From positions 2,294,001 through 2,358,000 of the forward strand of contig NZ_AUKG01000001.1 of NCBI RefSeq assembly GCF_000424625.1: a stretch of 64,000 bases of DNA, given 5' to 3'. Below, in pieces: positions 1 through 64,000 of this stretch. Position numbers and translations under genes: made by a program. Under the pieces are notes generated by a model. That model was not told the origin of the DNA. It made no database searches and saw nothing but the letters and a program-made list of their open reading frames with translations. This DNA comes from Conexibacter woesei Iso977N (GTDB lineage Bacteria; Actinomycetota; Thermoleophilia; Solirubrobacterales; Solirubrobacteraceae). The stretch's first letter is position 1. Each line of letters opens with the position of its first letter.

Positions 1-154
1 CCGGCGCGGCGGGGGAGTAGGTGGGGCGGACGAGCCCGAGGCCGACGAGCCGGCGCACGACGTCGGGGTGCAGGCCGGACTCGCGCGCGAGCCGCTCGAT
101 CGCGGGCTCCCGCGCGACGGCCACGGCGCGGACCTCGAGGACGGTCGTGGTCAT
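1..154 (-). CDS. MerR/CbpM-like chaperone-modulator protein (partial)
   Basis: Only the first 51 codons are in the window; the rest lies beyond position 1. The ATG at 154 overlaps the dnaJ stop as ATGA, so it is translationally coupled as the last visible gene of the dnaK operon. The N-terminus (VLEVRAVAVA, then RLARESGLHPDVVRRLVGLG) reads as a MerR-type helix-turn-helix recognising a heat-shock gene partner. Two families fit this position: CbpM, which modulates CbpA-type DnaJ, and HspR, the MerR repressor of actinobacterial dnaK operons. The partner DnaJ is CbpA-like, which slightly favours CbpM. The choice cannot be made without the C-terminal half. Confidence 0.6.
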   Translation of the reverse strand, partial: MTTTVLEVRAVAVAREPAIERLARESGLHPDVVRRLVGLGLVRPTYSPAAP

Positions 155-1101
155 GCTGCCGCGCTCCGCGGGTCGAACCGCTCCGACGCCTCGGCGAGCT
201 GCTGGTAGGCCCGCTTCTCGTCGCGCCTGAGCCTCCTCTGGACGACGATCTTGACGATCGCGTACAGGTCGCCCCGCTCACCGCCCGGGCCGGGCATGCC
301 CTGGCCGGCAAGCCGCAGGCGGCGCCCGCTGGACGAGCCGCCCGGGACCTTGACCGTCGCGTCGCCGTCGAGCGTCGGCACCGGGACCCTGGCGCCGAGC
401 GCCGCTTCCCACGGCGCGACCGGCAGGTCGACCTCGAGGTCGCGGCCGTCGACCCGGAAGCGCGGGTGCGGGCGCAGGCGCACGCGCAGGAAGAGGTCGC
501 CGCTGGGCCCGCCGCCGACGCCCGGCGCACCCTCGCCCGCGAGCCGGATGCGCTGGCCGTCGCGCACGCCGGGCGGGATCGTGACCTCGTAGTCGCGGCC
601 GTCGTCGAGCGTGAAGCGGCGCCTGCCGCCGCGCGCGGCCTCCTCCAGCGTCAGCTCGATCGTGGCCTCGTGGTCGCCGCCGCGCAGCGCGAACCCGTCG
701 CCGCCGCTTCCGGGTCGCTGCCGGCGGCGGCCGCCGCGGGAGGTGGCACGGCCGCCGCCGAACAGGCTCTCGAAGAAGTCGCTGAAGTCGGCGTCGCCGC
801 CGGTCCCGAAGTCGAAGCGGACGTCGCCACCGTCGCGGCCCCGGAACCCGTCGGTGCCGCTGACGTCCTGGCCCGCGCGCCAGTCGCGCCCGAGCCGGTC
901 GTACTGGGCGCGCTTCTCGGGATCGCGCAGGACCTCGTAGGCCTCGGAGATCTCGCTGAAGCGCGCCGACGCGTCCTGGTCCTTGCTGACGTCGGGATGG
1001 TTCTCGCGCGCGAGGCGGCGGTAGGCGCTGCGGATCTCGTCGGCGCTCGCCCCGCGCGGCACGCCGAGCACCTCGTAGTAGTCGCGGTAGCCGACGGCCA
1101 T
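151..1101 (-). CDS. dnaJ: DnaJ-family co-chaperone, CbpA-like (no zinc finger)
   Basis: Co-chaperone that delivers substrates to DnaK and stimulates its ATPase. Residues about 5-70 form the J domain with the HPD motif in ENHPDVSKD. A Gly/Phe/Arg-rich linker follows (about 75-140, with DFFESLFGGG), then two beta-sandwich substrate-binding domains (from about 150 to 285). The four CxxCxGxG zinc repeats of type I DnaJ are absent, so this is a type II/CbpA-like protein, consistent with its 316-residue length. The ATG at 1101 overlaps the grpE stop by one base (TGATG). A GTG one codon earlier is the alternative start. The gene is third in the dnaK-grpE-dnaJ operon. Confidence 0.93.
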   Translation of the reverse strand: MAVGYRDYYEVLGVPRGASADEIRSAYRRLARENHPDVSKDQDASARFSEISEAYEVLRDPEKRAQYDRLGRDWRAGQDVSGTDGFRGRDGGDVRFDFGTGGDADFSDFFESLFGGGRATSRGGRRRQRPGSGGDGFALRGGDHEATIELTLEEAARGGRRRFTLDDGRDYEVTIPPGVRDGQRIRLAGEGAPGVGGGPSGDLFLRVRLRPHPRFRVDGRDLEVDLPVAPWEAALGARVPVPTLDGDATVKVPGGSSSGRRLRLAGQGMPGPGGERGDLYAIVKIVVQRRLRRDEKRAYQQLAEASERFDPRSAAA

Positions 1102-1575
1102 CACGCGGCGCCGTCGTCGCGCGGTCGCTGCGCCACCGCCACGAGCGCGGGGCGCAGCACGCGGCCGCCGCGTACGTAGCCGGGCCGGACCACCTCGACG
1201 ATCGTGCCGTCGGGCCGGTCGGTCGCGGCCCGGACGTCCACGGCCTCGTGGCGCTCGGGGTCGAACGCCTCGCCCGCCGCGCCGGCCCGCTCGACGCCCT
1301 GGCGCGCGAGCGTGGCCGCGATCTGGTCGGCCACCGCGCGCAGCCCGTCGCCGACCGCGCCCTCGCCGTCGATCGCCAGGGCGCGATCGACGCTGTCGGC
1401 GACCTCCAGCCAGTCGCCGATCAGCGCGTCGGTGCGCTCGGCGACCAGCCGGTCGACGTCCCTGGCGGTGCGCTTGCGGTAGTTGTCCAGGTCGGCTCGC
1501 GCGCGCCTGAACCGGTCGTCCAGGCGCGCGACCTCGGCCTCGAGCTCGGCGGTCTCGGGCGGGTGCTCCTGCTGC

Positions 1576-1598
<23 letters not shown>
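1101..1598 (-). CDS. grpE: GrpE nucleotide exchange factor
   Basis: Releases ADP from DnaK. A charged N-terminal helix (residues about 15-60, [20 protein letters not shown] then DNYRKRT) forms the long coiled coil. The C-terminal beta domain carries the family signature [21 protein letters not shown] and [11 protein letters not shown]. At 165 residues it is short for the family. It overlaps the end of dnaK. Two starts are possible: the ATG at 1598, with GAGG six bases upstream, and the GTG at 1583, with GGAG seven bases upstream and only an 8-base overlap with dnaK. The sequence does not decide between them. Confidence 0.93.
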
Positions 1599-3483
<1,885 letters not shown>

Positions 3484-3526
3484 CGTCGGTCCCTCCTCGT
3501 TGACGTGCGGTTGGGGTTCGTGCCTT

Positions 3527-3575
3527 CACCTAGGGCGGGACGGGGGCTTGGCAAGGGCGGTCCGCGGCCTAGGAG
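3527..3575. promoter_or_regulatory. Divergent overlapping promoters of dnaK and hsp20
   Basis: The near-palindrome CTTGGCAAG (3547-3555) supplies a -35 on each strand: TTGGCA (3548-3553) rightward and TTGCCA (3554-3549) leftward. Exactly 16 bases away on each side is a TAGG box: TAGGAG (3570-3575) towards hsp20 and TAGGTG (3532-3527) towards dnaK. Both boxes lie within CCTAGG hexamers placed symmetrically about 3551. Strong ribosome-binding sites follow on both sides. No CIRCE and no complete HAIR (HspR) inverted repeat was found. The promoter assignment is inference from position and spacing. Confidence 0.5.
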
Positions 3576-3609
3576 CCGGGACACCGGCAACGACGTGAAG
3601 GAGGACCCC

Positions 3610-4131
3610 ATGGCCGTGCTCGTACGACGCCACAACGGCGGCCGCACCCCGCAGCACATGCAGCCCGCGCAGCGCTACCAGCCGTACCGCGAGCTGGAGG
3701 AGATCCAGCAGCAGACCGCCCAGATCCTGGAGCAGATGATGGGCGTGCCGGCCGAGGTGGTCCGGCCGTGGATCCCCGACGTCGACATCGAGGAGACCGA
3801 CGACGCCTGGATCCTGGAGGCCGAGCTGCCCGGCGCGCGCGCCGAGGACGTCCACGTCGAGACCGACGAGGGCGAGCTGACGATCCGCGGCGCGATCACC
3901 GAGCGCGAGCGCGCGGGCATCCTGCGCCGTCGCACACGACGCGTGGGTGAGTTCGAGTACTCGGTGACGCTGCCCGGGCTGAGCGGCGACGTCGAGCCCC
4001 AGGCGCGCCTGCACCACGGCGTCCTCGAGGTCCGCGTGCCCAAGCCCGAGCAGTCCAGGCCGCGCCAGGTCCAGATCCGCGAGGGCGACAGCGACCAGGG
4101 CAGCGGCGGCGACAGCGCCTCCGGGAGCTGA
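3610..4131 (+). CDS. Hsp20/alpha-crystallin small heat-shock protein
   Basis: ATP-independent holdase that binds unfolding proteins, 173 residues. The N-terminal arm is Gln-rich (residues 20-45). The alpha-crystallin domain spans about 50-150, beginning PDVDIEETDDAWILEAELPG and including the VGEFEYSVTLPG strand. The family's conserved C-terminal G-V-L motif is present as HHGVLEVRVPK. The tail is Ser/Gly/Asp-rich. The ATG at 3610 has AAGGAGG about six bases upstream. It is first of a tightly packed run with thioredoxin, an OTCase-like protein and an HPF-like protein. Confidence 0.95.
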   Translation: MAVLVRRHNGGRTPQHMQPAQRYQPYRELEEIQQQTAQILEQMMGVPAEVVRPWIPDVDIEETDDAWILEAELPGARAEDVHVETDEGELTIRGAITERERAGILRRRTRRVGEFEYSVTLPGLSGDVEPQARLHHGVLEVRVPKPEQSRPRQVQIREGDSDQGSGGDSASGS

Positions 4132-4140
4132 CCGCCGGCC

Positions 4141-4605
4141 ATGCCCGCCGCCACGGCGATCGTCGTCTGCCCGCACTGCGGGCGCAAGAACCGCCTCGCG
4201 CCCGCCGCCGAGGGCATCCCGCGCTGCGGGAACTGCCACAACGCGCTGCCCTGGGTCGTGGACGCGACGGCCGCCACGTTCGCCGAGGAGATCCGGGCCT
4301 CGATCCCGGTCCTCGTCGACTTCTGGGCGCCGTGGTGCGGGCCGTGCCGGATGGTCTCGCCGGCGGTGCAGCGGCTGGCGGGCGAGCTGGCCGGGCGGCT
4401 GAAGGTGGTCAAGCTCAACACCGACGAGGCGCCCGAGATCGCCGGGCGCTACGAGGTCCAGGGCATCCCGCTGCTGGTCCTGCTGCGCGACGGCGCCGAG
4501 GTCGACCGCCGCGTCGGCGCCCATCCCGAGCCCGCGCTGCGCGCGTGGCTGGCGCCGCAGGCCGGCGACGCACCGGCCCCGGCGTCGCCGGCGGCGGCGT
4601 CATGA
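4141..4605 (+). CDS. trxC: Thioredoxin with N-terminal zinc ribbon (Trx2 type)
   Basis: Reduces protein disulfides in the cytoplasm. Two Cys pairs at the N-terminus (VVCPHCGRKN and RCGNCHNALP) form the zinc ribbon typical of thioredoxin 2/TrxC, whose activity is redox-tuned. The thioredoxin fold follows, with the active site WAPWCGPCRM at about residues 62-71 and the cis-proline loop GIPLLVLLRDG. The C-terminus is Ala/Pro-rich. It starts nine bases after the hsp20 stop, and its own stop overlaps the next start as ATGA. Co-expression with a small heat-shock protein suggests repair of heat- and oxidation-damaged proteins (inference). Confidence 0.93.
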   Translation: MPAATAIVVCPHCGRKNRLAPAAEGIPRCGNCHNALPWVVDATAATFAEEIRASIPVLVDFWAPWCGPCRMVSPAVQRLAGELAGRLKVVKLNTDEAPEIAGRYEVQGIPLLVLLRDGAEVDRRVGAHPEPALRAWLAPQAGDAPAPASPAAAS

Positions 4606-5558
4606 GCGGGTGGGTGGGAACGACGTCGATCGACTGGCCGCCCGACCTCCTGCGGGCGACCGACCTGACGCGGGTCGCGCTCGACGAGCTGCTCGCCCTC
4701 GCCGGCCGGATGAAGGCCGAGCCCGCCGGCTGGACCGGCGCGCTGGCGGGCGCGGCGCTGGCCTGCCTGTACGAGGTCCCGACGACCCGCGCCGGCCTCT
4801 CGGCGCAGGTGGCCGCGCATCGGCTCGGGATGGAGCCGGTCACGATGCGCCCCCACGACCTCGACGACGAGGACGAGCCGCCGGAGGACGTCGGGCGGAT
4901 CCTGTCCGGCTGGAGCGCGGCGATCCTCGTCCGCGACCTGCCCGACCCGGACCTCGCGCGGCTGGCCGGCGCCGCGACCGTCCCGGTGGTCAACGCGCGC
5001 TCGCCCGAGCACCACCCGTGCCAGGCGCTGACCGACGTCTTCACCGTGCGCGAGCACTTCGGCGAGCTCGACGGCCTCGTGCTCGCCTACGTCGGCCCGT
5101 CGGGCAACGCGGCGCGCTCGCTGCTGACGATCGGCGCGCTGGCCGGGATGACCGTGCGCGTCGCCGCGCCGCCCGGCCACGGCCCGGAGCCCGAGGACGT
5201 CGCGGGCGCGGCGATCCTGGGCGAGCTGCACGGCGGCCAGGTCGCGCTCGTCGAGGAGCCGCGCGAGGCCGTGGCCGACGCCGACGCGATCGTCACCGGC
5301 CCGTGGCCGCGGCCCGCCGACCCGGTCGAGCGGCGGCGGTTGCACGAGCGGCTGGCGCCGTACTGCGTGACGCCGCCGCTGGTCGAGCACGCGGCGGCGC
5401 GGGCGATCGTCCTGCACCAGCTGCCCGTGCACCGCGGGGAGGAGATCCGGGCGGCGGTCGTCGACCATCGCCGCTCCGTCATCTGGCGCCAGGCGGCCAA
5501 CCGCGTGCCGGTCGAGCAGGCCATCTTGTACGCCTTGAGCGGTGGGGGTGAGGGCTGA
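4602..5558 (+). CDS. Ornithine carbamoyltransferase-like protein with altered active-site motifs
   Basis: Belongs to the aspartate/ornithine carbamoyltransferase superfamily and has the usual length (318 residues). The N-terminal carbamoyl-phosphate domain retains the HPCQALTD motif (about residue 133). The phosphate-binding loop, normally STRTR, reads VPTTRAG. The ornithine-side loop is YVGPSGNAARS. The C-terminal HCLP motif, whose Cys contacts the amino-acid substrate in true OTCases, reads LHQLPVHRGEE, with Gln replacing Cys. No arginine-biosynthesis gene is nearby. The start overlaps the thioredoxin stop and its stop overlaps the HPF-like start, so it is part of a heat-shock operon. A changed substrate or a non-catalytic role is likely, but the function is unknown. 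Confidence 0.8.
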   Translation: MSGWVGTTSIDWPPDLLRATDLTRVALDELLALAGRMKAEPAGWTGALAGAALACLYEVPTTRAGLSAQVAAHRLGMEPVTMRPHDLDDEDEPPEDVGRILSGWSAAILVRDLPDPDLARLAGAATVPVVNARSPEHHPCQALTDVFTVREHFGELDGLVLAYVGPSGNAARSLLTIGALAGMTVRVAAPPGHGPEPEDVAGAAILGELHGGQVALVEEPREAVADADAIVTGPWPRPADPVERRRLHERLAPYCVTPPLVEHAAARAIVLHQLPVHRGEEIRAAVVDHRRSVIWRQAANRVPVEQAILYALSGGGEG

Positions 5559-6331
5559 TGGAGATCGAGGTCAGCGCGCCGGACGTGCCCCCGCGGCTCG
5601 TCGAGCAGATCCGCCGCCGCGTCGCCGGCCTGGAGCGGCTGGTCGACGACCCGCCGCCGGAGGTCCGGCTGACCGTCCGGCCGGGCCCGGCCCGCTCCGG
5701 CCCGAACGCGCAGCGGCCGTTCGTCGCCGACGCCAGCGCGCCCGACCGCGGCCGCGTGCTGGCCGCGCACGCGCTCGGGCCGACCGCGATCACCGCGGCG
5801 GCGGCCGCCGTCGAGCGCCTGCGCCGCCAGCTGCGCCGGACCCGCGACGAGGAGGTCGCGCTGCGCAACGAGCCGCGCGTGATCGCCCGCGGGATCGCCG
5901 ACCTGCGGCGGCTGGAGCGCCAGCGTCCCGAGGTCGCGCGCAAGCCGGCCGAGGAGCGCCGGATCGTCCACCGCCGCACCTACTCCGTGGAGCCCGAGCC
6001 GACGCTCTCGGCGGTCGCCGACCTGCTCGACGACGACCAGGAGTTCCGGCTGTTCGTCCACGTGCTCACCCGCGAGGACGTCGTCGTGCACTGGCGCGAC
6101 GACGGCCGCGTCGGCCTGCTGCACCCGCAGGGCAGCGCGCTGGCCGGCGAGGGCCCGCCGGTCGTGCCCGAGCCCAGCCGGTACTCGGAGCCGCTGCCGC
6201 TGGCCGTCGCGCGCAGCGAGATGGACGTGCTCGACCACCGGTTCCTGTACTTCATCGATGAGGACGACGGGCGCGGCAAGGTGCTCTACCTGCGCTACGA
6301 CGGCGACTACGGCCTCGTCGAGCCGGGCTGA
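5558..6331 (+). CDS. HPF/sigma-54-modulation-like ribosome hibernation protein
   Basis: Long ribosome hibernation factors have an N-terminal ribosome-binding domain and a C-terminal dimerisation domain. The C-terminal region here (about residues 135-257) is clearest: RRTYSVEPEPTLSAVADLL, then FRLFVHVLTREDVVVHWRDD, ending in VLYLRYDGDYGLVEPG, which resembles the S30AE C-terminal domain, apparently duplicated. The N-terminus (MEIEVSAPDVPP) is a diverged version of the first domain. The ATG overlaps the preceding stop by one base. Linking it with Hsp20 and thioredoxin suggests stress-time shutdown of translation. The family call is from pattern recognition only. Confidence 0.68.
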   Translation: MEIEVSAPDVPPRLVEQIRRRVAGLERLVDDPPPEVRLTVRPGPARSGPNAQRPFVADASAPDRGRVLAAHALGPTAITAAAAAVERLRRQLRRTRDEEVALRNEPRVIARGIADLRRLERQRPEVARKPAEERRIVHRRTYSVEPEPTLSAVADLLDDDQEFRLFVHVLTREDVVVHWRDDGRVGLLHPQGSALAGEGPPVVPEPSRYSEPLPLAVARSEMDVLDHRFLYFIDEDDGRGKVLYLRYDGDYGLVEPG

Positions 6332-6378
6332 CCGCTGCGTGCGTGACACCGCGCCGGCGTCCTGGACGTGCTGCTGCT

Positions 6379-6399
6379 GCGCGCCGCGCCTCGGCGCGC
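6379..6399 (+). terminator. Hairpin terminator after the hsp20 operon
   Basis: A perfect 8-base inverted repeat (GCGCGCCG / CGGCGCGC) around a 5-base loop lies 47 bases after the HPF-like stop. There is no U-tract, as is common in very GC-rich actinobacteria. Confidence 0.45.
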
Positions 6400-6459
6400 G
6401 GCGACCGCCGGGCGGACGTGACGGCGCCGGCCGCATTGGGAGCCGGGCCGGGGCGGCCT

Positions 6460-6732
6460 ATGGACAAGGACATGGCCATCTCCTGCCGTCATCTCGCGAT
6501 GATCCGCCCGGTCGGCCCGCGCACGCCGCAGGGCTGTGAGGAGTGCCTGCGGATCGGCACGCCGTGGGTGCACCTGCGCCTGTGCCTGACCTGCGGCCAC
6601 GTCGGGTGCTGCGACTCCTCGCCGATGCGCCACGCGCGGGCGCACGCGCTGACGATCGAGCACCCGATCGTCCGCTCGCTGGAGCCGGGTGAGGACTGGC
6701 GCTGGTGCTACTACGACGAGACCTACGTGTAG
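6460..6732 (+). CDS. UBP-type zinc-finger domain protein
   Basis: A 90-residue stand-alone ZnF-UBP protein. The zinc ligands are spread in the family order: CRHL near the N-terminus, CEECLRIG, LCLTCGHVGCCDSS, then MRHARAHAL and EHPIV, ending in WRWCYYDETYV. In eukaryotes this domain binds the ubiquitin C-terminus. Short bacterial versions are widespread in actinobacteria and their ligand is unknown. The ATG at 6460 has no convincing Shine-Dalgarno; an internal ATG at 6472 is possible. It is convergent with the flavoprotein that follows, with a 14-base gap. Confidence 0.85.
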   Translation: MDKDMAISCRHLAMIRPVGPRTPQGCEECLRIGTPWVHLRLCLTCGHVGCCDSSPMRHARAHALTIEHPIVRSLEPGEDWRWCYYDETYV

Positions 6733-6746
6733 GACTCGATCGACGG

Positions 6747-8402
6747 TCAGCGCAGCGTGCCGAGGTGCTCGTGCACGAGGCGCACGGCCATCGAGCCCTC
6801 GCCGACCGCCGAGGCCACGCGCTTGATCGAGCCGCTGCGCACGTCGCCGACGGCGAGCACGCCCGGCCGGTTGGTCTCCAGCAGCAGCGCGCGCCGCCCG
6901 TCCTCCTCGCCCTCGGCGCCGGTGATGACGTAGCCGCCCTCGTCGAGCGCCACGACGCCGCGCAGCCACTCGGTGTGCGGCTCGGCGCCGATGAACACGA
7001 ACAACGCCTCCGCGTCGAGGCGGCTGCGGGCGCCGCTGTGCCGGTCCTCGACGACGACGGCCTCCAGGCGGTGGTCGCCGAGCAGCTCGCGCACCTCGAG
7101 GTGGCGGTGGACGCGGACGTTGGGCAGCGCGCGGATGCGGTCGGCCAGGTAGCGCGACATGTTGACCTCGAGGTCGTCCTCCCGGAGCACGAGGTGGACC
7201 TCCGTGGCATGACGGGCCAGGAACGTCGTCGCCTGCCCGGCCGAGTTGCCGCCGCCGACGACCACGACCGGCGCGCCCGCGCACCACTGGGCCTCCACGA
7301 GCGTCGCCGCGTAGTACACGCTGTTGGACTCGAAGTCCTCCAGGCGCGGCACCTCGAGCTTGCGGTAGCGCGCCCCGGTGGCGATCACGACCGCGCGCGT
7401 CTCGAGCGCCTGGCCCGACGCGAGGCGGATCACGTAGCGACCGCCGGAGCGGTCCAGGGCGACCGCGGTGGCGGGGACCGCGAGCCGCGCGCCGAACTTC
7501 CGCGCCTGGATCGTCGCGCGCTCGGCCAGCTCGGCCCCCGACAGGCCGGCGGGGAAGCCGAGGTAGTTCTCGATCCGCGACGACGTCGCGGCCTGGCCGC
7601 CGGTCGCGACGGCGTCGAGCGCGACGGTCGCCAGGCCCTCGGAGGCGCCGTAGACGGCGGCGGCCAGCCCGGCCGGGCCGGCGCCGACGACCACGAGGTC
7701 GCAGACCTCGACGGCGGTCGGGAGGTCGGGCAGCCCGATCGCGCCGGCCAGCTCGCCGGGCGTCGGATTGCGCAGGACCTCTCCGTGCCAGATCACCACC
7801 GGCGTCTCCTGCGGCGAGACGCCGAGCCGCTGCAGGAGGTCCTCGGCCGACGCGTCCTCCTCGAGGTCGATCCAGCGGTGCGGCACGCGGTTGCGGGCGC
7901 AGACGTCGCGCAGCTCCCGCGCCCGCGGCGAGTAGCGCGAGCCGACGATCTTCAGCCCGGCGCCGAGGCCGATCAGCAGCTCGCGGCGGATCAGGTAGGC
8001 GCGCAGGATCAGGTCGCCGAGCGCGCTGTCGCGGGTCGCCAGGTCGCGCAGCCGTTCGACCGGGACCTCGAGGACGCTGCCCGCCCGGTGCACGACCGCG
8101 CTGAAGAACGCGGGCTGCCCGGTCAGGAGGCCCAGCTCGCCGAGGAAGCGCCGCGGGCCGTGGACGGCGATCAGCCGCTCGTCGTCGCCCTCGCCCTGGA
8201 CGATCGCCACCCTGCCTTCCAGGACGACGACGAAGTCGTAGTCCTCGTCGCCCTCGCGGAACAGGACGTCGCCCGCCCTCGTCGTCCGCGTGCGGCCGGC
8301 CGGCGCGAGGCGCGCGAGCTGCTCGTCGTCGAGCCGCGGATAGGCGCCGTCGTGGTCGGGCGTCTCGGGCAGCGAGGTCGCGGAGGCTGCGTGCGCGCTC
8401 AT
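6747..8402 (-). CDS. Cyclic-nucleotide-binding/thioredoxin-like/thioredoxin-reductase-like flavoprotein
   Basis: A 551-residue, three-part redox protein. Residues about 20-130 form a cNMP-binding domain (FREGDEDYDFVVVLEGRVAI). Residues about 165-215 resemble a thioredoxin/glutaredoxin-like segment (WIDLEEDASAED, SPQETPVVI) without a CxxC. Residues about 225-540 are a two-dinucleotide-binding flavoprotein: FAD motif VVVGAGPAGLAAAVYG, GGQAATSSRIENYLGFP, NAD(P)H motif VVVGGGNSAGQA, and a final GDVRSGSIKRVA. The CxxC disulfide of true thioredoxin reductase is missing, so it probably transfers electrons differently. The ATG at 8402 overlaps the stop of the sigma factor upstream (ATGA), tying it to stress-sigma expression. 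Confidence 0.9.
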   Translation of the reverse strand: MSAHAASATSLPETPDHDGAYPRLDDEQLARLAPAGRTRTTRAGDVLFREGDEDYDFVVVLEGRVAIVQGEGDDERLIAVHGPRRFLGELGLLTGQPAFFSAVVHRAGSVLEVPVERLRDLATRDSALGDLILRAYLIRRELLIGLGAGLKIVGSRYSPRARELRDVCARNRVPHRWIDLEEDASAEDLLQRLGVSPQETPVVIWHGEVLRNPTPGELAGAIGLPDLPTAVEVCDLVVVGAGPAGLAAAVYGASEGLATVALDAVATGGQAATSSRIENYLGFPAGLSGAELAERATIQARKFGARLAVPATAVALDRSGGRYVIRLASGQALETRAVVIATGARYRKLEVPRLEDFESNSVYYAATLVEAQWCAGAPVVVVGGGNSAGQATTFLARHATEVHLVLREDDLEVNMSRYLADRIRALPNVRVHRHLEVRELLGDHRLEAVVVEDRHSGARSRLDAEALFVFIGAEPHTEWLRGVVALDEGGYVITGAEGEEDGRRALLLETNRPGVLAVGDVRSGSIKRVASAVGEGSMAVRLVHEHLGTLR

Positions 8403-9196
8403 CTGCGTGGTGCGGTAGACCGCCGACCACCCGCGGCAAGCGCGCCCGGCCGGCATTCGGCGGGCGCGGTCCTCCGCAGGCGCGCGAGCACGTCCTGCAG
8501 GATCCGCGAGACGTGCATCTGCGAGAGGCCGACCCGCCGGCCGATCTCGCGCTGGGTGAGGTCCTCCTCGAAGCGCAGGCGCAGGATCTCGCGCTCGCGG
8601 GGCGTGGCCCGGCGCAGCATCGCCTCGACCGTGCCGCGTTCGAGCGCGCGGCCGAAGCCCGCGTCGTCGGTGCCGATCGTGTCGCCGAGGCTGTCGCTCT
8701 CGGCGTCGCTGCGCGGCACCTCGAGCGAGACCGGGTTGTGCGCGCGCATGACCAGCCGGCCCTCCAGCACGGTGCGGCGGTCGCAGTCGAGGCGGCGCGC
8801 GAGCGCCTCGGCCGTCGGCCGTCGCCCGGTCTCCAGGGCCAGCTCGGACGCGCTGCGGTCGACGCGCAGGCCCAGGACCTTGAGGTCGCGTGGCACGTGG
8901 ATCAGCCACGTGGTGTCGCGGAAGTGGCGGCGCAGCTCGCCCATGATCGTCGGCGTCGCGTAGGACGAGAACATGATCCCCCGGTGGGGGTCGAACCGCC
9001 GGATGGCCTTCAACAACCCGAGCACCGCGACCTGGAGCAGGTCGTCGAACGGCTCGCTGCTCGAGCGAAAGCGCGCGGCGAGCGAGCGGGCGAGCGGCAG
9101 GTAGCGCCGGATCAGCACCTCGGCGTCGACCGGATCGCCGGGGTCGGCGTAGCGGGCGAACAGACGGCGCTCGAGGAACAGGTCGGGATCGGGCAT
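8399..9196 (-). CDS. RNA polymerase sigma factor, SigB/SigF/SigG family
   Basis: General-stress-type sigma-70 family protein (265 residues). Region 2 carries SSEPFDDLLQVAVLGLLKAI and RRFDPHRG-FSSYATPTIMGELRRHFRD. Region 3 follows, and region 4 ends with EREILRLRFEEDLTQREIGR then VGLSQMHVSRIL. No RsbV/RsbW-type anti-sigma gene is adjacent. It starts three bases after the stop of another sigma factor and overlaps the flavoprotein downstream, so the three form one leftward operon. Its paralogue lies at 57215-58003 with a nearly identical region 4. Confidence 0.93.
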   Translation of the reverse strand: MPDPDLFLERRLFARYADPGDPVDAEVLIRRYLPLARSLAARFRSSSEPFDDLLQVAVLGLLKAIRRFDPHRGIMFSSYATPTIMGELRRHFRDTTWLIHVPRDLKVLGLRVDRSASELALETGRRPTAEALARRLDCDRRTVLEGRLVMRAHNPVSLEVPRSDAESDSLGDTIGTDDAGFGRALERGTVEAMLRRATPREREILRLRFEEDLTQREIGRRVGLSQMHVSRILQDVLARLRRTAPAECRPGALAAGGRRSTAPRR

Positions 9197-9199
9197 CGC

Positions 9200-9994
9200 T
9201 CAGCACCCCGCGTCGCACGAGTCGCGCAGCTTGTCCAGCGCGCCCTGCTCGATCTGGCGGACGCGCTCGGCGCTGACGCTCAGCTCGGCGGCGATCGTGC
9301 GGAGCGTGCGCGGCTCGCCGTGAAGGCCGTAGTGCTCGGTCACCACCATGCGCTCACGCTCGCTGAGCACATCGAAGACCTCGCACAACCGGTCGGCCGC
9401 GTCGCGCGACGGGATCCGGTCGAAGGGGTCCTCGGCGGCCGGGTCGCTGAGCATCTCGCCCAGCGCGCTGCCCGCGCCGCGGTCGGCGACGACCGGCTCG
9501 TCGAACCCGCGTGGCGATCGCTCCGCGGCGAGCAGGAGGCCGAGGTGCTCCGGCCCGAGACCCGCCGCCGCGCCCAGCTCGGAGACCGACGGCGAGCGGC
9601 CCTCGTCCTGGGCGAAGCGGCGCTCGGCGGCGCGGATCCGTGCGAGCTGGCGCAGCGCGCGGTCCGACAGCACGACCGGCCAGGTCAGCTCGGCGACCAG
9701 CTGCTGCATCGCCTGGCGCACCCAGAACGAGGCATAGGCCCAGAACGGCGTCTCCCGTCCGGGGTCGTAGCGGTCGACCGCGCGCAGGAGGCCGACGATG
9801 CCCTCCTGCATCAGCTCGGAGTGGTTGACCGCACGAGCCCCGCGGTAGCGGTGCGCGACGGAGCCGATCAGCGGCATGTAGGCCTCGACGAGCTCGGCAC
9901 GCCCGGGGCCGTCGTGTGCTTGCGCGGCCAGCAGCAGCGCCGGCTCGTCCGGTCGGCCTGCGCGGCGGTGGGGCATCTCGCAGATGGGCGTCAT
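9200..9994 (-). CDS. Sigma-70 family factor (primary-like, lacking region 1)
   Basis: A 264-residue group 2/3 sigma factor. Region 2 reads HSELMQEGIVGLLRAVDRYD then FWAYASFWVRQAMQQLVAEL, close to primary sigma factors. Region 3 contains LARIRAAERRFAQDEGRSPS. Region 4 carries LSERERMVVTEHYGL and a helix-turn-helix TLRTIAAELSVSAERVRQIE, the RpoD-like signature. There is no region 1.1. It is first in the sigma-sigma-flavoprotein operon. Two dissimilar sigma factors in one transcript suggests a cascade (inference). Confidence 0.92.
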   Translation of the reverse strand: MTPICEMPHRRAGRPDEPALLLAAQAHDGPGRAELVEAYMPLIGSVAHRYRGARAVNHSELMQEGIVGLLRAVDRYDPGRETPFWAYASFWVRQAMQQLVAELTWPVVLSDRALRQLARIRAAERRFAQDEGRSPSVSELGAAAGLGPEHLGLLLAAERSPRGFDEPVVADRGAGSALGEMLSDPAAEDPFDRIPSRDAADRLCEVFDVLSERERMVVTEHYGLHGEPRTLRTIAAELSVSAERVRQIEQGALDKLRDSCDAGC

Positions 9995-10159
9995 GGTGCG
10001 ACGATGCCCGCGGGGGAGGGCGGAGCGTTCGTGGCCGGCGCCGGTCTCCTCGCCTGCTTTGTGGGGTGTGCACAGCGATCGCCGCGGTGGTCAGGCAACC
10101 GCTGTCGCGGAGGTGACCTGCGCCTGCGCGAGGACCGCGCTCCGCGCCCGGCGCCGTGC
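9995..10159. other. Intergenic region upstream of the sigma operon
   Basis: About 165 bases between the start of the leftward sigma operon and the stop of the hydantoinase-like gene. It should hold the sigma-operon promoter and the terminator of the DUF917 operon. I see no convincing -35/-10 pair and no strong hairpin in it. Confidence 0.4.
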
Positions 10160-11542
10160 TCAGAGGCACGGTCCCTCGGCGCGCACGTGGACCCGCAGCG
10201 CGGGCACGACGAGGTAGCCGAGCGGCCTCTGCTCGACCTCCACGACGCGGACGAGCGCCGGGTCGGCGCCCGCGTGGATCGCGCGCTCGACCGCTGTGCG
10301 CTCGGCGCGGGCGACGGCGGCCCGGGCCGCGTGGCCTCCGCGCTCGCAGAAGACCTCGACCTGCCCGGCGACGACCGCGTGCGCCGCGCCGAGCGCGCCG
10401 GCGACCGCGCCGTCGGTCGGCACGACGACCTCGACGCCCTCCGTGTCCGCCAGGGCCGCCGCGACGTCCTGCGCCCCGGCGCCGACCGCCACGACCGTGC
10501 GCTGGTCGCGCGGGAGCCCGAAGCTGCGCAGCGCGCCGCGCAGAGCGCCGGCACGCGTCGCGCCCGGAGCGAGCTCGCCGGCCAGCCGCAGGACCTCCGG
10601 GCGCCGCATGGTCGTCCGGACCCCGGCGATCTCGACGACGTCGTCGGGCGCCTCGCGCGGCAGGCCGCCGGCCAGCACGCCGAGGTCGGTGCGGACGCCG
10701 TCGTCGTTGGCGACGACGCCGTCGGCGACGCCGCTCATCCACGCCGCGCCGTGCATCGCCAGCGCCGACCCGTGCCCCAGCATCCGGCCCGGGTAGCGCA
10801 CGGCGTGGTCCAGGACCATCGCCGAGCCGTCGGTCTGGGTGACGAACGGATCGGCCTGGATCCCGCGCTCCTCGAGCGCGGCCAGCAGCGCCGTCGCCAG
10901 GACCCGCGCGGGACCGGTGAGCGCCGCGTTGAGCGCCGTCGCGTTCTCGCGCTCGAGCAGGCCGAGGGAGCCGACCTCGTGGCCGAGCGAGACCGGCATG
11001 GCGCGCCCGAGCTCGCGGTGGACGAGCTCGGCGATCGCGAGCTCGTCGTCGGCCGCGATCGGCGAGAAGACGCCGACGACCGCGACCGCCTCGGCCGTTC
11101 CGGCGGCGGCGTCGAGGAACCGCAGGACGGCCTCGGCGTCGAGCGCCACCGGGTGGTGGCCGTCGTACTCGGCGCCGCCGTCGACGACGACCGCGCCGGC
11201 CGAGGTCGCGTCGCGCAGTGCGGCGGGCCACGTCCACAGCGGTGGGACCGCGCCGGTCAGCGGGCCGCCGGCGCGGATGACCGCCACGCGCGTCAGCCCG
11301 CGCCCGTCGCGCAGCGCGTCGGCGACCCATTCGCTGCCCAGGGTCACGCGCGTGCGCGCCGGCAGCGGGCGCCCGAGCTCGGCGGCCAGCGCGTCGAGCG
11401 CGCCGGCGCACCCCGCACACGGCCCCGCGCCGCCGCCGTCGGCGCGCGCGCCGACGAGCAGCCGGCGGCGCGCGTCCAGCAGGACCGCCTCGGTGCCCGT
11501 CGCACCGGCGAGCACGCCGGCGACGGCCTCAGCCGCTGGCAT
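10160..11542 (-). CDS. Hydantoinase/oxoprolinase-family protein (short, altered N-terminus)
   Basis: Resembles the HyuA ASKHA-fold ATP-dependent hydantoinases. The best match is SLGHEVGSLGLLERENATAL (family: VSHEIG-RIGLLERENAT), followed by GSAMVLDHAVRYPGRMLGHG and a C-terminal GALGAAHAVVAGQVEVF. At 460 residues it is shorter than the usual roughly 650-700. The phosphate-binding start, normally GVDVGGTNTDAVL, reads GVLAGATGTEAVL, so ATP binding may be changed. The ATG at 11542 has GAGG six bases upstream and overlaps the DUF917 stop region; an ATG at 11557 lacks a Shine-Dalgarno. Co-translation with DUF917 suggests joint action on a hydantoin-type compound. Confidence 0.8.
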   Translation of the reverse strand: MPAAEAVAGVLAGATGTEAVLLDARRRLLVGARADGGGAGPCAGCAGALDALAAELGRPLPARTRVTLGSEWVADALRDGRGLTRVAVIRAGGPLTGAVPPLWTWPAALRDATSAGAVVVDGGAEYDGHHPVALDAEAVLRFLDAAAGTAEAVAVVGVFSPIAADDELAIAELVHRELGRAMPVSLGHEVGSLGLLERENATALNAALTGPARVLATALLAALEERGIQADPFVTQTDGSAMVLDHAVRYPGRMLGHGSALAMHGAAWMSGVADGVVANDDGVRTDLGVLAGGLPREAPDDVVEIAGVRTTMRRPEVLRLAGELAPGATRAGALRGALRSFGLPRDQRTVVAVGAGAQDVAAALADTEGVEVVVPTDGAVAGALGAAHAVVAGQVEVFCERGGHAARAAVARAERTAVERAIHAGADPALVRVVEVEQRPLGYLVVPALRVHVRAEGPCL

Positions 11543-12554
11543 CGCGCACCTCACCATTGGGGATGTCAGGAAGCTCGAGCGCGAACGCCGCCGGCTCGGT
11601 CAGCGCGCGCCCGCCGGGCGTGCGCCAGACCGGCGCGGCCTCGAGCACGAGCAGGCGGACGGCCTGGTCGTCGTGCAGCCGCTCGACCAGCAGCGGCGCG
11701 CCCGACGCCGCGTCGACCAGCGCGAGCACGTCGGGCACGGCGGCGCGCACCGCGCCGTCCTCCAGCGCGAGCAGGAGCTCGCTCTGGGCCTCCAGCCAGA
11801 TCCGCCGGCCGCCCGGGTCGAGCAGCGCCGAGACGTGGATCGTGTCGCCGGCGACGCGGCGCTCGATCTCGCCCACGTGCCCCTCGGCCAGCACGCGGCC
11901 GAGGCCGTCGGGATCGGCGCCGCGCGCGACCGCGCCGGAGATCGAGCCGAGGATCGCGCACCGCCGCGCGTCGCGCACGGTCAGGCAGGCGACGGCGATC
12001 GCGCAGACCCCGCTCATGCTCGTCGCGATCCGGCGCGCGAGCCGCTCGGCGCAGGCGTCGTCGGCGGCGTCCAGCACTACCGTGTTGCCGCGCCCGTCGG
12101 TCAGGACCGCCGGCGTCGCGCGGACGCCGCCCAGCCCGGTCGCCATCTGCGCCAGCGACGGGAACGTGCGGCCCATCGCGTCCGCATCGAGCAGCGGCAG
12201 CCCGAGCCGGGCGGCCCAGGCCGCGCAGACGAGGGCGTTGACGCCGCCGATCGAGTACGGCATCAGCGCGACGACCGGGACGCCGAACCGCGCCTCCACC
12301 GCCGCCCGCAGGTCGTGGCCCTCGTCGCCGCCGGGGATGCGCTCGGCCGCGACGGCGGGGGAGCCGAGGAGCCCGCACGGCATCACGAGCCCGTCGGGCG
12401 TCAGGTCGTCCGCGGTCACGACGTCGACCGGACCGTGCTCGGCGACCGCTCGGCGCGCCATCGTCAGCGGGACGAACGTGTCTCCGCCGCCACCGGCGCC
12501 GAGCAGCCCGCAACCGCGGGCGAGGGCGCGCAGGGTGCGGTCGTCGAGGCGCAT
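11529..12554 (-). CDS. DUF917 (S-methyl thiohydantoin desulfurase-like) protein
   Basis: A 341-residue DUF917 protein, a family that includes S-methyl thiohydantoin desulfurase. The N-terminal glycine loop CGLLGAGGGGDT, the central GGVNALVCAAWAARLGLPLLD with DADAMGRTFP, and the later AIAVACLTVRDARR are family hallmarks. It typically sits beside hydantoinase/oxoprolinase genes, as here (12-base overlap with the next gene). It is transcribed away from the PucR regulator, which probably controls it. Purine/hydantoin nitrogen scavenging is the likely role, but the substrate is inferred. Confidence 0.85.
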   Translation of the reverse strand: MRLDDRTLRALARGCGLLGAGGGGDTFVPLTMARRAVAEHGPVDVVTADDLTPDGLVMPCGLLGSPAVAAERIPGGDEGHDLRAAVEARFGVPVVALMPYSIGGVNALVCAAWAARLGLPLLDADAMGRTFPSLAQMATGLGGVRATPAVLTDGRGNTVVLDAADDACAERLARRIATSMSGVCAIAVACLTVRDARRCAILGSISGAVARGADPDGLGRVLAEGHVGEIERRVAGDTIHVSALLDPGGRRIWLEAQSELLLALEDGAVRAAVPDVLALVDAASGAPLLVERLHDDQAVRLLVLEAAPVWRTPGGRALTEPAAFALELPDIPNGEVRDASG

Positions 12555-12558
12555 GCGA

Positions 12559-12591
12559 AGTTCTCCAGAGCAGTAGTTCTACACGTAGCAT
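12559..12591. promoter_or_regulatory. Divergent regulatory region between DUF917 and pucR
   Basis: The 43-base gap holds two AGTTCT direct repeats (12559-12564 and 12575-12580), a CTAC-AC-GTAG inverted repeat (12579-12588), and a TAGCAT box (12586-12591) whose +1 would fall on the GTG at 12598. pucR is therefore probably leaderless, and the repeats are candidate PucR sites (inference). Confidence 0.45.
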
Positions 12592-12597
12592 AGGCCG

Positions 12598-14100
12598 GTG
12601 GCCTCGCTCGAGCAGCTCGTCGGGTCGCCAACGGTTGGACCCTCGCTCAGCTACCTCGCGCAGGCCCGGAGCACCACGTTGGTCACGAGCGTTGCGCTCG
12701 TCGAGGACGTATCGGAGCTGGAGCGGGTCCCCAGGCACGCGATCGTCCTGCTGACCCGCGCCGCCTCGGCGCTGGCGGGCAGCTACCGCCTCGACGTCGC
12801 GCTGCGGATCGCGGCGAGCATCGGCGTCGCCGCGCTGGTCCTCTGCGGGCCGGCGGCCGACGCCGTGACCCCGACGGCGGGCGCGCTGGCCGAGCGCCTC
12901 GGCGTCGCCCTGCTCGGGGCCGACGCCGGGGTCGACCTGGCGGCGCTGGCGATCGCGATCGGGCGGGAGCTGAGCGGCGGTGCCGACGCGGCGCTCCTGC
13001 GCGCGCACACCGCGATGCGGGCGATCCACGCCCATCCACCCGGCGGAGCCCCGGAGGCGATCGCCGCGCGCGCGGGCGCCGCGCTGGGCGTCCCGATCCG
13101 GCTGGTCTCGAGGCGGCCGTCCGCGGGCGTGATGGCCGCCGTGCGCGGCCAGGGCCAGCCGGAGTGGTGGCTGACCGCCGAGCGGCAGGAGGGCGACCTC
13201 GGGCTGGCGCTGGAGCTCACGCTGAGCATCGCGTCGACGCAGACGTGGCAGGCGCTCGAGCACACCCGGCTGGCCGCCAGCCTGCCGCTGCAGTCGCGCG
13301 GCGCGATCCTCGCCGAGCTGCTCGTCGCACCGCCGATCGCCCACGACGCGATCGCGCACCGCGCTCGCGCGCTCGGCGTGCCCATCGACGGCTGGCACGT
13401 GGCCGCGCGGCTGGACTTCGAGGACCTCGCCCCCGAGGAGCAGCCCGATCCGATCGCGGCCGACCAGGCGCGCCAGCGGCTGGCGGCCTCCGCGATCCAC
13501 GCGCTGCGCGAGGCCGGGGCCGAATGGCACACCGCCCGCTCCGGCGCGGGCGCCGTGCTGGTGCGGACCAGCGCGAGCGACCCGGGCCCGGCCAGCGCCA
13601 CGCAGGTCGCCCGCGCGCTCGAACGCACGATGAGCCCGCTGCGCGAGGTCCTGCCATTGACGCTCGTGCACTGCGGCGTGGGCGGCGCGCACCAGGGGCC
13701 GAGCGGCCTGCTGGCCTCCGCGTCGGAGGCCAAGGCGGCGGTCGCGGTCGCGCGCACCTCCAAGCGCCCGTGGAGCGCCGTCGCGTTCGACCGGGCGGGC
13801 CTGCGCCGCGGGCTGGTCGAGTGGTACACGTCGGACACCGCGCGCGACGCGGTCGCGACGGTGCTCGCGCCGCTGGTCGGCCTCGGTGGCGCGCGCGCCG
13901 AGCGCCTGATCCGGACGCTGCACGTCTACCTCGACGAGCAGGGCTCGCTGACCCGGACCGGCGAGGTCCTCAACCTGCATCGCAACACGGTCGCCTACCG
14001 GGTCGAGCAGATCTTCGCGCTGCTGGACGTCGACGAGGACAACCCGGACGACCGTCTCCTCCTGCAGCTCGCCTGCCGGGGGCGCGACCTCACGAGCTGA
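12598..14100 (+). CDS. PucR-family transcriptional regulator
   Basis: Activator/repressor of the purine-catabolism PucR type, 500 residues. The C-terminal helix-turn-helix is clear: LHVYLDEQGSLTRTGEVLNL then HRNTVAYRVEQIFALLDVD (about 440-485). Residues about 275-420 form the GGDEF-like domain usual in this family. The N-terminal part (about 1-150) resembles the purine-catabolism regulatory domain. It is divergent from the DUF917-hydantoinase operon, a standard regulator/target layout. It begins with GTG, with no Shine-Dalgarno but a -10 box six bases upstream. Confidence 0.9.
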   Translation: MASLEQLVGSPTVGPSLSYLAQARSTTLVTSVALVEDVSELERVPRHAIVLLTRAASALAGSYRLDVALRIAASIGVAALVLCGPAADAVTPTAGALAERLGVALLGADAGVDLAALAIAIGRELSGGADAALLRAHTAMRAIHAHPPGGAPEAIAARAGAALGVPIRLVSRRPSAGVMAAVRGQGQPEWWLTAERQEGDLGLALELTLSIASTQTWQALEHTRLAASLPLQSRGAILAELLVAPPIAHDAIAHRARALGVPIDGWHVAARLDFEDLAPEEQPDPIAADQARQRLAASAIHALREAGAEWHTARSGAGAVLVRTSASDPGPASATQVARALERTMSPLREVLPLTLVHCGVGGAHQGPSGLLASASEAKAAVAVARTSKRPWSAVAFDRAGLRRGLVEWYTSDTARDAVATVLAPLVGLGGARAERLIRTLHVYLDEQGSLTRTGEVLNLHRNTVAYRVEQIFALLDVDEDNPDDRLLLQLACRGRDLTS

Positions 14101-14103
14101 CCG

Positions 14104-14120
14104 GCGCGGGCAATCCGCGC
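14104..14120 (+). terminator. Hairpin after pucR
   Basis: GCGCGG / CCGCGC with a 5-base loop, beginning three bases after the pucR stop. The stem is short but perfect and has no U-tract. Confidence 0.35.
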
Positions 14121-14157
14121 TTGCCTCCGGGCTCCCGGGCCTACTTCCACGAAGGCC

Positions 14158-14508
14158 ATGGACCTCGGGCCGCGCATCGCCTTCCCCGCCCTCGCCGAGG
14201 GCACCGCCGTCTACGACCCCGGCGGCCGCCGCGTCGGCGTCGTCGACGAGGTCCTGATCGAGCCTCCGGGCGGCATCTTCGAAGGCGTGGTGATCCACAC
14301 CCTGCCGCTCCCGGGCCGCCACCGCCACGCGCGGCCCGAGCAGATCGCCGAGATCCACCGCAACGGCGTGCTGCTGTCGGTCGGCATCGACGAGCTGGTC
14401 GAAGAGGTCGGCTGGCGGCACCGCGACCGCGACCGGACACCGTCGCCCGAGCCGCCGCTGGAGCGCTTCGCCCGGCGCGTGCTGGACACCCTCGGCGGGC
14501 GCCGCTGA
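14158..14508 (+). CDS. PRC-barrel-like small protein
   Basis: A 116-residue protein. Residues about 10-85 look like a PRC-barrel fold: AVYDPGGRRVGVVDEVLIEP, then FEGVVIHTLPLPG and a strand ending VLLSVGIDELVEEVGW. PRC-barrels bind RNA or act as stress-protein adaptors, and no partner is encoded nearby. The C-terminal tail is Arg/Pro-rich. The ATG at 14158 has AAGG close upstream. The domain call is moderate. Confidence 0.65.
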   Translation: MDLGPRIAFPALAEGTAVYDPGGRRVGVVDEVLIEPPGGIFEGVVIHTLPLPGRHRHARPEQIAEIHRNGVLLSVGIDELVEEVGWRHRDRDRTPSPEPPLERFARRVLDTLGGRR

Positions 14509-14547
14509 GGGAGATCGGGTCGCCACGGCCGCAACCTCAGCAGCGGG

Positions 14548-15168
14548 CTAGGTCGTCGTGAAGGCGGCGACGGTGAGGTCGACGAGGGTCGAGATGATGT
14601 CCTCGGTCGACGGCGGGTCGTCGTTGGTGAAGCAGTCGGTCAGCAGGCCGTCGACGGCGCCGCCGAGCGCGAGCGCGGTCAGGCGGCGGTCGCGAGGGGG
14701 GAGGAGGCCGGTCGCAGCGACGCGGTCGGCCTCCTGCTCCAGCAGGCCGGCGAAGCCGCGCAGCACCGAGCGGCGGTGGTGCTCGAGCTCGAGGCTGACG
14801 CCGACGATCTCCAGGTAGGTGATGCGCGCGTTGCGGTGGTCGGCGAGCTGGGTCTGCACGAAGGCGCGCAGGCCGACCTCGACGCGGCCGCGCGGGTCGA
14901 GCGGCGCGTCCTGCAGCGCGGCTGCGACCGTCTGCGCCAGGTGCTCCATGTGGCGGTCGTAGACCGCGCGCAGCAGCGCCTCGCGCGTCTGGAACGACTC
15001 GTAGAAGTACCGGGGGTTCAGGCGGGTCGCGGCGCACAGCGCCTCGATCGACGTGTTGGCGTAGCCCTGCGTCCCGAACAGCTCCAGCCCGGCGTCGAGC
15101 AGGCGCTCGCGGCGCTCGGCGCGGCGTTCCTCGGCCGTACGTCCGCCGTATCGCTGGCCCGCGGGCAT
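14548..15168 (-). CDS. TetR-family transcriptional regulator
   Basis: A 206-residue one-component repressor. The N-terminal TetR helix-turn-helix covers about 15-65 (RRERLLDAGLELFGTQGYAN, TSIEALCAATRLNPRYFYES). The remainder is an all-helical ligand domain of unknown specificity. It is divergent from the secreted protein at 15214 with only 45 bases between starts, so it may regulate that gene as well as itself. The start MPAGQRYGG was chosen because longer forms run into non-coding-like sequence. Confidence 0.9.
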   Translation of the reverse strand: MPAGQRYGGRTAEERRAERRERLLDAGLELFGTQGYANTSIEALCAATRLNPRYFYESFQTREALLRAVYDRHMEHLAQTVAAALQDAPLDPRGRVEVGLRAFVQTQLADHRNARITYLEIVGVSLELEHHRRSVLRGFAGLLEQEADRVAATGLLPPRDRRLTALALGGAVDGLLTDCFTNDDPPSTEDIISTLVDLTVAAFTTT

Positions 15169-15213
15169 CGGCGTGAGTCTAGGCACGGGCAATCTGGAAA
15201 GAGATCTTGACAG

Positions 15214-16776
15214 ATGGCTCGGCGGCGTCATACGGTGCCCGCCATCCGTCGCCTCACGCCCGTCCTCACCACCCTCGCGCTCGCGCTGCCCCTCTCCGGG
15301 ACCACCGCCCTCGCCGCCGCCCAGGCGCCCGCTCCCGCCGCCCGCGAGGCGAGCTGCGCCACGCTCTTCGGCGGCACCGTCAACAGCCGCGACCTCGTCC
15401 CGTTCACGCAGATCCCGGAGGCCGGGTCGCTCGCCCAGTGGCCCGTCGCGCCCGCCGGCCTGCTGCCCAGGCGGATCTTCCTGCGCGGGCCGACCGACAC
15501 CTACAACGCGCGCTACGCGTTCGCCACGCGCGGCGGCAGGTTGTACGTGTCGCACGCCGGCGGCGACGCGGTCGGCTGGCGCGAGGTCCCGCTCCCGGAC
15601 TGCCTTGCGGGCCGCGTCGCGTCGATCTCGGCCGACGACGACGAGCTCGTGGCGATCGACGCCGACCGCCGCGTGTTCACCATGGACAACGCCCTCAAGG
15701 GCCCGGACCTGTTCAACTGGTCGCGCCGCTGGGGCCTGCCGTTCTGGAACGGTCCCGGGCGGACGTTGCCCACCGGCGTGCTGGCCTGGTCGTGGTCGGT
15801 GCTCTCGCCCGCCGAGGACCGGACCTGGACCGACACCGCCGGCAACGCCCACGCCGTCGGCAACGACAAGGTGTCGCACATCTGGGCGCTGCGGACCGGC
15901 GGCCGGCGCCTGACGTTCATGGACCCGTGGCTGGCCAACGACGACAGCTATGAGATGTGCGGCCCGGTGCGCGGCCGCTTCCGCGCCGTCGACCTCTCGG
16001 CCAGCGGCTCGACGGTCTTCGTCGTCGGCCGCCACGGCGACCTCTACACGCGCCTGTTCGACTTCGACCTGTCGGGCTCGGACGCCGCGTTCTTCCACTA
16101 CAGCTACGACCCGCAGAAGCGCGGCGACGCGTCGGCGCCGATCCAGCTGCCCGCGCCCGCCTGGGTCCACCAGCCCAAGGTGCCCGGTGCGATCACGAGC
16201 GCGATCTCGGTGGAGAAGACCGGCACGGGCGCGATCCACCGCACGCTGCGCGTCGAGGGGCTCGACGCCCGCGGCCGCACGGGCTACTGGGAGAAGGACA
16301 TCATCAAGACGACGTCCGCGGCCTGGCGCTTCCACCGGACCGGCCTGCCGCTGCGCGGCCGGCGCCTCGACAACCCGCGGCGCGACACCACGCGCCTGGG
16401 GCTCGGCGCGCCGACCGGCGTCGCCTTCACCGGACGCGCGGACGGGATGACGATCGCCGTGTCGGGCTACGACGTGCACTGCACGCCGTCCAGGCTGCAG
16501 CTCACGGCCGGCGGCAAGACGGTGGACCTGGTCCTGCACAGCGTCGACGCGCTGCGCGGCTCGATCACCTCGCCCCGGCTCGACGCGTCGCCGCGCGCGC
16601 AGTACGGCGCCGTCGAGGTCCCGCGAGCGGTGCTCGCCCACCTCGCCGGCCAGCCCGCCGCGATCCGCACGTTCATCACCACCACCTTGAAGGCCAAGCG
16701 CTTCACGAACGTGTCGCTGACCGTGACGCGCCCGGCGCTGACGGTCGACGAGCTGGGCTGGACGCTGAAGCGGTGA
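15214..16776 (+). CDS. Secreted protein of unknown function
   Basis: A 520-residue exported protein not assigned to a family. The N-terminus has a signal peptide: an Arg-rich start, a hydrophobic core (VLTTLALALPLSG) and an AxA site around TALAAAQA. The mature part is rich in beta-strand patterns, with repeating short stretches such as LYVSHAGGD, VVAIDADRR-like and FVVGRHGDLYTRLFD that suggest a propeller-like fold. It has only four or so cysteines. The adjacent divergent TetR gene may control it. The ATG at 15214 was chosen; a GTG at 15235 would also give a signal peptide. Confidence 0.75.
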   Translation: MARRRHTVPAIRRLTPVLTTLALALPLSGTTALAAAQAPAPAAREASCATLFGGTVNSRDLVPFTQIPEAGSLAQWPVAPAGLLPRRIFLRGPTDTYNARYAFATRGGRLYVSHAGGDAVGWREVPLPDCLAGRVASISADDDELVAIDADRRVFTMDNALKGPDLFNWSRRWGLPFWNGPGRTLPTGVLAWSWSVLSPAEDRTWTDTAGNAHAVGNDKVSHIWALRTGGRRLTFMDPWLANDDSYEMCGPVRGRFRAVDLSASGSTVFVVGRHGDLYTRLFDFDLSGSDAAFFHYSYDPQKRGDASAPIQLPAPAWVHQPKVPGAITSAISVEKTGTGAIHRTLRVEGLDARGRTGYWEKDIIKTTSAAWRFHRTGLPLRGRRLDNPRRDTTRLGLGAPTGVAFTGRADGMTIAVSGYDVHCTPSRLQLTAGGKTVDLVLHSVDALRGSITSPRLDASPRAQYGAVEVPRAVLAHLAGQPAAIRTFITTTLKAKRFTNVSLTVTRPALTVDELGWTLKR

Positions 16777-16904
16777 TCGCCGCGTTCGCCGAGGCGACGC
16801 GTGATGGCCGCAGGGCGGTACGGGCGGACGAGGCCGTCGCGCTATGGTCGCTGGCGCGAGCGGGGCGGGGCCTCGGTCGCGTCAACCAACGAGGAGTCTC
16901 ACCA

Positions 16905-17339
16905 ATGGCTGATCCCATCGATCTCACCGGCGACATCGCGCTTGCCGTCGACGGCGCTGCGGCGCGCGGCCACACGCTGGTCGTCGGCCACGTCGACGAC
17001 GCCGGCTACCCGGTCGTGTCGTTCCGCGGCAGCACCCAGGTCCACGACGCCCAGCGGCTGGCGCTGTGGGCGCGCAACCCCGAGGACGGGCTGGCCAAGG
17101 CGATCGCGGAGCGGCCGCAGGTCACGCTGGTCTACTACGACCCCGACGGGCCCGGCGCCAAGTACCTGTCCTTCCGCGGCCGCGCCCACGTCGACCTGGA
17201 CGCGAACGACGCCGTCTACGCCGGGATGATCCAGGGCGAGCGCGACCAGGACCCGGAGCGCAAGGGCGTGGCGATCCTCATCGACGTCGAGTCCGTCCAG
17301 GGCTTCGGCGCCGACGGCGGGTTCCAGCAGGGCGCGTAG
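16905..17339 (+). CDS. Pyridoxamine-5'-phosphate oxidase-like split-barrel protein
   Basis: A 144-residue flavin/F420-type split-barrel protein. It has the expected strands: HTLVVGHVDDAGYPVVSFRG (the start of the FMN/F420 barrel), LALWARNPEDGLAKAIAERP, VTLVYYDPDGPGAKYLSF and GRAHVD. Members reduce or bind diverse small molecules using FMN, F420 or haem, and the cofactor cannot be told from sequence alone. The ATG at 16905 follows GAGGAG with good spacing; a TATGGT box at 16843-16848 is a possible -10. It is a single gene. Confidence 0.85.
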   Translation: MADPIDLTGDIALAVDGAAARGHTLVVGHVDDAGYPVVSFRGSTQVHDAQRLALWARNPEDGLAKAIAERPQVTLVYYDPDGPGAKYLSFRGRAHVDLDANDAVYAGMIQGERDQDPERKGVAILIDVESVQGFGADGGFQQGA

Positions 17340-17360
17340 ACCTCGACGACGTCCTCGGGC

Positions 17361-17366
17361 TAGGCT
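17361..17366 (+). promoter_or_regulatory. Leaderless -10 box of the DUF2855 gene
   Basis: TAGGCT with seven bases to the ATG at 17374 and no Shine-Dalgarno. It is the clearest example of the leaderless start pattern in this window. Confidence 0.5.
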
Positions 17367-17373
17367 CGGCCGC

Positions 17374-18441
17374 ATGAGCGACTTCTTGGTCCGCCGAGAC
17401 GACCTGCGGACCTGCCGCGTGGCGGAGTCTGCCACGCCGCAGCCCGGGGACGGCCAGGCGCTGCTGCGCGTCGAGCGGTTCGGCCTCACCGCCAACAACA
17501 TCACCTACGCGGTGTTCGGCGACGGCATGAAGTACTGGGACTTCTTCCCCGCCGAGGACGGCTGGGGCCGGGTGCCGATGTGGGGCTTCGCCGAGGTCGA
17601 GGCGAGCCGGGCGCCGGGGGTCGAGGTGGGCACGCGCGTCTACGGCTACCTGCCGCCCTCGACGCACCTGGTCGTGACGCCGGGCGGCGCCGGCGCGCAC
17701 GGCTTCACCGACGCCGCGCCGCATCGCCGGTCGCTGCCGTCGGCCTACCAGCGCTACCTGAGCACCGCCACGGATCCGTTCCACACCGCCGACACCGAGG
17801 CGCTGCAGATGCTGCTGCGCCCGTTGTTCTACACGTCGTTCCTGATCGACGACGCGCTCGACGACGACGGCCGCACCGAGGCCGGCCCGATCCTCATCTC
17901 CAGCGCCTCGAGCAAGACCTCGCTGGGCGCGGCGTTCCTGCTGGCCCAGCGCCCCGGCGCCGAGATCGTCGGGCTGACGTCGAGCCGCAGCCGCGCGTTC
18001 GTCGAGGGCCTCGGGATCTACACCCACGTCGTGAGCTACGACGAGGTCGGCGGGCTCGACGCCGGCCCCGCGACGTTCGTCGACGTCGCCGGCGACGCCG
18101 AGGTCCGGCTCGCCGTCCACTCCCACTTCGGCGACCGGCTCGTCGCGAGCGTCGTCGTCGGCGCGACCCACTGGGAGGAGCTGGCGCCCGGCGCGGCCGG
18201 CCTCCCGGGCCCGGCCCCGCAGTTCTTCTTCGCGCCCGACCGCATCGAGAAGCGCGGCGCGGACTGGGGCCCGGCCGGCCTCAACGACCGGGTCGCCGCG
18301 GCCTGGCATCCGTTCCGCGCGTGGGTCGCCGGCTGGCTGCAGCCGATCGAGGGCGAGGGCTTCGACGCCGTGCAGGCCGCCTACCTCGCCGTCCTCGACG
18401 GCCACGTCGACCCGGCGACCGCCCACGTCCTCACCCTCTGA
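17374..18441 (+). CDS. DUF2855 family protein (MDR-like)
   Basis: A 355-residue DUF2855 protein. Family features are RVERFGLTANNITYAVFGD near residue 40, the aromatic stretch YWDFFPAEDGWGRVPMWGFA, and FLIDDAL. The fold resembles medium-chain dehydrogenases: a GroES-like N-terminal half and a Rossmann-like half with ILISSASSKTSLGAAFLLAQ in place of a canonical GxGxxG. The family has no established reaction. It is a single gene, convergent with the DHFR-like gene. Confidence 0.88.
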   Translation: MSDFLVRRDDLRTCRVAESATPQPGDGQALLRVERFGLTANNITYAVFGDGMKYWDFFPAEDGWGRVPMWGFAEVEASRAPGVEVGTRVYGYLPPSTHLVVTPGGAGAHGFTDAAPHRRSLPSAYQRYLSTATDPFHTADTEALQMLLRPLFYTSFLIDDALDDDGRTEAGPILISSASSKTSLGAAFLLAQRPGAEIVGLTSSRSRAFVEGLGIYTHVVSYDEVGGLDAGPATFVDVAGDAEVRLAVHSHFGDRLVASVVVGATHWEELAPGAAGLPGPAPQFFFAPDRIEKRGADWGPAGLNDRVAAAWHPFRAWVAGWLQPIEGEGFDAVQAAYLAVLDGHVDPATAHVLTL

Positions 18442-18455
18442 GGAGCGGCGGCGGG

Positions 18456-19013
18456 CTAGCGCTGCGGCACCAGGATCTGCGCGAGCGCGCCGCTGCGGAA
18501 GCGCTCCTCCTCGACGACCGCGAGCTTCAGGTGCTCATCGAGGTCGGCGAACGGGCTGCGGCCCGCGCCGATTGCGATCGGGACCGTCGTCAGCTGGTAC
18601 TCGTCGACGAGGCCCAGCCGGGTCAGCGCCGCGGCGAAGGTGGGGCCACCGTGGACCAGGATCGTCCCTTCGTCGTCGCGCGCCTTCAGGTCGGCGATCG
18701 CCGCGCCCAGGTCCCCGCCGAAGACCTCGACCGGTCCCCAGTCCGCCTGCTGCAGGGTGTTGGAGAAGACCGCCTTCGGCTTCTCGTTCATCGCGGTCGC
18801 GACCGGGCCCTCGGACGCGGCCCAGTGCGGGCCCATGATCTCGTAGCTGCGGCGGCCCATCCCGTGGACGCCGGCGTCCGCGAGCGCGCGCCGGTTCCAC
18901 TCGCCCGAGTCGTCGCCGAACCACTCGAACATCCAGTCGTGGGTCCCGTCGGGGCTGGTGGCGAAGCCGTCGAGGGACAGGACCATCTTGAGGATCACTT
19001 TTCTCTCGCTCAT
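18456..19013 (-). CDS. Dihydrofolate reductase family (RibD C-terminal-like) protein
   Basis: A 185-residue NADPH-dependent reductase-like protein. It opens with KVILKMVLSLDGFATSPDG, carries the MGRRSYEIMGPHW motif around residue 60, and then GTILVHGGPTFAAALTRLGLV with VDEYQLTTVPIAIGAG, all typical of the YyaP/YwjB branch of the DHFR superfamily. It is probably not the essential folate enzyme. The ATG at 19013 was chosen; an in-frame ATG at 19046 adds 11 residues. It is divergent from the SHOCT protein. Confidence 0.85.
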   Translation of the reverse strand: MSERKVILKMVLSLDGFATSPDGTHDWMFEWFGDDSGEWNRRALADAGVHGMGRRSYEIMGPHWAASEGPVATAMNEKPKAVFSNTLQQADWGPVEVFGGDLGAAIADLKARDDEGTILVHGGPTFAAALTRLGLVDEYQLTTVPIAIGAGRSPFADLDEHLKLAVVEEERFRSGALAQILVPQR

Positions 19014-19104
19014 GCCCCAGAGACCCACGGCGCCGCGCGAACTCATCGGCCACCGCTCAGCCCCGGACCACCCGGCGCGGGTGACGTCGTCTCATCCGCG
19101 ACGA

Positions 19105-19133
19105 CGCGAAGGTCCGGCTTTCCGACCTTCGCG
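19105..19133. promoter_or_regulatory. Strong inverted repeat between the DHFR-like and SHOCT genes
   Basis: A perfect 10-base repeat (CGCGAAGGTC / GACCTTCGCG) around a 9-base spacer, 17 bases before the GTG at 19151. Because the two flanking genes diverge, an operator or 5' leader hairpin is more likely than a terminator. Confidence 0.45.
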
Positions 19134-19150
19134 AACCCTGGAGCTTCGTC

Positions 19151-19543
19151 GTGATCCTCGCGGCCGACTACCCCTTCTTGAACATCCTGTGGAGCATGAT
19201 CATCTTCTTCGCGTGGGTGATCTGGATCTTCATGGTCTTCACGATCCTCGTCGACGTCTTCCGCCGGCGCGACATCTCCGGCTGGGCCAAGGCGGCGTGG
19301 GCCGTGTTCCTGATCGTCCTGCCGTTCATCGGCGCGCTCAGCTACCTGGTCTTCCAGCACGACGGCATGGCCGAGCGCAGCGCCGAGCAGGCCAAGAACC
19401 AGAGGCAGCAGGCCGACCAGTACATCCGTGAGGTCGCCGGCGGCTCGGCGGCCGAGATCGAGAAGGCCAAGGCGCTGCTCGACAACGGCACGATCACGCC
19501 GGAGGAGTTCAGCGCGCTGAAGGCCAAGGCGCTGGCGGCGTAG
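19151..19543 (+). CDS. PLDc_N/SHOCT-domain small membrane protein
   Basis: A 130-residue membrane protein. Two hydrophobic helices (about 10-35 and 48-68) form the PLDc_N-type segment with RRRDISGWAKAAWAVFLIVL between them. A Gln-rich linker leads to a C-terminal SHOCT motif (KALLDNGTITPEEFSALKAK). Such proteins are common in actinobacteria with no defined role. The GTG start has GGAG seven bases upstream. Its 3' end overlaps the convergent DUF4386 gene by 35 bases. Confidence 0.87.
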   Translation: MILAADYPFLNILWSMIIFFAWVIWIFMVFTILVDVFRRRDISGWAKAAWAVFLIVLPFIGALSYLVFQHDGMAERSAEQAKNQRQQADQYIREVAGGSAAEIEKAKALLDNGTITPEEFSALKAKALAA

Positions 19544-20294
19544 GCCGCGAGCGCCCGGCGAGGATGGGCGACGGCTTGAAGCCCTTGGCGATGAGGTAGA
19601 TGCCGAGCGACAGCTCCCAGATGGCTTCCGGAGCGGTGAGGAACGTCGAGGGGCCGGAGATCTGGTCGTAGGCGCCGAAGAGCACGAGCGTCGCGGTGAT
19701 CAGCGCCAGCGTGCCGCCGGCGATGCCGAACTGGGCGAAGCGCCGTGGCACGAGCCCGGAGCGGAGCATCAGGAAGCCGAGGATGAGGCCGTTGCCGATC
19801 GCGGCACAGAAGGCGGGGCCGAGCAGGAACGTGGCGTCGTGGACGGCGACCAGCGTGCGGCCGGTGAGGATCAGCGAGGCGGCGTCGGTCCCGGTCGCGC
19901 CGGCCAGGTCCTGGCGCAGCGTCACGACGGCGAGCAGGCTGACGATGCCGACGGCGATGAGCCCGGACTCGACGACGCGGACGGTCACGTAGCCCAGCGC
20001 GAGGCTCTCGCTCTGGCGCTTGAGGACGGGGAACAGCGTGACCGCCATGCCGATCCCGGCGACCAGCGTGAGGATCTCGAACAGCGCGCCGAGGTAGACG
20101 CGCGTGTCTCCTCCGCCGCCGGTGATGAAGTGCGTGTTGTTGAGGACGTGGTCGTAGAGCGGCAGGGCGGGGATCGAGATGAAGGTGATGACCATGAAGA
20201 TCCCGGCGATCCGCGCGGTCCGGCGCGACGGCGGCTCGGCCTGCAGGCGTGATGGCTCGCGGAGCAGCTGCTCCGGCGGTGCGGAAAGCGTCAT
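19509..20294 (-). CDS. DUF4386 family membrane protein
   Basis: A 261-residue integral membrane protein with about six hydrophobic helices. DUF4386-type features include ARIAGIFMVITFISIP at the first helix and a late ELSLGIYLIAKGFKPSPIL, a typical DUF4386 end. Its role is unknown. The ATG at 20294 has AGGAG six bases upstream; the longer open frame to 20357 lacks support. It is convergent with the SHOCT gene (35-base overlap of coding ends). Confidence 0.85.
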   Translation of the reverse strand: MTLSAPPEQLLREPSRLQAEPPSRRTARIAGIFMVITFISIPALPLYDHVLNNTHFITGGGGDTRVYLGALFEILTLVAGIGMAVTLFPVLKRQSESLALGYVTVRVVESGLIAVGIVSLLAVVTLRQDLAGATGTDAASLILTGRTLVAVHDATFLLGPAFCAAIGNGLILGFLMLRSGLVPRRFAQFGIAGGTLALITATLVLFGAYDQISGPSTFLTAPEAIWELSLGIYLIAKGFKPSPILAGRSRPTPPAPWPSAR

Positions 20295-20394
20295 GACCGG
20301 CTCCTGCGTATGGGGGCCGTGAGGATGCCTCTGCCGCGTTTGCGGCAAGGCCCACATCGAACGTACACCCTCAGCGCTCGGCGCGCAGGGAAGA

Positions 20395-21096
20395 TCAGGC
20401 GACCGAGCCGACGAGCGCGCCGATGGCCGCGGTGATCGCCATCGCCAGCGCGCCCCAGATCACGACGCGGACGGTCGCGCGCCGGCGCGGCGCCCCGCCC
20501 AGGCGCGCGCCGAGGTCGCCGAGCAGCGCCAGCGCGACCAGCGTCACGGCGACCGCGACGGCGACCCGCAGCGACGACGGGACGACCACCACGGCCAGCA
20601 GCGGCAGCAGCGCGCCGGTCGAGAACGAGAGCGCCGAGGCCCACGCGGCCTGCAGCGGCCGGGCCAGGCGCTCCGCGGCGAGGCCGAGCTCGTCGCGGGC
20701 GTGGGCCTGGAGCGCGTCGCGGTCCGAGAGCTCGCGCGCGACCTCGGCGGCCAGCGCGGGCGTCAGGCCGCGGTTCTCGTAGATCTTGGCCAGCTCGCGC
20801 AGCTCGCCCTCCGGGTCGGACCGCAGCTCGCGGGCCTCGAGCCGCATGTCGGCCAGCTCGGCGTCGCGCTGCGAGCTGACCGACACGTACTCGCCCGCCG
20901 CCATCGACAGCGCGCCCGCGACGAGCCCGGCGATGCCCGCGGTGACGATCGCCGACCTCGACGCGCCCGACGCCGCCACGCCGATGATCAGGCTCGACGT
21001 CGACAGGATCCCGTCGTTGGCCCCGAGCACCGCCGCGCGCAGCCAGTTCGACCGGTGGCTGAGATGCACCTCGGGCTTGGCCGACGGACCGCGCAC
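20395..21096 (-). CDS. VIT1/CCC1-family (iron/manganese) transporter
   Basis: A 233-residue VIT-type transporter. The N-terminal signature HRSNWLRAAVLGANDGILST with SLIIGVAASG is diagnostic. It continues with ALSMAAGEYVSVSSQRDAEL and an acidic cytoplasmic segment (about 75-130) where metal would bind, then three more membrane helices. The family moves Fe2+/Mn2+ out of the cytosol. The GTG start at 21096 lies nine bases after a TAGGCT box (21111-21106) and has no Shine-Dalgarno, so it is probably leaderless. Confidence 0.93.
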   Translation of the reverse strand: MRGPSAKPEVHLSHRSNWLRAAVLGANDGILSTSSLIIGVAASGASRSAIVTAGIAGLVAGALSMAAGEYVSVSSQRDAELADMRLEARELRSDPEGELRELAKIYENRGLTPALAAEVARELSDRDALQAHARDELGLAAERLARPLQAAWASALSFSTGALLPLLAVVVVPSSLRVAVAVAVTLVALALLGDLGARLGGAPRRRATVRVVIWGALAMAITAAIGALVGSVA

Positions 21097-21137
21097 GTCG
21101 CCGTCAGCCTACTTCCGGACGCGCGACGCGCCGTGGG

Positions 21138-21977
21138 TCAGGTGGCGCGGGTTCCGATCGACACCAGGTACTCGAGCTCGTAGCGCGCCGCGCCGGCCGC
21201 GCCGTCGCCGACGTCGGCGGTGTGGAAGACGCCCGCCAGCGCGGTGTCGAACTCGGCCTCGCGGCCGGAGGCCACCGCGTTGGCGCGCGCGGCGATCGTC
21301 GGGCCGTAGCGCCGCACGAAGTGCTCGGCGAACGCCTCGCGCTCCGGGAACGCGGTGACCTCGAGCGTGTCGCGGGTGCTCGACGTCCAGGTCACGGTGT
21401 CGCCGAACAGCGCGTCGAGGTGCACCTCCGAGCCCCACAGCGGCGGCGGCTGCACGCCGGCCGGCGGCGGCGGGTTGAAGCCGCCGATCGCGCGGAACAG
21501 CGAGCCGATCGTGCCCTCAGGCGTCCAGCTGAGCAGGCCGATCGTGCCGCCCGGGCGGCACACGCGGGTCAGCTCGGCGGCCGTGCGCTCGTGGTGGGGC
21601 GCGAACATCGCGCCGATCGCCGAGATCACGACGTCGAACGAGGCGTCTTCGAACGGGAGGTCCTCGGCGTCGGCGGTCGTCCACTCCAGCTCGACGCCGA
21701 GCGCCTGCGCCCGCGCGCGGCCGGCGTCCAGGAGCTCGGGCGTGAGGTCGGAGGCGACGACGTCGGCGCCGCGCTGGGCGGCGACGATCGCCGCGTTGCC
21801 GGTGCCGGCCGCGACGTCCAGGACGCGCCGCCCGGCGCCCGCGCCGGCGGCCTCGACGAGGCGCGGCCCGAGCGGCAGCAGGAACGTCTCCACCATGTCG
21901 GGGTAGTTGCCCGACGCCCACATCGCGCGGTGGCGCGCCTTCAGGTCGGCGTCGGCGGGAACCTTGGTCTGGGTCAT
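21138..21977 (-). CDS. Class I SAM-dependent methyltransferase
   Basis: A 279-residue UbiE/Methyltransf_11-type enzyme. The SAM motif is RVLDVAAGTGNAAIVAAQRG (about residue 50), followed by the acidic VVASDLTPELL, the ADAEDLPFEDASFDVVI stretch and CRPGGTIGLLSWTPEG. The substrate is unknown. It begins nine bases after the stop of the LAL regulator and is probably co-transcribed with it, an unusual pairing that suggests the product matters to that regulon. Confidence 0.9.
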   Translation of the reverse strand: MTQTKVPADADLKARHRAMWASGNYPDMVETFLLPLGPRLVEAAGAGAGRRVLDVAAGTGNAAIVAAQRGADVVASDLTPELLDAGRARAQALGVELEWTTADAEDLPFEDASFDVVISAIGAMFAPHHERTAAELTRVCRPGGTIGLLSWTPEGTIGSLFRAIGGFNPPPPAGVQPPPLWGSEVHLDALFGDTVTWTSSTRDTLEVTAFPEREAFAEHFVRRYGPTIAARANAVASGREAEFDTALAGVFHTADVGDGAAGAARYELEYLVSIGTRAT

Positions 21978-21986
21978 GCCGCGAAG

Positions 21987-24659
21987 CTACGTCGCGACCG
22001 CGTCCCCGGACATCGGGAGCGACTCCCCATCTTGGGCGGCGGCGGCGCGCACCAGGTCGGCGGCCTCGCGCCGGTTCGCCGCCCCGAGCTTGCCCAGCAC
22101 CGCCGAGACGTGGTGGTCGACGGTCTTCTCGGAGATCACCAGCCGCTGCGCGATCTCGGCGTTCGTCGCCCCCGCCGCGAGCAGCTCGAGCACCTCGCGC
22201 TGGCGCGCCGTCAGCCCGTCCGGATCGGCCCTCGCCGCCGCCCGCGGCCCGCGCGGGATCCGCCGGACGCCCTGCGCGCGCAGCCGCCGCCGGACGCGCG
22301 CCGCGGGGGCGGTCGCGCCGATCGCGTCGAAGACCTCCAGCGCCTCGCGCAGCGCCGCCTCGGTGCCGGCGTCGCACAGCGCCCAGGCGGCCTCCAGCTC
22401 GCAGCCGAGCGCGCGCCACGCGGCGGCCGCGCCGAGGTCGTCGCCCACCAGCGCCAGCGCGTAGGGCTCCGGCACCCCCGCCGGGACGGCGTCGGCGTCG
22501 CCGCCGGACAGCGCCGCGCCCGCGCGGCGCAGCCACAGCGCCAGCTCGCCCTCGCGCCGCCGCACGGCGGCGCCCCGCGACTGCTCGTGGACGACGCGCA
22601 CCGCGCGCGCGACCCCGTCGGGGTCGTCCTCGACCCAGGCGCGCTCGGCGCGCGCCGAGGCGATCGGGACCAGCCGCTGCAGCTCCATCGCCTGCTGCGC
22701 GCGGTCCCAGACCGCGGTCAGCGCCCGCTCGGCCGCGGCCGGCTCGCCGCGCAGCGTCAGCAGGCGGCCGCGTGCGATGACGTCGGGCCAGGCCGAGACC
22801 CCGTTCAGGGCCTCGCCGAACGCGAGCGCGGCGTCGACGTCGGCCTGCGCGCCGTCGAGGTCGCCGCGCGCGATCCGGACCCCGGCGCGGACGCCGTGCA
22901 CGTAGCGGGTGTAGCCGTCGAGCCTGCGCGCGCGGCAGAACGCGAGCGCGTCGTCGAGGCGCTCCGTCACGTCCGGATCCGCGCCGCGCGCGTCGGCGGT
23001 CGAGCTGGCGAGGTTGACGATCGCGCGGCCGGCGTGGTCGTCGAGTCCCGCCGCGGCCGCGCGGGCGTGCGCGTCGCGCAGCATCGCCGGGCCGCGGTCA
23101 CCGGGGTCGGAGAGCGTCAGCGCGGTCCCGACGTTGGTGCGCGCGTGGACGAGCGTCTCCTCGTCGCCGAGCTCGGCGGCCATCGCCGCGGCGCGCTCGC
23201 CGAGCGCGATCGCGTGATCGACGTCCTCGGCCAGCATCGCCAACTGCGCACGGCCGCTGAGCGCTGCGGCAAGCTCACGGCCGGGCGGCAGCGCGCCGAG
23301 CACCGCGATCGCGCGGTCGCCCGCGACGACTGCCTCGTCGCTGCGCCCGCTCCACCACAGCGCGCGCGACAGGGCGCGCAGGCCGTGGCCGACGACGGCG
23401 GGATCGCCGCCGGCCTCCGCGGCGGCCAGCTGCTCGCGCCGCGCCGCGACCGCGCGCTCGGCGTGGCCGCACAGGTACGCCTCGGTCGCGACGCCCTCCA
23501 GCGCCGGCGCGCCGCAGCCCGCGGCCAGCGCGGCCTCCCAGTGGGCGAGCGCGTCGCGGTGCGCGGCGTGCGCCGCGGCGGCGCGGGCGGCGACCGGCGC
23601 GTGGCGGCGGACCGCCGCGTCGTCGCCGGCCCCGAGCGCGTGGTGGACCAGCCGCGCCGGGTCGGCGTCGCCCGCGCGCTCCAGCGCGGCGAGCACCCGC
23701 GCCTCCAGCTCCCGGCGCTGACCCAGCCCGAGCGCGCGGGCGTTGGCCTGGCAGGCGAGCTCGTGGCGGAAGGCGACCGCCTGCTCGCCGCGCGCGACCA
23801 GGACCTCGGCCTGCAGGCAGGCGTCGAGCCCGTCGGCGGCGCCCGGCGCGATCCCCTCCAGCAGCGTCAGCGCGGTCGGCCCGGGGACGACCGAGACGAC
23901 GTCGAGCACCGCGCGCGCGGCGTCGGGCAGCCCCGCGTGCCGGGCGGCGACCGCCGCGGCGACGGTCGTCGGGACGGCCTCGTCCGGCCCCGCGGCCAGC
24001 GCCTCGGCGACGAAGAACGGGTTGCCGCCGGCCGAGGCGTACACCTTGGTCCCGTCGCGGCCGTGCGCGGCGGCCAGGCGCTCCACCGCCGCCTGCGACA
24101 GCGGCGCCGGCTCGATGATCGCCAGCGCGTCGCGCGGGAACGCCGCGAGCACGCGCCGGACGTCGGCGCGCGGCCCGAGCGCCTCCGGCCAGCCGGTCAG
24201 GACGAGCGCGCCGCGCTGGGCGGCGATGCGGCGCCCGAGCAGGGCCAGGACGTCGAGCGTCGCCGCGTCGATCCAGTGGACGTCCTCGACGACGAGCACG
24301 CTCGGCGGCGCGTCGAGCGTCGCGAGCAGCGCCGCCAGCAGCTCCTCGCGGCCGCCGCCGGCGAGCGCTGCCGCCAGCTCGTCGTCGCGCCCGCGGGCGA
24401 TGTCGCGCAGCGGGCCGAGCGGCCGCGGGGTGGTGAGCGGGTCGCACGCGCCCCACAGCACCGGCATGTCGCAGCGCTCGACGACGCTGCGCACCAGGCG
24501 CGTCTTGCCGATCCCGGACTCGCCGACCACGACGATCGCGCGGCCGGACCGGCGGGCCTCGCCGAGCGCCGCGGCGAGCGCCGCGCTCTCCGACTCGCGT
24601 TCGAGCAGCGCTGGGACCACGTCACGCACACGGTACGGGCGCGGCGCGGCGCTGTCCAT
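21987..24659 (-). CDS. LAL-type LuxR-family regulator with AAA ATPase domain
   Basis: Large ATP-binding LuxR (LAL) regulator of 890 residues. Walker A is VVVGESGIGKTRLVRS (about 45-60) and Walker B VLVVEDVHWIDAATLDVLAL (about 120). The central 450 residues are an alanine-rich helical TPR-like scaffold (sensor). The C-terminal LuxR helix-turn-helix reads LTARQREVLELLAAGATNAE then RLVISEKTVDHHVSAVLGKL. LALs sense maltose or small ligands and often control secondary metabolism. The start MDSAAPRPYRV was chosen because upstream sequence overlaps a likely promoter. It is divergent from a secreted protein gene. Confidence 0.93.
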   Translation of the reverse strand: MDSAAPRPYRVRDVVPALLERESESAALAAALGEARRSGRAIVVVGESGIGKTRLVRSVVERCDMPVLWGACDPLTTPRPLGPLRDIARGRDDELAAALAGGGREELLAALLATLDAPPSVLVVEDVHWIDAATLDVLALLGRRIAAQRGALVLTGWPEALGPRADVRRVLAAFPRDALAIIEPAPLSQAAVERLAAAHGRDGTKVYASAGGNPFFVAEALAAGPDEAVPTTVAAAVAARHAGLPDAARAVLDVVSVVPGPTALTLLEGIAPGAADGLDACLQAEVLVARGEQAVAFRHELACQANARALGLGQRRELEARVLAALERAGDADPARLVHHALGAGDDAAVRRHAPVAARAAAAHAAHRDALAHWEAALAAGCGAPALEGVATEAYLCGHAERAVAARREQLAAAEAGGDPAVVGHGLRALSRALWWSGRSDEAVVAGDRAIAVLGALPPGRELAAALSGRAQLAMLAEDVDHAIALGERAAAMAAELGDEETLVHARTNVGTALTLSDPGDRGPAMLRDAHARAAAAGLDDHAGRAIVNLASSTADARGADPDVTERLDDALAFCRARRLDGYTRYVHGVRAGVRIARGDLDGAQADVDAALAFGEALNGVSAWPDVIARGRLLTLRGEPAAAERALTAVWDRAQQAMELQRLVPIASARAERAWVEDDPDGVARAVRVVHEQSRGAAVRRREGELALWLRRAGAALSGGDADAVPAGVPEPYALALVGDDLGAAAAWRALGCELEAAWALCDAGTEAALREALEVFDAIGATAPAARVRRRLRAQGVRRIPRGPRAAARADPDGLTARQREVLELLAAGATNAEIAQRLVISEKTVDHHVSAVLGKLGAANRREAADLVRAAAAQDGESLPMSGDAVAT

Positions 24660-24678
24660 CGCCGCCCGCGTGAACAAC

Positions 24679-24710
24679 TTACGGCAGCGTAACTGACACG
24701 TGTGTAACAT
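24679..24710. promoter_or_regulatory. Candidate LAL operator and promoter
   Basis: Between the divergent LAL and secreted-protein genes: TTAC-N6-GTAA (24679-24692), a GTAAC direct repeat (24689-24693 and 24704-24708), the palindrome ACACGTGT (24696-24703), and a TAACAT -10 box (24705-24710) for the rightward gene. The density of symmetry in 32 bases suggests a regulator site. Confidence 0.45.
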
Positions 24711-24750
24711 CGCGCCGTCCGAGTCCCAACGACTCTCAGGAGGAGAGCTC

Positions 24751-25494
24751 GTGCGCAAGGCCTTCCCGATCGCGATCGCGGTCGCCCTCTCGCTGTGCGT
24801 GGCGGCGATCGCCGTGGCGCAGTCGTCGAGCAGCAACGTCTACAAGGTCACCGGCAGGATCGCGTCCGGTGGCACCAAGAAGAGGCCCAAGCACGTGGCC
24901 ATCGTGTTCGACTACACGGTGGGCACGAACGACGGCACGCTGTCCAAGCCCGTGTCGAAGTACTCGATCCACTTCGCGGGCCTGCGGCAGAACCTCAAGA
25001 ACGTCGCCGGCGGCAGGTACTGCTCGGCCGCGTCGATCAATACGGCGGGCAACGACAGGGGCTGCGCGAGGGCCACGCATGTCGGCACCGGCCTCGTGAG
25101 GTCGTTCATCGGCGCCGCGGGCAGGGCCATCGACCCGAGCGCCAAGTGCGACCTCAAGCTCGACATGTACGTCGGCGGCCCGTCGAGCCTGGCGCTGTAC
25201 CTGCACGGCAGCCCGCCGCAGTGCATCGCCGGCATCAGCCAGGCGATCGACGCCAAGGTCAGCACCGACAGCACGGGCGGCTCGCTGAGCTACTCGGTGC
25301 CGGCCAACCTGCTGCACCCCGTCGCCGGCCTGGACGCCGGGATCACGAGCGTGTCGTCCACCGTCGCCAAGGGCGCCGGGGACCGGGGGCCGTTCACCTC
25401 GATCGGCTGCAAGGGCAGCCGCACGATCAAGGTGACGTTCACCGAGGAGGGCGGCGGGACGGGAACCGCCACCACCAGCGGCGGGAAGTGCTGA
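24751..25494 (+). CDS. Secreted cysteine-containing protein of unknown function
   Basis: A 247-residue exported protein. The GTG at 24751 follows a near-ideal AGGAGG at seven bases. The signal peptide is clear (MRKAFPIAIAVALSLCVAAI with an AVAQ cleavage region). Six cysteines are spread through the mature protein (YCSAAS, GCARAT, KCDLKL, QCIAGI, GCKGS, and the final GGKC), suggesting three disulfides. It is beta-rich and small-residue-rich, and the family is not recognised. It is controlled from the region shared with the LAL regulator. Confidence 0.78.
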   Translation: MRKAFPIAIAVALSLCVAAIAVAQSSSSNVYKVTGRIASGGTKKRPKHVAIVFDYTVGTNDGTLSKPVSKYSIHFAGLRQNLKNVAGGRYCSAASINTAGNDRGCARATHVGTGLVRSFIGAAGRAIDPSAKCDLKLDMYVGGPSSLALYLHGSPPQCIAGISQAIDAKVSTDSTGGSLSYSVPANLLHPVAGLDAGITSVSSTVAKGAGDRGPFTSIGCKGSRTIKVTFTEEGGGTGTATTSGGKC

Positions 25495-25517
25495 GCCGTA
25501 CCACCGGCACAGGACCT

Positions 25518-25554
25518 CAGCGCGGGGCGGGCTGCACCTGCCCGCTCCGCGCTG
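25518..25554 (+). terminator. Strong hairpin terminator
   Basis: A 15-base stem (25518-25532 with 25540-25554, one G-T pair) and a 7-base loop, 24 bases after the secreted-protein stop. The TAGGCT box of the next gene starts 12 bases later. Confidence 0.7.
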
Positions 25555-25565
25555 TCGCCGCCTCG

Positions 25566-25571
25566 TAGGCT
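25566..25571 (+). promoter_or_regulatory. -10 box of the TetR gene (leaderless)
   Basis: TAGGCT eight bases before the GTG at 25580; no Shine-Dalgarno is present. Confidence 0.45.
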
Positions 25572-25579
25572 GACGGTTC

Positions 25580-26200
25580 GTGAGCCCCGCCGAGAAGACC
25601 GCCAAGCGCCCGGCCCGCCGGCTGACCGCCGAGGCCCGCCGCGAGCAGCTGCTCGACGTCACGACCGACCTGGTGGTCAACGACGGCTTCGGCGCCGTGT
25701 CGATCGACGCGGTCGCCCGCAGGGCCGGGATCTCGCGCGCGATCGTCTACCAGCACTTCGGCGACCTGCCCGCGCTGTTGAAGGCCGTTGTCGCGCGGGA
25801 GATGGCGCGCGCCAAGGCGCAGCTCTCCGAGACCGAGGTCAGCCGCCTCGACGACGGCGTGCCGAGCGACCTGCTGATCGAGAGCCTCGCCGCCTACCTG
25901 GGCGCCGTGCGCGACCACCCGGCGACCTGGCGCCTGGTGCTCATGCCCCCGGAGGGCGCGCCGGAGTCGCTGCGCAAGGGCATCGCGCGCGGGCGCGCGG
26001 ACGCGCTGGCGCACATGACCGACGCCGTCGCACCCGCGCTGGTCGGCGACGACCGCTCCGCCGATGCCGAGCTGACCGCGCGCATGTTCTCCGCGATGGC
26101 CGACGAGTACGCCCGGCTCGTCCTCACCAGCCCCAGGCGCTTCACGCCCGACCGCCTCTTGGCCCACGCCCGCTGGTGGGTCGAGCAGATGGCGCTCTAG
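25580..26200 (+). CDS. TetR-family transcriptional regulator
   Basis: A 206-residue TetR protein. The N-terminal helix-turn-helix reads RREQLLDVTTDLVVNDGFGA, IDAVARRAGISRAIVYQHFG. The C-terminal ligand domain contains HPATWRLVLMPPEGAPESLR, as in one branch of actinobacterial TetR proteins. It lies upstream of an MFS drug exporter with two GCGGA-N8-TCCGC operators in the gap, and a second TetR gene follows the exporter. Either could bind those sites. Confidence 0.9.
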   Translation: MSPAEKTAKRPARRLTAEARREQLLDVTTDLVVNDGFGAVSIDAVARRAGISRAIVYQHFGDLPALLKAVVAREMARAKAQLSETEVSRLDDGVPSDLLIESLAAYLGAVRDHPATWRLVLMPPEGAPESLRKGIARGRADALAHMTDAVAPALVGDDRSADAELTARMFSAMADEYARLVLTSPRRFTPDRLLAHARWWVEQMAL

Positions 26201-26230
26201 GCGCAACCGTCGCGGTCCTTCGACGCGTCT

Positions 26231-26294
26231 AAGCGGAAAGAGCGCTCCGCTTGCTGCTAGCCTGCCCGGATGCGGAGACGTCTCTCCGCATCCG
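26231..26294. promoter_or_regulatory. Tandem palindromic operators and promoter of the MFS gene
   Basis: Two copies of the same dyad, A(A/T)GCGGA-N8-TCCGC(A/T)T: site 1 at 26231-26252 and site 2 at 26270-26291, centres 39 bases apart. Site 2 extends to 12-base perfect arms (26267-26278 and 26283-26294). A TAGCCT -10 box (26258-26263) lies between them, so site 1 covers the -35 and site 2 the start of transcription, the layout of a classical repressor. Confidence 0.7.
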
Positions 26295-26314
26295 CGATCG
26301 AACCAGGACGAGGG

Positions 26315-27805
26315 ATGAGCACGACCAGCAGCATCGAAGCGCCGCGTACCCACCACCAGGCCACGTTCGCGGTCCTCGCGACGGCGGTGGCCGCCTATGC
26401 GCTGCTGCAGTCGCTGGTGATCCCGGTGCTGCCGACGATCCAGGCGGGGCTGCACACCACGCAGAACACGGTCACGTGGGTGCTGACCGCCTACCTGCTG
26501 TCGGCGTCGATCTTCACGCCGATCATGGGCCGGCTCGGCGACATGCACGGCAAGGAGAGGCTGTTCGTCGTGGCCGTCGGCGCGCTGGCCGTGGGCACGC
26601 TGATCTCCGCGCTGTCGACCTCGATCTCGGTGATGATCCTCGGGCGCGTCATCCAGGGCATCGGCGGCGGCGTGCTGCCGCTGGCCTTCGGGATCATCCG
26701 CGACGAGTTCCCCAGGGACAAGATCGTGGGCGCCGTCGGCATCATCGCGTCGCTCACGGCGGCGGGCGCGGGCATCGGCATCGTGCTGGCCGGCCCGATC
26801 GTCGACACGCTCAACTGGCACTGGCTCTTCTGGATCCCGATGATCGTCCTCGCCGCGGCGGGCATCGCGACGCACCTGGTGATCCCCGAGTCGCCGGTCC
26901 GGACGCCCGGGAAGCTGAGCTGGCTGGCGATCGTCCTGTTGTCAGGGTGGTTGGTCGCGCTGATCCTGCCGATCAGCGAGGCGCCGGACTGGGGCTGGAC
27001 GTCGACCAAGGTCATCGGGTTGATCGTCCTGGCGATCGTGCTCGCCGGCGCGTGGGTGCGGGTCGAGTCGCGGTCGGCCAACCCGCTGATCGACATGAGG
27101 ATGATGCGCATCCCGGCCGTCTGGACGACCAACCTGGTGGCCCTGTTCCTGGGCGTCGGCATGTACGCCGTCTTCGCGTTCCTGCCCGAGTTCCTGCAGA
27201 CCGATCCGGGGACGGCGGGCTACGGCTTCGGCGTGAGCATCACGCAGTCGGGCCTGATCCTGCTGCCGATGAGCGTGTTCATGTTCATCTTCGGCACGGT
27301 CTCGGGGCGGATGTCGGCCAAGTACGGCCCCAAGATCGTGCTCGTCGCGGGCCTGGCGATCAGCATCCTGCCGTTCCTGATCCTGGCCTTCGCCCACGGC
27401 CACAAGTGGGAGATCCTGGTGGCGATGGTGCTGGAGGGCATCGGCTTCGGCCTCGCGTTCGCGGCGATGTCGAACCTGATCGTCGCCGCGGTGCCGCCGG
27501 AGCAGACCGGCGTCGCCAGCGGGATGAACGCCAACATCCGGACGATCGGCGGCGCGCTGGGCTCGGCGATCATGAGCAGCATCGTCGTCGCGGGCGTCCA
27601 CGCCGGGCAGCTGCCGAAGGAGTCGGGCTACACGAACGGGTTCACGCTGCTGGCCGCCGCGACGATCGTCGCCGCCGTCGCCGGCGTGTTCGTCCCGAGC
27701 GCGCTGCGCGCCGACGAGGCCACGCTCGCCGAGCCGGAGACGCTGCCGCACGTCGAGCTCGGCCTGGTCGCGGCCGGCACGCTTGTCGGCGACGAGTCGG
27801 AGTGA
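26315..27805 (+). CDS. MFS drug exporter, DHA2 (EmrB/QacA) family
   Basis: A 496-residue major-facilitator proton antiporter. Motifs: VTWVLTAYLLSASIFTPIMG RLGDMHGKE between helices 2 and 3 (motif A), VIQGIGGGVLPLAFGIIRDE (motif B), GAGIGIVLAGPIVDTLNW (motif C, antiporter), and later MSNLIVAAVPPEQTGVASGM. This fits 14-helix DHA2 pumps. The ATG at 26315 has AGGA six bases upstream. An in-frame ATG at 26270 would coincide with the +1 of the TAGCCT promoter, adding 15 residues. It is followed one base later by a TetR gene and is preceded by tandem operators. Confidence 0.93.
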   Translation: MSTTSSIEAPRTHHQATFAVLATAVAAYALLQSLVIPVLPTIQAGLHTTQNTVTWVLTAYLLSASIFTPIMGRLGDMHGKERLFVVAVGALAVGTLISALSTSISVMILGRVIQGIGGGVLPLAFGIIRDEFPRDKIVGAVGIIASLTAAGAGIGIVLAGPIVDTLNWHWLFWIPMIVLAAAGIATHLVIPESPVRTPGKLSWLAIVLLSGWLVALILPISEAPDWGWTSTKVIGLIVLAIVLAGAWVRVESRSANPLIDMRMMRIPAVWTTNLVALFLGVGMYAVFAFLPEFLQTDPGTAGYGFGVSITQSGLILLPMSVFMFIFGTVSGRMSAKYGPKIVLVAGLAISILPFLILAFAHGHKWEILVAMVLEGIGFGLAFAAMSNLIVAAVPPEQTGVASGMNANIRTIGGALGSAIMSSIVVAGVHAGQLPKESGYTNGFTLLAAATIVAAVAGVFVPSALRADEATLAEPETLPHVELGLVAAGTLVGDESE

Positions 27806-27806
27806 C

Positions 27807-28451
27807 GTGAGCCCGGCGCCGACCACCACCAAGAAGGCGAAGGCCCGCCGCCCGCTGCGGCGCGACGCGGCCGAGAACCGCGACCGCCTGCTCGCGGCGG
27901 CCGCCGAGGTCTTCGACACCCAGGGCCTGGACGCCAGCGTGACGGAGATCGCGCGCGTCGCGGGCGTCGGGATGGGCACGCTCTACCGGCGCTTCCCGAC
28001 CAAGGCGGCGCTGGTCGAGGCGCTCGTCCACGAGGTCCTCGACGCGACGGTCACGCTCGCGCAGGAGGCGTCGCAGCACACCGACGGCACCGGGCTGGAG
28101 CGCTTCCTGGAGGCGTCGTGCGCCTACCAGGCCGAGCATCCCGGGCTGCTCGCGCGGCTGTGGACGACCGACCACGCGATGGTCAAGACCGCACGACGGC
28201 TGATCGCCGCGCTGCTGGCCGAGGCCCAGGACCACGGGCGCATCCGCCGCGACATCACCAACACCGATCTGACGATCGCGCTCTTCGGCATCCGCGGCGT
28301 GCTCGAGGCGACGCGTCCCGAGGCGCCCGACGCCTGGCGCCGCCACCTCGAGCTGCTGATCGCCGGCCTGCGGCCCGGCGGCGACGCGCTCCAGCACCCA
28401 CCGGTCAGCCAGGCGCGGATCGACAAGCTGCTGACGCTCGCCGACAAGTAG
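27807..28451 (+). CDS. TetR-family transcriptional regulator
   Basis: A 214-residue TetR protein: basic N-terminus, then RDRLLAAAAEVFDTQGLDAS and EIARVAGVGMGTLYRRFPTK, a typical TetR/AcrR helix-turn-helix. The C-terminal domain has WTTDHAMVKTARRLIAALLA. The GTG starts one base after the MFS stop, with GGAG four bases upstream, so it is co-transcribed with the pump and a likely autoregulating repressor of the operon. A TTG at 27783 would overlap the pump gene. Confidence 0.9.
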   Translation: MSPAPTTTKKAKARRPLRRDAAENRDRLLAAAAEVFDTQGLDASVTEIARVAGVGMGTLYRRFPTKAALVEALVHEVLDATVTLAQEASQHTDGTGLERFLEASCAYQAEHPGLLARLWTTDHAMVKTARRLIAALLAEAQDHGRIRRDITNTDLTIALFGIRGVLEATRPEAPDAWRRHLELLIAGLRPGGDALQHPPVSQARIDKLLTLADK

Positions 28452-28470
28452 GCGCGGGCGCGCGCCGCGC
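28452..28470 (+). terminator. Short GC hairpin after the TetR gene
   Basis: GCGCGG / CCGCGC with a 7-base loop immediately after the stop. This is weak evidence only. Confidence 0.3.
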
Positions 28471-28521
28471 GTCTTCGGGATGCGGAGCGCTGTGCGTTCC
28501 ACACTGGTTTTCGTCGTGTTC

Positions 28522-28527
28522 TAAGGT
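28522..28527 (+). promoter_or_regulatory. -10 box of the FG-GAP protein gene (leaderless)
   Basis: TAAGGT six bases before the ATG at 28534, with no Shine-Dalgarno between. Confidence 0.45.
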
Positions 28528-28533
28528 CGGCCG

Positions 28534-31308
28534 ATGCGAAGCCGCACCGGTCCCTGGCGGAGCGCGGCGCTGGCGGTGGGCCTGGTCGCGTTGGCGACCG
28601 CCGCGCCCGCAGCGCACGCGCTGACGGAAGGCGCGGAGGTGGACCTGGCCTCGCAGTTCCACACGCGGATCGACGGGGCGAGCGTCAGGATCGGCAGGAC
28701 CGTCGCGGGCTCGCAGGGCGGGGCCGCGGTCGCGGGCGCGGGTGACGTCAACGGCGACGGCGTCCCCGACACGATCGTCGGCGCGCCGCAGGGTGGCCCG
28801 AACACGGCCGGCGCGGCCTTCGTCGTCTTCGGCCCGGCCGCGCCGGGGACCGTCGACCTCGCGACGCTGGTGGCCGACGGCAGGGGGATCGAGATCGACG
28901 CCGCGAGCGCCGGCGGCAGCGCACTCGCAGGGTCCTCGGTGGCCGGTGCTGGCGACGTCAACGGCGACGGCTACGGCGACGTGATCGTCGGCGCGCCGTT
29001 CGCCGGAGCGACGGGCAGGACGACGGGCGAGGCCTACATCATCTTCGGCCGCCCGGGCGCGGCGCTCGTCAACCTCGCCCAGGCGGGCGACGACCGGATC
29101 GTCCTGCAGGGCGCGGCCGCGGGGAGCCGGGCGGGCCACGCGGTCGCCGGGATCGGCGACGTCAACGGCGACGGGCTCGCCGACGTGCTCGTCGGCGCGC
29201 CGCAGGCGTCGCGGGCGCTGCCCGGCCACGCCTACGTCGTCTTCGGCCGCGCGAGCGCGCAGCCCGTCGCGCTCGGAGCGCTGGGCGCGGGCGGCGTGAC
29301 GATCGACGGCGTCGCGGGCGACCAGGCGGGGTTCGCGGTCGGCGCCGCCGCGGACGTGGACGGCGACGGGCGGCCGGACGTCGTGGTCGGCGCGCCGGGC
29401 GCGGCGCCCGGCGGCAGGACCGGCGCGGGGTCGGCCTACATCTTGCTCACCCGTCCCGGGACGACCACGGTGGACCTCGCGGCGCTGCCCGCGGGCGACG
29501 TCCGGATCGACGGCGCGGCCGCCGACGACGGCGCCGGGCGCAGCGTCGCCGGCGCGGGTGACGTGGACGGCGACGGCCACGCCGACGTGCTCGTGGGCGC
29601 GCCGTTCGCCGATCCGGACGTGCGCGGCTCGGCCGGTGCGGCCTACGTCGTGCGCGGTGGCGGCGCGGGCGGTGGCGCGGTCGCGCTCGGGGACGCGGGC
29701 GCGGTGCTGACGCGGATCGACGGCGCGGTCGCCGGCGACGAGGCCGGGGCCGCGGTGGCCGGTCCGGGCGACGTCAACGGCGACGGCGTCCCGGACGTCC
29801 TGGCCGGCGCGCCCGGCGCCGATCCCGGCGGGCGCTCGGGCGCGGGTGCGGCGTACGTCGTGCTCGGCGCGGGCAGGCAGGCGCGCACCGTCGACCTCGC
29901 GAGCGACCTGGGGCGCGTCGTCCCGCTCGACGGCGGCGCCGCGAGCGACTCGGCCGGCCGCTCCGTCGGCGGCGCGGGCGACGTCACCGGCGACGGCCTC
30001 CCCGACGTCCTGGTCGGCGCGCCGGGGGCCGACCGGCCGGACATCCGGGACGCGGGCGCGGCCTACGTGCTCGCCGCGCGGCCCGCGGACCTCGCCGTGT
30101 CGGTGGCGGCGTCGCCGGCCCAGGCGGCGGTCGGCGACCCGGTCGAGGTGTCGGTCGCCGCGGTCAACAACGGCCCCGACGACGCGCCCGGGGCGCAGCT
30201 GGTCGTCACGCTCGAGCCCGGCTTCACCGTCGACAGCTATGACATCAGCCAGGGCACGTGCACCCAGGTCGGCCGGCAGCTGCGCTGCGCGCTCGGCACG
30301 CTGCGCGCGGGCGGCGGCGCGCTGCTGCTCCTGCGCGGGACGGTGGGGGCGGGGACGACCGGGACGCTCGCCGAGGCCACGGCGACCTCGGCGTTCGCGC
30401 CGGACGTCGTCACGGCCAACGACCGCGCCGCGGCGGTCGTCGCGGTGTCTGGCGGCAGCGGCCCGGAACCGGCGCCGAGTCCCGCACCTGCGCCGGCGCC
30501 CGCTCCCGCCCCGAGCCCGGGGACGCCGCCGAGCCGGCTGGTCGTGACCAAGCGCGTCGTGCAGGACGCCGCGTTCGTCGGCGAGCCGTTGGACTACGAC
30601 GTGACGATCCGCAACGACGGCGGTCAGCGCAGCGAAGCGATCAGGCTCACCGATCTCTTCTCGGCGCTGGTGCACGTCGTCGCCGTCGCGGGCGACGGCG
30701 CGCGCTGCACGACGGGCCGCCCGATCGCCTGCGCGCTCCCCGCGCTCGCGCCGGGCGCGTCGGCGACGCTCCACGTCCGGGTCGTGCCGCAGCGCGGCGG
30801 CCGCCTCGCCAACGTCGCGGGCGTCCTCGGCTCGGGCGCGGCGACCGCCGCGGCGCCGAGCAACGCCACGGCGGCGATCACCGTCGGCCCGCGCCGCGCG
30901 CGGCTCGCGCTCGCGCTGCGCGGGCCGTCCGGCCGGATCCGGCCCGGCGCGCGCGTCGCCTTCCACGCGACGGTCGCCGCCGGCCAGGCGGTCAACGCCC
31001 GCGCGCTGGTGCTCTGCGCCCGGCTCCCGGACGGGTGGCGGCCGCTGCCCGGCGGCGGCGTGCGCGTGCGCGCCGGCCGCCCCTGCTGGGCGACCGCGCA
31101 GCTGCTCGCGGGCCGCGCGCGGCGGCTGACGATCGCGGCGCGCGTCCCCCGCGGCTACGGCGGCGGGCGCTACACGACGCGCGCCACCGCGGTCGCGGCC
31201 AACGCGCCGGCCGCCCGCGCCCGGGCGAGCAGCCGCGTGGCCGAGGTCCCGCACCCGTGCGCGAGCAGCGCCCGGGCGGGAGGACCGGTCGCGCACGCGG
31301 CGTGCTGA
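28534..31308 (+). CDS. Secreted FG-GAP beta-propeller protein with DUF11 repeats
   Basis: A 924-residue surface protein. After a signal peptide (to about residue 30), seven FG-GAP/integrin-alpha repeats follow (about 35-510), each with a Ca-binding DxxGDGxxD loop such as GDVNGDGVPDTIVGAPQ. Seven copies match one seven-bladed propeller. Then come a DUF11 domain (about 515-640), a Pro/Ala linker, a second DUF11 (LVVTKRVVQDAAFVGEPLDY, about 670-780) and a third similar domain, ending in a basic, Ala-rich tail with no recognisable sortase motif. It is probably an adhesin or surface scaffold. It is convergent with the metallopeptidase. Confidence 0.92.
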   Translation: MRSRTGPWRSAALAVGLVALATAAPAAHALTEGAEVDLASQFHTRIDGASVRIGRTVAGSQGGAAVAGAGDVNGDGVPDTIVGAPQGGPNTAGAAFVVFGPAAPGTVDLATLVADGRGIEIDAASAGGSALAGSSVAGAGDVNGDGYGDVIVGAPFAGATGRTTGEAYIIFGRPGAALVNLAQAGDDRIVLQGAAAGSRAGHAVAGIGDVNGDGLADVLVGAPQASRALPGHAYVVFGRASAQPVALGALGAGGVTIDGVAGDQAGFAVGAAADVDGDGRPDVVVGAPGAAPGGRTGAGSAYILLTRPGTTTVDLAALPAGDVRIDGAAADDGAGRSVAGAGDVDGDGHADVLVGAPFADPDVRGSAGAAYVVRGGGAGGGAVALGDAGAVLTRIDGAVAGDEAGAAVAGPGDVNGDGVPDVLAGAPGADPGGRSGAGAAYVVLGAGRQARTVDLASDLGRVVPLDGGAASDSAGRSVGGAGDVTGDGLPDVLVGAPGADRPDIRDAGAAYVLAARPADLAVSVAASPAQAAVGDPVEVSVAAVNNGPDDAPGAQLVVTLEPGFTVDSYDISQGTCTQVGRQLRCALGTLRAGGGALLLLRGTVGAGTTGTLAEATATSAFAPDVVTANDRAAAVVAVSGGSGPEPAPSPAPAPAPAPAPSPGTPPSRLVVTKRVVQDAAFVGEPLDYDVTIRNDGGQRSEAIRLTDLFSALVHVVAVAGDGARCTTGRPIACALPALAPGASATLHVRVVPQRGGRLANVAGVLGSGAATAAAPSNATAAITVGPRRARLALALRGPSGRIRPGARVAFHATVAAGQAVNARALVLCARLPDGWRPLPGGGVRVRAGRPCWATAQLLAGRARRLTIAARVPRGYGGGRYTTRATAVAANAPAARARASSRVAEVPHPCASSARAGGPVAHAAC

Positions 31309-31323
31309 GCCGCGCCGTGGAGC

Positions 31324-32198
31324 TCAGGGCTGCGCCGGCGTCGTGCCGGTCCCCGGCGGCACGTAGGTGGTCAGGTAGCGGCTGCAGGTTCTGGCCTGCG
31401 TCGTCCGGAAGCCGGTGTCGAACGCCCTGCGCCGCTCGGCGGGCGTGCCGTGGTGCTGCGGGTCGTCGTAGGCGCGGTCCCCGACGGCCTGGGCGGTGGT
31501 CCAACCGACCCTCAGCGCCCGCGGCGGGATGTTGACGGTGCGCGCGACGTGGCGGGCGAAGACCCCGGCGGCGCAGTCGGCGGTCAGCTCGAAGTTCTTG
31601 GTGGGGTTGGTCGGGTTGTACTGGTGGGTGCCGACCAGCTCGCCGAGCCCGTGGGCGTACTCGTGGGCGACGATGAACGTCAGCCCCATGTCACCGCGCT
31701 TCCTGGCAGGCGGCGCCTCGTAGCCCGCCGGGGCCGGGAGGATCTGGTTGCGCCAGACCTCGCCCGCCAGACGGCGCCCGACGTAGATGGTGTTGTCGGC
31801 CGGGCAGTAGAACGCCGAGTCCTGGTCGGCGGTCTCGTGGCAGGCGGTCGCGATCCGCTGGCCCTTGCGCGGCCAGACGTGCCGGACGTCGGGGGCGCCG
31901 TAGCCCTGGGCCTTGGCGATCGGGTCCAGTAGGCCTTGAGGTCCTTGGCGATCGTGCCCATGAAGCTCACGACGCGCCGGTCGATCTGACGCTCGGACCT
32001 CGCGTCGGGGGCGAGCAGGGAGCGCGGGAACTGGTCGCCGACCCCGTTGGTCACGGTCGGCGTCGTCAGCGCGATGCCGGGCTCGGAGGTCGCGGACGTT
32101 CCGCGCCCGCCGTCGTCGCCGCCGCCCGCGAGGATCACGACCCCGCCCGCGGCCAGCGCGAGCGCGGCAGCGACGGCAACCACGACCCGAGCGCGCAT
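31324..32198 (-). pseudogene. Neutral zinc metallopeptidase (YpfJ-like), frameshifted
   Basis: The N-terminal part (ATG at 32198: MRARVVVAVAAALALAAGGV, a signal anchor) reads to KDLKAYW near 31926. There the frame is lost, and the expected continuation DPIAKAQGYGAPDVR appears only in the next frame. Adding one C at about 31926 (plus strand) restores a single protein of about 290 residues through FYCPADNTIYVG, WRNQILPAPAG and HEYAH (HExxH zinc site) to the end at 31324. No stop interrupts the repaired frame. This is a real frameshift mutation or a sequencing error. It lies 11 bases after the DUF11/lectin gene and is probably co-transcribed. Confidence 0.8.
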
Positions 32199-32209
32199 CG
32201 ATCCCTCCG

Positions 32210-34774
32210 TCAGCCGAGGCCCGACGGCGGCGGGACGGGGCGGATCGCGACGCTGCGCGCCGCCCGGACAGTGGCGGTGCCGGTCGCGCGGGCGGTCGCG
32301 ACGTTGCGGGCGCGCCCCGGCGCGACGGCCCGGACGCGCACGGTGAACGACCGCGCGGCGCCGCTCGCCAGGCTCGGCAGCGACCAGCAGGTCGACCGGC
32401 CGGCGCGGCGGCCGCCCGGCGCCGAGAGCAGGTGGAGCGCGCGGGGCAGGCGGTCGCAGACCCGGACGGCGGTGGCCGGGTCGGGGCCGAGCGACCGGAC
32501 GGCGATCCGGAAGCGCACGGTGTCGCCGACCCGCACCTGCGTGCGGTCGGCGGTCTTGGCGATGCTCAGCGCCGCGCCGCCGACGACTCGGACGAGCGCG
32601 CGCGACGCGCGGTCGCCGAGCGGGCCGGACGACGGGACGGCGGCGACCGTGTTGACCGCGTTGCCCGGGCGCAGGAACCGCACCTGCGCGGTCACCCGGA
32701 CCGTCGCGCCGGGCGCGAGGTCGCCGAGCCGGCACGTGACGGCGCCGAGCAGCCGTGAGCAGTCGTGGCCGCCCGCGTCGATGTGGCCGACGACGTGGCG
32801 GGCCGACATCGTGTCGACGATCCGGACGTCGTGGGCGACCGCGCCGCCGCCGTTGTGGACGGTGATGACGTAGTCGACGGTCGCGCCGGTGCGCGCGCTG
32901 CGCTGCGCGGCCCGCTTGGTGACGACCAGCCGGACGTCGGAGGCCGACACCGGCTGGGCGGGGTCGCCGGGCCCGACGATCTCGACCGGCGCGCTCGCGC
33001 GGTCGTTGGACGGGTCGGTGTCCGGGTCGGAGGTGGTGACGACCGCGGCGTTGCGGACGGTCCCCGCCGCGGTGCCCGGGGCGCTCCGGGTGTCGACGGT
33101 GATCTGGGTGCTCGCGCCGGCGGCGAGCGGGCCGAGCGCGCAGCGCACGCTCGCGATCGCCTGCGTGCACGAGCCGGTGGCGGGGCGGACCGCGGTGACG
33201 CCGAGCTTGGGCGGGAGCTGATCGGTGAGGATCACGTTGCGGGCGTCGCCCGGGCCGTTGTTGGTGACGACGAGGACGAAGCTCGTCGGGTCGCCCGCGG
33301 CGATCCGGGCCGGGTCGGCGACCTTGCGCACCGCGACGTCGACGGAGCGGACCGGGTCCACGGGGTCCTCGGCGACGGGCGGGTCGGTGACCTCCGGGCC
33401 GTCGAGCTGCGCGCGGTTGACGACGTGGTCGGCGATGTCGGGGGCCAGCTGGACGACCACCGACAGCAGCGGCAGCCGGGCGCCCGGCCGTTGCGGCTGC
33501 CGCAGCGAGGCGGCGAACGTGCAGCGGAGGGTGTGGGTCCCGACGATCGTGGCGCCGCAGTCCCAGCCGCTGCCGTGCGGTGGCTCGGCGACGGTCATCC
33601 CGGGCGGCAGGCGGTCGCTGACGGTCACGGGCGCGTAGGCGACGCCGCCGTCGGGCGCGAGCGCCGCCTGCAGGTCGAAGCTGCCGCGCCCGCCCGCGTG
33701 CATCGGGGCGGGGTGGGTCTTGGCCAGCGTGTAGCGGGGGAGGGCGTCGACCGTCTCGACGCGCAACGTGCGGATCTCGTGGATGTTGGTGCCGTTGCCG
33801 GTCGAGGACCCGAAGCCGAACTCGAAGGTCGGCGGCGGGTCCGGCGGCAGCGGCGCGTCGAGGACCTGGACGAACGTGCCGTTGTTGTTCATGTCGGCGA
33901 AGAGCCGCACGTGCGCGCTCGGGTTCGGGGTCCCGTCGGGCCGGCCGAGCGGGTCGACCTCGAGCCGGAACGTGTGGCCGACGCCCGGCGCCGTGCGGGT
34001 CGTCGCGTCGGGCTGATCCAGGACGCCGGGCGCGGCGGTGCGACCGAGGACGCAGTAGCCCTGCATCCAGTCCGAGCCCGGCACGCCGGGGCCGCGCAGC
34101 GTGATGTAGTTGGGGTGGATGTTGCGGTCGACGCGGTCGGCGCACCCGTAGCCGCGCGCCTCGCGGTCGTTGGCGAAGTTGCCGAACTCGTCGATCCCGA
34201 CGCCGAGGTAACCGCCCGGGACCCCGGGGACGTCCGGGACGGTCGCCTCGAAGTCGAACGACTTCTGCGCGTACCCGAGGCTGCCGCCGAAGGCCCCGGG
34301 GCGGTCGGCGCCCACGTCGCCGTCGGCGAGGAACAGCGAGATCCCGTCGGCCGCGCCGTAGCCGGGCACGCGCGTGCCGTTGTAGGCGAACGCGGTGAAC
34401 GTGAGGCGCAGGCCGGACGTGAACGGGAAGACATGCCGATAGATCGCGAAGCCGGAGCGGTCGTGGCCGTTGTCGGTCAGCCGCAGCGTCCCCGCGCCGT
34501 AGGGATCGCCGCCGGCCGGGATCGACGGCTGGCCCGCCGCGCAGCCCGTGACGTTGGCCTGGGCGGTGTCGGTCGAGGCGGTCAGGCACGGGGTGAAGCT
34601 CCCGCCGACGCGCAGGGGCGCCGCGGCGGTGGGGCCCGTGAAGCTCTCGTCGACGAGGACGTCGGCCCGGGCGACCGGAGCGCCCGTGACGGCGCCGAGC
34701 CCGACCGCGACGAGCCACAGCCATGCCCGCGCGCGGCGGGCGGGATGCGGCACGGGTGCCATGGGAGCATCCAC
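32210..34774 (-). CDS. Secreted lectin-like protein with DUF11 repeats
   Basis: An 854-residue exported protein. A signal peptide lies in the first 40 residues (WLWLVAVGLGAVTGAPVARA). Residues about 40-340 resemble an L-type (legume) lectin domain, with GYGAADGISLFLADGD, LGVGIDEFGNFAND and HVRLFADMNNNGTF. Four DUF11-type beta-sandwich domains follow (starts near 345, 465, 605 and 735: for example VDVAVRKVADPARIAAGDPT and LVVTKRAAQRSARTGATVDY). It probably binds sugars at the cell surface. It is co-oriented with the damaged metallopeptidase. ATGs at 34774 and 34762 are both possible. Confidence 0.88.
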   Translation of the reverse strand: MDAPMAPVPHPARRARAWLWLVAVGLGAVTGAPVARADVLVDESFTGPTAAAPLRVGGSFTPCLTASTDTAQANVTGCAAGQPSIPAGGDPYGAGTLRLTDNGHDRSGFAIYRHVFPFTSGLRLTFTAFAYNGTRVPGYGAADGISLFLADGDVGADRPGAFGGSLGYAQKSFDFEATVPDVPGVPGGYLGVGIDEFGNFANDREARGYGCADRVDRNIHPNYITLRGPGVPGSDWMQGYCVLGRTAAPGVLDQPDATTRTAPGVGHTFRLEVDPLGRPDGTPNPSAHVRLFADMNNNGTFVQVLDAPLPPDPPPTFEFGFGSSTGNGTNIHEIRTLRVETVDALPRYTLAKTHPAPMHAGGRGSFDLQAALAPDGGVAYAPVTVSDRLPPGMTVAEPPHGSGWDCGATIVGTHTLRCTFAASLRQPQRPGARLPLLSVVVQLAPDIADHVVNRAQLDGPEVTDPPVAEDPVDPVRSVDVAVRKVADPARIAAGDPTSFVLVVTNNGPGDARNVILTDQLPPKLGVTAVRPATGSCTQAIASVRCALGPLAAGASTQITVDTRSAPGTAAGTVRNAAVVTTSDPDTDPSNDRASAPVEIVGPGDPAQPVSASDVRLVVTKRAAQRSARTGATVDYVITVHNGGGAVAHDVRIVDTMSARHVVGHIDAGGHDCSRLLGAVTCRLGDLAPGATVRVTAQVRFLRPGNAVNTVAAVPSSGPLGDRASRALVRVVGGAALSIAKTADRTQVRVGDTVRFRIAVRSLGPDPATAVRVCDRLPRALHLLSAPGGRRAGRSTCWSLPSLASGAARSFTVRVRAVAPGRARNVATARATGTATVRAARSVAIRPVPPPSGLG

Positions 34775-34873
34775 CGTCGCGCCGCGACGGATGAGCGTTG
34801 CTCACCCCGGCGGGGTGATCCCGGCGGGCGCACGCCGGGTTCGCGGGCCGGCGCGGGCGGGCATCCCGTCGCC

Positions 34874-35224
34874 ATGGGTTCCGAGAGCGGTGTGGGGTTG
34901 GACTGGCGGCAGGCCTCGGTGCGCGGCGGGAGGCTGACGCTGCCGTTGAGCGAGAAGGCGTCCAAGGACTGGGTGGCGGAGGTCGAGGCGGTGCTGGGGC
35001 GGCTCGCCCCGGACGCCGGGGTCGAGGTCGGGCGCGAGCAGCTCGTCGTGGCCGTCGTCGCCGGCGAGGAGGGCGACACCCGGCACCTGCTGGAGTCCGC
35101 GGTGCTCGAGGCCAACTCGCGGCTGTCCGCCGGTGACGACGACGGATCCGGCGGCGAGGAGCGCGACGCGCAGGACGCGGCGCTGACCGAGACGTTTCGC
35201 GCGTTCGCGCCGCCGGAGGCGTAG
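34874..35224 (+). CDS. Conserved hypothetical small protein
   Basis: A 116-residue acidic protein I do not recognise. It opens GLDWRQASVRGGRLTLPLSE, then carries VEVGREQLVVAVVAGEEGDT and a C-terminal acidic stretch ending LTETFRAFAPPEA. It is probably alpha/beta with a central helix; no signal or membrane segment. Its start diverges from the lectin/DUF11 gene (99-base gap) and its end converges with the phosphoesterase (6-base gap). Protein-like composition and the strong start context are the only support. Confidence 0.6.
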   Translation: MGSESGVGLDWRQASVRGGRLTLPLSEKASKDWVAEVEAVLGRLAPDAGVEVGREQLVVAVVAGEEGDTRHLLESAVLEANSRLSAGDDDGSGGEERDAQDAALTETFRAFAPPEA

Positions 35225-35230
35225 CGCCGG

Positions 35231-36793
35231 TCAGACCGTGTCGCCCGCGCCCAGCCGCCCGGCCGCCGCGGCGGGCGGCAGCGCGCGCGGGGTCGCGGGA
35301 CGGCGCGGCGCGCGCGGGCGCCGGCCGGCGGGCAGGTGCAGGCGGACGTTGCGGTCGGCGTGGGTGCCGGCCGCGCCCGCCGGGCGGCCGCCCTGCGGGT
35401 CCAGGAACGCGAGGTCGCGCGCGATGCCCGCGAGCGAGGACTCGTCGTTGGGCCGGCCGGTGTGGTCGGCCATCCAGGTCTCGAGCGCGACGCCGCCCCC
35501 GGCCGTCTGCACCAGGCGCAGCGCCCGCCACTGCTGCGGCCAGTCGACGATCGACGCGCTCGTGATCAGCCAGTAGCCGCCCGCCCGCGAGCGCCGCGGC
35601 ACGATCGCGTTGCGGTGCGTGTGGCCGGCGAGGACCGCGACGACGCGCGGGTCGGCGTCGAGGACGTCGTAGACCGACGCGCCGCCACGCGTGCCCTCCA
35701 GCGGCTGGTGGACGGCGACCAGGATGTAGGTGTCGCCCGCCGCGGCCAGCGCGGCCTGCAGCGCGGCGAGCGTCGCGGGGGTGACGAGGCCGTCGGAGCC
35801 GGCGTCGCGCCGCACGAGGTCGAGAACGATGACTTGGAGGCGATCGCCCGCCGGGAACATGTAGTCCAACGGCGCGCCGCCGCCGTGGCCGGGGCGCAGG
35901 CGCGCCACGACGTCGGCCGCGCCGAGCTGCGTGCGCGCGGCGTCGGGCGCGACCCGGATCGCGTCGCCGTCCAGGCCCGCGGCCAGCAGGCGGTCGATCT
36001 CGGCGCGGCTCAGCGTCACCCCGCGCAGCTCCTCCAGCAGCGCCTGCGACGGCGTGACGAGCAGGCGGTCGCCAGTCGCGGCGGCGCGCGTCCGGGTGCT
36101 CGGCGCGACCTCGCCCTGGACCAAGATGTCGTGGTTGCCGAGCACCGCGTGCCAGGGCGCGTGCAGCCCGGGGCTGCGCAGCGGCGCGGTCGCGCGCGCC
36201 AGCAGGCCGGGGTGGCGCGGCGCGTCGACGTCGGGCCGGTAGTACAGGGGGTCGGCGATCGAGGCTTGTTGTACGCCTTGGTAGCCGGGCGCGCCGGAGT
36301 CGGTCCGGACCGTCCCGCCGCGCAGCAGCGTCAGCGCCCACTCCAGCTCGTTGCGCTGGGCGGAGTCGACGAGGTCGCCGGTGACCAGGACCGCGTCCGG
36401 CCGCGCGGTGTTGACCGCGGCGACCGTCGCGGCGACCGCGTGCGCGGTCAGCGCCTCGTGCCAGCGGAACGCCGAGCCCAGCCTTGGGCCGAGGCGGTCC
36501 AGGAACGCGACGCGGCCCGGCGACTGCGCGTCGCGCACGTGCAGGTCGGAGACCTGCGCGAGCGTTGTCAGCACGCGGCCGGCCCGGGCGCGCGGCGCCA
36601 GCTCGGTGCGGTCCAGCAGCGGGACGCCGGGCCCGGCGCTCAGGAGGCCGTCGCCGTCGGGGTCGACGAGCGTGCGCGCCAGCGTCGAGCCCGGGAGCGC
36701 GGCGCCGCCGCGCGAGCCCGCGCCGCCGCAGCCCGCCAGCAGCGCCGCCGCGGCGGCACCGGTCAGCAGCTCGCGGCGCGTGCGCGGCCTCAC
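35231..36793 (-). CDS. Lipoprotein metallophosphoesterase (calcineurin-like)
   Basis: A 520-residue exported lipoprotein (lipobox LLAGC after a short Arg-rich start; the twin-Arg RRELLTG also hints at Tat export). Calcineurin-type metal motifs are present in order: SDLHV (about 85), VTGDLVDSA (about 135), GNHDILVQ (about 225), and GHTHRNAIV (about 395), with an internal VAVHQPLEG. It acts outside the membrane on phosphoesters; the substrate is unknown. The GTG start overlaps the permease stop (GTGA), so it is expressed with the ABC exporter. Confidence 0.92.
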
Positions 36794-39090
36794 GCCTCCT
36801 CCCGCAGGCCCGCGACGACCGGCTCGCGCGCCAGGCGCCGGGCGGTCAGCGCCGCGGCCAGCCCCGCGAGCGCCAGCAACGCGGCGCCCACCGCGGCGAC
36901 CTGCGCGGCCGACGCGCCCAGCGGCAGGTCCGCGTAGCCGGAGGCGAGCCGGGCGACGAGCGGCGCCAGGACCAAGGCCTCCAACAAGACCGCGACGACC
37001 AGCGCCGGGAGCGCGACCGCCGCCGCGGCCCCGCCGAGCAGGCGCCGCAGCGCGCGGCCGTCGGCCCCGACCGCGCGCAGCGTCGCGACCGCGCCGCGGC
37101 GCTCCCGCGCGGTCAGCGCCAGCGCGCTGACCAGCGCGTGCAGGCAGACGAGCGCGACGCTGAGCGCGACCACGCGCAGCAGCGACGCGAGCACGCCGAG
37201 CAGCGCGCCGCTGTCGCCGGTCGCGCCGCGCACCGGGTCGGCGGTCGCGCCGAGGGCGCGCAGGCCCGCGGCGATCCGCGCGCGGTTCGCGCCGCGCGCC
37301 AGGCGCAGGACGACCGGCCCGGAGAGCTCGGCGCCCGCGGCGTCCAGGCGGTCCGGCTGCACGTAGGCGACGCGGCCCTCGTCCTGCAGCGCGCGGACGA
37401 TCCCGACGACGCGGAAGCGCGCCTCGTGCGGTGCCTGCGGCTGGATCGCGAGCGTCGAGCCGACCCGCAGGCCCAGCGCGTCAGCCAGTCCTACACCCAC
37501 CTCCGCCTCGCCCGGGCCGCGCACGCGCCGCCCGGCCGCCAGCGGCGGCGCCTCGAACCGCGTGTGGTCGCCGGGGTAGGCGACGACGGTCAGCGGCGAG
37601 CCGAGCAGCGACGCGCTCACCGCCGGGATCGAGACGCGCTGCGCCGCCGCGGTCACGCCGGGCAGCGCGGCGACCGCGTCGGCGTCGCCCGCCGGCAGCC
37701 GTGCGGTCAGCTGGTACTTCTTGCCCAGCGTCGCGGGGTCGTCGCGCAGTGCCTCCAGCGTCGAGGCCAAGGCCAACAACAACAGGATCACCGCGGTCGC
37801 GGCGCCGAGGACCGCGACGATCGACGCCAACCGCGCGCGCCGCGCCGCGACCAGCTGCGCGCCCAGCGCGACGAGCCCGCCGCGCCCGCCGCCGCCCGGC
37901 CCGCGGCCCTCCACGACGTCGCCGCCGCCGCGCAGCAGCGCGGCCGGCGCGCGCCGCGCCGCGCGCCAGGCCGGGAGCGCCGCGCAGGCGGCGACCAGCG
38001 CGATCGCGGCGACCTCGACCGCGCCGAGCAGCAGCGCGAGCGCACCCCACGACGGCGCCAGCTCGTTCAAGGACGACAACACGCCGCCGGCCGGGCCGCG
38101 CGCGAGCAGCGCGCCCGCGGCCAGCCCGAGCGCCGCGGCCGGGGCGCACACGAGCGCGCCGCGCGCGGCGTGGGTCGCGACGATCGCCCGCGGCGAGGCG
38201 CCCAGCGCGCGCGTCAGCCCGATCCGGTCCAGCGACCGCTGCACCTCGGACTGCGCGCCCGCCGCCAGCAGGACGCCGGCCAGCCCGGCGGCCACGATCC
38301 CGAAGGCCACCAACAACGCGACGACGATCCCGGCGGCCTGGCCGATCAGCGTCCGGACGCCGTCGCGCGTCAAGAAGCGCAGGCCGGTCAGCCCGAACGA
38401 CGACTGCCGCGCGGCGGAGATCAGGACGTCCGCGCGCGCCGGGTCGCGCGCCCACAGGGCCACCATGTCGACCGGGAACGCGTCGCCCGGCCGCGCGCCG
38501 AAGCGCGCCAGCAGCGCCTCGCTGCTCGCCGTGACGCGCGCGGTCTTCGCGACCGGGAACGCGACGTTGTCGGGCTGGACGGCGATCCCGACCACGCGCA
38601 TCGCGCCGAGGCGCCCGACGCGCAGCTCGTCGCCGACGCCCACGTTCCACGCGCGCGCGAGGCCGCGCTCGATCACGACGCCGCCGGTGTCGGACGCGCG
38701 CACGTCGCGGCCCGCGACGATCGCGTAGCCGCGCCGCCGTCCGGCCGGGACGACCTGCAGGACGCCCTGGCCCGTCGCGTGGCCGGGCGCGCGCAGGCGG
38801 AGCCCCGTGCGCTCGAAGCGGTAGGACGCGGCCGCGAGGTTCGGCAGCGCGCCGACGGTCCGGCGCACGGCCGCGGGGTCGCGCGCGTCGAAGCGGGCGA
38901 CGACCGTCGGCAGGTCGGCGCGGTCGGCCGCGCGGTCGAACCCGGTCGAGAGCGAGAAGGCGACGGTCAGCGCGACGCCGAGCACGAGCCCGGCGGCCGC
39001 GATCCCGAGCGCGGTCAGCAGCGTCCGGCCCGGCTGCGCGCGCAGCGACGTCCCCGCCGCCCGGACCGCGAACCGCGCCGAGCCGCTCAT
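36790..39090 (-). CDS. ABC transporter permease, FtsX/MacB-like
   Basis: A 766-residue permease with the two FtsX-type units of the MacB/LolCE superfamily: helix 1 near residue 15-45, three helices at about 250-370, one near 415-440, and three more at about 640-760. The large extracytoplasmic segments between are Arg/Val-rich. It closes with [22 protein letters not shown]. Such permeases act in mechanotransmission or lipoprotein/peptide export rather than import. The ATG overlaps the ATPase stop (ATGA) and the gene overlaps the phosphoesterase start. Confidence 0.9.
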
Positions 39091-39827
39091 CCCGTCGCGT
39101 GGACCTCGACGCCACCGTCGCGCTGCGCGGTCAGCTCGCCGTCCTCCAGGCGCAGGACGCGGTCGGCGCGGGCGGTCGCCTCGGCCTGGTGGGTGACCAT
39201 CACGACCGCGCGCCCCTCGCCGGCCGCCGCGCGCAGGAGGTCGAGGACGAGCGCGCCGGCGGCGGCGTCGAGGTTGCCGATCGGCTCGTCGGCGAGGATC
39301 AGCGGCGGGTCGGCGATCAGCGCGCGGGCCAGCGCGAAGCGCTGCTGCTCGCCGCCGGAGAGCTGGTGGGGCCGCAGCGCGGCGACGTCGGCGAGGCCGA
39401 GCTGCTCGATCAGCGCGCGGCCGCGCGCGGTGAGGCGGCGTGCATCGGCGCCCGGCAGCGTCGCGGGCAGCAGGACGTTGGCCGCGCCGTCGAGCTCGGG
39501 CAGCAGGTGGAAGAACTGGAAGACGAAGCCGATCGCCTCGCGCCGCAGCGCGCTCAGCGCCCGCTCGCCCGGCCCGCCGCCGGGCGCCGCGACCCAGCGC
39601 CCGGCGACCTCGACGGTCCCGGCGTCCGGCCGGTCCAACCCGCCGAGCAGCTGCAACATGGTGGACTTGCCCGAGCCCGAGCGGCCGACGATCGCCACCA
39701 GCTCCCCGGGCGCGACGTCGAGGTCGGCGCCGTCGAGGATCCGCCGCTCCGCGCGCCCCGACCCGTGGACCTTGACCAGGCCGCGCGCGCGGAGGACCGC
39801 GTCGGGGGTGGGGCGGGTGGGCGTCAT
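39087..39827 (-). CDS. ABC transporter ATP-binding protein (LolD/MacB-like)
   Basis: A 246-residue ATPase. Walker A is [19 protein letters not shown], the Q-loop [20 protein letters not shown] is typical of LolD/MacB, the signature is [15 protein letters not shown], and Walker B is [16 protein letters not shown], followed by the switch [22 protein letters not shown] hydrolysis drives the FtsX-like permease encoded next, to which it is translationally coupled. The start at 39827 was preferred over a longer frame to 39854. Confidence 0.95.
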
Positions 39828-39870
39828 GCCGCACGCCCAGTGTGACCGCTGCACGCCGCGGCCACGCCGG

Positions 39871-41223
39871 TCACCAGACCGTGCCGGTCAGGAGCTGGAC
39901 GGCGAGCGCCTCGGCCGCCAGCGCGGCGAGCAGCGGGGTGAGGCGGCGGACGTGCGGCGCCGCGGCGACGCACGCGAGCGGGACGAGGAACAGCCAGATG
40001 CGCTCGGTCTCGGCCTTCGTGAAGCCGCCGCCCGCGGCGACGGCGATGACGATCGCGGTGGCCAGGCCGGTCGCGCGCGCGGCGGTCGCCGAGCGCAGCG
40101 CGCAGGCCACGAGCGGCGGGCCGAGCAGGACGCCCCAGGCGACCGGCGAGCCGAAGGCCCAGAACCACAGCGGCCGGCGCTGGGCGACCGAGGCGCGGTA
40201 GACCTGCTCGGTCGCGCGCAGCGTGCCGATCGGGTCATAGCCGGTGGCGGCGGCCAAGATGATGTTGAACACGAGGAGCGCGCCGGCGCAGGCGGCGGCG
40301 AGGATCAGCGCGGCGCGCATGCCCTCGCGGCGCCAGACGACGACCGCGGCCCACGCGCCGACGGCCAGCAGCGCCCAGCTCAGGAACGCGCTCAGCGCCA
40401 GCGCGACCGCGCCGACCGCGCGCGTGCGCGGGGTCACGAGCAGCAGCGCGGTCGCGGTCCCGCAGGCGGCGAAGACCGCGTCGTAGGAGGTGAAGCCGAA
40501 CAGCAGGACGACCGGCGAGAGCGCGCAGAGCGCGCCGGCCACGCGGCCCGCGTGCTCGCCGTCGAGCGTGCGGCCGAGGCGGTGGGCCAGCGGCGCGCAC
40601 GCGGCGGCCGCGAACATGCAGAGCGCTGCGAGGCCCTGCGCGGTCCGGACCCCGAGCAGGTCCATCAACAACAGCGGCCCGGGCGGGTGGCCGGCGACGT
40701 TGACCGGCTGCGACGGGACCAGCTCGGCGAAGCGGTCGAGGTAGAAGCCGGTCCCGTAGCTCAGCGTGGGCAGGCCGGGCAGGTACTCGTTGCGGGCCTC
40801 GAACGAGCCGTGCGGGCCGAGGTCGAAGATCGCCCACCACCCGTGCACGCCCTCGCGCGCGGCGCCGATCGCCAGGCCGAGGCCGAGCGCGACGAGCAGG
40901 ATGATGATGTCGAACGCCAGCGGCGTGACGCGCGGCGCCGCGACCAGCCGCGGCAGCAGCGCGACCGCGAGCGCCAGCGCGGCGGCGGCGACCAGCGCCG
41001 GGCCCAGCTGCGCCTGCGGCGCCCAGCTCGCGACGAACGGCGGCAGCGCGGTGCCGAGCCTTCCGGTCGTGTGGTGGACGATCGCGCCGGTGGCGATCGT
41101 CGCGATCGCGACGAAGATGACGATCCACGAAACGCGCCCGTGCAGGCGTTGGCGCGCGGGCGGCGCGGTGCGATCCTCGGCGCGTGCGGCGGTCTCGGCA
41201 AGCAGCGTGGTGGGCGGCGTCAT
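39871..41223 (-). CDS. Integral membrane glycosyltransferase-like protein
   Basis: A 450-residue membrane protein with about 11 hydrophobic helices, resembling GT-C (PMT/GT39-like) glycosyltransferases. The first loop has an acidic stretch ([20 protein letters not shown]) and the conserved HPPG motif in [14 protein letters not shown]. These enzymes transfer sugars from polyprenyl phosphate outside the membrane. The ATG at 41223 has GAGGAG five bases upstream, a strong start. Its 5' end overlaps a rightward lipoprotein ORF by 40 bases. The exact family is uncertain. Confidence 0.75.
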
Positions 41224-41672
41224 GCGCGCTCCTCGCCGGCTGCGGCGGCGCGGAGCTGCCCCCGCCCGCGGGGCCGGCGCACGCCAGCGCGGTCGTCGCT
41301 CCGGGACTCCGCGCGGTCGTCGACGGCCGCGTGCGCACGCTGTCGATCCGGGCCGGGAACGCGACGCTCGCCAGCGCGCCCGCCGGCGTCGGACCGGCGC
41401 GCGTCGCCTGCGCGAGCGCGCGCCTCTGCTACGTCACCGACCAGCGCGGCGACGCGCTGCTGGTCTTCGCCGTCGGCGACGGCGGCCGCTCGCTGCGCCT
41501 GACGCGCCGCGTCTACCTGCCCGGCGGGCCGGACGCGATCGCGGTCGACGCCGCGCGCCACCGGCTGCGCGTCACGACCGATCGGACCCACCGCCTGGCG
41601 CTGCTTCCGGCGCACGGCCGCCCGCACGTGCTCGCATGGCTCGCAACGCGTACAACAACAGCGACCCCATGA
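41184..41672 (+). CDS. Putative lipoprotein with YVTN-like repeat
   Basis: A 162-residue open frame starting with GTG inside the glycosyltransferase 5' end. A lipoprotein signal is clear ([14 protein letters not shown], lipobox LAGC). The mature part has one beta-propeller-like blade ([17 protein letters not shown]) and [20 protein letters not shown]. It has no Shine-Dalgarno, overlaps two opposite genes (41184-41223 and 41572-41672), and is short for a propeller. It could be a remnant. The coherent signal peptide is the main reason to list it. Confidence 0.5.
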
Positions 41673-42054
41673 ACAACGCGGCGGTCAGCAGCAGCCAGCG
41701 GCGCAGGTAGTCCGGCGGCGCGACGCCGAGCGCGTTGACGACGTTCTGCGGCTGGCGGTCCAGGATCCGCGGGGCGTAGACGAGGAACACGACCCCCGAC
41801 AGCACGAGCGGCACGCGGATGTGGTTGAGCAGCGGCGCGTGCAGGGTCCGGATCGCGACCGTGTCGAGCGCCGAGTAGGCGGGCAGCAGCACGAGGTCGT
41901 GCAGGAGCGCGCCGCCGAGCAGCCACGCCGCGAGGTTCAGCGGCTCGGGCGCGAAGCGCAGTTGGAACGCGCGCGACAGCGCGTAGGCCGTGACGCCCAG
42001 CAGCGCCACGTGGCCGAGCAGGTGCAGCGGGCCGGCGCCGTACGCGCGCCTCAT
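41572..42054 (-). CDS. Small multi-pass membrane protein
   Basis: A 160-residue protein with about four hydrophobic helices (near 8-30, 42-65, 85-105 and 120-142) and a Gly/Ala/Pro-rich tail. A polar stretch TLHAPLLNHIRVPLVLSGVV links helices 2 and 3. The family is not recognised. It is translationally coupled (ATGA) after the Moco oxidoreductase and is the last gene of that operon, so it may anchor or assist that enzyme. Confidence 0.8.
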   Translation of the reverse strand: MRRAYGAGPLHLLGHVALLGVTAYALSRAFQLRFAPEPLNLAAWLLGGALLHDLVLLPAYSALDTVAIRTLHAPLLNHIRVPLVLSGVVFLVYAPRILDRQPQNVVNALGVAPPDYLRRWLLLTAALFMGSLLLYALRAMRARAGGRAPEAAPGGGSDRS

Positions 42055-43280
42055 GAGAAGTGCAGCTCCCCGACCCACTTCGTGCAGTGCACGCCGGGCA
42101 GCGCCGGGACGATGATCCGGGCCGGGTAGCCGTGGTCCAGGGGCAGGTCGATGCCATTGACTTGAAGAGCGAGCAGCGCGCGGTCGTCGTGCAGCTGGTC
42201 GTGGCCGAGCGTCGCCTGGCGGAACGCGCCGCGCGGCTGCAGCGACTCGACGAGCACCTGCCGGGCGCCGGGCGCGCCGGCGTGGCGGGCGAGGTCGGCG
42301 AGCCGCACGCCGCTCCAGGTCTGCGTCGTCGACCAGCCCTCGACGCACGCGATCGGCAAGTTGTAGGTGTGCTGCGGGAGCGCGAGCAGCGCGGCGCGGC
42401 TCAGCTCGGCGGTCGTGCCGTCCGGGCCAGAGAGCTTCAGGCGCCAGTCCGGCCCGACGAGCGCGGGCGTGATCCGCGCGATCGCCGCGGTCTTGTTGAC
42501 CGGGAAGCCCGCCGGCCCGCTGACGCCCGCGCCGCGCGGCGCGAACAGCGCGACGCGCCGGAAGGCACCGCCGAGCGACTGGCCGGCGGTCGTGACGAGC
42601 AGCAGCCCCGACGCGCCGGCGACGGTCGCGAAGAAGCCGCGGCGGCTGATCGTCGCGGGGGCGGGGTCGGGCGCGCGGAGGTGGTCGAGCTGGAGGACCT
42701 CGCGGCGCGTGGTCAGCGCGCCCCTGATCGTCGGCGCCTTGAGGCCGAGGTGCAGCAGCACCGCGGCGACCATCACCCACGCGCCGTAGTAGTGCGCGGC
42801 CACGAACTTGAAGTGCCACGGGTAGTAGAGCTCGGCGTTGGTGATCCCGGTGGCGAACTGGAACAGCGTGCTGCCGACGAGCACCAGCGCCGACAGGCGC
42901 TCCAGGCCCTGCGCGGCGCTCGCGACCGGCGGCCACGCGAACAGGCGCGGGATCACCGACCAGAGCTTCGCGAGCAGGACCGGGACCGCGACGATGCCGA
43001 TCGTGACATGGAGGCCTTGGGTCAAGGCGTACAACCAGCTCGGCGACGTCGGCCAGCCGATCACGAACAGCTGCAGGTCTTGCCCGGTCGGCAGCTGCGC
43101 GTTGCGGCCGAGGTCCGGCTGGTAGGCGGCGTGCGAGAGGAAGCCGGTGACCGCGACGATCGTGATCCCGACCAGGAGCGTGAGGCCGAGGATCGTCGTC
43201 AGCCGCGCGCTGCGCAGCGGGCTGCGCCAGAACTCGGGGCGCGCGGGGCCGGGCGGAGGCGTGGCGGGGAGGAGCCTCAT
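42051..43280 (-). CDS. Molybdopterin oxidoreductase fused to a cytochrome b561-like membrane domain
   Basis: A 409-residue membrane redox enzyme. Residues about 25-190 contain about four helices with conserved His (LYALTQGLHVTIGIVAVPVL, ELYYPWHFKFVAAHYYGAWV), as in haem b-type membrane domains. A twin-arginine-like TISRRGFFATVAG begins the second half, a sulfite-oxidase-family molybdenum domain: YNLPIACVEGWS carries the molybdenum-ligand Cys, followed by LDHGYPARIIVPALPGVHCT and KWVGELHF. It probably couples membrane electrons to an extracytoplasmic reduction. It sits in an operon with methyltransferase and glycosyltransferases. Confidence 0.88.
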   Translation of the reverse strand: MRLLPATPPPGPARPEFWRSPLRSARLTTILGLTLLVGITIVAVTGFLSHAAYQPDLGRNAQLPTGQDLQLFVIGWPTSPSWLYALTQGLHVTIGIVAVPVLLAKLWSVIPRLFAWPPVASAAQGLERLSALVLVGSTLFQFATGITNAELYYPWHFKFVAAHYYGAWVMVAAVLLHLGLKAPTIRGALTTRREVLQLDHLRAPDPAPATISRRGFFATVAGASGLLLVTTAGQSLGGAFRRVALFAPRGAGVSGPAGFPVNKTAAIARITPALVGPDWRLKLSGPDGTTAELSRAALLALPQHTYNLPIACVEGWSTTQTWSGVRLADLARHAGAPGARQVLVESLQPRGAFRQATLGHDQLHDDRALLALQVNGIDLPLDHGYPARIIVPALPGVHCTKWVGELHFS

Positions 43281-43942
43281 GGCGCCAGCTGGGCGAACCA
43301 GCGCCCCTCGTCGTCCCAGCTGGCGGCGATGCCGAGCCCGGCCGCGCGCGCGACGGCGGCCAGCGCGTCGATCCCGACGCGTGCCCACGGGAACGGCTCG
43401 GACAGCAGGCGGCCGTCGTCGAGCCGCACCGCGGCGCGGGCCAGGCCGGTCCCGGGCGGGTCGGCCTCGACCAAGATGGTGCCCTTGGTCGCGAGCAGCG
43501 CGGCGACGCGGCGCAGCAGCGCGACGGGGTCGCCGCCGATGCCGAGGTTGCCGTCGAGCAGCAGCGCCGTCCGCCAGCGCCCGGCGTCCGGGACCGGGCC
43601 GAAGACGTTGCCGTGCACGACCGGCGCGCCGCCGGCCCGCGCGGTCGCGACCGCCGCGCGCGAGACGTCGAGGCCGAGCGCCTCGGTGCCGCTCGCCACC
43701 AGCGCGCGCACGTGGCGGCCGGGGCCGCAGCCGACGTCGAGGACCGGTCCGGCGGCGCGCGTCAGCAGCCGCAGGTCGGCCCCGCCCGCCGGGCCGAGCC
43801 AGCGCGTGACGTCCAGCGGCCAGGCGATCCCGTCGGCAGCGCGAGCGATCAGGGATGCTCTGCCGCCGAGCGCCGCGTCGTAGAGCCGGCCCGCGGGTGC
43901 GGCGCGGTCCGGCGCGGCGGTCGGCGGATGCGGCGGCGTCAT
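43277..43942 (-). CDS. Class I SAM methyltransferase
   Basis: A 221-residue methyltransferase. The SAM motif is GPVLDVGCGPGRHVRALVAS (about residue 65), followed by GTEALGLDVSRAAVATARAG and NVFGPVPDAGRW. Start and stop both overlap the neighbours (ATGA), so it is an integral part of the operon. The substrate is not evident. The pairing with the DUF2064 and GT2 proteins recurs in actinobacterial envelope clusters (family knowledge). Confidence 0.85.
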   Translation of the reverse strand: MTPPHPPTAAPDRAAPAGRLYDAALGGRASLIARAADGIAWPLDVTRWLGPAGGADLRLLTRAAGPVLDVGCGPGRHVRALVASGTEALGLDVSRAAVATARAGGAPVVHGNVFGPVPDAGRWRTALLLDGNLGIGGDPVALLRRVAALLATKGTILVEADPPGTGLARAAVRLDDGRLLSEPFPWARVGIDALAAVARAAGLGIAASWDDEGRWFAQLAP

Positions 43943-44574
43943 GCGGTGATGAGGGTGCGGTCGAGGGCGGCCGGGAACGCCGCGCCGGGCGGGCAGGCGG
44001 CGGCGACGGCGTGGGCGTCGGCGATCGTGTCGACGTCGCGCAGCTCGGGCAGCAGATCGACCTGTAGGCCTTGGTCGTGCAGGCGCCGCAGCTGCGCGCC
44101 GCCGGTGTCCGTCGCGCTCATCGGGACGCCGTGGAAGAGCGCTGCAGACGCGCGCTGCAGGCCGATCGCCCAGTAGCCGCCGTCGGGGGCGAGGCCGAGG
44201 ACCGCGCCGGTGCGGGCGAGGCGGTCGAGGCCGTCGCGGAGCAGCGCCGGGGTGACCTGCGGCGTGTCCATCCCGACCAGCAGCGCAGGGCCGCCGACGT
44301 CGGCGAACGCGCAGGCGAGGCGCTCGTCGAGCCCGCCGCCGCGCTGGGGCAGGACGGCGAAGCCGGGCGGCACCCACGGTCCGGCCACGCCGTCGAGGAC
44401 CAGCAGGCGGCGCGTGACGCCGGGCGTCGCGGCGACCGCCGCGAGCGTGTCGGCGAGCGCCGCCGCGGCCAGCTGCGCGGCCTCGGCGGGCGTGCACGGC
44501 GGGCACAGGCGCGTCTTGACGCGGCCCGCGACCGGTGCCTTGGCCAGGACGATCAGCGCCGGGGCGCCGTTCAC
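43939..44574 (-). CDS. DUF2064/TIGR04282 nucleotidyl- or glycosyltransferase-like protein
   Basis: A 211-residue protein of the TIGR04282/DUF2064 type (GT-A fold). It opens ALIVLAKAPVAGRVKTRLCP, then LLVGMDTPQVTP (DxP/DTP motif), GAVLGLAPDGGYWAIGL and LRDVDTIAD. This family has been linked to sugar transfer and to nucleotidyl transfer; the reaction here is open. It starts with GTG overlapping the GT2 stop (GTGA). Confidence 0.88.
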   Translation of the reverse strand: MNGAPALIVLAKAPVAGRVKTRLCPPCTPAEAAQLAAAALADTLAAVAATPGVTRRLLVLDGVAGPWVPPGFAVLPQRGGGLDERLACAFADVGGPALLVGMDTPQVTPALLRDGLDRLARTGAVLGLAPDGGYWAIGLQRASAALFHGVPMSATDTGGAQLRRLHDQGLQVDLLPELRDVDTIADAHAVAAACPPGAAFPAALDRTLITA

Positions 44575-45215
44575 GCCAGCACCTTGCGCATGTCGCGGAC
44601 GGTCCGGGCGGTCCCGCGGACGGTGCCGGTCACCTTCGAGCGCCCGACGCGCGGGAGGTAGGCGACCGGGCGCTCCTCGATCCGCCAGCCCGCGGCGGCC
44701 GCGCGGACGACCATCTCCAGCGGCCAGCCGAAGCGGCGGTCGCGCAGGCCCAGGTCCAGCAACGCGGTCCGCCGCGCCGCGCGCATCGGGCCGAGGTCGG
44801 TGATCGCGACGCCCGCCCGCCGCCGGACGGCCCGCGCGAGCACCGCGTTGCCGGCGCGCGCGTGGATCGGGAACGCCCCGCGGGCGACCGGCGCACGCGC
44901 GCCGAGCACGAGGTCGGCGGTCCCGCCCGCGACGGGCGCGACGACGTCGGGGAGCTCGCGCGGGTCCAGCGAGCCGTCGCAGTCCATGAAGCACACGACC
45001 TCGGCGCGCGCGGCGAGCAGCCCGGCGTGGCAGGCCGCGCCGAAGCCGCGGCGCGGCTCGGTCACCACGCGCGCGCCGAGCGCGGCGGCGACCTCGGCCG
45101 AGCCGTCGGTCGAGCCGTTGTCGACGACGATCGGCCGGAAGCCCGGCGGCATCCGCTCGAGGACCCAGGGGATCGCGCGCGCCTCGTCGAGCACGGGCAG
45201 GATGACGTCGGGCAT
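44571..45215 (-). CDS. Family 2 glycosyltransferase (polyprenyl-phosphate type)
   Basis: A 214-residue GT2 enzyme. It starts PDVILPVLDEARAIPWVLER, then VVDNGSTDGSAEVA, the DxD-like FMDCDGSLDP and TDLGPMRAARRTALLDLGL. These are typical of small GT2 enzymes that load a sugar onto polyprenyl phosphate. It has no membrane helices. It is the first gene of a five-gene leftward operon; its start is divergent from the epimerase gene (92-base gap). Confidence 0.92.
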   Translation of the reverse strand: MPDVILPVLDEARAIPWVLERMPPGFRPIVVDNGSTDGSAEVAAALGARVVTEPRRGFGAACHAGLLAARAEVVCFMDCDGSLDPRELPDVVAPVAGGTADLVLGARAPVARGAFPIHARAGNAVLARAVRRRAGVAITDLGPMRAARRTALLDLGLRDRRFGWPLEMVVRAAAAGWRIEERPVAYLPRVGRSKVTGTVRGTARTVRDMRKVLA

Positions 45216-45272
45216 GGGCCGGACGATCGCGGCGGCGGGCCGCGGCGTCGATTACGGAACGCGAAACACGCG

Positions 45273-45300
45273 TGACGGCGGCGTGCCAGGCGCCTACCGT
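45273..45300 (+). promoter_or_regulatory. Promoter of the epimerase-response regulator-kinase operon
   Basis: TGACGG (45273-45278), 16-base spacer, TACCGT (45295-45300), then seven bases to the ATG at 45308; probably leaderless. Confidence 0.5.
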
Positions 45301-45307
45301 CCGGCGC

Positions 45308-46345
45308 ATGCTGCTGATCACCGGAGGCGCGGGCTTCGTCGGGTCGCACGTCGTCGAGGAGCTCGCGGCCGCGGGCCACGCGGCGCGGGTGCTCGACCTC
45401 GCGCCGCCGCGCGCCGACCTGCCCGACGGCGTCGAGCACGTCGTCGGCGACGTCCGCGACGCGGCCGCGGTTCGGGCCGCGCTGCGCGGGGTGACCGGGG
45501 TCAGCCACCAGGCCGCGCGCGTCGGGCTCGGCGTCGACCTCGGCGACCTCGAGGACTACGTGTCGCACAACGACGTCGGCACCGCGGTCCTGCTGCGCGA
45601 GCTGGCCGCTGCGCGCTCGTGCGAGCGGGTCGTCCTGGCGAGCAGCATGGTGGTCTACGGCGAGGGCCGCTACCGCTGCGCGGAGCACGGCGTCGTCGCG
45701 CCCGCGCCGCGGCCCGAGCGCGCGCTGCGCGCGGGGCGGTTCGACCCGGCCTGCCCGGTCTGCGACGCTGCGCTGGTGCCCGAGGCCGTCCCGGAGACCG
45801 CGCCCGTCGACCCACGCAACGTCTACGCGGCGACCAAGCTCCACCAGGAGCACCTCGCCGCGGCGTTCGCGCGCGAGACCGGCGTGCCCGTGACCGCGCT
45901 GCGCTACCACAACGTCTACGGCCCGCGGCTGCCGCGCGACACGCCCTACGCGGGCGTCGCCGCGCTGTTCGCGAGCGCGCTGCACGCCGGCGCCGCGCCG
46001 CGCGTGTTCGAGGACGGCGGGCAGCGGCGCGACTTCGTCCACGTCCGCGACGTCGCGCGCGCCAACGTCCTGGCGCTCACCGCGCCGGAGCCGGCGAGCG
46101 GGGCCTACAACATCTGCTCGGGCACGCCGCGGACCGTGCTCGACCTCGCGCAGGCGCTGCACGCGGCGATCGCGCCGCCGGGCGACGCGGAGCTGGCGCC
46201 CGTCGTCACCGGGGAGTTCCGGCTCGGCGACGTCCGCCACGTCTTCGCCGACGCGCGCCGCGCCGCCGACGGGCTCGGGTTCGCCGCGCGCGAGGACTTC
46301 GGCTCCGGCGTCGCCGAGCTGGGCCGCGAGTTGGCGACCGCGTGA
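45308..46345 (+). CDS. NAD-dependent sugar epimerase with zinc-knuckle-like insert
   Basis: A 345-residue extended SDR epimerase/dehydratase. The NAD motif is LLITGGAGFVGSHVVEEL. The catalytic serine is in LASSMVVYGEG and the YxxxK in NVYAATKLHQEHLAAAF. An insert between them (about 120-165) contains RCAEHG and PACPVCDAALVP, a possible CxxxH/CxxC zinc knuckle seen in some dTDP-rhamnose/UDP-sugar epimerases. It makes an activated sugar for the glycosyltransferases across the promoter. It is co-transcribed with the two-component system (GTGA overlap). Confidence 0.9.
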   Translation: MLLITGGAGFVGSHVVEELAAAGHAARVLDLAPPRADLPDGVEHVVGDVRDAAAVRAALRGVTGVSHQAARVGLGVDLGDLEDYVSHNDVGTAVLLRELAAARSCERVVLASSMVVYGEGRYRCAEHGVVAPAPRPERALRAGRFDPACPVCDAALVPEAVPETAPVDPRNVYAATKLHQEHLAAAFARETGVPVTALRYHNVYGPRLPRDTPYAGVAALFASALHAGAAPRVFEDGGQRRDFVHVRDVARANVLALTAPEPASGAYNICSGTPRTVLDLAQALHAAIAPPGDAELAPVVTGEFRLGDVRHVFADARRAADGLGFAAREDFGSGVAELGRELATA

Positions 46346-47052
46346 ACGTCGCGCCCGGACGCGTGCGGGGCCGCGTGCTCGTCGTGGACGACGAGCCGAC
46401 GATCGCCGAGGTCGTCTGCCGCTACCTGGAGCGCGCGGGCTACGACGCCGCGAGCGCCGGCGACGGCGACGCCGCGCTGGCCGCGACCGACGCGGCGCCG
46501 TTCGACCTGATGGTGTTGGACGTGATGCTGCCGGGCATCGACGGCTTCGAGGTCCTGCGCCGCGTGCGCGAGTCGCCGGGTCCGGCCCCGGCGGTGATCC
46601 TGCTGACCGCGCGCGGGGAGGAGGCCGACCGGATCGCGGGGCTGACCCAGGGCGCCGACGACTACGTCGTCAAGCCGTTCTCACCCGCCGAGCTGGTCGC
46701 GCGCGTCGATGCGGTCCTGCGCCGCGCCGGGCCGGTCGAGGCGCCGGGGCCGCCGATGAGCTTCGGCCCGCTGACCGTGGACGTCGCCGCCCATCGCGTC
46801 ACGCTCGCCGGCGAGGAGGTCGCGCTGACCCAGCGCGAGTTCGACCTGCTCGCGTTCCTCGCCCGCCATCCGGGCCGCGCGTTCTCGCGCGAGGAGCTGA
46901 TGGAGCAGGTCTGGCGCTACTCGTTCTACACCGACACGGCGACCGTGACCGTGCACATCCGCCGGCTGCGCACGAAGCTCGCCGCGGTCCCGGAGGCCGC
47001 GGACCTGATCGAGACCGTCTGGGGCGTCGGCTACCGCCTCGCCGCGCCGTGA
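46342..47052 (+). CDS. OmpR-family response regulator
   Basis: A 236-residue regulator. The receiver domain carries LVVDDEPTIAEVV, the phospho-Asp in LMVLDVMLPGIDG, and VKPFSPAELVARVDAVLRRA with the conserved Lys. The winged-helix domain follows, with EVALTQREFDLLAFLARHPG, FSREELMEQVW and TVTVHIRRLRTKL. It overlaps the epimerase stop and the kinase start. It is the cognate partner of the downstream kinase. Confidence 0.95.
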   Translation: MNVAPGRVRGRVLVVDDEPTIAEVVCRYLERAGYDAASAGDGDAALAATDAAPFDLMVLDVMLPGIDGFEVLRRVRESPGPAPAVILLTARGEEADRIAGLTQGADDYVVKPFSPAELVARVDAVLRRAGPVEAPGPPMSFGPLTVDVAAHRVTLAGEEVALTQREFDLLAFLARHPGRAFSREELMEQVWRYSFYTDTATVTVHIRRLRTKLAAVPEAADLIETVWGVGYRLAAP

Positions 47053-48218
47053 TCCGCGCGCTCGCGCTCGCGGTGCTCGCCGCGCTGGGGCTGACCGTGC
47101 TCAGCGGCGCGGTCTACGGCGGGCACGCGGCGTGGCTGACGGCCGTGACGCTGGCGCCGATCGGCGCCGCGGCGGTCCTCGTCGCGCACGTCGTGACCAC
47201 GCAGCGGGCGCGGCTCGGCGGCCTGCGCGCGCAGGCGGTCGCGGTCGGCGCGCTGATCGCGGTCGCGACCGGCGCGGCGGTCGCGCTGTTCGTCGGCGTG
47301 ATGTTCGTCTCGCCCCACGACGCGTTCTTCCTGGCGGTGCTGACCGCCTACGCGGCGCTGGTCGGCGTGCTGTGCGCGAGCGCTCTGGGCTCCGGAGCGC
47401 TCGCGGACCTCGACGCGGTCCGCGGCACGCTGCACGCGGTCGCCGCCGGGCGGCGCGACGTCCGGACCGGCGTCGCCGGCGGCGGCGAGATCGCCGAGCT
47501 GGCCGCGGAGGTCGACGCGATGGTCGCGCGCCTGGACGGCGAGGAGCAGGCGCGCCGCGCGCTGGTCGCCGCGGTCTCGCACGACCTGCGCACGCCGATC
47601 ACCGCGCTGCGGCTGCTGGCCGACGCGGTCGAGGACGGGATCGTGGACGCGGAGACGTCGCGCGAGTACGCGGCGCGGATGGGCCTGCACGTCCAGGCGC
47701 TCGGCGCGCTGATCGACGACCTCTTCGAGCTGACGCGGCTGGAGTCCGGCGAGCTGCGCTGGTCGATGGAGCAGGTCGCGCTCGACGAGCTCGTCGGCGA
47801 GGCGGTCGAGGCGATGCGCCCGGCGGCCGAGGCGTCCAGCGTCGCGGTCCGGGCGGTGCTGGAGGCCGGCGACCCGCTGGCGCTCGGCGACGCGGCGCGC
47901 CTGCAGCGCGTGCTGTTCAACCTGATCCAGAACGCGATCCGCCACACGCCGCCGGACGGGACCGTGATCGTGCGGACGTCGCGCGGCGACGGCGGCGCCG
48001 TCGAGATCGAGGTCGCCGACAGCGGCGCCGGGATCCCGGCCGCCGAGCGCGAGCGCGTCTTCGAGGCCTTCCACCGCCTCGACCGCTCCCGCACCGACGA
48101 CGGCGCCGGGCTCGGCCTCGCGATCTCGCGCGCGATCGTCGAGGCCCACGGCGGGCGGATCTGGATCGCCGACGCCGAGCGCGGGACGTCGGTGCGCGTG
48201 CGGCTCGCGGCGGGCTGA
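47049..48218 (+). CDS. Membrane sensor histidine kinase
   Basis: A 389-residue HAMP histidine kinase. About four hydrophobic helices lie within the first 115 residues, with almost no extracellular loop, so it probably senses the membrane itself. A HAMP-like segment (DAVRGTLHAVAAGRRDVRTG) leads to the H-box VAAVSHDLRTPITALRLLAD, the N-box LFNLIQNAIRHTPPDG, G1 IEVADSGAGIP and G2 GAGLGLAISRAIVEAHGG. The GTG overlaps the response-regulator stop. It probably tunes the adjoining envelope-sugar operons (inference). Confidence 0.95.
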   Translation: MIRALALAVLAALGLTVLSGAVYGGHAAWLTAVTLAPIGAAAVLVAHVVTTQRARLGGLRAQAVAVGALIAVATGAAVALFVGVMFVSPHDAFFLAVLTAYAALVGVLCASALGSGALADLDAVRGTLHAVAAGRRDVRTGVAGGGEIAELAAEVDAMVARLDGEEQARRALVAAVSHDLRTPITALRLLADAVEDGIVDAETSREYAARMGLHVQALGALIDDLFELTRLESGELRWSMEQVALDELVGEAVEAMRPAAEASSVAVRAVLEAGDPLALGDAARLQRVLFNLIQNAIRHTPPDGTVIVRTSRGDGGAVEIEVADSGAGIPAAERERVFEAFHRLDRSRTDDGAGLGLAISRAIVEAHGGRIWIADAERGTSVRVRLAAG

Positions 48219-48252
48219 CGCGGGCACCGGCCGCGTGTACGCTCGTCAGGCC

Positions 48253-48465
48253 ATGGACCAGGACCGCCGCAACGAGCTCACCCGCGTCGGGATCATCGTG
48301 GTGATCGTCGGGTTGTTGGTGTGGTTCGCGCTGGCCAACGCGCAGAGCGTCTCGGTCGACTTCCTCGTGACGACGCACTCGGCGAGGCTGATCGTCGTGA
48401 TCGTGATCAGCGCCGTGCTCGGCGCGATCGCCGGCCAGCTCGTGGCCCGGCGCCGGCGCCGCTGA
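48253..48465 (+). CDS. LapA/DUF1049 small membrane protein
   Basis: A 70-residue protein with two membrane helices (about 12-32 and 42-62) and an Arg-rich end. The pattern VGIIVVIVGLLVWFALANAQ then VSVDFLVTTHSARLI is typical of the LapA (lipopolysaccharide assembly A, DUF1049) domain. It lies 34 bases after the kinase, with a TACGCT box at 48238-48243 nine bases before the ATG. It may be independently transcribed. Confidence 0.85.
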   Translation: MDQDRRNELTRVGIIVVIVGLLVWFALANAQSVSVDFLVTTHSARLIVVIVISAVLGAIAGQLVARRRRR

Positions 48466-48478
48466 GGCGCGGTCGCGC

Positions 48479-49072
48479 TCAGCGCGCGCGGCGGCGCGGC
48501 CTGGGCGTGGTGGCCTCGAGGATCGCGGCGGCGGCGGTCCGGGCGGCGGTCGCGGGGGTGGCGCTGCGGTCGAGCTGGGCGCCGACCATCGCGCCGTCGT
48601 AGAGCAGGACGAGCTGGGCGCTGACGGTCTCGGGATCGCGTGCGCCCGCCTCGGCGGCGAGGCCGGAGAAGAGGTCGCGGACCCAGGCGCGGTGGGCGTC
48701 GGTGACCTGCTGGACCGGGCCGCCGGGCTCGGCCTCGGCGCTGGCGTTGATGAACGGGCAGCCGTTGTAGCCGGGCCTGGCGAACCACTCGCCGAGCAGC
48801 TCGAAGATGCCGAGGATGCGCTCGCGCGGGGTGGCCCAGCGGGTCGGGAGCGTCTCGGCGACGGTCGCGCGCCAGAGGCCGCTGCGCTGCTCCAGGTAGG
48901 CCTTGACCAGCTCGTCCTTGCTGCCGAACGCGCTGTACAGCGACGCGCGGGCGACGTCGGCCTCGCGCAGCACGCGGTCGACGCCGACCGAGCAGATGCC
49001 GTCGCGGTAGAAGAGCGCGTCGGCGGCGGCGAGCAGGCGCTCGCGGGGTGCGGGGCGGTCGGTGGCGGGCAT
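48479..49072 (-). CDS. TetR regulator, LmrA/YxaF type
   Basis: A 197-residue TetR protein. N-terminus: RERLLAAADALFYRDGICSV, then VDRVLREADVARASLYSAFG. The C-terminal GCPFINASAEAEPGGPVQQV segment matches the LmrA/YxaF branch, whose operators have TAGACC...GGTCTA symmetry. Two such sites sit directly upstream (49094-49155). It is divergent from the SDR gene and very likely represses both. Confidence 0.92.
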   Translation of the reverse strand: MPATDRPAPRERLLAAADALFYRDGICSVGVDRVLREADVARASLYSAFGSKDELVKAYLEQRSGLWRATVAETLPTRWATPRERILGIFELLGEWFARPGYNGCPFINASAEAEPGGPVQQVTDAHRAWVRDLFSGLAAEAGARDPETVSAQLVLLYDGAMVGAQLDRSATPATAARTAAAAILEATTPRPRRRAR

Positions 49073-49093
49073 CGCGGCTTCCAGTCTACCGCT

Positions 49094-49155
49094 ATAGACC
49101 GACCGGTCTATCTGGTGTGCTACGGTCATCCGGCAGCTCTAGACCGACCGTTCTA
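49094..49155. promoter_or_regulatory. Two TetR (LmrA/YxaF-type) operators
   Basis: O1 at 49094-49111 is ATAGACCG-AC-CGGTCTAT, perfect 8-base arms. O2 at 49140-49155 is TAGACCG-AC-CGTTCTA, one mismatch. Centres are 45 bases apart. A TACGGT -10 box (49121-49126) for the SDR lies between, with O1 over its -35 region and O2 near +1. Confidence 0.8.
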
Positions 49156-49176
49156 TCCAGACGCAAGGACATCACC

Positions 49177-49911
49177 ATGGATCTTCAGGGCAAGACCGCG
49201 CTCGTCACCGGCGCGACCTCGGGCATCGGGCGCGCCGTCGCCGAGCGGCTGGCGGGCGAGGGCGCGACCGTCATCGTCTCCGGCCGGGACGCGGAGCGCG
49301 GGGCGGCGGTGGTCGGCGCGATCACCGAGGCCGGCGGGAGCGCGCGCTTCGTCGCCGCCGACCTCGGCGACCTGTCGTCGGTCGCGCAGCTCGCCGAGGC
49401 GGCGGCCGACGCCGACGTGCTCGTCAACAACGCCGGGATCTTCGGCTTCGCGGCGACGGCCGAGCAGGACGTCGACTCGTTCGAGGCGATGTTCGACGTC
49501 AACGTGCGCGGCCCGTACTTCCTGACCGCGGCGCTCGCACCGAAGATGGCCGCCCGCGGCGAGGGCGCGATCGTCAACGTCACGACGATGGTCGCCGAGT
49601 ACGGGATGGCCGGCGCGTCGGCCTACGGCGCGACGAAGTCGGCGCTGGTCGGCCTGACGCGGACGTGGGCGGCGGAGTTCTCGGGCTCGGGCGTGCGCGT
49701 CAACGCGGTCTCGCCGGGGCCGACGGCGACCGAGGGCACCGCGAGCGTCATGGGCCCCGACGGCGTCGCCGACATGGGCGCGACCGTGCCGCTGGCCCGC
49801 GCCGCGCGCGCCGAGGAGATCGCCGAGGCCGTCGTCTTCCTGGCCTCGCCGCGCGCCAGCTACGTCACCGGCGCGATCCTCGCGACCGACGGCGGGCGGA
49901 CGGCGGTGTGA
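49177..49911 (+). CDS. Short-chain dehydrogenase/reductase
   Basis: A 244-residue classical SDR. The cofactor motif is ALVTGATSGIGRAVAERLAG, the NAG motif is VLVNNAGIFG, and the catalytic tetrad includes VNVTTMVAEYG and SAYGATKSALVGLT. It ends with ASYVTGAILATDGG. ATG 49177 has AAGGA seven bases upstream. It is induced when the divergent TetR regulator releases its two operators (inference). The substrate is unknown. Confidence 0.95.
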   Translation: MDLQGKTALVTGATSGIGRAVAERLAGEGATVIVSGRDAERGAAVVGAITEAGGSARFVAADLGDLSSVAQLAEAAADADVLVNNAGIFGFAATAEQDVDSFEAMFDVNVRGPYFLTAALAPKMAARGEGAIVNVTTMVAEYGMAGASAYGATKSALVGLTRTWAAEFSGSGVRVNAVSPGPTATEGTASVMGPDGVADMGATVPLARAARAEEIAEAVVFLASPRASYVTGAILATDGGRTAV

Positions 49912-49926
49912 TCAGCCGACCGACGC

Positions 49927-50649
49927 CTACAACCTGCCGCGCAGGACCGAGTGGTCGGAGTGGCCCAGGTTGCCGTCGTCGGGCTCCAGCGAGACGTCGA
50001 CCAGCGCGTAGCGGGTGACGTCCACGGCGACCGGCATGTGGACGTCGACCCTGCCGCTGGGGCCGACGCTGAACGTGCCCATCGAGACCATCCGACCGCG
50101 GGCGTCGGCCAGCCACGCCTCGTAGTAGTCGTGGGGTCCGGAGGGGCGCAGGCCCGCGGCGCGCAGCTCGGCCTCGGTGCCCGCGCCGTTGAGCTTCAGG
50201 ATCGCGCGCCCCGACGCGCCGGGCAGCGGGCGCAGCGCGAGCGTCGTCGCCGGCGGCGCGGGGATCCCGTCGTCGCCGCCGCGGTGCGCGACCACGGCCA
50301 CGACGACGAGCGCGGCGACGACCGCCGCGGCGACGCCGCCGGCGATCAGCCGGCGTGGCCGCCGTCCGGACCGCCCGGACCGTCCGGACCGCGGGCCGGG
50401 CACGGCGGCGACCCGCTGCGCGGGCCGAGCGACGCTCGCGTCCACCGCGCGCAGCGGCGGCGGCTCCTCGGCCGACCACGCCTCGGCGTCGAGGCCGGCC
50501 AGCGTGGCCGCGGTCCCGCGCAGGCGCGCGACCTCCGCGCGGAACGCGGCGTCCTGCTCGATCAGCTGGGCGGCCAGCGCCTCCTGGCCGGGCTCGAGCG
50601 CGTCGAGCGCGACCGCGGCGGGCGACAGCGGCCAGCGTGCGCCGCTCAT
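49927..50649 (-). CDS. rskA: RskA-like anti-sigma factor
   Basis: A 240-residue membrane anti-sigma factor. The N-terminal cytoplasmic part (about 1-100) resembles the anti-sigma domain, followed by an Arg-rich stretch and a single transmembrane helix (about 104-124, AAAVVAALVVVAVVAHR). The extracytoplasmic domain is RskA-like: YYEAWLADARGRMVSMGTFS and YALVDVSLEPDDGNLGHSDH. It overlaps the sigma-factor stop (ATGA), so the sigma factor is made with its inhibitor. Convergent with the SDR gene. Confidence 0.9.
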   Translation of the reverse strand: MSGARWPLSPAAVALDALEPGQEALAAQLIEQDAAFRAEVARLRGTAATLAGLDAEAWSAEEPPPLRAVDASVARPAQRVAAVPGPRSGRSGRSGRRPRRLIAGGVAAAVVAALVVVAVVAHRGGDDGIPAPPATTLALRPLPGASGRAILKLNGAGTEAELRAAGLRPSGPHDYYEAWLADARGRMVSMGTFSVGPSGRVDVHMPVAVDVTRYALVDVSLEPDDGNLGHSDHSVLRGRL

Positions 50650-51257
50650 GCCAAGGCCTCCTCGTCGAGCATCGCGCGCAGGCGCTCCAGGCCCCGGACC
50701 ATCCGGCTCTTGACCGTGCCCAGCGGCACGCCGAGCTGCGCCGCGATCTCGGTCTGCGACAGGTCGAGGTAGAAGCGCAGGCGCAGCAGCTCGCGCTCCT
50801 CGGTGGGCAGGCGGGTGAGCAGGTGCGCCACGCGCCAGCGGTCGATCACCGCGTCCTGCGGCGCGGGCACGGCGGTCTCCGGCATCGTGTCCGGGTCCAG
50901 CGGCTCGGGACGGCGCCGGCGCAGCTCGTCGATCGCGCGCGAGCGGGCGATCGTCAGGACCCACGTAGCCAGCGAGCCGCGCTGCGCGTCGTAGCTCGCG
51001 CCGCGGCGCCAGACCTCGGTGAAGACCTGCTGGAAGACGTCCTCGGCCGCGGCGCGGTCGCGGAGCACGTGGCGCAGGTAGGAGAACACGGTCGTGCCGC
51101 AGCGGTCGCGCACCGCCTCCAGCGCCTGCGGGTCGCCGCGCCGCAGGCCGTCGCCGATGCGGCGGTCGGCGGCGTGCGCCAGCGACCGCGCGCCGCTGTC
51201 GGCGCGGCGGGTTCCGGGTGCGCTCTGGCTCACGCGGTGGCCTGCGAGCTGCGGCAT
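50646..51257 (-). CDS. sigK: ECF sigma factor, SigK-like
   Basis: A 203-residue ECF sigma factor with only regions 2 and 4. Region 2: FSYLRHVLRDRAAAEDVFQQ, VFTEVWRRGASYDAQRGSLA and TWVLTIARSRAIDELRRR. Region 4: LPTEERELLRLRFYLDLSQT then LGVPLGTVKSRMVRGLERLR. It is coupled to an RskA-like anti-sigma factor and divergent from a FAS1 secreted protein, the arrangement of M. tuberculosis sigK-rskA and mpt70/mpt83. Its own promoter matches the FAS1 promoter. Confidence 0.88.
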   Translation of the reverse strand: MPQLAGHRVSQSAPGTRRADSGARSLAHAADRRIGDGLRRGDPQALEAVRDRCGTTVFSYLRHVLRDRAAAEDVFQQVFTEVWRRGASYDAQRGSLATWVLTIARSRAIDELRRRRPEPLDPDTMPETAVPAPQDAVIDRWRVAHLLTRLPTEERELLRLRFYLDLSQTEIAAQLGVPLGTVKSRMVRGLERLRAMLDEEALA

Positions 51258-51268
51258 CTCACAAGCTG

Positions 51269-51295
51269 GGTACGGACGTGGGCGCCGATCGGTTG
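51269..51295 (-). promoter_or_regulatory. ECF-type promoter of sigK-rskA
   Basis: On the minus strand CAACCG (51295-51290), 15-base spacer, CGTACC (51274-51269), then 11 bases to the sigK ATG. The same pair is found upstream of the FAS1 gene. Confidence 0.6.
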
Positions 51296-51339
51296 TCGGA
51301 GTTGCCGGGCCGGATGCGCGAGGACGGCGCGCAGGCGCT

Positions 51340-51367
51340 CAACCGGCGGGCGCCGGGGTCACGTACC
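51340..51367 (+). promoter_or_regulatory. ECF-type promoter of the FAS1 gene
   Basis: CAACCG (51340-51345), 16-base spacer, CGTACC (51362-51367). It precedes a leader with GGAGG before the ATG at 51409. Confidence 0.6.
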
Positions 51368-51408
51368 TCGTCCCGACACGTCAACACCCCGACCGCTGGA
51401 GGGTCTTC

Positions 51409-51933
51409 ATGCATCACCGTCTCCTGGCGTCGCTCGCCGTCGCCGGCGTCGCCGCCTGCCCGCTCGTCGCCACCGCCGGCTCGACGGCCTCGCCGTCCTC
51501 GCCCGCGTCCGCGAACACCGCCGCATCGAGGACGATCGTCGGCGTCGCCGCGAGCGACCCGCACTTCTCGACGCTGGTCAGGCTCGTCAAGGCCGCCGGC
51601 CTGACGGGCACGCTGTCGAGGGGCAGCTACACCGTGTTCGCCCCGACCAACGCGGCGTTCGCCAAGGTCCCGAAGTCCACGCTCAACGCGCTGGCCAGGG
51701 ACAGGGCCAAGCTCAAGGCCGTGCTCCTCTACCACGTCGTCAAGGGCAAGGTCCCGGCGTCGAAGGTCGTCAGGCTCAGGAGCGCCAGGACGCTCAACGG
51801 CGCCTCGGTCAGGATCACCGTCAGGAGCGGCAAGGTGTACTTGAACGGCTCGACCCGCGTGACCAAGACCGACGTGATGGCCTCCAACGGGATCATCCAC
51901 GTCATCAACAAGGTCCTGCTGCCGCCGTCCTGA
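51409..51933 (+). CDS. Secreted fasciclin (FAS1) domain protein
   Basis: A 174-residue exported protein: signal peptide in the first 30 residues, then one FAS1 domain (about 40-172). Hallmarks are DPHFSTLVRLVKAAGLTGTL, the H1 motif YTVFAPTNAAFAKVP, AVLLYHVVKGKVP and the closing VMASNGIIHVINKVLLP. FAS1 domains mediate adhesion. It resembles MPT70/MPT83, targets of SigK in mycobacteria, and the SigK-like gene diverges from it. The ATG has GGAGG six bases upstream. Confidence 0.94.
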   Translation: MHHRLLASLAVAGVAACPLVATAGSTASPSSPASANTAASRTIVGVAASDPHFSTLVRLVKAAGLTGTLSRGSYTVFAPTNAAFAKVPKSTLNALARDRAKLKAVLLYHVVKGKVPASKVVRLRSARTLNGASVRITVRSGKVYLNGSTRVTKTDVMASNGIIHVINKVLLPPS

Positions 51934-51944
51934 GGACCGGGCCG

Positions 51945-51980
51945 CGCCGCCGCGCAGAGATCCCCGCATGCGCGGCGGCG
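51945..51980 (+). terminator. Strong hairpin terminator after the FAS1 gene
   Basis: A perfect 12-base stem (51945-51956 with 51969-51980) and a 12-base loop. It is followed by a TAGGTC box (51990-51995) before the next gene. Confidence 0.65.
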
Positions 51981-52001
51981 GGCGCGGGGTAGGTCGGCGC
52001 C

Positions 52002-52487
52002 ATGGCTGAACTGACCCCACTGGACGAGAAGCTCGCCGAGGTGCTCGGCCTCGCGCAGGCCGCGCAGGTCGCGACCGGCACCGTGAGCAAGATGGAGGAC
52101 GCCGAGGACTTCGCCGACGACCTGGCGCGCATGGGCGAGCAGGCCGCGGAGACCGAGCGGCGCACCGACGCGCTGATCGACGGGCTCGAGGGCAAGAAGA
52201 CCGCGATCCGCGAGATGGCGCGCGAGACCAAGGGCGAGGCCACCGACATGATGAGGACCTACCTCGCCGACGAGGAGGAGGCGCTCGACGGCTTCGAGTT
52301 CCTGAGCATGGCCGAGGCCGGCGAGCTGTGCCACTGGGAGATCGTCCAGACGATGGCCGAGGAGACCGGCGAGGCCGAGGTCGGCGCGCTGGCCGAGTGG
52401 GCCGTCGGCGTCCAGCGCGAGCACGTCGCCGCGGTCCGCGAGGCGTCGCTGAAGCTCGCCGTCGCAGAGGCCGCGCCGGCCGCCTGA
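52002..52487 (+). CDS. Helical ferritin-like protein, paralogue A
   Basis: A 161-residue, wholly helical acidic protein not assigned to a family. Its features, LDEKLAEVLGLAQAAQVATG, a central ARETKGEATDMMRTYLADEE, and EFLSMAEAGELCHWEIVQTM, match the protein at 59102-59602 throughout. The Glu/His pattern (E-A-G-E-x-x-H-W) and four-helix layout suggest a ferritin-like fold. It overlaps the PRC-barrel gene by one base. The paralogue is next to a Mn catalase, hinting at a stress or metal role. Confidence 0.75.
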   Translation: MAELTPLDEKLAEVLGLAQAAQVATGTVSKMEDAEDFADDLARMGEQAAETERRTDALIDGLEGKKTAIREMARETKGEATDMMRTYLADEEEALDGFEFLSMAEAGELCHWEIVQTMAEETGEAEVGALAEWAVGVQREHVAAVREASLKLAVAEAAPAA

Positions 52488-52891
52488 TGCCCGACCAGCT
52501 CGATCCCACCCGCCGGCCCGCGCCCTCGGCCATCGTGGTGGCCGAGAGCGTCGCCGACTGGCGCGGCCACGAGGTCGTCGACCTCGACGGCGACAAGCTC
52601 GGCAGGCTCGAGGACGTCTTCTACGACGTCGAGTCCGACGAGCCGGTGTTCGTCACGGTCAAGATGGGCGGCCTGCTGGGCAGGAGGCTCACGCTCGTGG
52701 CGATCGCCGGCGCGTCGGTGACGCCCGACGTGCTGCGCGTCAACTACCGCAAGGCCGAGGTCAGGGACGCGCCGACCTACGACCCCGACCAGGCGCTGAC
52801 CGTCGACCAGGAGGCCGGCGCCTACCAGCACTACGGCCTGACCTACGCCGAGGGACCGGGCGGCGGCGCGCGCCGCCTGGCGCGCCGCTAG
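52487..52891 (+). CDS. PRC-barrel domain protein
   Basis: A 134-residue protein. The PRC-barrel covers about 20-90: WRGHEVVDLDGDKLGRLEDV, FYDVESDEPVFVTVKMGG and RRLTLVAIAGASVTPDVLRV. The tail (DQALTVDQEAGAYQHYGLTY) is polar. Such proteins are common in actinobacterial stress operons. The TGATG overlap with the preceding gene shows co-translation. Its stop interlocks with that of the convergent membrane protein. Confidence 0.85.
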   Translation: MPDQLDPTRRPAPSAIVVAESVADWRGHEVVDLDGDKLGRLEDVFYDVESDEPVFVTVKMGGLLGRRLTLVAIAGASVTPDVLRVNYRKAEVRDAPTYDPDQALTVDQEAGAYQHYGLTYAEGPGGGARRLARR

Positions 52892-53904
52892 GTCAGCCCG
52901 TCCGCGCGCGGGTTGTCGTCCTTGACCGCGCGGTCGTCGCGCAGCTCGGCCTGCAGCTCGTCGTGGGCGGGCAGGCCGGCCGCCAGCTCGCGGCCGCGCT
53001 CCAGCTCGGCGTTGAGCTCGGCGCCGAGCAACACGGACAGGTTGGCGACCCACAACCACACCAGGAACGCCACCACGCCGCCGAGCGTCCCGTAGGTCTT
53101 GTTGTAGGACGCGAAGTTCGCGACGTAGACGGCGAAGAGGCCCGAGGCGACCAGCAGGACGACGAGCGCGACGACCCCGCCGACCGTGATCCACTTGAAG
53201 CCGGGCTGCCTGACGTTGGGCGCGGCGAAGTACAGGACCGAGAACATGACGCTGACGACCGCCGCGATGATCGGCCACTTGGCGATGTCCCACGCGGTGA
53301 CCGCGGCGCCGCCGACGCCGATGACGTCGCCGGCCTGCCTGGCGACCGGGCCGGTCACGACGACCGCGATCGCGCACGCGGCGAGCAACAGCACCATCAA
53401 CGTCGTGACGGCCAGCTGCAGCGGGCGCAGCTTCCAGAACGGCCGGCCCTCCGGGACCTCGTAGATCGCGTTGGACGCGCGCGCGAACGCGCCGACGTAG
53501 CCGGACGCGCTCCACAGCGCCAGCGCGATGCCGAGCACGAACGCCAGGCCCGCGCTGCCGCGGCCGTTGGCGACCTGCTTGACGGCGCCCGACAGGATGT
53601 CGTTGGCGGGGCCGGGCGTGAGCCTCGCCAGGTTGTCGAGGACCGGCTGGGTCGCCGACGGGCCGACGAGACCGATGATCGACACCAGCGCGATGATCGC
53701 CGGGAAGATCGCGAGCACGCCGTAGTAGGTCAGCGCGGCGGCCCAGTCGGTCAAGTTGTCGCGCTTGAACTCCTTGATGGTGCGCTTGAGCACGTCGCGC
53801 CACGAGCGCGCGGAGAGGTCGGTCGGATCGTCGGGCGCCTCCCGGCCGGTCGCGGGCTGCTGCGGTCGCGTGAAGCGCCGCTCGCGGGTGTCGTCACGGG
53901 CCAT
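52888..53904 (-). CDS. YihY/BrkB-family membrane protein
   Basis: A 338-residue polytopic protein. Signature: WRDVLKRTIKEFKRDNLTDW then AAALTYYGVLAIFPAIIALV, typical of YihY/BrkB (formerly RNase BN). It has about six membrane helices, with SASGYVGAFARASNAIYEVP and YGTLGGVVAFLVWLWVANLS later, and a charged C-terminus. Its transport substrate is unknown. The start lies inside the 3' end of the upstream flavoprotein frame. Confidence 0.93.
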   Translation of the reverse strand: MARDDTRERRFTRPQQPATGREAPDDPTDLSARSWRDVLKRTIKEFKRDNLTDWAAALTYYGVLAIFPAIIALVSIIGLVGPSATQPVLDNLARLTPGPANDILSGAVKQVANGRGSAGLAFVLGIALALWSASGYVGAFARASNAIYEVPEGRPFWKLRPLQLAVTTLMVLLLAACAIAVVVTGPVARQAGDVIGVGGAAVTAWDIAKWPIIAAVVSVMFSVLYFAAPNVRQPGFKWITVGGVVALVVLLVASGLFAVYVANFASYNKTYGTLGGVVAFLVWLWVANLSVLLGAELNAELERGRELAAGLPAHDELQAELRDDRAVKDDNPRADGLT

Positions 53905-55547
53905 GGGCCTGCGGTTCCCGGCTCGCCCGGTCCGGCAAACCGCGCCGCGCCGTCTGCGCCGGGCGCCTGGGAACCCGCCGCGCCGCCCGGGTCCCTGCGC
54001 TCCAGCGGCCTGACCGCGGGGCCCTGGAGCACCGCGCCGTCGGGCGCGAAACGCGAGCCGTGGCACGGGCAGTCCCACGAGCGCTCCGCGCGGTTCCACG
54101 CGACGCGGCAGCCGAGGTGCGTGCAGACGGGCGAGACGACCCGGAGCGTCCCGTCGGCGTCGCGCGAGGCGGCGACGAGGTCGCCGTCGAGCTTGAGCAG
54201 GCGCCCGAGGCCGCCGCGCTCGAGGATGTCGGTGGTCTCGCCCTCGGGCGACCTGAGCCGGTCGCCGACCAGGTGGCGCGTCGTCTTGAGGCCCTCGTGG
54301 ACGACGCCGCCGGCGCTGCGCAGCGGCGTGATCCGCGTGGTGTCGAAGGCGCCCTGGTGCGGGTGCTCGCCGCCGAGGATGCGCGCGGCCAGGATCTGCG
54401 CGGCCGCGGTCCCGTTGGTCAGGCCCCACTTCCGGAAGCCGGTGGCAACCCATACATGTCGCGACAGCGCGGTCAGCCGCCCGGCGTAGGGCATCCCGTC
54501 GGCGCTGGTCATGTCGTGGGCGGACCAGCGGTGGGTGGCCTCGGTCGCGCCGAAGCGTTGTTGCGCGAAGTCCCAGAGCGCTCGGTAGCGCTCCGGGGTC
54601 CGGTCGCCCTGCTCGCCGGCCGGATGGCCCTCGCCGCCGACGACGAGCAGCTCCTCGCCGGGACGCTCCGGATCGGGCGCGGCGCGCAGCGAGCGGGTCG
54701 GCGCGCCGATCGAGATCGCCATCATCTCCGGCGGCGGCTGCGGGACGCGGACCGCGATGCAGTACGAGCGCTTCGGCGTCAGCCGCGGGAAGTACAGGCC
54801 GCGGTCGAGGATCGGGTAGTGCGTGGCGATCACGACGTCGCGCGCCCGGACCTCCGGGCCCGCCTCGGTGCGGACCGTGGGGCGCGAGCCCTCGCCGACG
54901 TGGGTGGCGACCGTGTGCTCGAAGACCTGGCCGCCGAGCTCGCGCAGCTCCGCGGCGAGGGCCAGGACGTAGGTGGCGATCTGCAGCTCGGCCTCCTGCT
55001 CCAGGACCAGCGCGCCCGTCGTCGGGAACGGCAGCAGGTCGAGGTCCTCGACGAGCGCGGCGTCCAGCCCCGCGCGCTGCGCGGCCGCGGCCTCGTCCTC
55101 CAGCTCGCGGCGCTGCTGCGCGTCCCACGCGAACAGGGCGTGCGGGCGGCGGCGCAGGTCGCAGTCGATGCCCAGGACGCCGACGCGGTCGACCACGTAG
55201 CCGATCGCGCCCTCGTTGAGCGCGGCGTAGGCCTGCGCGCCGGAGCGGCCGTGCTTGCGCTCGAGCTCGCTGTAGGTGCTGCCCTGCAGCGCCGAGAGCT
55301 TCGCGGTGCTGTGGCCGGTGACGCCTGCGGCGACGCGGTCGCGCTCCAGCAGCGCGACGCTGCGCCCGCCGCGCGCCAGCTCCAGCGCGGTCGTCACGCC
55401 CGCGATGCCGCCGCCGATCACGCACGCGTCGACCTCCAGGCTCGCGGTCAGCGACGGCGCGCCGAGCCCCGCGGCGGTGGCGGGATCCGCGAGCCACAGG
55501 GAACGGGCGGCGCCGGGCAGCGCGGGGTAGGGCATGCGGCGGCCCAT
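53751..55547 (-). CDS. FAD-dependent oxidoreductase with C-terminal Rieske domain
   Basis: A 598-residue DAO-like flavoprotein. FAD motif: CVIGGGIAGVTTALELARGG, then LLERDRVAAGVTGHSTAKLS. A later ADGMPYAGRLTALSRHVWVA lies near the flavin. The Rieske domain is near residues 460-520, with CTHLGC and CPCHGSRF ligating the 2Fe-2S cluster. ATG 55547 has GGAGG eight bases upstream. The frame runs about 50 residues past the usual Rieske end into low-complexity sequence and overlaps the YihY start by 154 bases. That tail may come from a frameshift or lost stop. Confidence 0.88.
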   Translation of the reverse strand: MGRRMPYPALPGAARSLWLADPATAAGLGAPSLTASLEVDACVIGGGIAGVTTALELARGGRSVALLERDRVAAGVTGHSTAKLSALQGSTYSELERKHGRSGAQAYAALNEGAIGYVVDRVGVLGIDCDLRRRPHALFAWDAQQRRELEDEAAAAQRAGLDAALVEDLDLLPFPTTGALVLEQEAELQIATYVLALAAELRELGGQVFEHTVATHVGEGSRPTVRTEAGPEVRARDVVIATHYPILDRGLYFPRLTPKRSYCIAVRVPQPPPEMMAISIGAPTRSLRAAPDPERPGEELLVVGGEGHPAGEQGDRTPERYRALWDFAQQRFGATEATHRWSAHDMTSADGMPYAGRLTALSRHVWVATGFRKWGLTNGTAAAQILAARILGGEHPHQGAFDTTRITPLRSAGGVVHEGLKTTRHLVGDRLRSPEGETTDILERGGLGRLLKLDGDLVAASRDADGTLRVVSPVCTHLGCRVAWNRAERSWDCPCHGSRFAPDGAVLQGPAVRPLERRDPGGAAGSQAPGADGAARFAGPGEPGTAGPWPVTTPASGASRDRSSPRPAGRRPTIRPTSPRARGATCSSAPSRSSSATT

Positions 55548-55620
55548 ACCCGGCGCCTCCGGCGCGCACGCGGCGATCCGGCCGTGTGGCGCGGCGGCCA
55601 TCGCGGGTAGCGCGTGGGGG

Positions 55621-56052
55621 ATGGCACGCAACGAGCGGTTGATCCCGGCGTCCCCCGAACGCGTCTTCGCGGTCCTGTCGGACCCGGACTCCTACGGCCA
55701 CTGGGTCGTGGGCTCCGACACGATCCGCGACGCCGACCCGGAGTGGCCGCGCGTCGGCGCGCGCTTCCACCACCGCATCGGCGTCGGGCCGTTCAAGCTC
55801 AACGACCACACCGAGGTGATCGCGATGGAGCCCGATCGCCACCTGGAGCTGCACGCCAAGGCGCGGCCGCTGGGCACCGCCCACGTGGTCCTGGACCTGG
55901 AGCGCCGCGGCGGCGGGACGAACGTCACGATGGTCGAGGACGCGGGCGATCGCCTGACCAAGTTGGTGTTCAACCCGCTGACGCACTTCCTCGTCAGGCG
56001 GCGCAACGACGAGTCGCTGCGCCGGCTGGAGGAGCTCGCGGTCGGGCGCTAG
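55621..56052 (+). CDS. SRPBCC (START-like) family protein
   Basis: A 143-residue SRPBCC-fold protein: NERLIPASPERVFAVLSDPD, YGHWVVGSDTIRD, HHRIGVGPFKLNDHTEVIAM, and NVTMVEDAG, ending FLVRRRNDESLRRLEELA. These bind hydrophobic ligands or act as polyketide-cyclase-like enzymes. It is divergent from the Rieske flavoprotein and next to the Fur-MGMT gene. No specific substrate can be named. Confidence 0.87.
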   Translation: MARNERLIPASPERVFAVLSDPDSYGHWVVGSDTIRDADPEWPRVGARFHHRIGVGPFKLNDHTEVIAMEPDRHLELHAKARPLGTAHVVLDLERRGGGTNVTMVEDAGDRLTKLVFNPLTHFLVRRRNDESLRRLEELAVGR

Positions 56053-56090
56053 GCCGAGCCGCCCGCGGCCGGGATCGCTGTCCCGGCAGT

Positions 56091-56147
56091 GGGTTGGGCG
56101 TTGGGTTGGCGCCGATGGGGGTACCGCCGATGGGTGAGCTCCGATGG
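56091..56147 (+). repeat. Short direct repeats before the Fur-MGMT gene
   Basis: GGGTTGG occurs at 56091-56097 and 56103-56109. CCGATGG occurs at 56112-56118, 56127-56133 and 56141-56147 (spacing 15 and 14). They flank the chosen GTG and could be a binding site. Confidence 0.4.
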
Positions 56148-57132
56148 CCGGATCGACGACGCCTCCGCCCGCCTGCGGGCGCGAGGGCTGCGGGTCACCC
56201 CGCAGCGACGGGCGATCCTGTCGGCCTTCACGGGCGCCGCGACCGAGCACCTGTCGGCCGACGAGGTGCATGCGCGCGCGGCGGCCGCCGTCCCCGAGGT
56301 CGGGCGGGGGACCGTCTACGCGGCGCTGGCCGAGCTGACCGAGCTCGGGCTGCTGGCCGCGGTCGGCAACCCGGAGCCGGTCCGCTACGAGACCAACGTC
56401 GACGCCCACCAGCACTTCCGCTGCCGCGTCTGCCTGCGGCTCTACGACGTCGCGCTCGACGCGCCGCCGACGGCAGCGCTGAAGCGGCGCGGGTTCGTGG
56501 TCGAGCACACGACGGTCACGGCCGAGGGCATCTGCGCCGACTGCGCCGCGTACGACCGCGGGCTCAGCGACGGCGCGGCGCGCAGCGACGGCGTGCGCGC
56601 CGCCGCCGGGGCCACGATCGCGCTGCCGCGCGGGACCGCCTACGGCGTGGCGGACACGCCGATCGGGCGCGTGCAGATGCTGTGCACCGAGCGCGGCGCG
56701 CTGCGCGTCATGTACGCCGACCACGCCGAAGGCCCGGCGGTCGCCGCAGCGGGCGCGCGGCGCAGGGGTGCGCGCGAGGCGCAGCGGCGCCTGGCCGAGC
56801 TGGACACGGCGATCGACGGCTACTTCGCGCACGGGACGCCGTTCGCGCAGGAGCTCGCGGTCGACTGGGACGCCGCGGCGACCGACCCGGACGACGGCGC
56901 GACGCTCGACGCGATCCGCGCGATCCCGTTCGCGCGCGAACGCTCCTACGAGCAGCTGGGCCTGAGCGACGCCCCGTTCGACCGCGGCGTGTCGATCGGC
57001 AGCAACCCCTTGGCGTTGGTCGTGCCGTGCCACCGCGTCTCCCGCGGGCGGGAGATCACCACGTGGTACGTCGGCGGACCTGAGCGCAAGCGGGCGCTGC
57101 GCGAGCACGAGCGGCAGCACGCCGAGCGCTGA
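56134..57132 (+). CDS. Fur-family regulator fused to O6-alkylguanine-DNA alkyltransferase
   Basis: A 332-residue two-domain protein. The N-terminal part (about 5-140) is Fur-like: GLRVTPQRRAILSAFTG, HLSADEVHARAAAAVPEVGR with GTVYAALAELTELGLL, then HQHFRCRVC and a CADC pair that would bind zinc. The C-terminal part (about 160-325) is an MGMT-like domain with the acceptor-Cys motif NPLALVVPCHRV, preceded by RGVSIGS and followed by YVGGPERKRALREHE. A single continuous frame joins them. The GTG at 56134 gives a typical Fur N-terminus; a longer frame begins at 56089. This probably senses metal or oxidative state and repairs alkylated DNA. Confidence 0.88.
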   Translation: MSSDGRIDDASARLRARGLRVTPQRRAILSAFTGAATEHLSADEVHARAAAAVPEVGRGTVYAALAELTELGLLAAVGNPEPVRYETNVDAHQHFRCRVCLRLYDVALDAPPTAALKRRGFVVEHTTVTAEGICADCAAYDRGLSDGAARSDGVRAAAGATIALPRGTAYGVADTPIGRVQMLCTERGALRVMYADHAEGPAVAAAGARRRGAREAQRRLAELDTAIDGYFAHGTPFAQELAVDWDAAATDPDDGATLDAIRAIPFARERSYEQLGLSDAPFDRGVSIGSNPLALVVPCHRVSRGREITTWYVGGPERKRALREHERQHAER

Positions 57133-57195
57133 CCGCAGGCGCCAACTCGTTTTTACGGGCCGTCCCGATCGGGGAGGCATCCAGCTGAGACATTG

Positions 57196-57207
57196 TCCTA
57201 GTTAGGA
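57196..57207 (+). promoter_or_regulatory. Inverted repeat before the SigB-type sigma factor
   Basis: TCCTA-GT-TAGGA just upstream of the ATG at 57215, with a CCCGATCGGG palindrome at 57164-57173. Candidate regulatory region only. Confidence 0.35.
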
Positions 57208-57214
57208 ACCTCGC

Positions 57215-58003
57215 ATGCCCACGATGCTCCCCACCCCGCCGCGCCGCACCCCCGTCCGCGGCGACCGCGACGACCGGCTCCTGGCCGCCTACGCCCAGAC
57301 CCGCGACCCCCGGCTGCGAGAGCAGCTCGCCGAGCGCTACCTGCCGCTGGCCCGCTACGTGGCCGGCCAGTTCTCGCACTCGCGCGAGCCGTTCGACGAC
57401 CTGCTGCAGGTCGCGAGCCTCGGGCTGCTCAAGGCGATCGATCGCTACGACCCTGCGCGCGGGGCGGCGTTCAGCTCCTACGCCATGCCGACGATCACGG
57501 GCGAGGTGCGCCGCCACTTCCGCGACCACACCTGGGCCGTGCGGCCACCGCGCGACCTCCAGGAGCGCGCGCTGGCGGTCGAGAGGGGGTCCGAGGCGCT
57601 GATGCGCGAGCACGGGCGGGCGCCGACGGTGGACGAGATCGGCGAGCGCCTCGGCCTCGGGCCCGAGGCGGTGCTGGAGGCCCGCGAGGCGGCGTGCGCG
57701 CGCGGCGGGGTCTCGCTGTCGTCGCCCGGCAGCGGCGGGGACGAGGACGACCACACGCTCGAGGCGCGGCTCGGGCGGCCCGACGACGGCCTGGCCGCCG
57801 CCGAGCAGCGCGCGACGCTCGGCGCGCTGACGCGGCAGCTGTCGGTCCGCGACCGCGAGATCGTGCGGCTGCGCTTCGAGGAGGACCTGACGCAGCTGGA
57901 GATCGGGCAGCGCATCGGGCTCAGCCAGATGCACGTCTCGCGGATCCTGCGCGACGCGCTGGATACGTTGCGCGCCGCTGCGCTTGTCAAGACAACGTCC
58001 TGA
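57215..58003 (+). CDS. SigB/SigF-type RNA polymerase sigma factor
   Basis: A 262-residue general-stress sigma factor. Region 2: SREPFDDLLQVASLGLLKAI, DRYDPARGAAFSSYAMPTIT. Region 4: VRDREIVRLRFEEDLTQLEI then IGLSQMHVSRILRDALD. This closely resembles the protein at 8399-9196. It precedes the Mn catalase and follows the Fur-MGMT gene, so it probably drives the oxidative-stress genes around it (inference). No anti-sigma gene is adjacent. Confidence 0.94.
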   Translation: MPTMLPTPPRRTPVRGDRDDRLLAAYAQTRDPRLREQLAERYLPLARYVAGQFSHSREPFDDLLQVASLGLLKAIDRYDPARGAAFSSYAMPTITGEVRRHFRDHTWAVRPPRDLQERALAVERGSEALMREHGRAPTVDEIGERLGLGPEAVLEAREAACARGGVSLSSPGSGGDEDDHTLEARLGRPDDGLAAAEQRATLGALTRQLSVRDREIVRLRFEEDLTQLEIGQRIGLSQMHVSRILRDALDTLRAAALVKTTS

Positions 58004-58098
58004 CAAGAGCAGGGTCTGGGGATCGGTGTTTGCGCGCTGCCCTCATTCAGGGACCCCACACGGACGAGCAGCACCCACCCCACCGGAAGGACCCTGTT

Positions 58099-59097
58099 TT
58101 GATCTCCCGCATCGACCGCCTCGGCGTCGAGCTCCCGCCCCCGTCCGAGCCCGATCCGGCCGGCGCCGCCGCCGTCCAGGAGCTGATGGGCGGGCGCTTC
58201 GGCGAGATGTCGACGTTCATGAACTACACGTTCCAGTCGTTCAACTTCCGCGGCCGTCAGAAGCTGCGGCCGTTCTACGACCTGATCGCGAACATCGCCG
58301 CGGAGGAGTTCGGCCACATCGAGGTCGTCGCCGCCGCGATCAACACCATGTTGACCGACCCGGCGCAGGTCGGCGCCAGGGCGCCGGACGCGACGCTGGC
58401 CAAGTACAAGGGGATCGGCAACCCCCATCACTTCCTTGCCGGCGGCAAGGGCGCGCTGCCCCAGGACTCCCGCGGCCTGCCGTGGACGGGCGAGTACGTC
58501 TTCTCCTCCGGCGACCTCGTCGAGGACCTGACCCACAACTACTTCCTGGAGACCGGCGCCCGCAACGGCAAGTTGAAGGTCTACCAGATGGTCGACCATC
58601 CGGCCGCGCGTGCGCTGACCGGCTACCTGCTCGTCCGCGGCGGCGTGCACCAGGTCGCCTACGCCCGCGCGCTGGAGAAGATCACCGGCGTCGACATGAT
58701 GAAGGCCTTCCCGGCCCCGCGGATCGAGACGGCCAAGATCCCCGAGTGCCAGCCGCACATCAAGAAGGACCTGCACCGGATCCTGTACCGCTTCTCGCAG
58801 GACGACTACAACGAGATCGGGGCGGTCTTCAACGGCCCGCATCCGGAGACCGGCGAGGACCTGATCGTCCAGGACGGCCCGCCGGAGGGCGCGCTGCCGC
58901 ACGACCTGCCGCCGCAGGAGGACGTCTTCGCGCCCGACTACGCGGTCGAGGACATCGCCGAGATCGCGCAGCGGCTGCGCAAGGCCGCGGGCCTGCCCGA
59001 CAAGCCGACCGGGGCCGTGGCCGAGGACCCGGACGGCGACGGCCTGGCCGACAAGGTCAAGGACGTCGTGTCGGACGCCAGGGACGCGGTGTCCTGA
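58099..59097 (+). CDS. Manganese catalase
   Basis: A 332-residue dimanganese catalase. The metal ligands are apparent: E in RFGEMSTFMNYTFQSFNFRG, EE..H in IAAEEFGHIEVVAAAI, E in HNYFLETGARNGKL, and H in RGGVHQVAYARAL. The start is the rare codon TTG at 58099, supported by GGAAGG eight bases upstream and the family-typical N-terminus ISRIDRLGVELP. The C-terminus adds a DPDGDGLADKVKD Ca-loop-like motif. It dismutates hydrogen peroxide. Confidence 0.95.
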   Translation: MISRIDRLGVELPPPSEPDPAGAAAVQELMGGRFGEMSTFMNYTFQSFNFRGRQKLRPFYDLIANIAAEEFGHIEVVAAAINTMLTDPAQVGARAPDATLAKYKGIGNPHHFLAGGKGALPQDSRGLPWTGEYVFSSGDLVEDLTHNYFLETGARNGKLKVYQMVDHPAARALTGYLLVRGGVHQVAYARALEKITGVDMMKAFPAPRIETAKIPECQPHIKKDLHRILYRFSQDDYNEIGAVFNGPHPETGEDLIVQDGPPEGALPHDLPPQEDVFAPDYAVEDIAEIAQRLRKAAGLPDKPTGAVAEDPDGDGLADKVKDVVSDARDAVS

Positions 59098-59101
59098 GCC
59101 G

Positions 59102-59602
59102 ATGGCGACGCTGACCAAGCTGGAGAGCAAGATCGCCGAGGTGCTCGGGCTGGCCCAGGCGAGCCGGGTCGCCGCCGAGACGGTGAGCGACCTGCTCGAG
59201 GACGACACGCACGCCGAGCTGATCGAGCAGCTCGGCGTGCAGGCGCGCGAGGCGCAGGAGACCGCGAAGCGCTGCACGGCCGTGGCGGGGACGTTCGACC
59301 GCAAGAGGACGGCGATCCTCGCCGCGGCCAGGGAGACGCGCGACGAGGCGGTCGAGATGATGGAGACCTACCTCGAAGGCGAGGACGACCCGCTCGACGG
59401 CTTCGAGTTCCTGATCATGGCGGAAGCCGGAGAGGTCGGGCACTGGCTGATCGTCGCCAAGCTCAACCAGCGCGCGGGCGACGCCGAGGTCCAGGCGCTG
59501 ACCGACTGGGCGCTGCCGGTCCAGGAGGGCCACTTCAAGACCGTCACCGACGGCGCGCTCGTCCTGGCCGGCGCCGCCGACCCGGGCGCCGAGGAGCACT
59601 AG
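59102..59602 (+). CDS. Helical ferritin-like protein, paralogue B
   Basis: A 166-residue homologue of 52002-52487: LESKIAEVLGLAQASRVAAE, a central AARETRDEAVEMMETYLEGE, and EFLIMAEAGEVGHWLIVAKL. Four amphipathic helices are predicted, with Glu/His spacing that could bind metal. It starts four bases after the Mn catalase stop and is certainly co-transcribed with it, which suggests a role in manganese supply or peroxide defence. The family is not recognised. Confidence 0.78.
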   Translation: MATLTKLESKIAEVLGLAQASRVAAETVSDLLEDDTHAELIEQLGVQAREAQETAKRCTAVAGTFDRKRTAILAAARETRDEAVEMMETYLEGEDDPLDGFEFLIMAEAGEVGHWLIVAKLNQRAGDAEVQALTDWALPVQEGHFKTVTDGALVLAGAADPGAEEH

Positions 59603-59613
59603 CGTCGCCGGTC

Positions 59614-59651
59614 CCGAGCCGCCGAACGCCCGAGGGCGGTCGGCGGCTCGG
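59614..59651. terminator. Strong bidirectional terminator
   Basis: A perfect 12-base stem (59614-59625 with 59640-59651) around a 14-base loop between the convergent stops at 59602 and 59667. Confidence 0.75.
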
Positions 59652-59666
59652 CGATGGTCGCCAGGC

Positions 59667-60767
<1,101 letters not shown>

Positions 60768-60807
60768 GGAGGAGTGGTGGGTCCTGGGTTCGGGGTCAGC
60801 GTCAGAA

Positions 60808-60825
60808 GTTGCGTGTGCAACGGTA
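60808..60825 (-). promoter_or_regulatory. Candidate MarR operator at the ene-reductase promoter
   Basis: An inverted repeat GTTGC-GTGT-GCAAC (60808-60821) abuts a minus-strand TACCGT box (60825-60820) that would serve the ene-reductase. Confidence 0.4.
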
Positions 60826-60917
60826 GGACCGGCGTACCCGACCGGGCGGATCCGGAACGGACCGGGCGCGCCGCCGCGCGTCAGCGCGCCGACGCACTCG
60901 GGCGCGACCCGAGAAAT

Positions 60918-60935
60918 ATCGCGATGGAATATAGT
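60918..60935 (+). promoter_or_regulatory. AT-rich promoter/operator of the MarR-MFS operon
   Basis: ATCGCGAT palindrome (60918-60925) then TATAGT (60930-60935), eight bases before the GTG at 60944. This is an unusually AT-rich patch in this genome; the transcript is probably leaderless. Confidence 0.55.
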
Positions 60936-60943
60936 TTTGCGAT

Positions 60944-61426
60944 GTGACTCCCACTCGAGCCGTGAAGGACCCCGCGACCGTCGCCCGTGCGGAGGCGGTC
61001 GAGCAGGTCGCCGGGCAGCTGCTGCCGCGGGCCTCGCTGGTCACGCGGCTGCTGGTGCGGCGGGGCAGCCTCGAGGTGACCCGCGCTGAGGCGGGGTTGT
61101 TGAGTGGGTTGCTCGACGGGCCGCAGCGGATCACGGAGATCGCCGCGACGCAGGCGCTGGCGCAGCCGACGGTCACGCAGCTCGTCGCGCGGCTGGAGGA
61201 GCGCGGCCTGGTCGCGCGCAACAGGCATCCGGACGACGGGCGCGTCGTGCTGGTCACGATCACCGACGCCGGCCGCGCGCTCGTCGAGGCGTTCCGCGAG
61301 GAGTACCGCACGTTCCTGCGCGACCACCTCGCCCAGCGCGACGACGACGAGGTCCGCGCGCTGGCCGCCGCCACCGAGCTGCTGCAGGAGATCGTGGAGT
61401 CCCTCCAGGCGGAGCTGCGCGCGTGA
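60944..61426 (+). CDS. MarR-family transcriptional regulator
   Basis: A 160-residue MarR regulator with a winged helix: VTRAEAGLLSGLLDGPQRIT, EIAATQALAQPTVTQLVARL, and the wing NRHPDDGRVVLVTITDAG. It is divergent from the ene-reductase and coupled (GTGA) to an MFS pump, so it probably represses both in response to a toxic electrophile or drug. It starts with GTG directly after a TATAGT box. Confidence 0.93.
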   Translation: MTPTRAVKDPATVARAEAVEQVAGQLLPRASLVTRLLVRRGSLEVTRAEAGLLSGLLDGPQRITEIAATQALAQPTVTQLVARLEERGLVARNRHPDDGRVVLVTITDAGRALVEAFREEYRTFLRDHLAQRDDDEVRALAAATELLQEIVESLQAELRA

Positions 61427-62922
61427 GCGCCGCCGTCGCGGCCCCGCCGCGCCCCACCCGCCGCGAGGCCGCGCTGACGCCCGTCCTGTTCCTGGTGACC
61501 CTGGTCGTCGCGGTGATCTCGTCGCTCGGCGCGCCGCTGGTCCCGCTGATCGCGACCGACCTGAAGGTGTCGCTCAGCGAAGCCCAGTGGTCGCTGACCG
61601 CCGCGCTGCTGGCGGGCGCGGTCAGCGCGCCGATCATGGGCCGCCTCGGCGACGGCCCGCACCGCCGGACGGCGATCGCCGGCGGCCTGGCGGTCGTGAT
61701 GGCCGGCGGCCTGATCGCCGCGCTGGTCAACTCCTTGGGGTTGCTCGTCGTCGGCCGCGCGATGCAAGGTGTAGGACTCGGCCTCGTCCCGCTGGCGATG
61801 GCCGCCGCGCGCGACGGCCTGCCCAGGCCGAAGGTCGCGCCCGCGATCGCGCTGCTGTCGGTCGCGGCGGCCGCGGGCGTCGGCGTCGGCTACCCGGTCT
61901 CGGGCCTGATCGCCGAGCACCTCGGCCTGCACGCCGCCTACTGGTTCGGCGCGGGCTTCGCCGCGGTCGCGCTGGTCGCGGTGATGGCGGTCGTGCCGCG
62001 CAGCACGCAGGCCGGCGGCGGACGGCTCGACGTCGCCGGCTCGGTGCTGCTGTCGGTGGCGATCATCGCGCTGCTGCTGGCGATCGGCCAGGGCGCCGCG
62101 TGGGGCTGGGGCTCGGCCCGGATCGTCCTGCTGTTCGCGGCCGCCGTCGTCCTGCTCGCGCTGTGGGTGCCGCAGCAGCTGCGCGCCGACGTGCCGCTGA
62201 TCGAGCTGCGCCTGCTGCGCCATCGCGCGGTCCTGACCGCCGACGCGTCCGCGTTCGTCCTCGGCGCCGCGATGTACATGAACCTGTCGGCGGTGACCGC
62301 GCTGGTCCAGGTCCCGAGCGGCACCGGCTACGGCTTCGGCGCGTCGGTCCTGACCGCGGGCCTGTGCCTGGTGCCGTTCTCGGTCACCAGCCTGCTCGCC
62401 AGCCGCCTGCTGCCGGCCGCGACCCGCGCGCTGGGGGAGACCGGCGTGCTGCCGATCGGCTGCCTGGTCGTCGCGCTGGCGGCCGGGCTGTTCGCGCTGT
62501 TCCACACCATGTTGTGGGAGGCGTTCGGGATGATGGCCCTGCTCGGCATCGGGATGGGCTTCACGTTCGCGGCGATCCCGGGCCTGATCGTCCGCGCCGT
62601 CCCGAGCGAGGAGACCGGCAGCGCGATGGGCTTCTACCAGGTGGTCCGCTACATCGGCTTCTCGATCGGCTCGGCGCTGGCCGCGTCGGTCCTCGCCTCC
62701 CACACGCCGCACGGCGCGCACCTGCCGGGCGAGAGCGGGTTCGCGGCGGCGCTGTGGATCGCGGCGGGCCTCTGCGTCGCCGCGGCGCTGGTCGCCTGGC
62801 TGCTGCCGGGCCGGCGCAGCGGCACGACGACGCGCCCGCCGTCGCGCGCCGTCGAGGAGCTGGAGGTCGAGGAGGGCGAGCTGGGCACCGCCGGCGTCGT
62901 CGGCCTGCACGACGCCGGCTAG
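61423..62922 (+). CDS. MFS drug exporter (DHA2-like)
   Basis: A 499-residue multidrug MFS transporter with 12-14 helices. Features: SLSEAQWSLTAALLAGAVSA then PIMGRLGDGPHRRTA (motif A), GRAMQGVGLGLVPLAMAAAR (motif B), AAAGVGVGYPVSGLIAEHLG (motif C), and GAAMYMNLSAVTALVQV. The charged tail ends EELEVEEGELGTAGVVGL. It is translationally coupled to MarR, which likely controls it. Confidence 0.92.
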   Translation: MSAAVAAPPRPTRREAALTPVLFLVTLVVAVISSLGAPLVPLIATDLKVSLSEAQWSLTAALLAGAVSAPIMGRLGDGPHRRTAIAGGLAVVMAGGLIAALVNSLGLLVVGRAMQGVGLGLVPLAMAAARDGLPRPKVAPAIALLSVAAAAGVGVGYPVSGLIAEHLGLHAAYWFGAGFAAVALVAVMAVVPRSTQAGGGRLDVAGSVLLSVAIIALLLAIGQGAAWGWGSARIVLLFAAAVVLLALWVPQQLRADVPLIELRLLRHRAVLTADASAFVLGAAMYMNLSAVTALVQVPSGTGYGFGASVLTAGLCLVPFSVTSLLASRLLPAATRALGETGVLPIGCLVVALAAGLFALFHTMLWEAFGMMALLGIGMGFTFAAIPGLIVRAVPSEETGSAMGFYQVVRYIGFSIGSALAASVLASHTPHGAHLPGESGFAAALWIAAGLCVAAALVAWLLPGRRSGTTTRPPSRAVEELEVEEGELGTAGVVGLHDAG

Positions 62923-62950
62923 GCGATCGCGCCCCGCCCGCGCGCCCGCG

Positions 62951-62998
62951 TGTGAGGCGGTGTGAGCCCGTGTGAGCGGCGTGTTCGCCCGCTGTGAG
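62951..62998 (+). repeat. Phased TGTGAG direct repeats before the ABC gene
   Basis: TGTGAG at 62951, 62961, 62971 and 62993 (steps of 10, 10 and 22 bases). This is one helix face, as expected for a multimeric activator such as an OmpR- or SARP-type protein. Confidence 0.6.
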
Positions 62999-63020
62999 CG
63001 GCGGCGCCGATGCTGGGGCC

Positions 63021-64000
<980 letters not shown>

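What the first reader, a model, noticed from the sequence alone, without database searches (positions are those of the whole stretch)
56134..57132. Fusion of a Fur metalloregulator to an O6-alkylguanine-DNA alkyltransferase
One continuous frame carries a Fur-like winged helix with its HxHFRC and CxxC zinc region and, after a short linker, an MGMT-type domain with the acceptor-cysteine motif PCHR. I know of Ada-type AraC-MGMT fusions, but not of a Fur-MGMT one. The protein could act as a damage-responsive regulator: alkyl transfer to the Cys could alter Fur-type DNA binding. Its neighbours (SigB-type sigma factor, Mn catalase) fit a combined oxidative/alkylation response. I have not been able to search whether this architecture is already described.
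Basis: partly seen in the sequence, partly recalled or inferred. Interest (0 to 1): 0.86.

Follow-up and report, generated by a model that had tools for sequence, protein, structure and literature searches.

The report
Peroxide repressor fused to alkyl-repair domain
A soil actinobacterium and a few relatives carry one protein that joins a peroxide-sensor-like gene switch to a DNA-alkylation repair domain, and DNA signals and gene order suggest that it controls a manganese catalase, so it may be a single sensor for two kinds of chemical damage.

Summary
Confirmed: window 56134-57132 (+) encodes one 332-aa protein with a Fur domain (PF01475) and an O6-alkylguanine alkyltransferase domain (PF01035), both over Pfam cut-offs. 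It is no frame artefact: full-length fusions occur in 6 of 146 family genomes (6 of 232 in the order) and each half forms one clade. All five other fusions lie head-to-head with a Mn catalase. A Fur-type 7-1-7 palindrome lies in that gap; in the window it lies before the sigma-factor/Mn-catalase pair. It precedes 10 of 11 Mn catalases in genomes with this Fur clade and 0 of 37 in others; without the six sites that gave the pattern, 4 of 5 against 0 of 37. The Fur half keeps four of five PerR ligands (Asp85 is Glu). The alkyltransferase half keeps its catalytic residues, but its helix-turn-helix is four residues short and the arginine finger is not conserved. Best reading: a PerR-type repressor of Mn catalase with a reactive-cysteine domain added as second input. 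Literature searches surfaced no description. Repression, peroxide and alkyl responses are inferred, untested.

The parts
56134..57132 (+). Fur/PerR-alkyltransferase fusion gene (GTG start; an in-frame GTG at 56089 is possible)
   Evidence: full-length homologues in five other genomes
56182..56508 (+). Fur domain (PF01475), residues 17-125; regulatory-site ligands His39, Glu86, His92, His94, Asp105; zinc cysteines 97, 100, 134, 137 (the last two lie beyond the Pfam match)
56536..56601 (+). predicted linker helix, residues 135-156, between the two domains
56629..57126 (+). O6-alkylguanine alkyltransferase fold, residues 166-331 (PF01035 match at 258-327); Tyr272, Asn291, Cys299, His300, Glu326 kept; helix-turn-helix four residues short
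57025..57036 (+). PCHR acceptor-cysteine motif, residues 298-301
57186..57206 (-). predicted operator CCTAACTAGGACAATGTCTCA (1 mismatch to CCTANNTAGGACANNGTCYTA), before the sigma gene
57990..58002 (-). second, weaker operator-like site before the Mn catalase (2 mismatches to the 13-base core); uncertain
57215..58003 (+). SigB-type sigma factor, predicted to be co-regulated
58099..59097 (+). Mn catalase (PF05067; TTG start by alignment with relatives), predicted target

Best explanation
It is a PerR-type metal-dependent repressor that binds a 7-1-7 palindrome (TAGGACA-n-TGTCCTA type) in the leader of a Mn catalase gene (in this genome, of a sigma factor-Mn catalase pair), with an alkyltransferase domain fused to its C terminus. 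Hydrogen peroxide would oxidise the Fe-bound histidines and release the repressor, raising catalase. The fused domain keeps the acceptor cysteine and its partners but has a reduced DNA-reading helix-turn-helix; it would serve as a second, irreversible input: alkylation (or another electrophile) at Cys299 changes the repressor's state. SHOWN here by sequence: the fusion, its single origin, the residues kept and lost, the linkage to Mn catalase, the operator's association. INFERRED: binding, repression, peroxide sensing, alkyl transfer, and the coupling of the two domains.
For: Fur half: PerR ligands His37/His91/His93/Asp104 kept in 12 of 12 rows; Asp85 is Glu in 6 of 6 fusions and Asp in 6 of 6 stand-alone kin (by eye). 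PerR3 of B. licheniformis, with Glu at 85 and Asp at 104, is still oxidised by H2O2, less than PerR (passages of PMC4866751). Linkage: Mn catalase head-to-head in 5 of 5 other fusions, sigma+Mn catalase downstream in the window. Operator: 0-1 mismatch at the Mn-catalase/fusion site in 5 of 6 fusion genomes and 3 mismatches in G006, plus 1 mismatch before a second Mn catalase of G024; operator before 10 of 11 usable Mn catalases of genomes with this Fur clade against 0 of 37 others (Fisher p 1.7e-9); leaving out the six sites from which the pattern was read, 4 of 5 against 0 of 37 (p 4.5e-5). More distant kin of the Fur half stand beside a Mn catalase in 7 of 7 loci fetched from another family, one with TTAGACATTGTCTAA upstream, and beside a catalase and a catalase-peroxidase-like gene in two more. 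Alkyltransferase half: Tyr, Asn, Cys, His, Glu invariant in 6 of 6, while 4 helix-turn-helix residues are gone in 6 of 6 and in none of 14 stand-alone enzymes, and the Arg finger is at its place in 2 of 6 against 14 of 14. All six fusion genomes hold at least one other alkyltransferase match. Precedent for a PCHR-cysteine switch: Cada2 (PMC10957082, sections 8-10 read).
Against: No experiment. The operator pattern was read from the fusion sites and its 3-mismatch limit was set after seeing them. The association is not corrected for ancestry: only 5 independent pairs on well-supported branches, 4 the same way, 0 the other way, 1 undecided, p 0.125. One Mn catalase of a fusion genome (G006, the divergent subfamily, L073) has no operator. 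In the window the operator lies downstream of the fusion and over 800 bases before the catalase, so control passes through a sigma-catalase operon that is assumed, and autoregulation need not hold. In G063, G069 and G070 the operator goes with a stand-alone Fur protein without the alkyltransferase, so the added domain is dispensable for that basic role. Asp85 to Glu may weaken peroxide sensing, the curated PerR models are not reached, and structure comparison ranks a Fur (9a4a, Z 15.6) above PerR (3f8n, Z 13.9). The alkyltransferase half is less conserved than the Fur half (37-46% against 58-76% identity to the window protein over the matched stretches).
Confidence: 0.42

Rival explanations
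1. The fused domain is an ordinary repair enzyme that merely rides on the repressor: it removes O6-alkyl groups from DNA and has no part in regulation; the fusion only co-expresses it with the peroxide response.
For: Catalytic residues all kept in 6 of 6; fold matches O6-alkylguanine alkyltransferases at Z up to 16.5; stand-alone kin probably regulate Mn catalase without it.
Against: Four residues missing from the helix-turn-helix in 6 of 6 and the Arg finger not conserved, unlike the 14 stand-alone enzymes compared. All six fusion genomes also hold at least one other alkyltransferase match (G000, G006; G024, G026, G028, G068), so repair need not depend on it.
Confidence: 0.25
2. The alkyltransferase domain now works as a structural part: it helps the repressor to oligomerise or to touch DNA beside the operator, and the cysteine chemistry is not used.
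For: In L018 the operator extends into a 31-base palindrome with outer CTCCTAG arms (13 of 15 arm pairs match), and the left CCTA arm recurs in the sites of the other fusion genomes; the domain's own DNA-reading parts are remodelled.
Against: The same CCTA arm occurs before Mn catalase in genomes whose regulator lacks the domain (L088, L091; CCAA in L100). The acceptor cysteine and its partners are invariant in 6 of 6, which a structural role would not need.
Confidence: 0.15
3. The Fur half is an iron- or manganese-responsive (not peroxide-responsive) regulator that supplies Mn catalase according to metal status.
For: Glu at the Asp85 place in 6 of 6 fusions; the Bacillus Fur model scores close behind the PerR models (52 against 57.8 and 53.7 bits); a Fur model (9a4a) is the best structural match of this half.
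Against: Asp at the Asp104 place, which PMC4866751 cites as the key residue that separates PerR from Fur; best NCBIfam and PDB sequence-profile hits of the Fur half are PerR, though far under the NCBIfam cut-offs; kin stand beside catalases.
Confidence: 0.2

Closest known systems
PerR (B. subtilis; PDB 2fe3, 3f8n) and B. licheniformis PerR3
   Same: Fur fold, two CxxC zinc motifs, His37/His91/His93/Asp104 ligands; kin of the Fur half stand beside catalase genes; 7-1-7 type operator. PerR3 shares the Glu85/Asp104 pair (PMC4866751 passages).
   Different: PerR ends shortly after the second CxxC; here a whole alkyltransferase domain follows. The operator letters differ from the B. subtilis PerR box (recalled).
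Cada2 of Caulobacter (PMC10957082)
   Same: Transcription factor with a C-terminal PF01035 domain whose PCHR cysteine is the switch (shown for Cada2, only proposed here).
   Different: Cada2 has B-box-binding and RLHD regions and activates alkylation repair genes; this protein has a Fur domain and a likely catalase target.
E. coli Ada / B. subtilis AdaA
   Same: Alkyltransferase chemistry joined to a DNA-binding regulator (recalled, and as summarised in PMC10957082).
   Different: Pfam finds no A-box zinc domain and no AraC domain in the fusion.
Ogt/MGMT (M. tuberculosis OGT, 4bhb, 4wx9)
   Same: Same fold (Z 16.4), same catalytic residues.
   Different: Four residues missing in the helix-turn-helix, Arg finger not conserved, Y[TAG]GG loop changed to [YF]V[GA]G.
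Actinobacterial FurA/CatR type regulators beside katG
   Same: A Fur-family regulator next to the catalase gene it is thought to control.
   Different: Mn catalase instead of KatG, and the fused domain. This comparison rests on recall plus abstracts seen.

Membership tests
Fur superfamily | PF01475 over its gathering score | tested here: met
   63.5 bits against 23.1; 6 of 6 members match at E 0.001
Fur superfamily | structural zinc site of two CxxC motifs | tested here: met
   Cys97, 100, 134, 137 invariant in 6 of 6
PerR | regulatory ligands His37, Asp85, His91, His93, Asp104 | tested here: inconclusive
   4 of 5 kept; Asp85 is Glu in 6 of 6 fusions; PerR3 with the same change still reacts with H2O2 (PMC4866751 passages)
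PerR | curated NCBIfam PerR equivalog cut-offs | tested here: not met
   57.8 bits against 200, 53.7 against 180; hence described as PerR-type, not filed as PerR
PerR | Fe-dependent His oxidation by H2O2 and loss of DNA binding | not testable with these tools
   needs purified protein
PerR | 7-1-7 operator before a peroxide-defence gene | tested here: met
   predicted site before Mn catalase genes; binding itself not tested
O6-alkylguanine alkyltransferase (Ogt/MGMT) | PF01035 over gathering score; fold | tested here: met
   38.2 bits against 27; Z 16.4 to 4wx9; but TIGR00589 ogt at 37.3 bits is under its cut-off of 46.4
O6-alkylguanine alkyltransferase (Ogt/MGMT) | PCHR cysteine with Asn, His, Glu and Tyr | tested here: met
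   invariant in 6 of 6
O6-alkylguanine alkyltransferase (Ogt/MGMT) | helix-turn-helix with arginine finger | tested here: not met
   4 residues missing in 6 of 6; Arg at its place in 2 of 6 and not in the window protein
O6-alkylguanine alkyltransferase (Ogt/MGMT) | transfer of alkyl groups from DNA | not testable with these tools
   needs purified protein
Ada / AdaA | A-box zinc domain and AraC helix-turn-helix | tested here: not met
   only FUR and DNA_binding_1 match in Pfam; the PRK15435 Ada model aligns only from its position 190 of 354 on
Cada2-like | B-box (SPHFQR) and RLHD regions plus PF01035 | tested here: not met
   N-terminal half is Fur; neither motif is in the six sequences (by eye)

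The most novel reading that the evidence does not exclude
A single-chain two-damage sensor: one repressor reads hydrogen peroxide through a metal-bound histidine site and alkylation (or other electrophiles) through a fused suicide alkyltransferase whose DNA-reading part has been reduced, and both signals set the level of Mn catalase. It would be a further route, beside Ada's A-box and Cada2, by which an alkyl-accepting cysteine became a gene switch, and the first that I know of in a Fur-family repressor.
Probability: 0.35. Interest if true: 0.87.

Novelty: new variant of a known kind. Interest (0 to 1): 0.68.

Why it matters
Alkyl-accepting cysteines are known to me as gene switches only in Ada, AdaA and Cada2 (partly recalled). 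A Fur-family version would show the same module recruited again, into a likely repressor and onto an antioxidant target. Target, operator and residues are defined here, so the idea can be tested with one purified protein and one short DNA.

Tried and rejected
Frame or assembly artefact: rejected, six genomes carry full-length copies. G024's match is listed with one TGA because the match runs over the gene's own stop; the gene itself is open.

Chance coupling of two neighbouring genes: rejected for the same reason and by the single clade of each half.

Ada-like regulon: the operator scan (up to 3 mismatches) of six fusion genomes gave 14 hits, 11 at Mn-catalase sites (some sites on both strands) and 3 elsewhere, each with 3 mismatches; the reversed-pattern control gave 8. 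I did not read the neighbours of those 3, and weaker sites would be missed.

Fusion elsewhere: none beyond those already known in draws of 399 genomes of the class and 396 of the phylum (only the best 5 candidate stretches per genome were scored), none of 13 plasmid records with a match covers 80% of the query, and of 3 loci found in genome contigs one is full length, apparently the same MAG contig as G006's (equal length and coordinates) while two match the Fur half alone (which finds close relatives only). Most held genomes were not searched.

Literature: ten searches. Seven were aimed at the fusion or at kindred regulator-alkyltransferase fusions, three at context. None listed a paper that I could identify as describing a Fur-alkyltransferase fusion. 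Only listings and starts of abstracts were seen, except PMC10957082 (abstract, outline, sections 8-10) and PMC4866751 (passages). The library lacks most subscription papers.

Limits of counts: stand-alone alkyltransferases, 15 loci found, L016 dropped before the count because it reads ACHR. Mn catalases: one search lists 53 places; 51 were held, and 53 loci scanned because two were duplicates (L082, L085); L117, L118 and L119 were then dropped for lack of start or upstream DNA, leaving 48. Upstream DNA was up to 350 bases, less in L073, L096 and L113. The window was scored as having the operator because the site lies before the sigma-catalase pair, not within 350 bases of the catalase itself. 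Homemade gene calls are crude and some rows are antisense. In alignment A3, used for the model, the first residues of the alkyltransferase-only rows sit in Fur columns; this touches few positions.

Full report
OBSERVATION. The window belongs to a 5.7-Mb genome; the closest full-length relative found is in a Conexibacter MAG (L018). The frame 56134-57132 (+) is open and gives 332 residues. Pfam finds FUR (residues 17-125, 63.5 bits, cut-off 23.1) and DNA_binding_1 (258-327, 38.2 bits, cut-off 27), nothing else at E 0.001. AlphaFold2 gives two well-formed domains (mean pLDDT 88.7, pTM 0.81) joined by a helix at 135-156. VIA-align puts residues 168-330 on M. tuberculosis OGT with DNA (4wx9, Z 16.4, rmsd 2.5, 148 aligned) and residues 5-137 on PerR-Zn-Mn (3f8n, Z 13.9, rmsd 2.4, 132 aligned); for the Fur half a B. 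subtilis Fur model (9a4a, Z 15.6) ranks higher, so fold alone does not tell PerR from Fur.

DISTRIBUTION. Full-length fusions occur in 6 of 146 genomes of the family: G000 (window), G006, G024, G028, G068, G026. A profile of the six found no seventh in 232 genomes of the order. Draws of 399 genomes of the class and 396 of the phylum held only members already known. All six match both Pfam families. The Fur halves form one clade (support 100/100) and so do the alkyltransferase halves (100/100 against 14 stand-alone enzymes), so one fusion event is the simplest history. Patchy presence means losses or transfer; I did not separate these.

NEIGHBOURHOOD. In all five other genomes the fusion is head-to-head with a Mn catalase (PF05067 confirmed for all five). 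In the window the order is fusion, sigma factor, Mn catalase, all on the + strand.

OPERATOR. The head-to-head gaps hold a palindrome of the Fur 7-1-7 kind, clearest in L051: TAGGACA-T-TGTCCTA. Pattern CCTANNTAGGACANNGTCYTA in the six fusion genomes: 0 or 1 mismatch at the expected place in five, 3 mismatches in G006, where the site is a 31-base near-palindrome (13 of 15 arm pairs); one further 1-mismatch site in G024 lies before a second Mn catalase without a fusion beside it. Of 14 hits, 3 lie elsewhere, all with 3 mismatches, against 8 hits of the reversed-pattern control. In the window the site is at 57186-57206 (-), between the fusion and the sigma gene; its 13-base core is the only exact match in 64 kb. 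That call's looser setting (up to 2 mismatches) gave 13 matches against 3.6 expected (largest of 100 shuffles: 9), 11 of them outside this locus, which I do not explain. One of the other two is a weaker site at 57990-58002 before the Mn catalase.

CONTROL. PF05067 occurs in 45 of 146 family genomes, at 53 listed places. I scanned up to 350 bases upstream of the 51 places held. Of 48 usable ones, the operator precedes 10 of 11 in genomes that carry this Fur clade, fused or not, and 0 of 37 in the rest (Fisher p 1.7e-9). Since the pattern was read from the six fusion sites, the fairer count leaves them out: 4 of 5 against 0 of 37 (p 4.5e-5), or 3 of 4 against 0 of 37 (p 3.8e-4) without G024's second copy. 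None of these is corrected for ancestry; the ancestry-aware pairs number only 5, of which 4 agree, 0 disagree, 1 is undecided, p 0.125. The exception is a divergent-subfamily Mn catalase in G006 (L073). The operator trait needs 6 changes on the Mn catalase tree. Most telling: G063, G069 and G070 have no fusion but a stand-alone Fur protein (51-52% identical to the window's Fur half), encoded on another contig than the Mn catalase, beside uvrC (Pfam-confirmed in one; by eye in the others), and their Mn catalases do have the operator (2-3 mismatches). So the Fur half is the likely reader of the operator, and the alkyltransferase is an addition. A fourth such genome, G067, gave no Mn catalase match. 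In another family of the phylum, kin of the Fur half sit beside a Mn catalase in the 7 of 7 loci fetched (the best seven matches after the window, by eye; Pfam run on one).

RESIDUES. Fur half: His39, His92, His94, Asp105 (PerR His37, His91, His93, Asp104) are kept in 12 of 12 rows; Glu86 stands for Asp85 in 6 of 6 fusions while 6 of 6 stand-alone kin have Asp. PMC4866751 (passages) reports the suggestion that the residue at 104 separates PerR from Fur, and that PerR3, with Glu for Asp85, is oxidised by H2O2, though less. Alkyltransferase half: Tyr272, Asn291, Cys299, His300, Glu326 are invariant in 6 of 6 (their roles are recalled from human MGMT). But four residues of the first helix-turn-helix helix are missing in 6 of 6 fusions and in 0 of 14 stand-alone enzymes, and also against solved OGT; the model has only residues 273-275 helical there. 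The arginine finger is at its place in 2 of 6 (G028, G026) and is Phe, His, Gly, Thr in the others, against Arg in 14 of 14 (by eye); the window protein has an Arg two residues on, which might substitute.

MECHANISM. A PerR-type regulator of Mn catalase (my probability about 0.8) with an added reactive-cysteine domain. Why keep the cysteine machinery but reduce the DNA-reading part? The simplest answer is that the domain is now a sensor rather than a patrolling repair enzyme (about 0.45); passive repair and a structural role are the rivals. All six genomes hold another alkyltransferase match. Cada2 shows that methylation of a PCHR cysteine can switch a regulator: C267A is dead, C267G constitutive (PMC10957082, section 9). 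Coupling here is inferred.

NOVELTY. The halves and the idea of an alkyltransferase-regulator fusion are known; the Fur combination is not in any paper that my searches surfaced. I call it a new variant of a known kind.

Noticed in passing
L052, L053, L054, L055: Four stand-alone relatives of the Fur half (genomes G067, G069, G063, G070) are all encoded beside uvrC (Pfam-confirmed in L054, by eye in the others), while three of the four genomes have the matching operator before a Mn catalase on another contig.
   Followed up: partly
L121-L127: In another family of the phylum a stand-alone PerR-type Fur gene lies next to a Mn catalase in the 7 of 7 loci fetched (partial at a contig end in L125); L121 has TTAGACATTGTCTAA upstream. 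This looks like an older Fur-Mn catalase module.
   Followed up: partly
L116 (G024): A second Mn catalase copy with the same operator but no fusion beside it: a likely target in trans.
   Followed up: partly
window 52002-52487 and 59102-59602: Two similar ~165-residue proteins (by eye) flank the region; the second, directly after the Mn catalase, has no Pfam match at E 0.01.
   Followed up: no
L004, L014, L016, L017: Open frames that join a stretch resembling the Ada A-box region (GGHRxxRIYG...GYRPCxxC, by eye) to an alkyltransferase, seemingly without an AraC part; L016 reads ACHR instead of PCHR.
   Followed up: no
L048, L116 upstream of Mn catalase: GTTT-N16-GGATA and GTTT-N14-GGGATA strings like SigB-type promoters (recalled consensus) precede the operator, which fits the sigma gene in the window's copy.
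   Followed up: no
window, whole: The 13-base operator core with up to 2 mismatches occurs 13 times against 3.6 expected in shuffles; only the site at 57188-57200 is exact.
   Followed up: no
L089 (G005): The Mn catalase closest to the window's (87-88% identical) has neither operator nor a fusion match in its genome, which is about 68% complete.
   Followed up: partly
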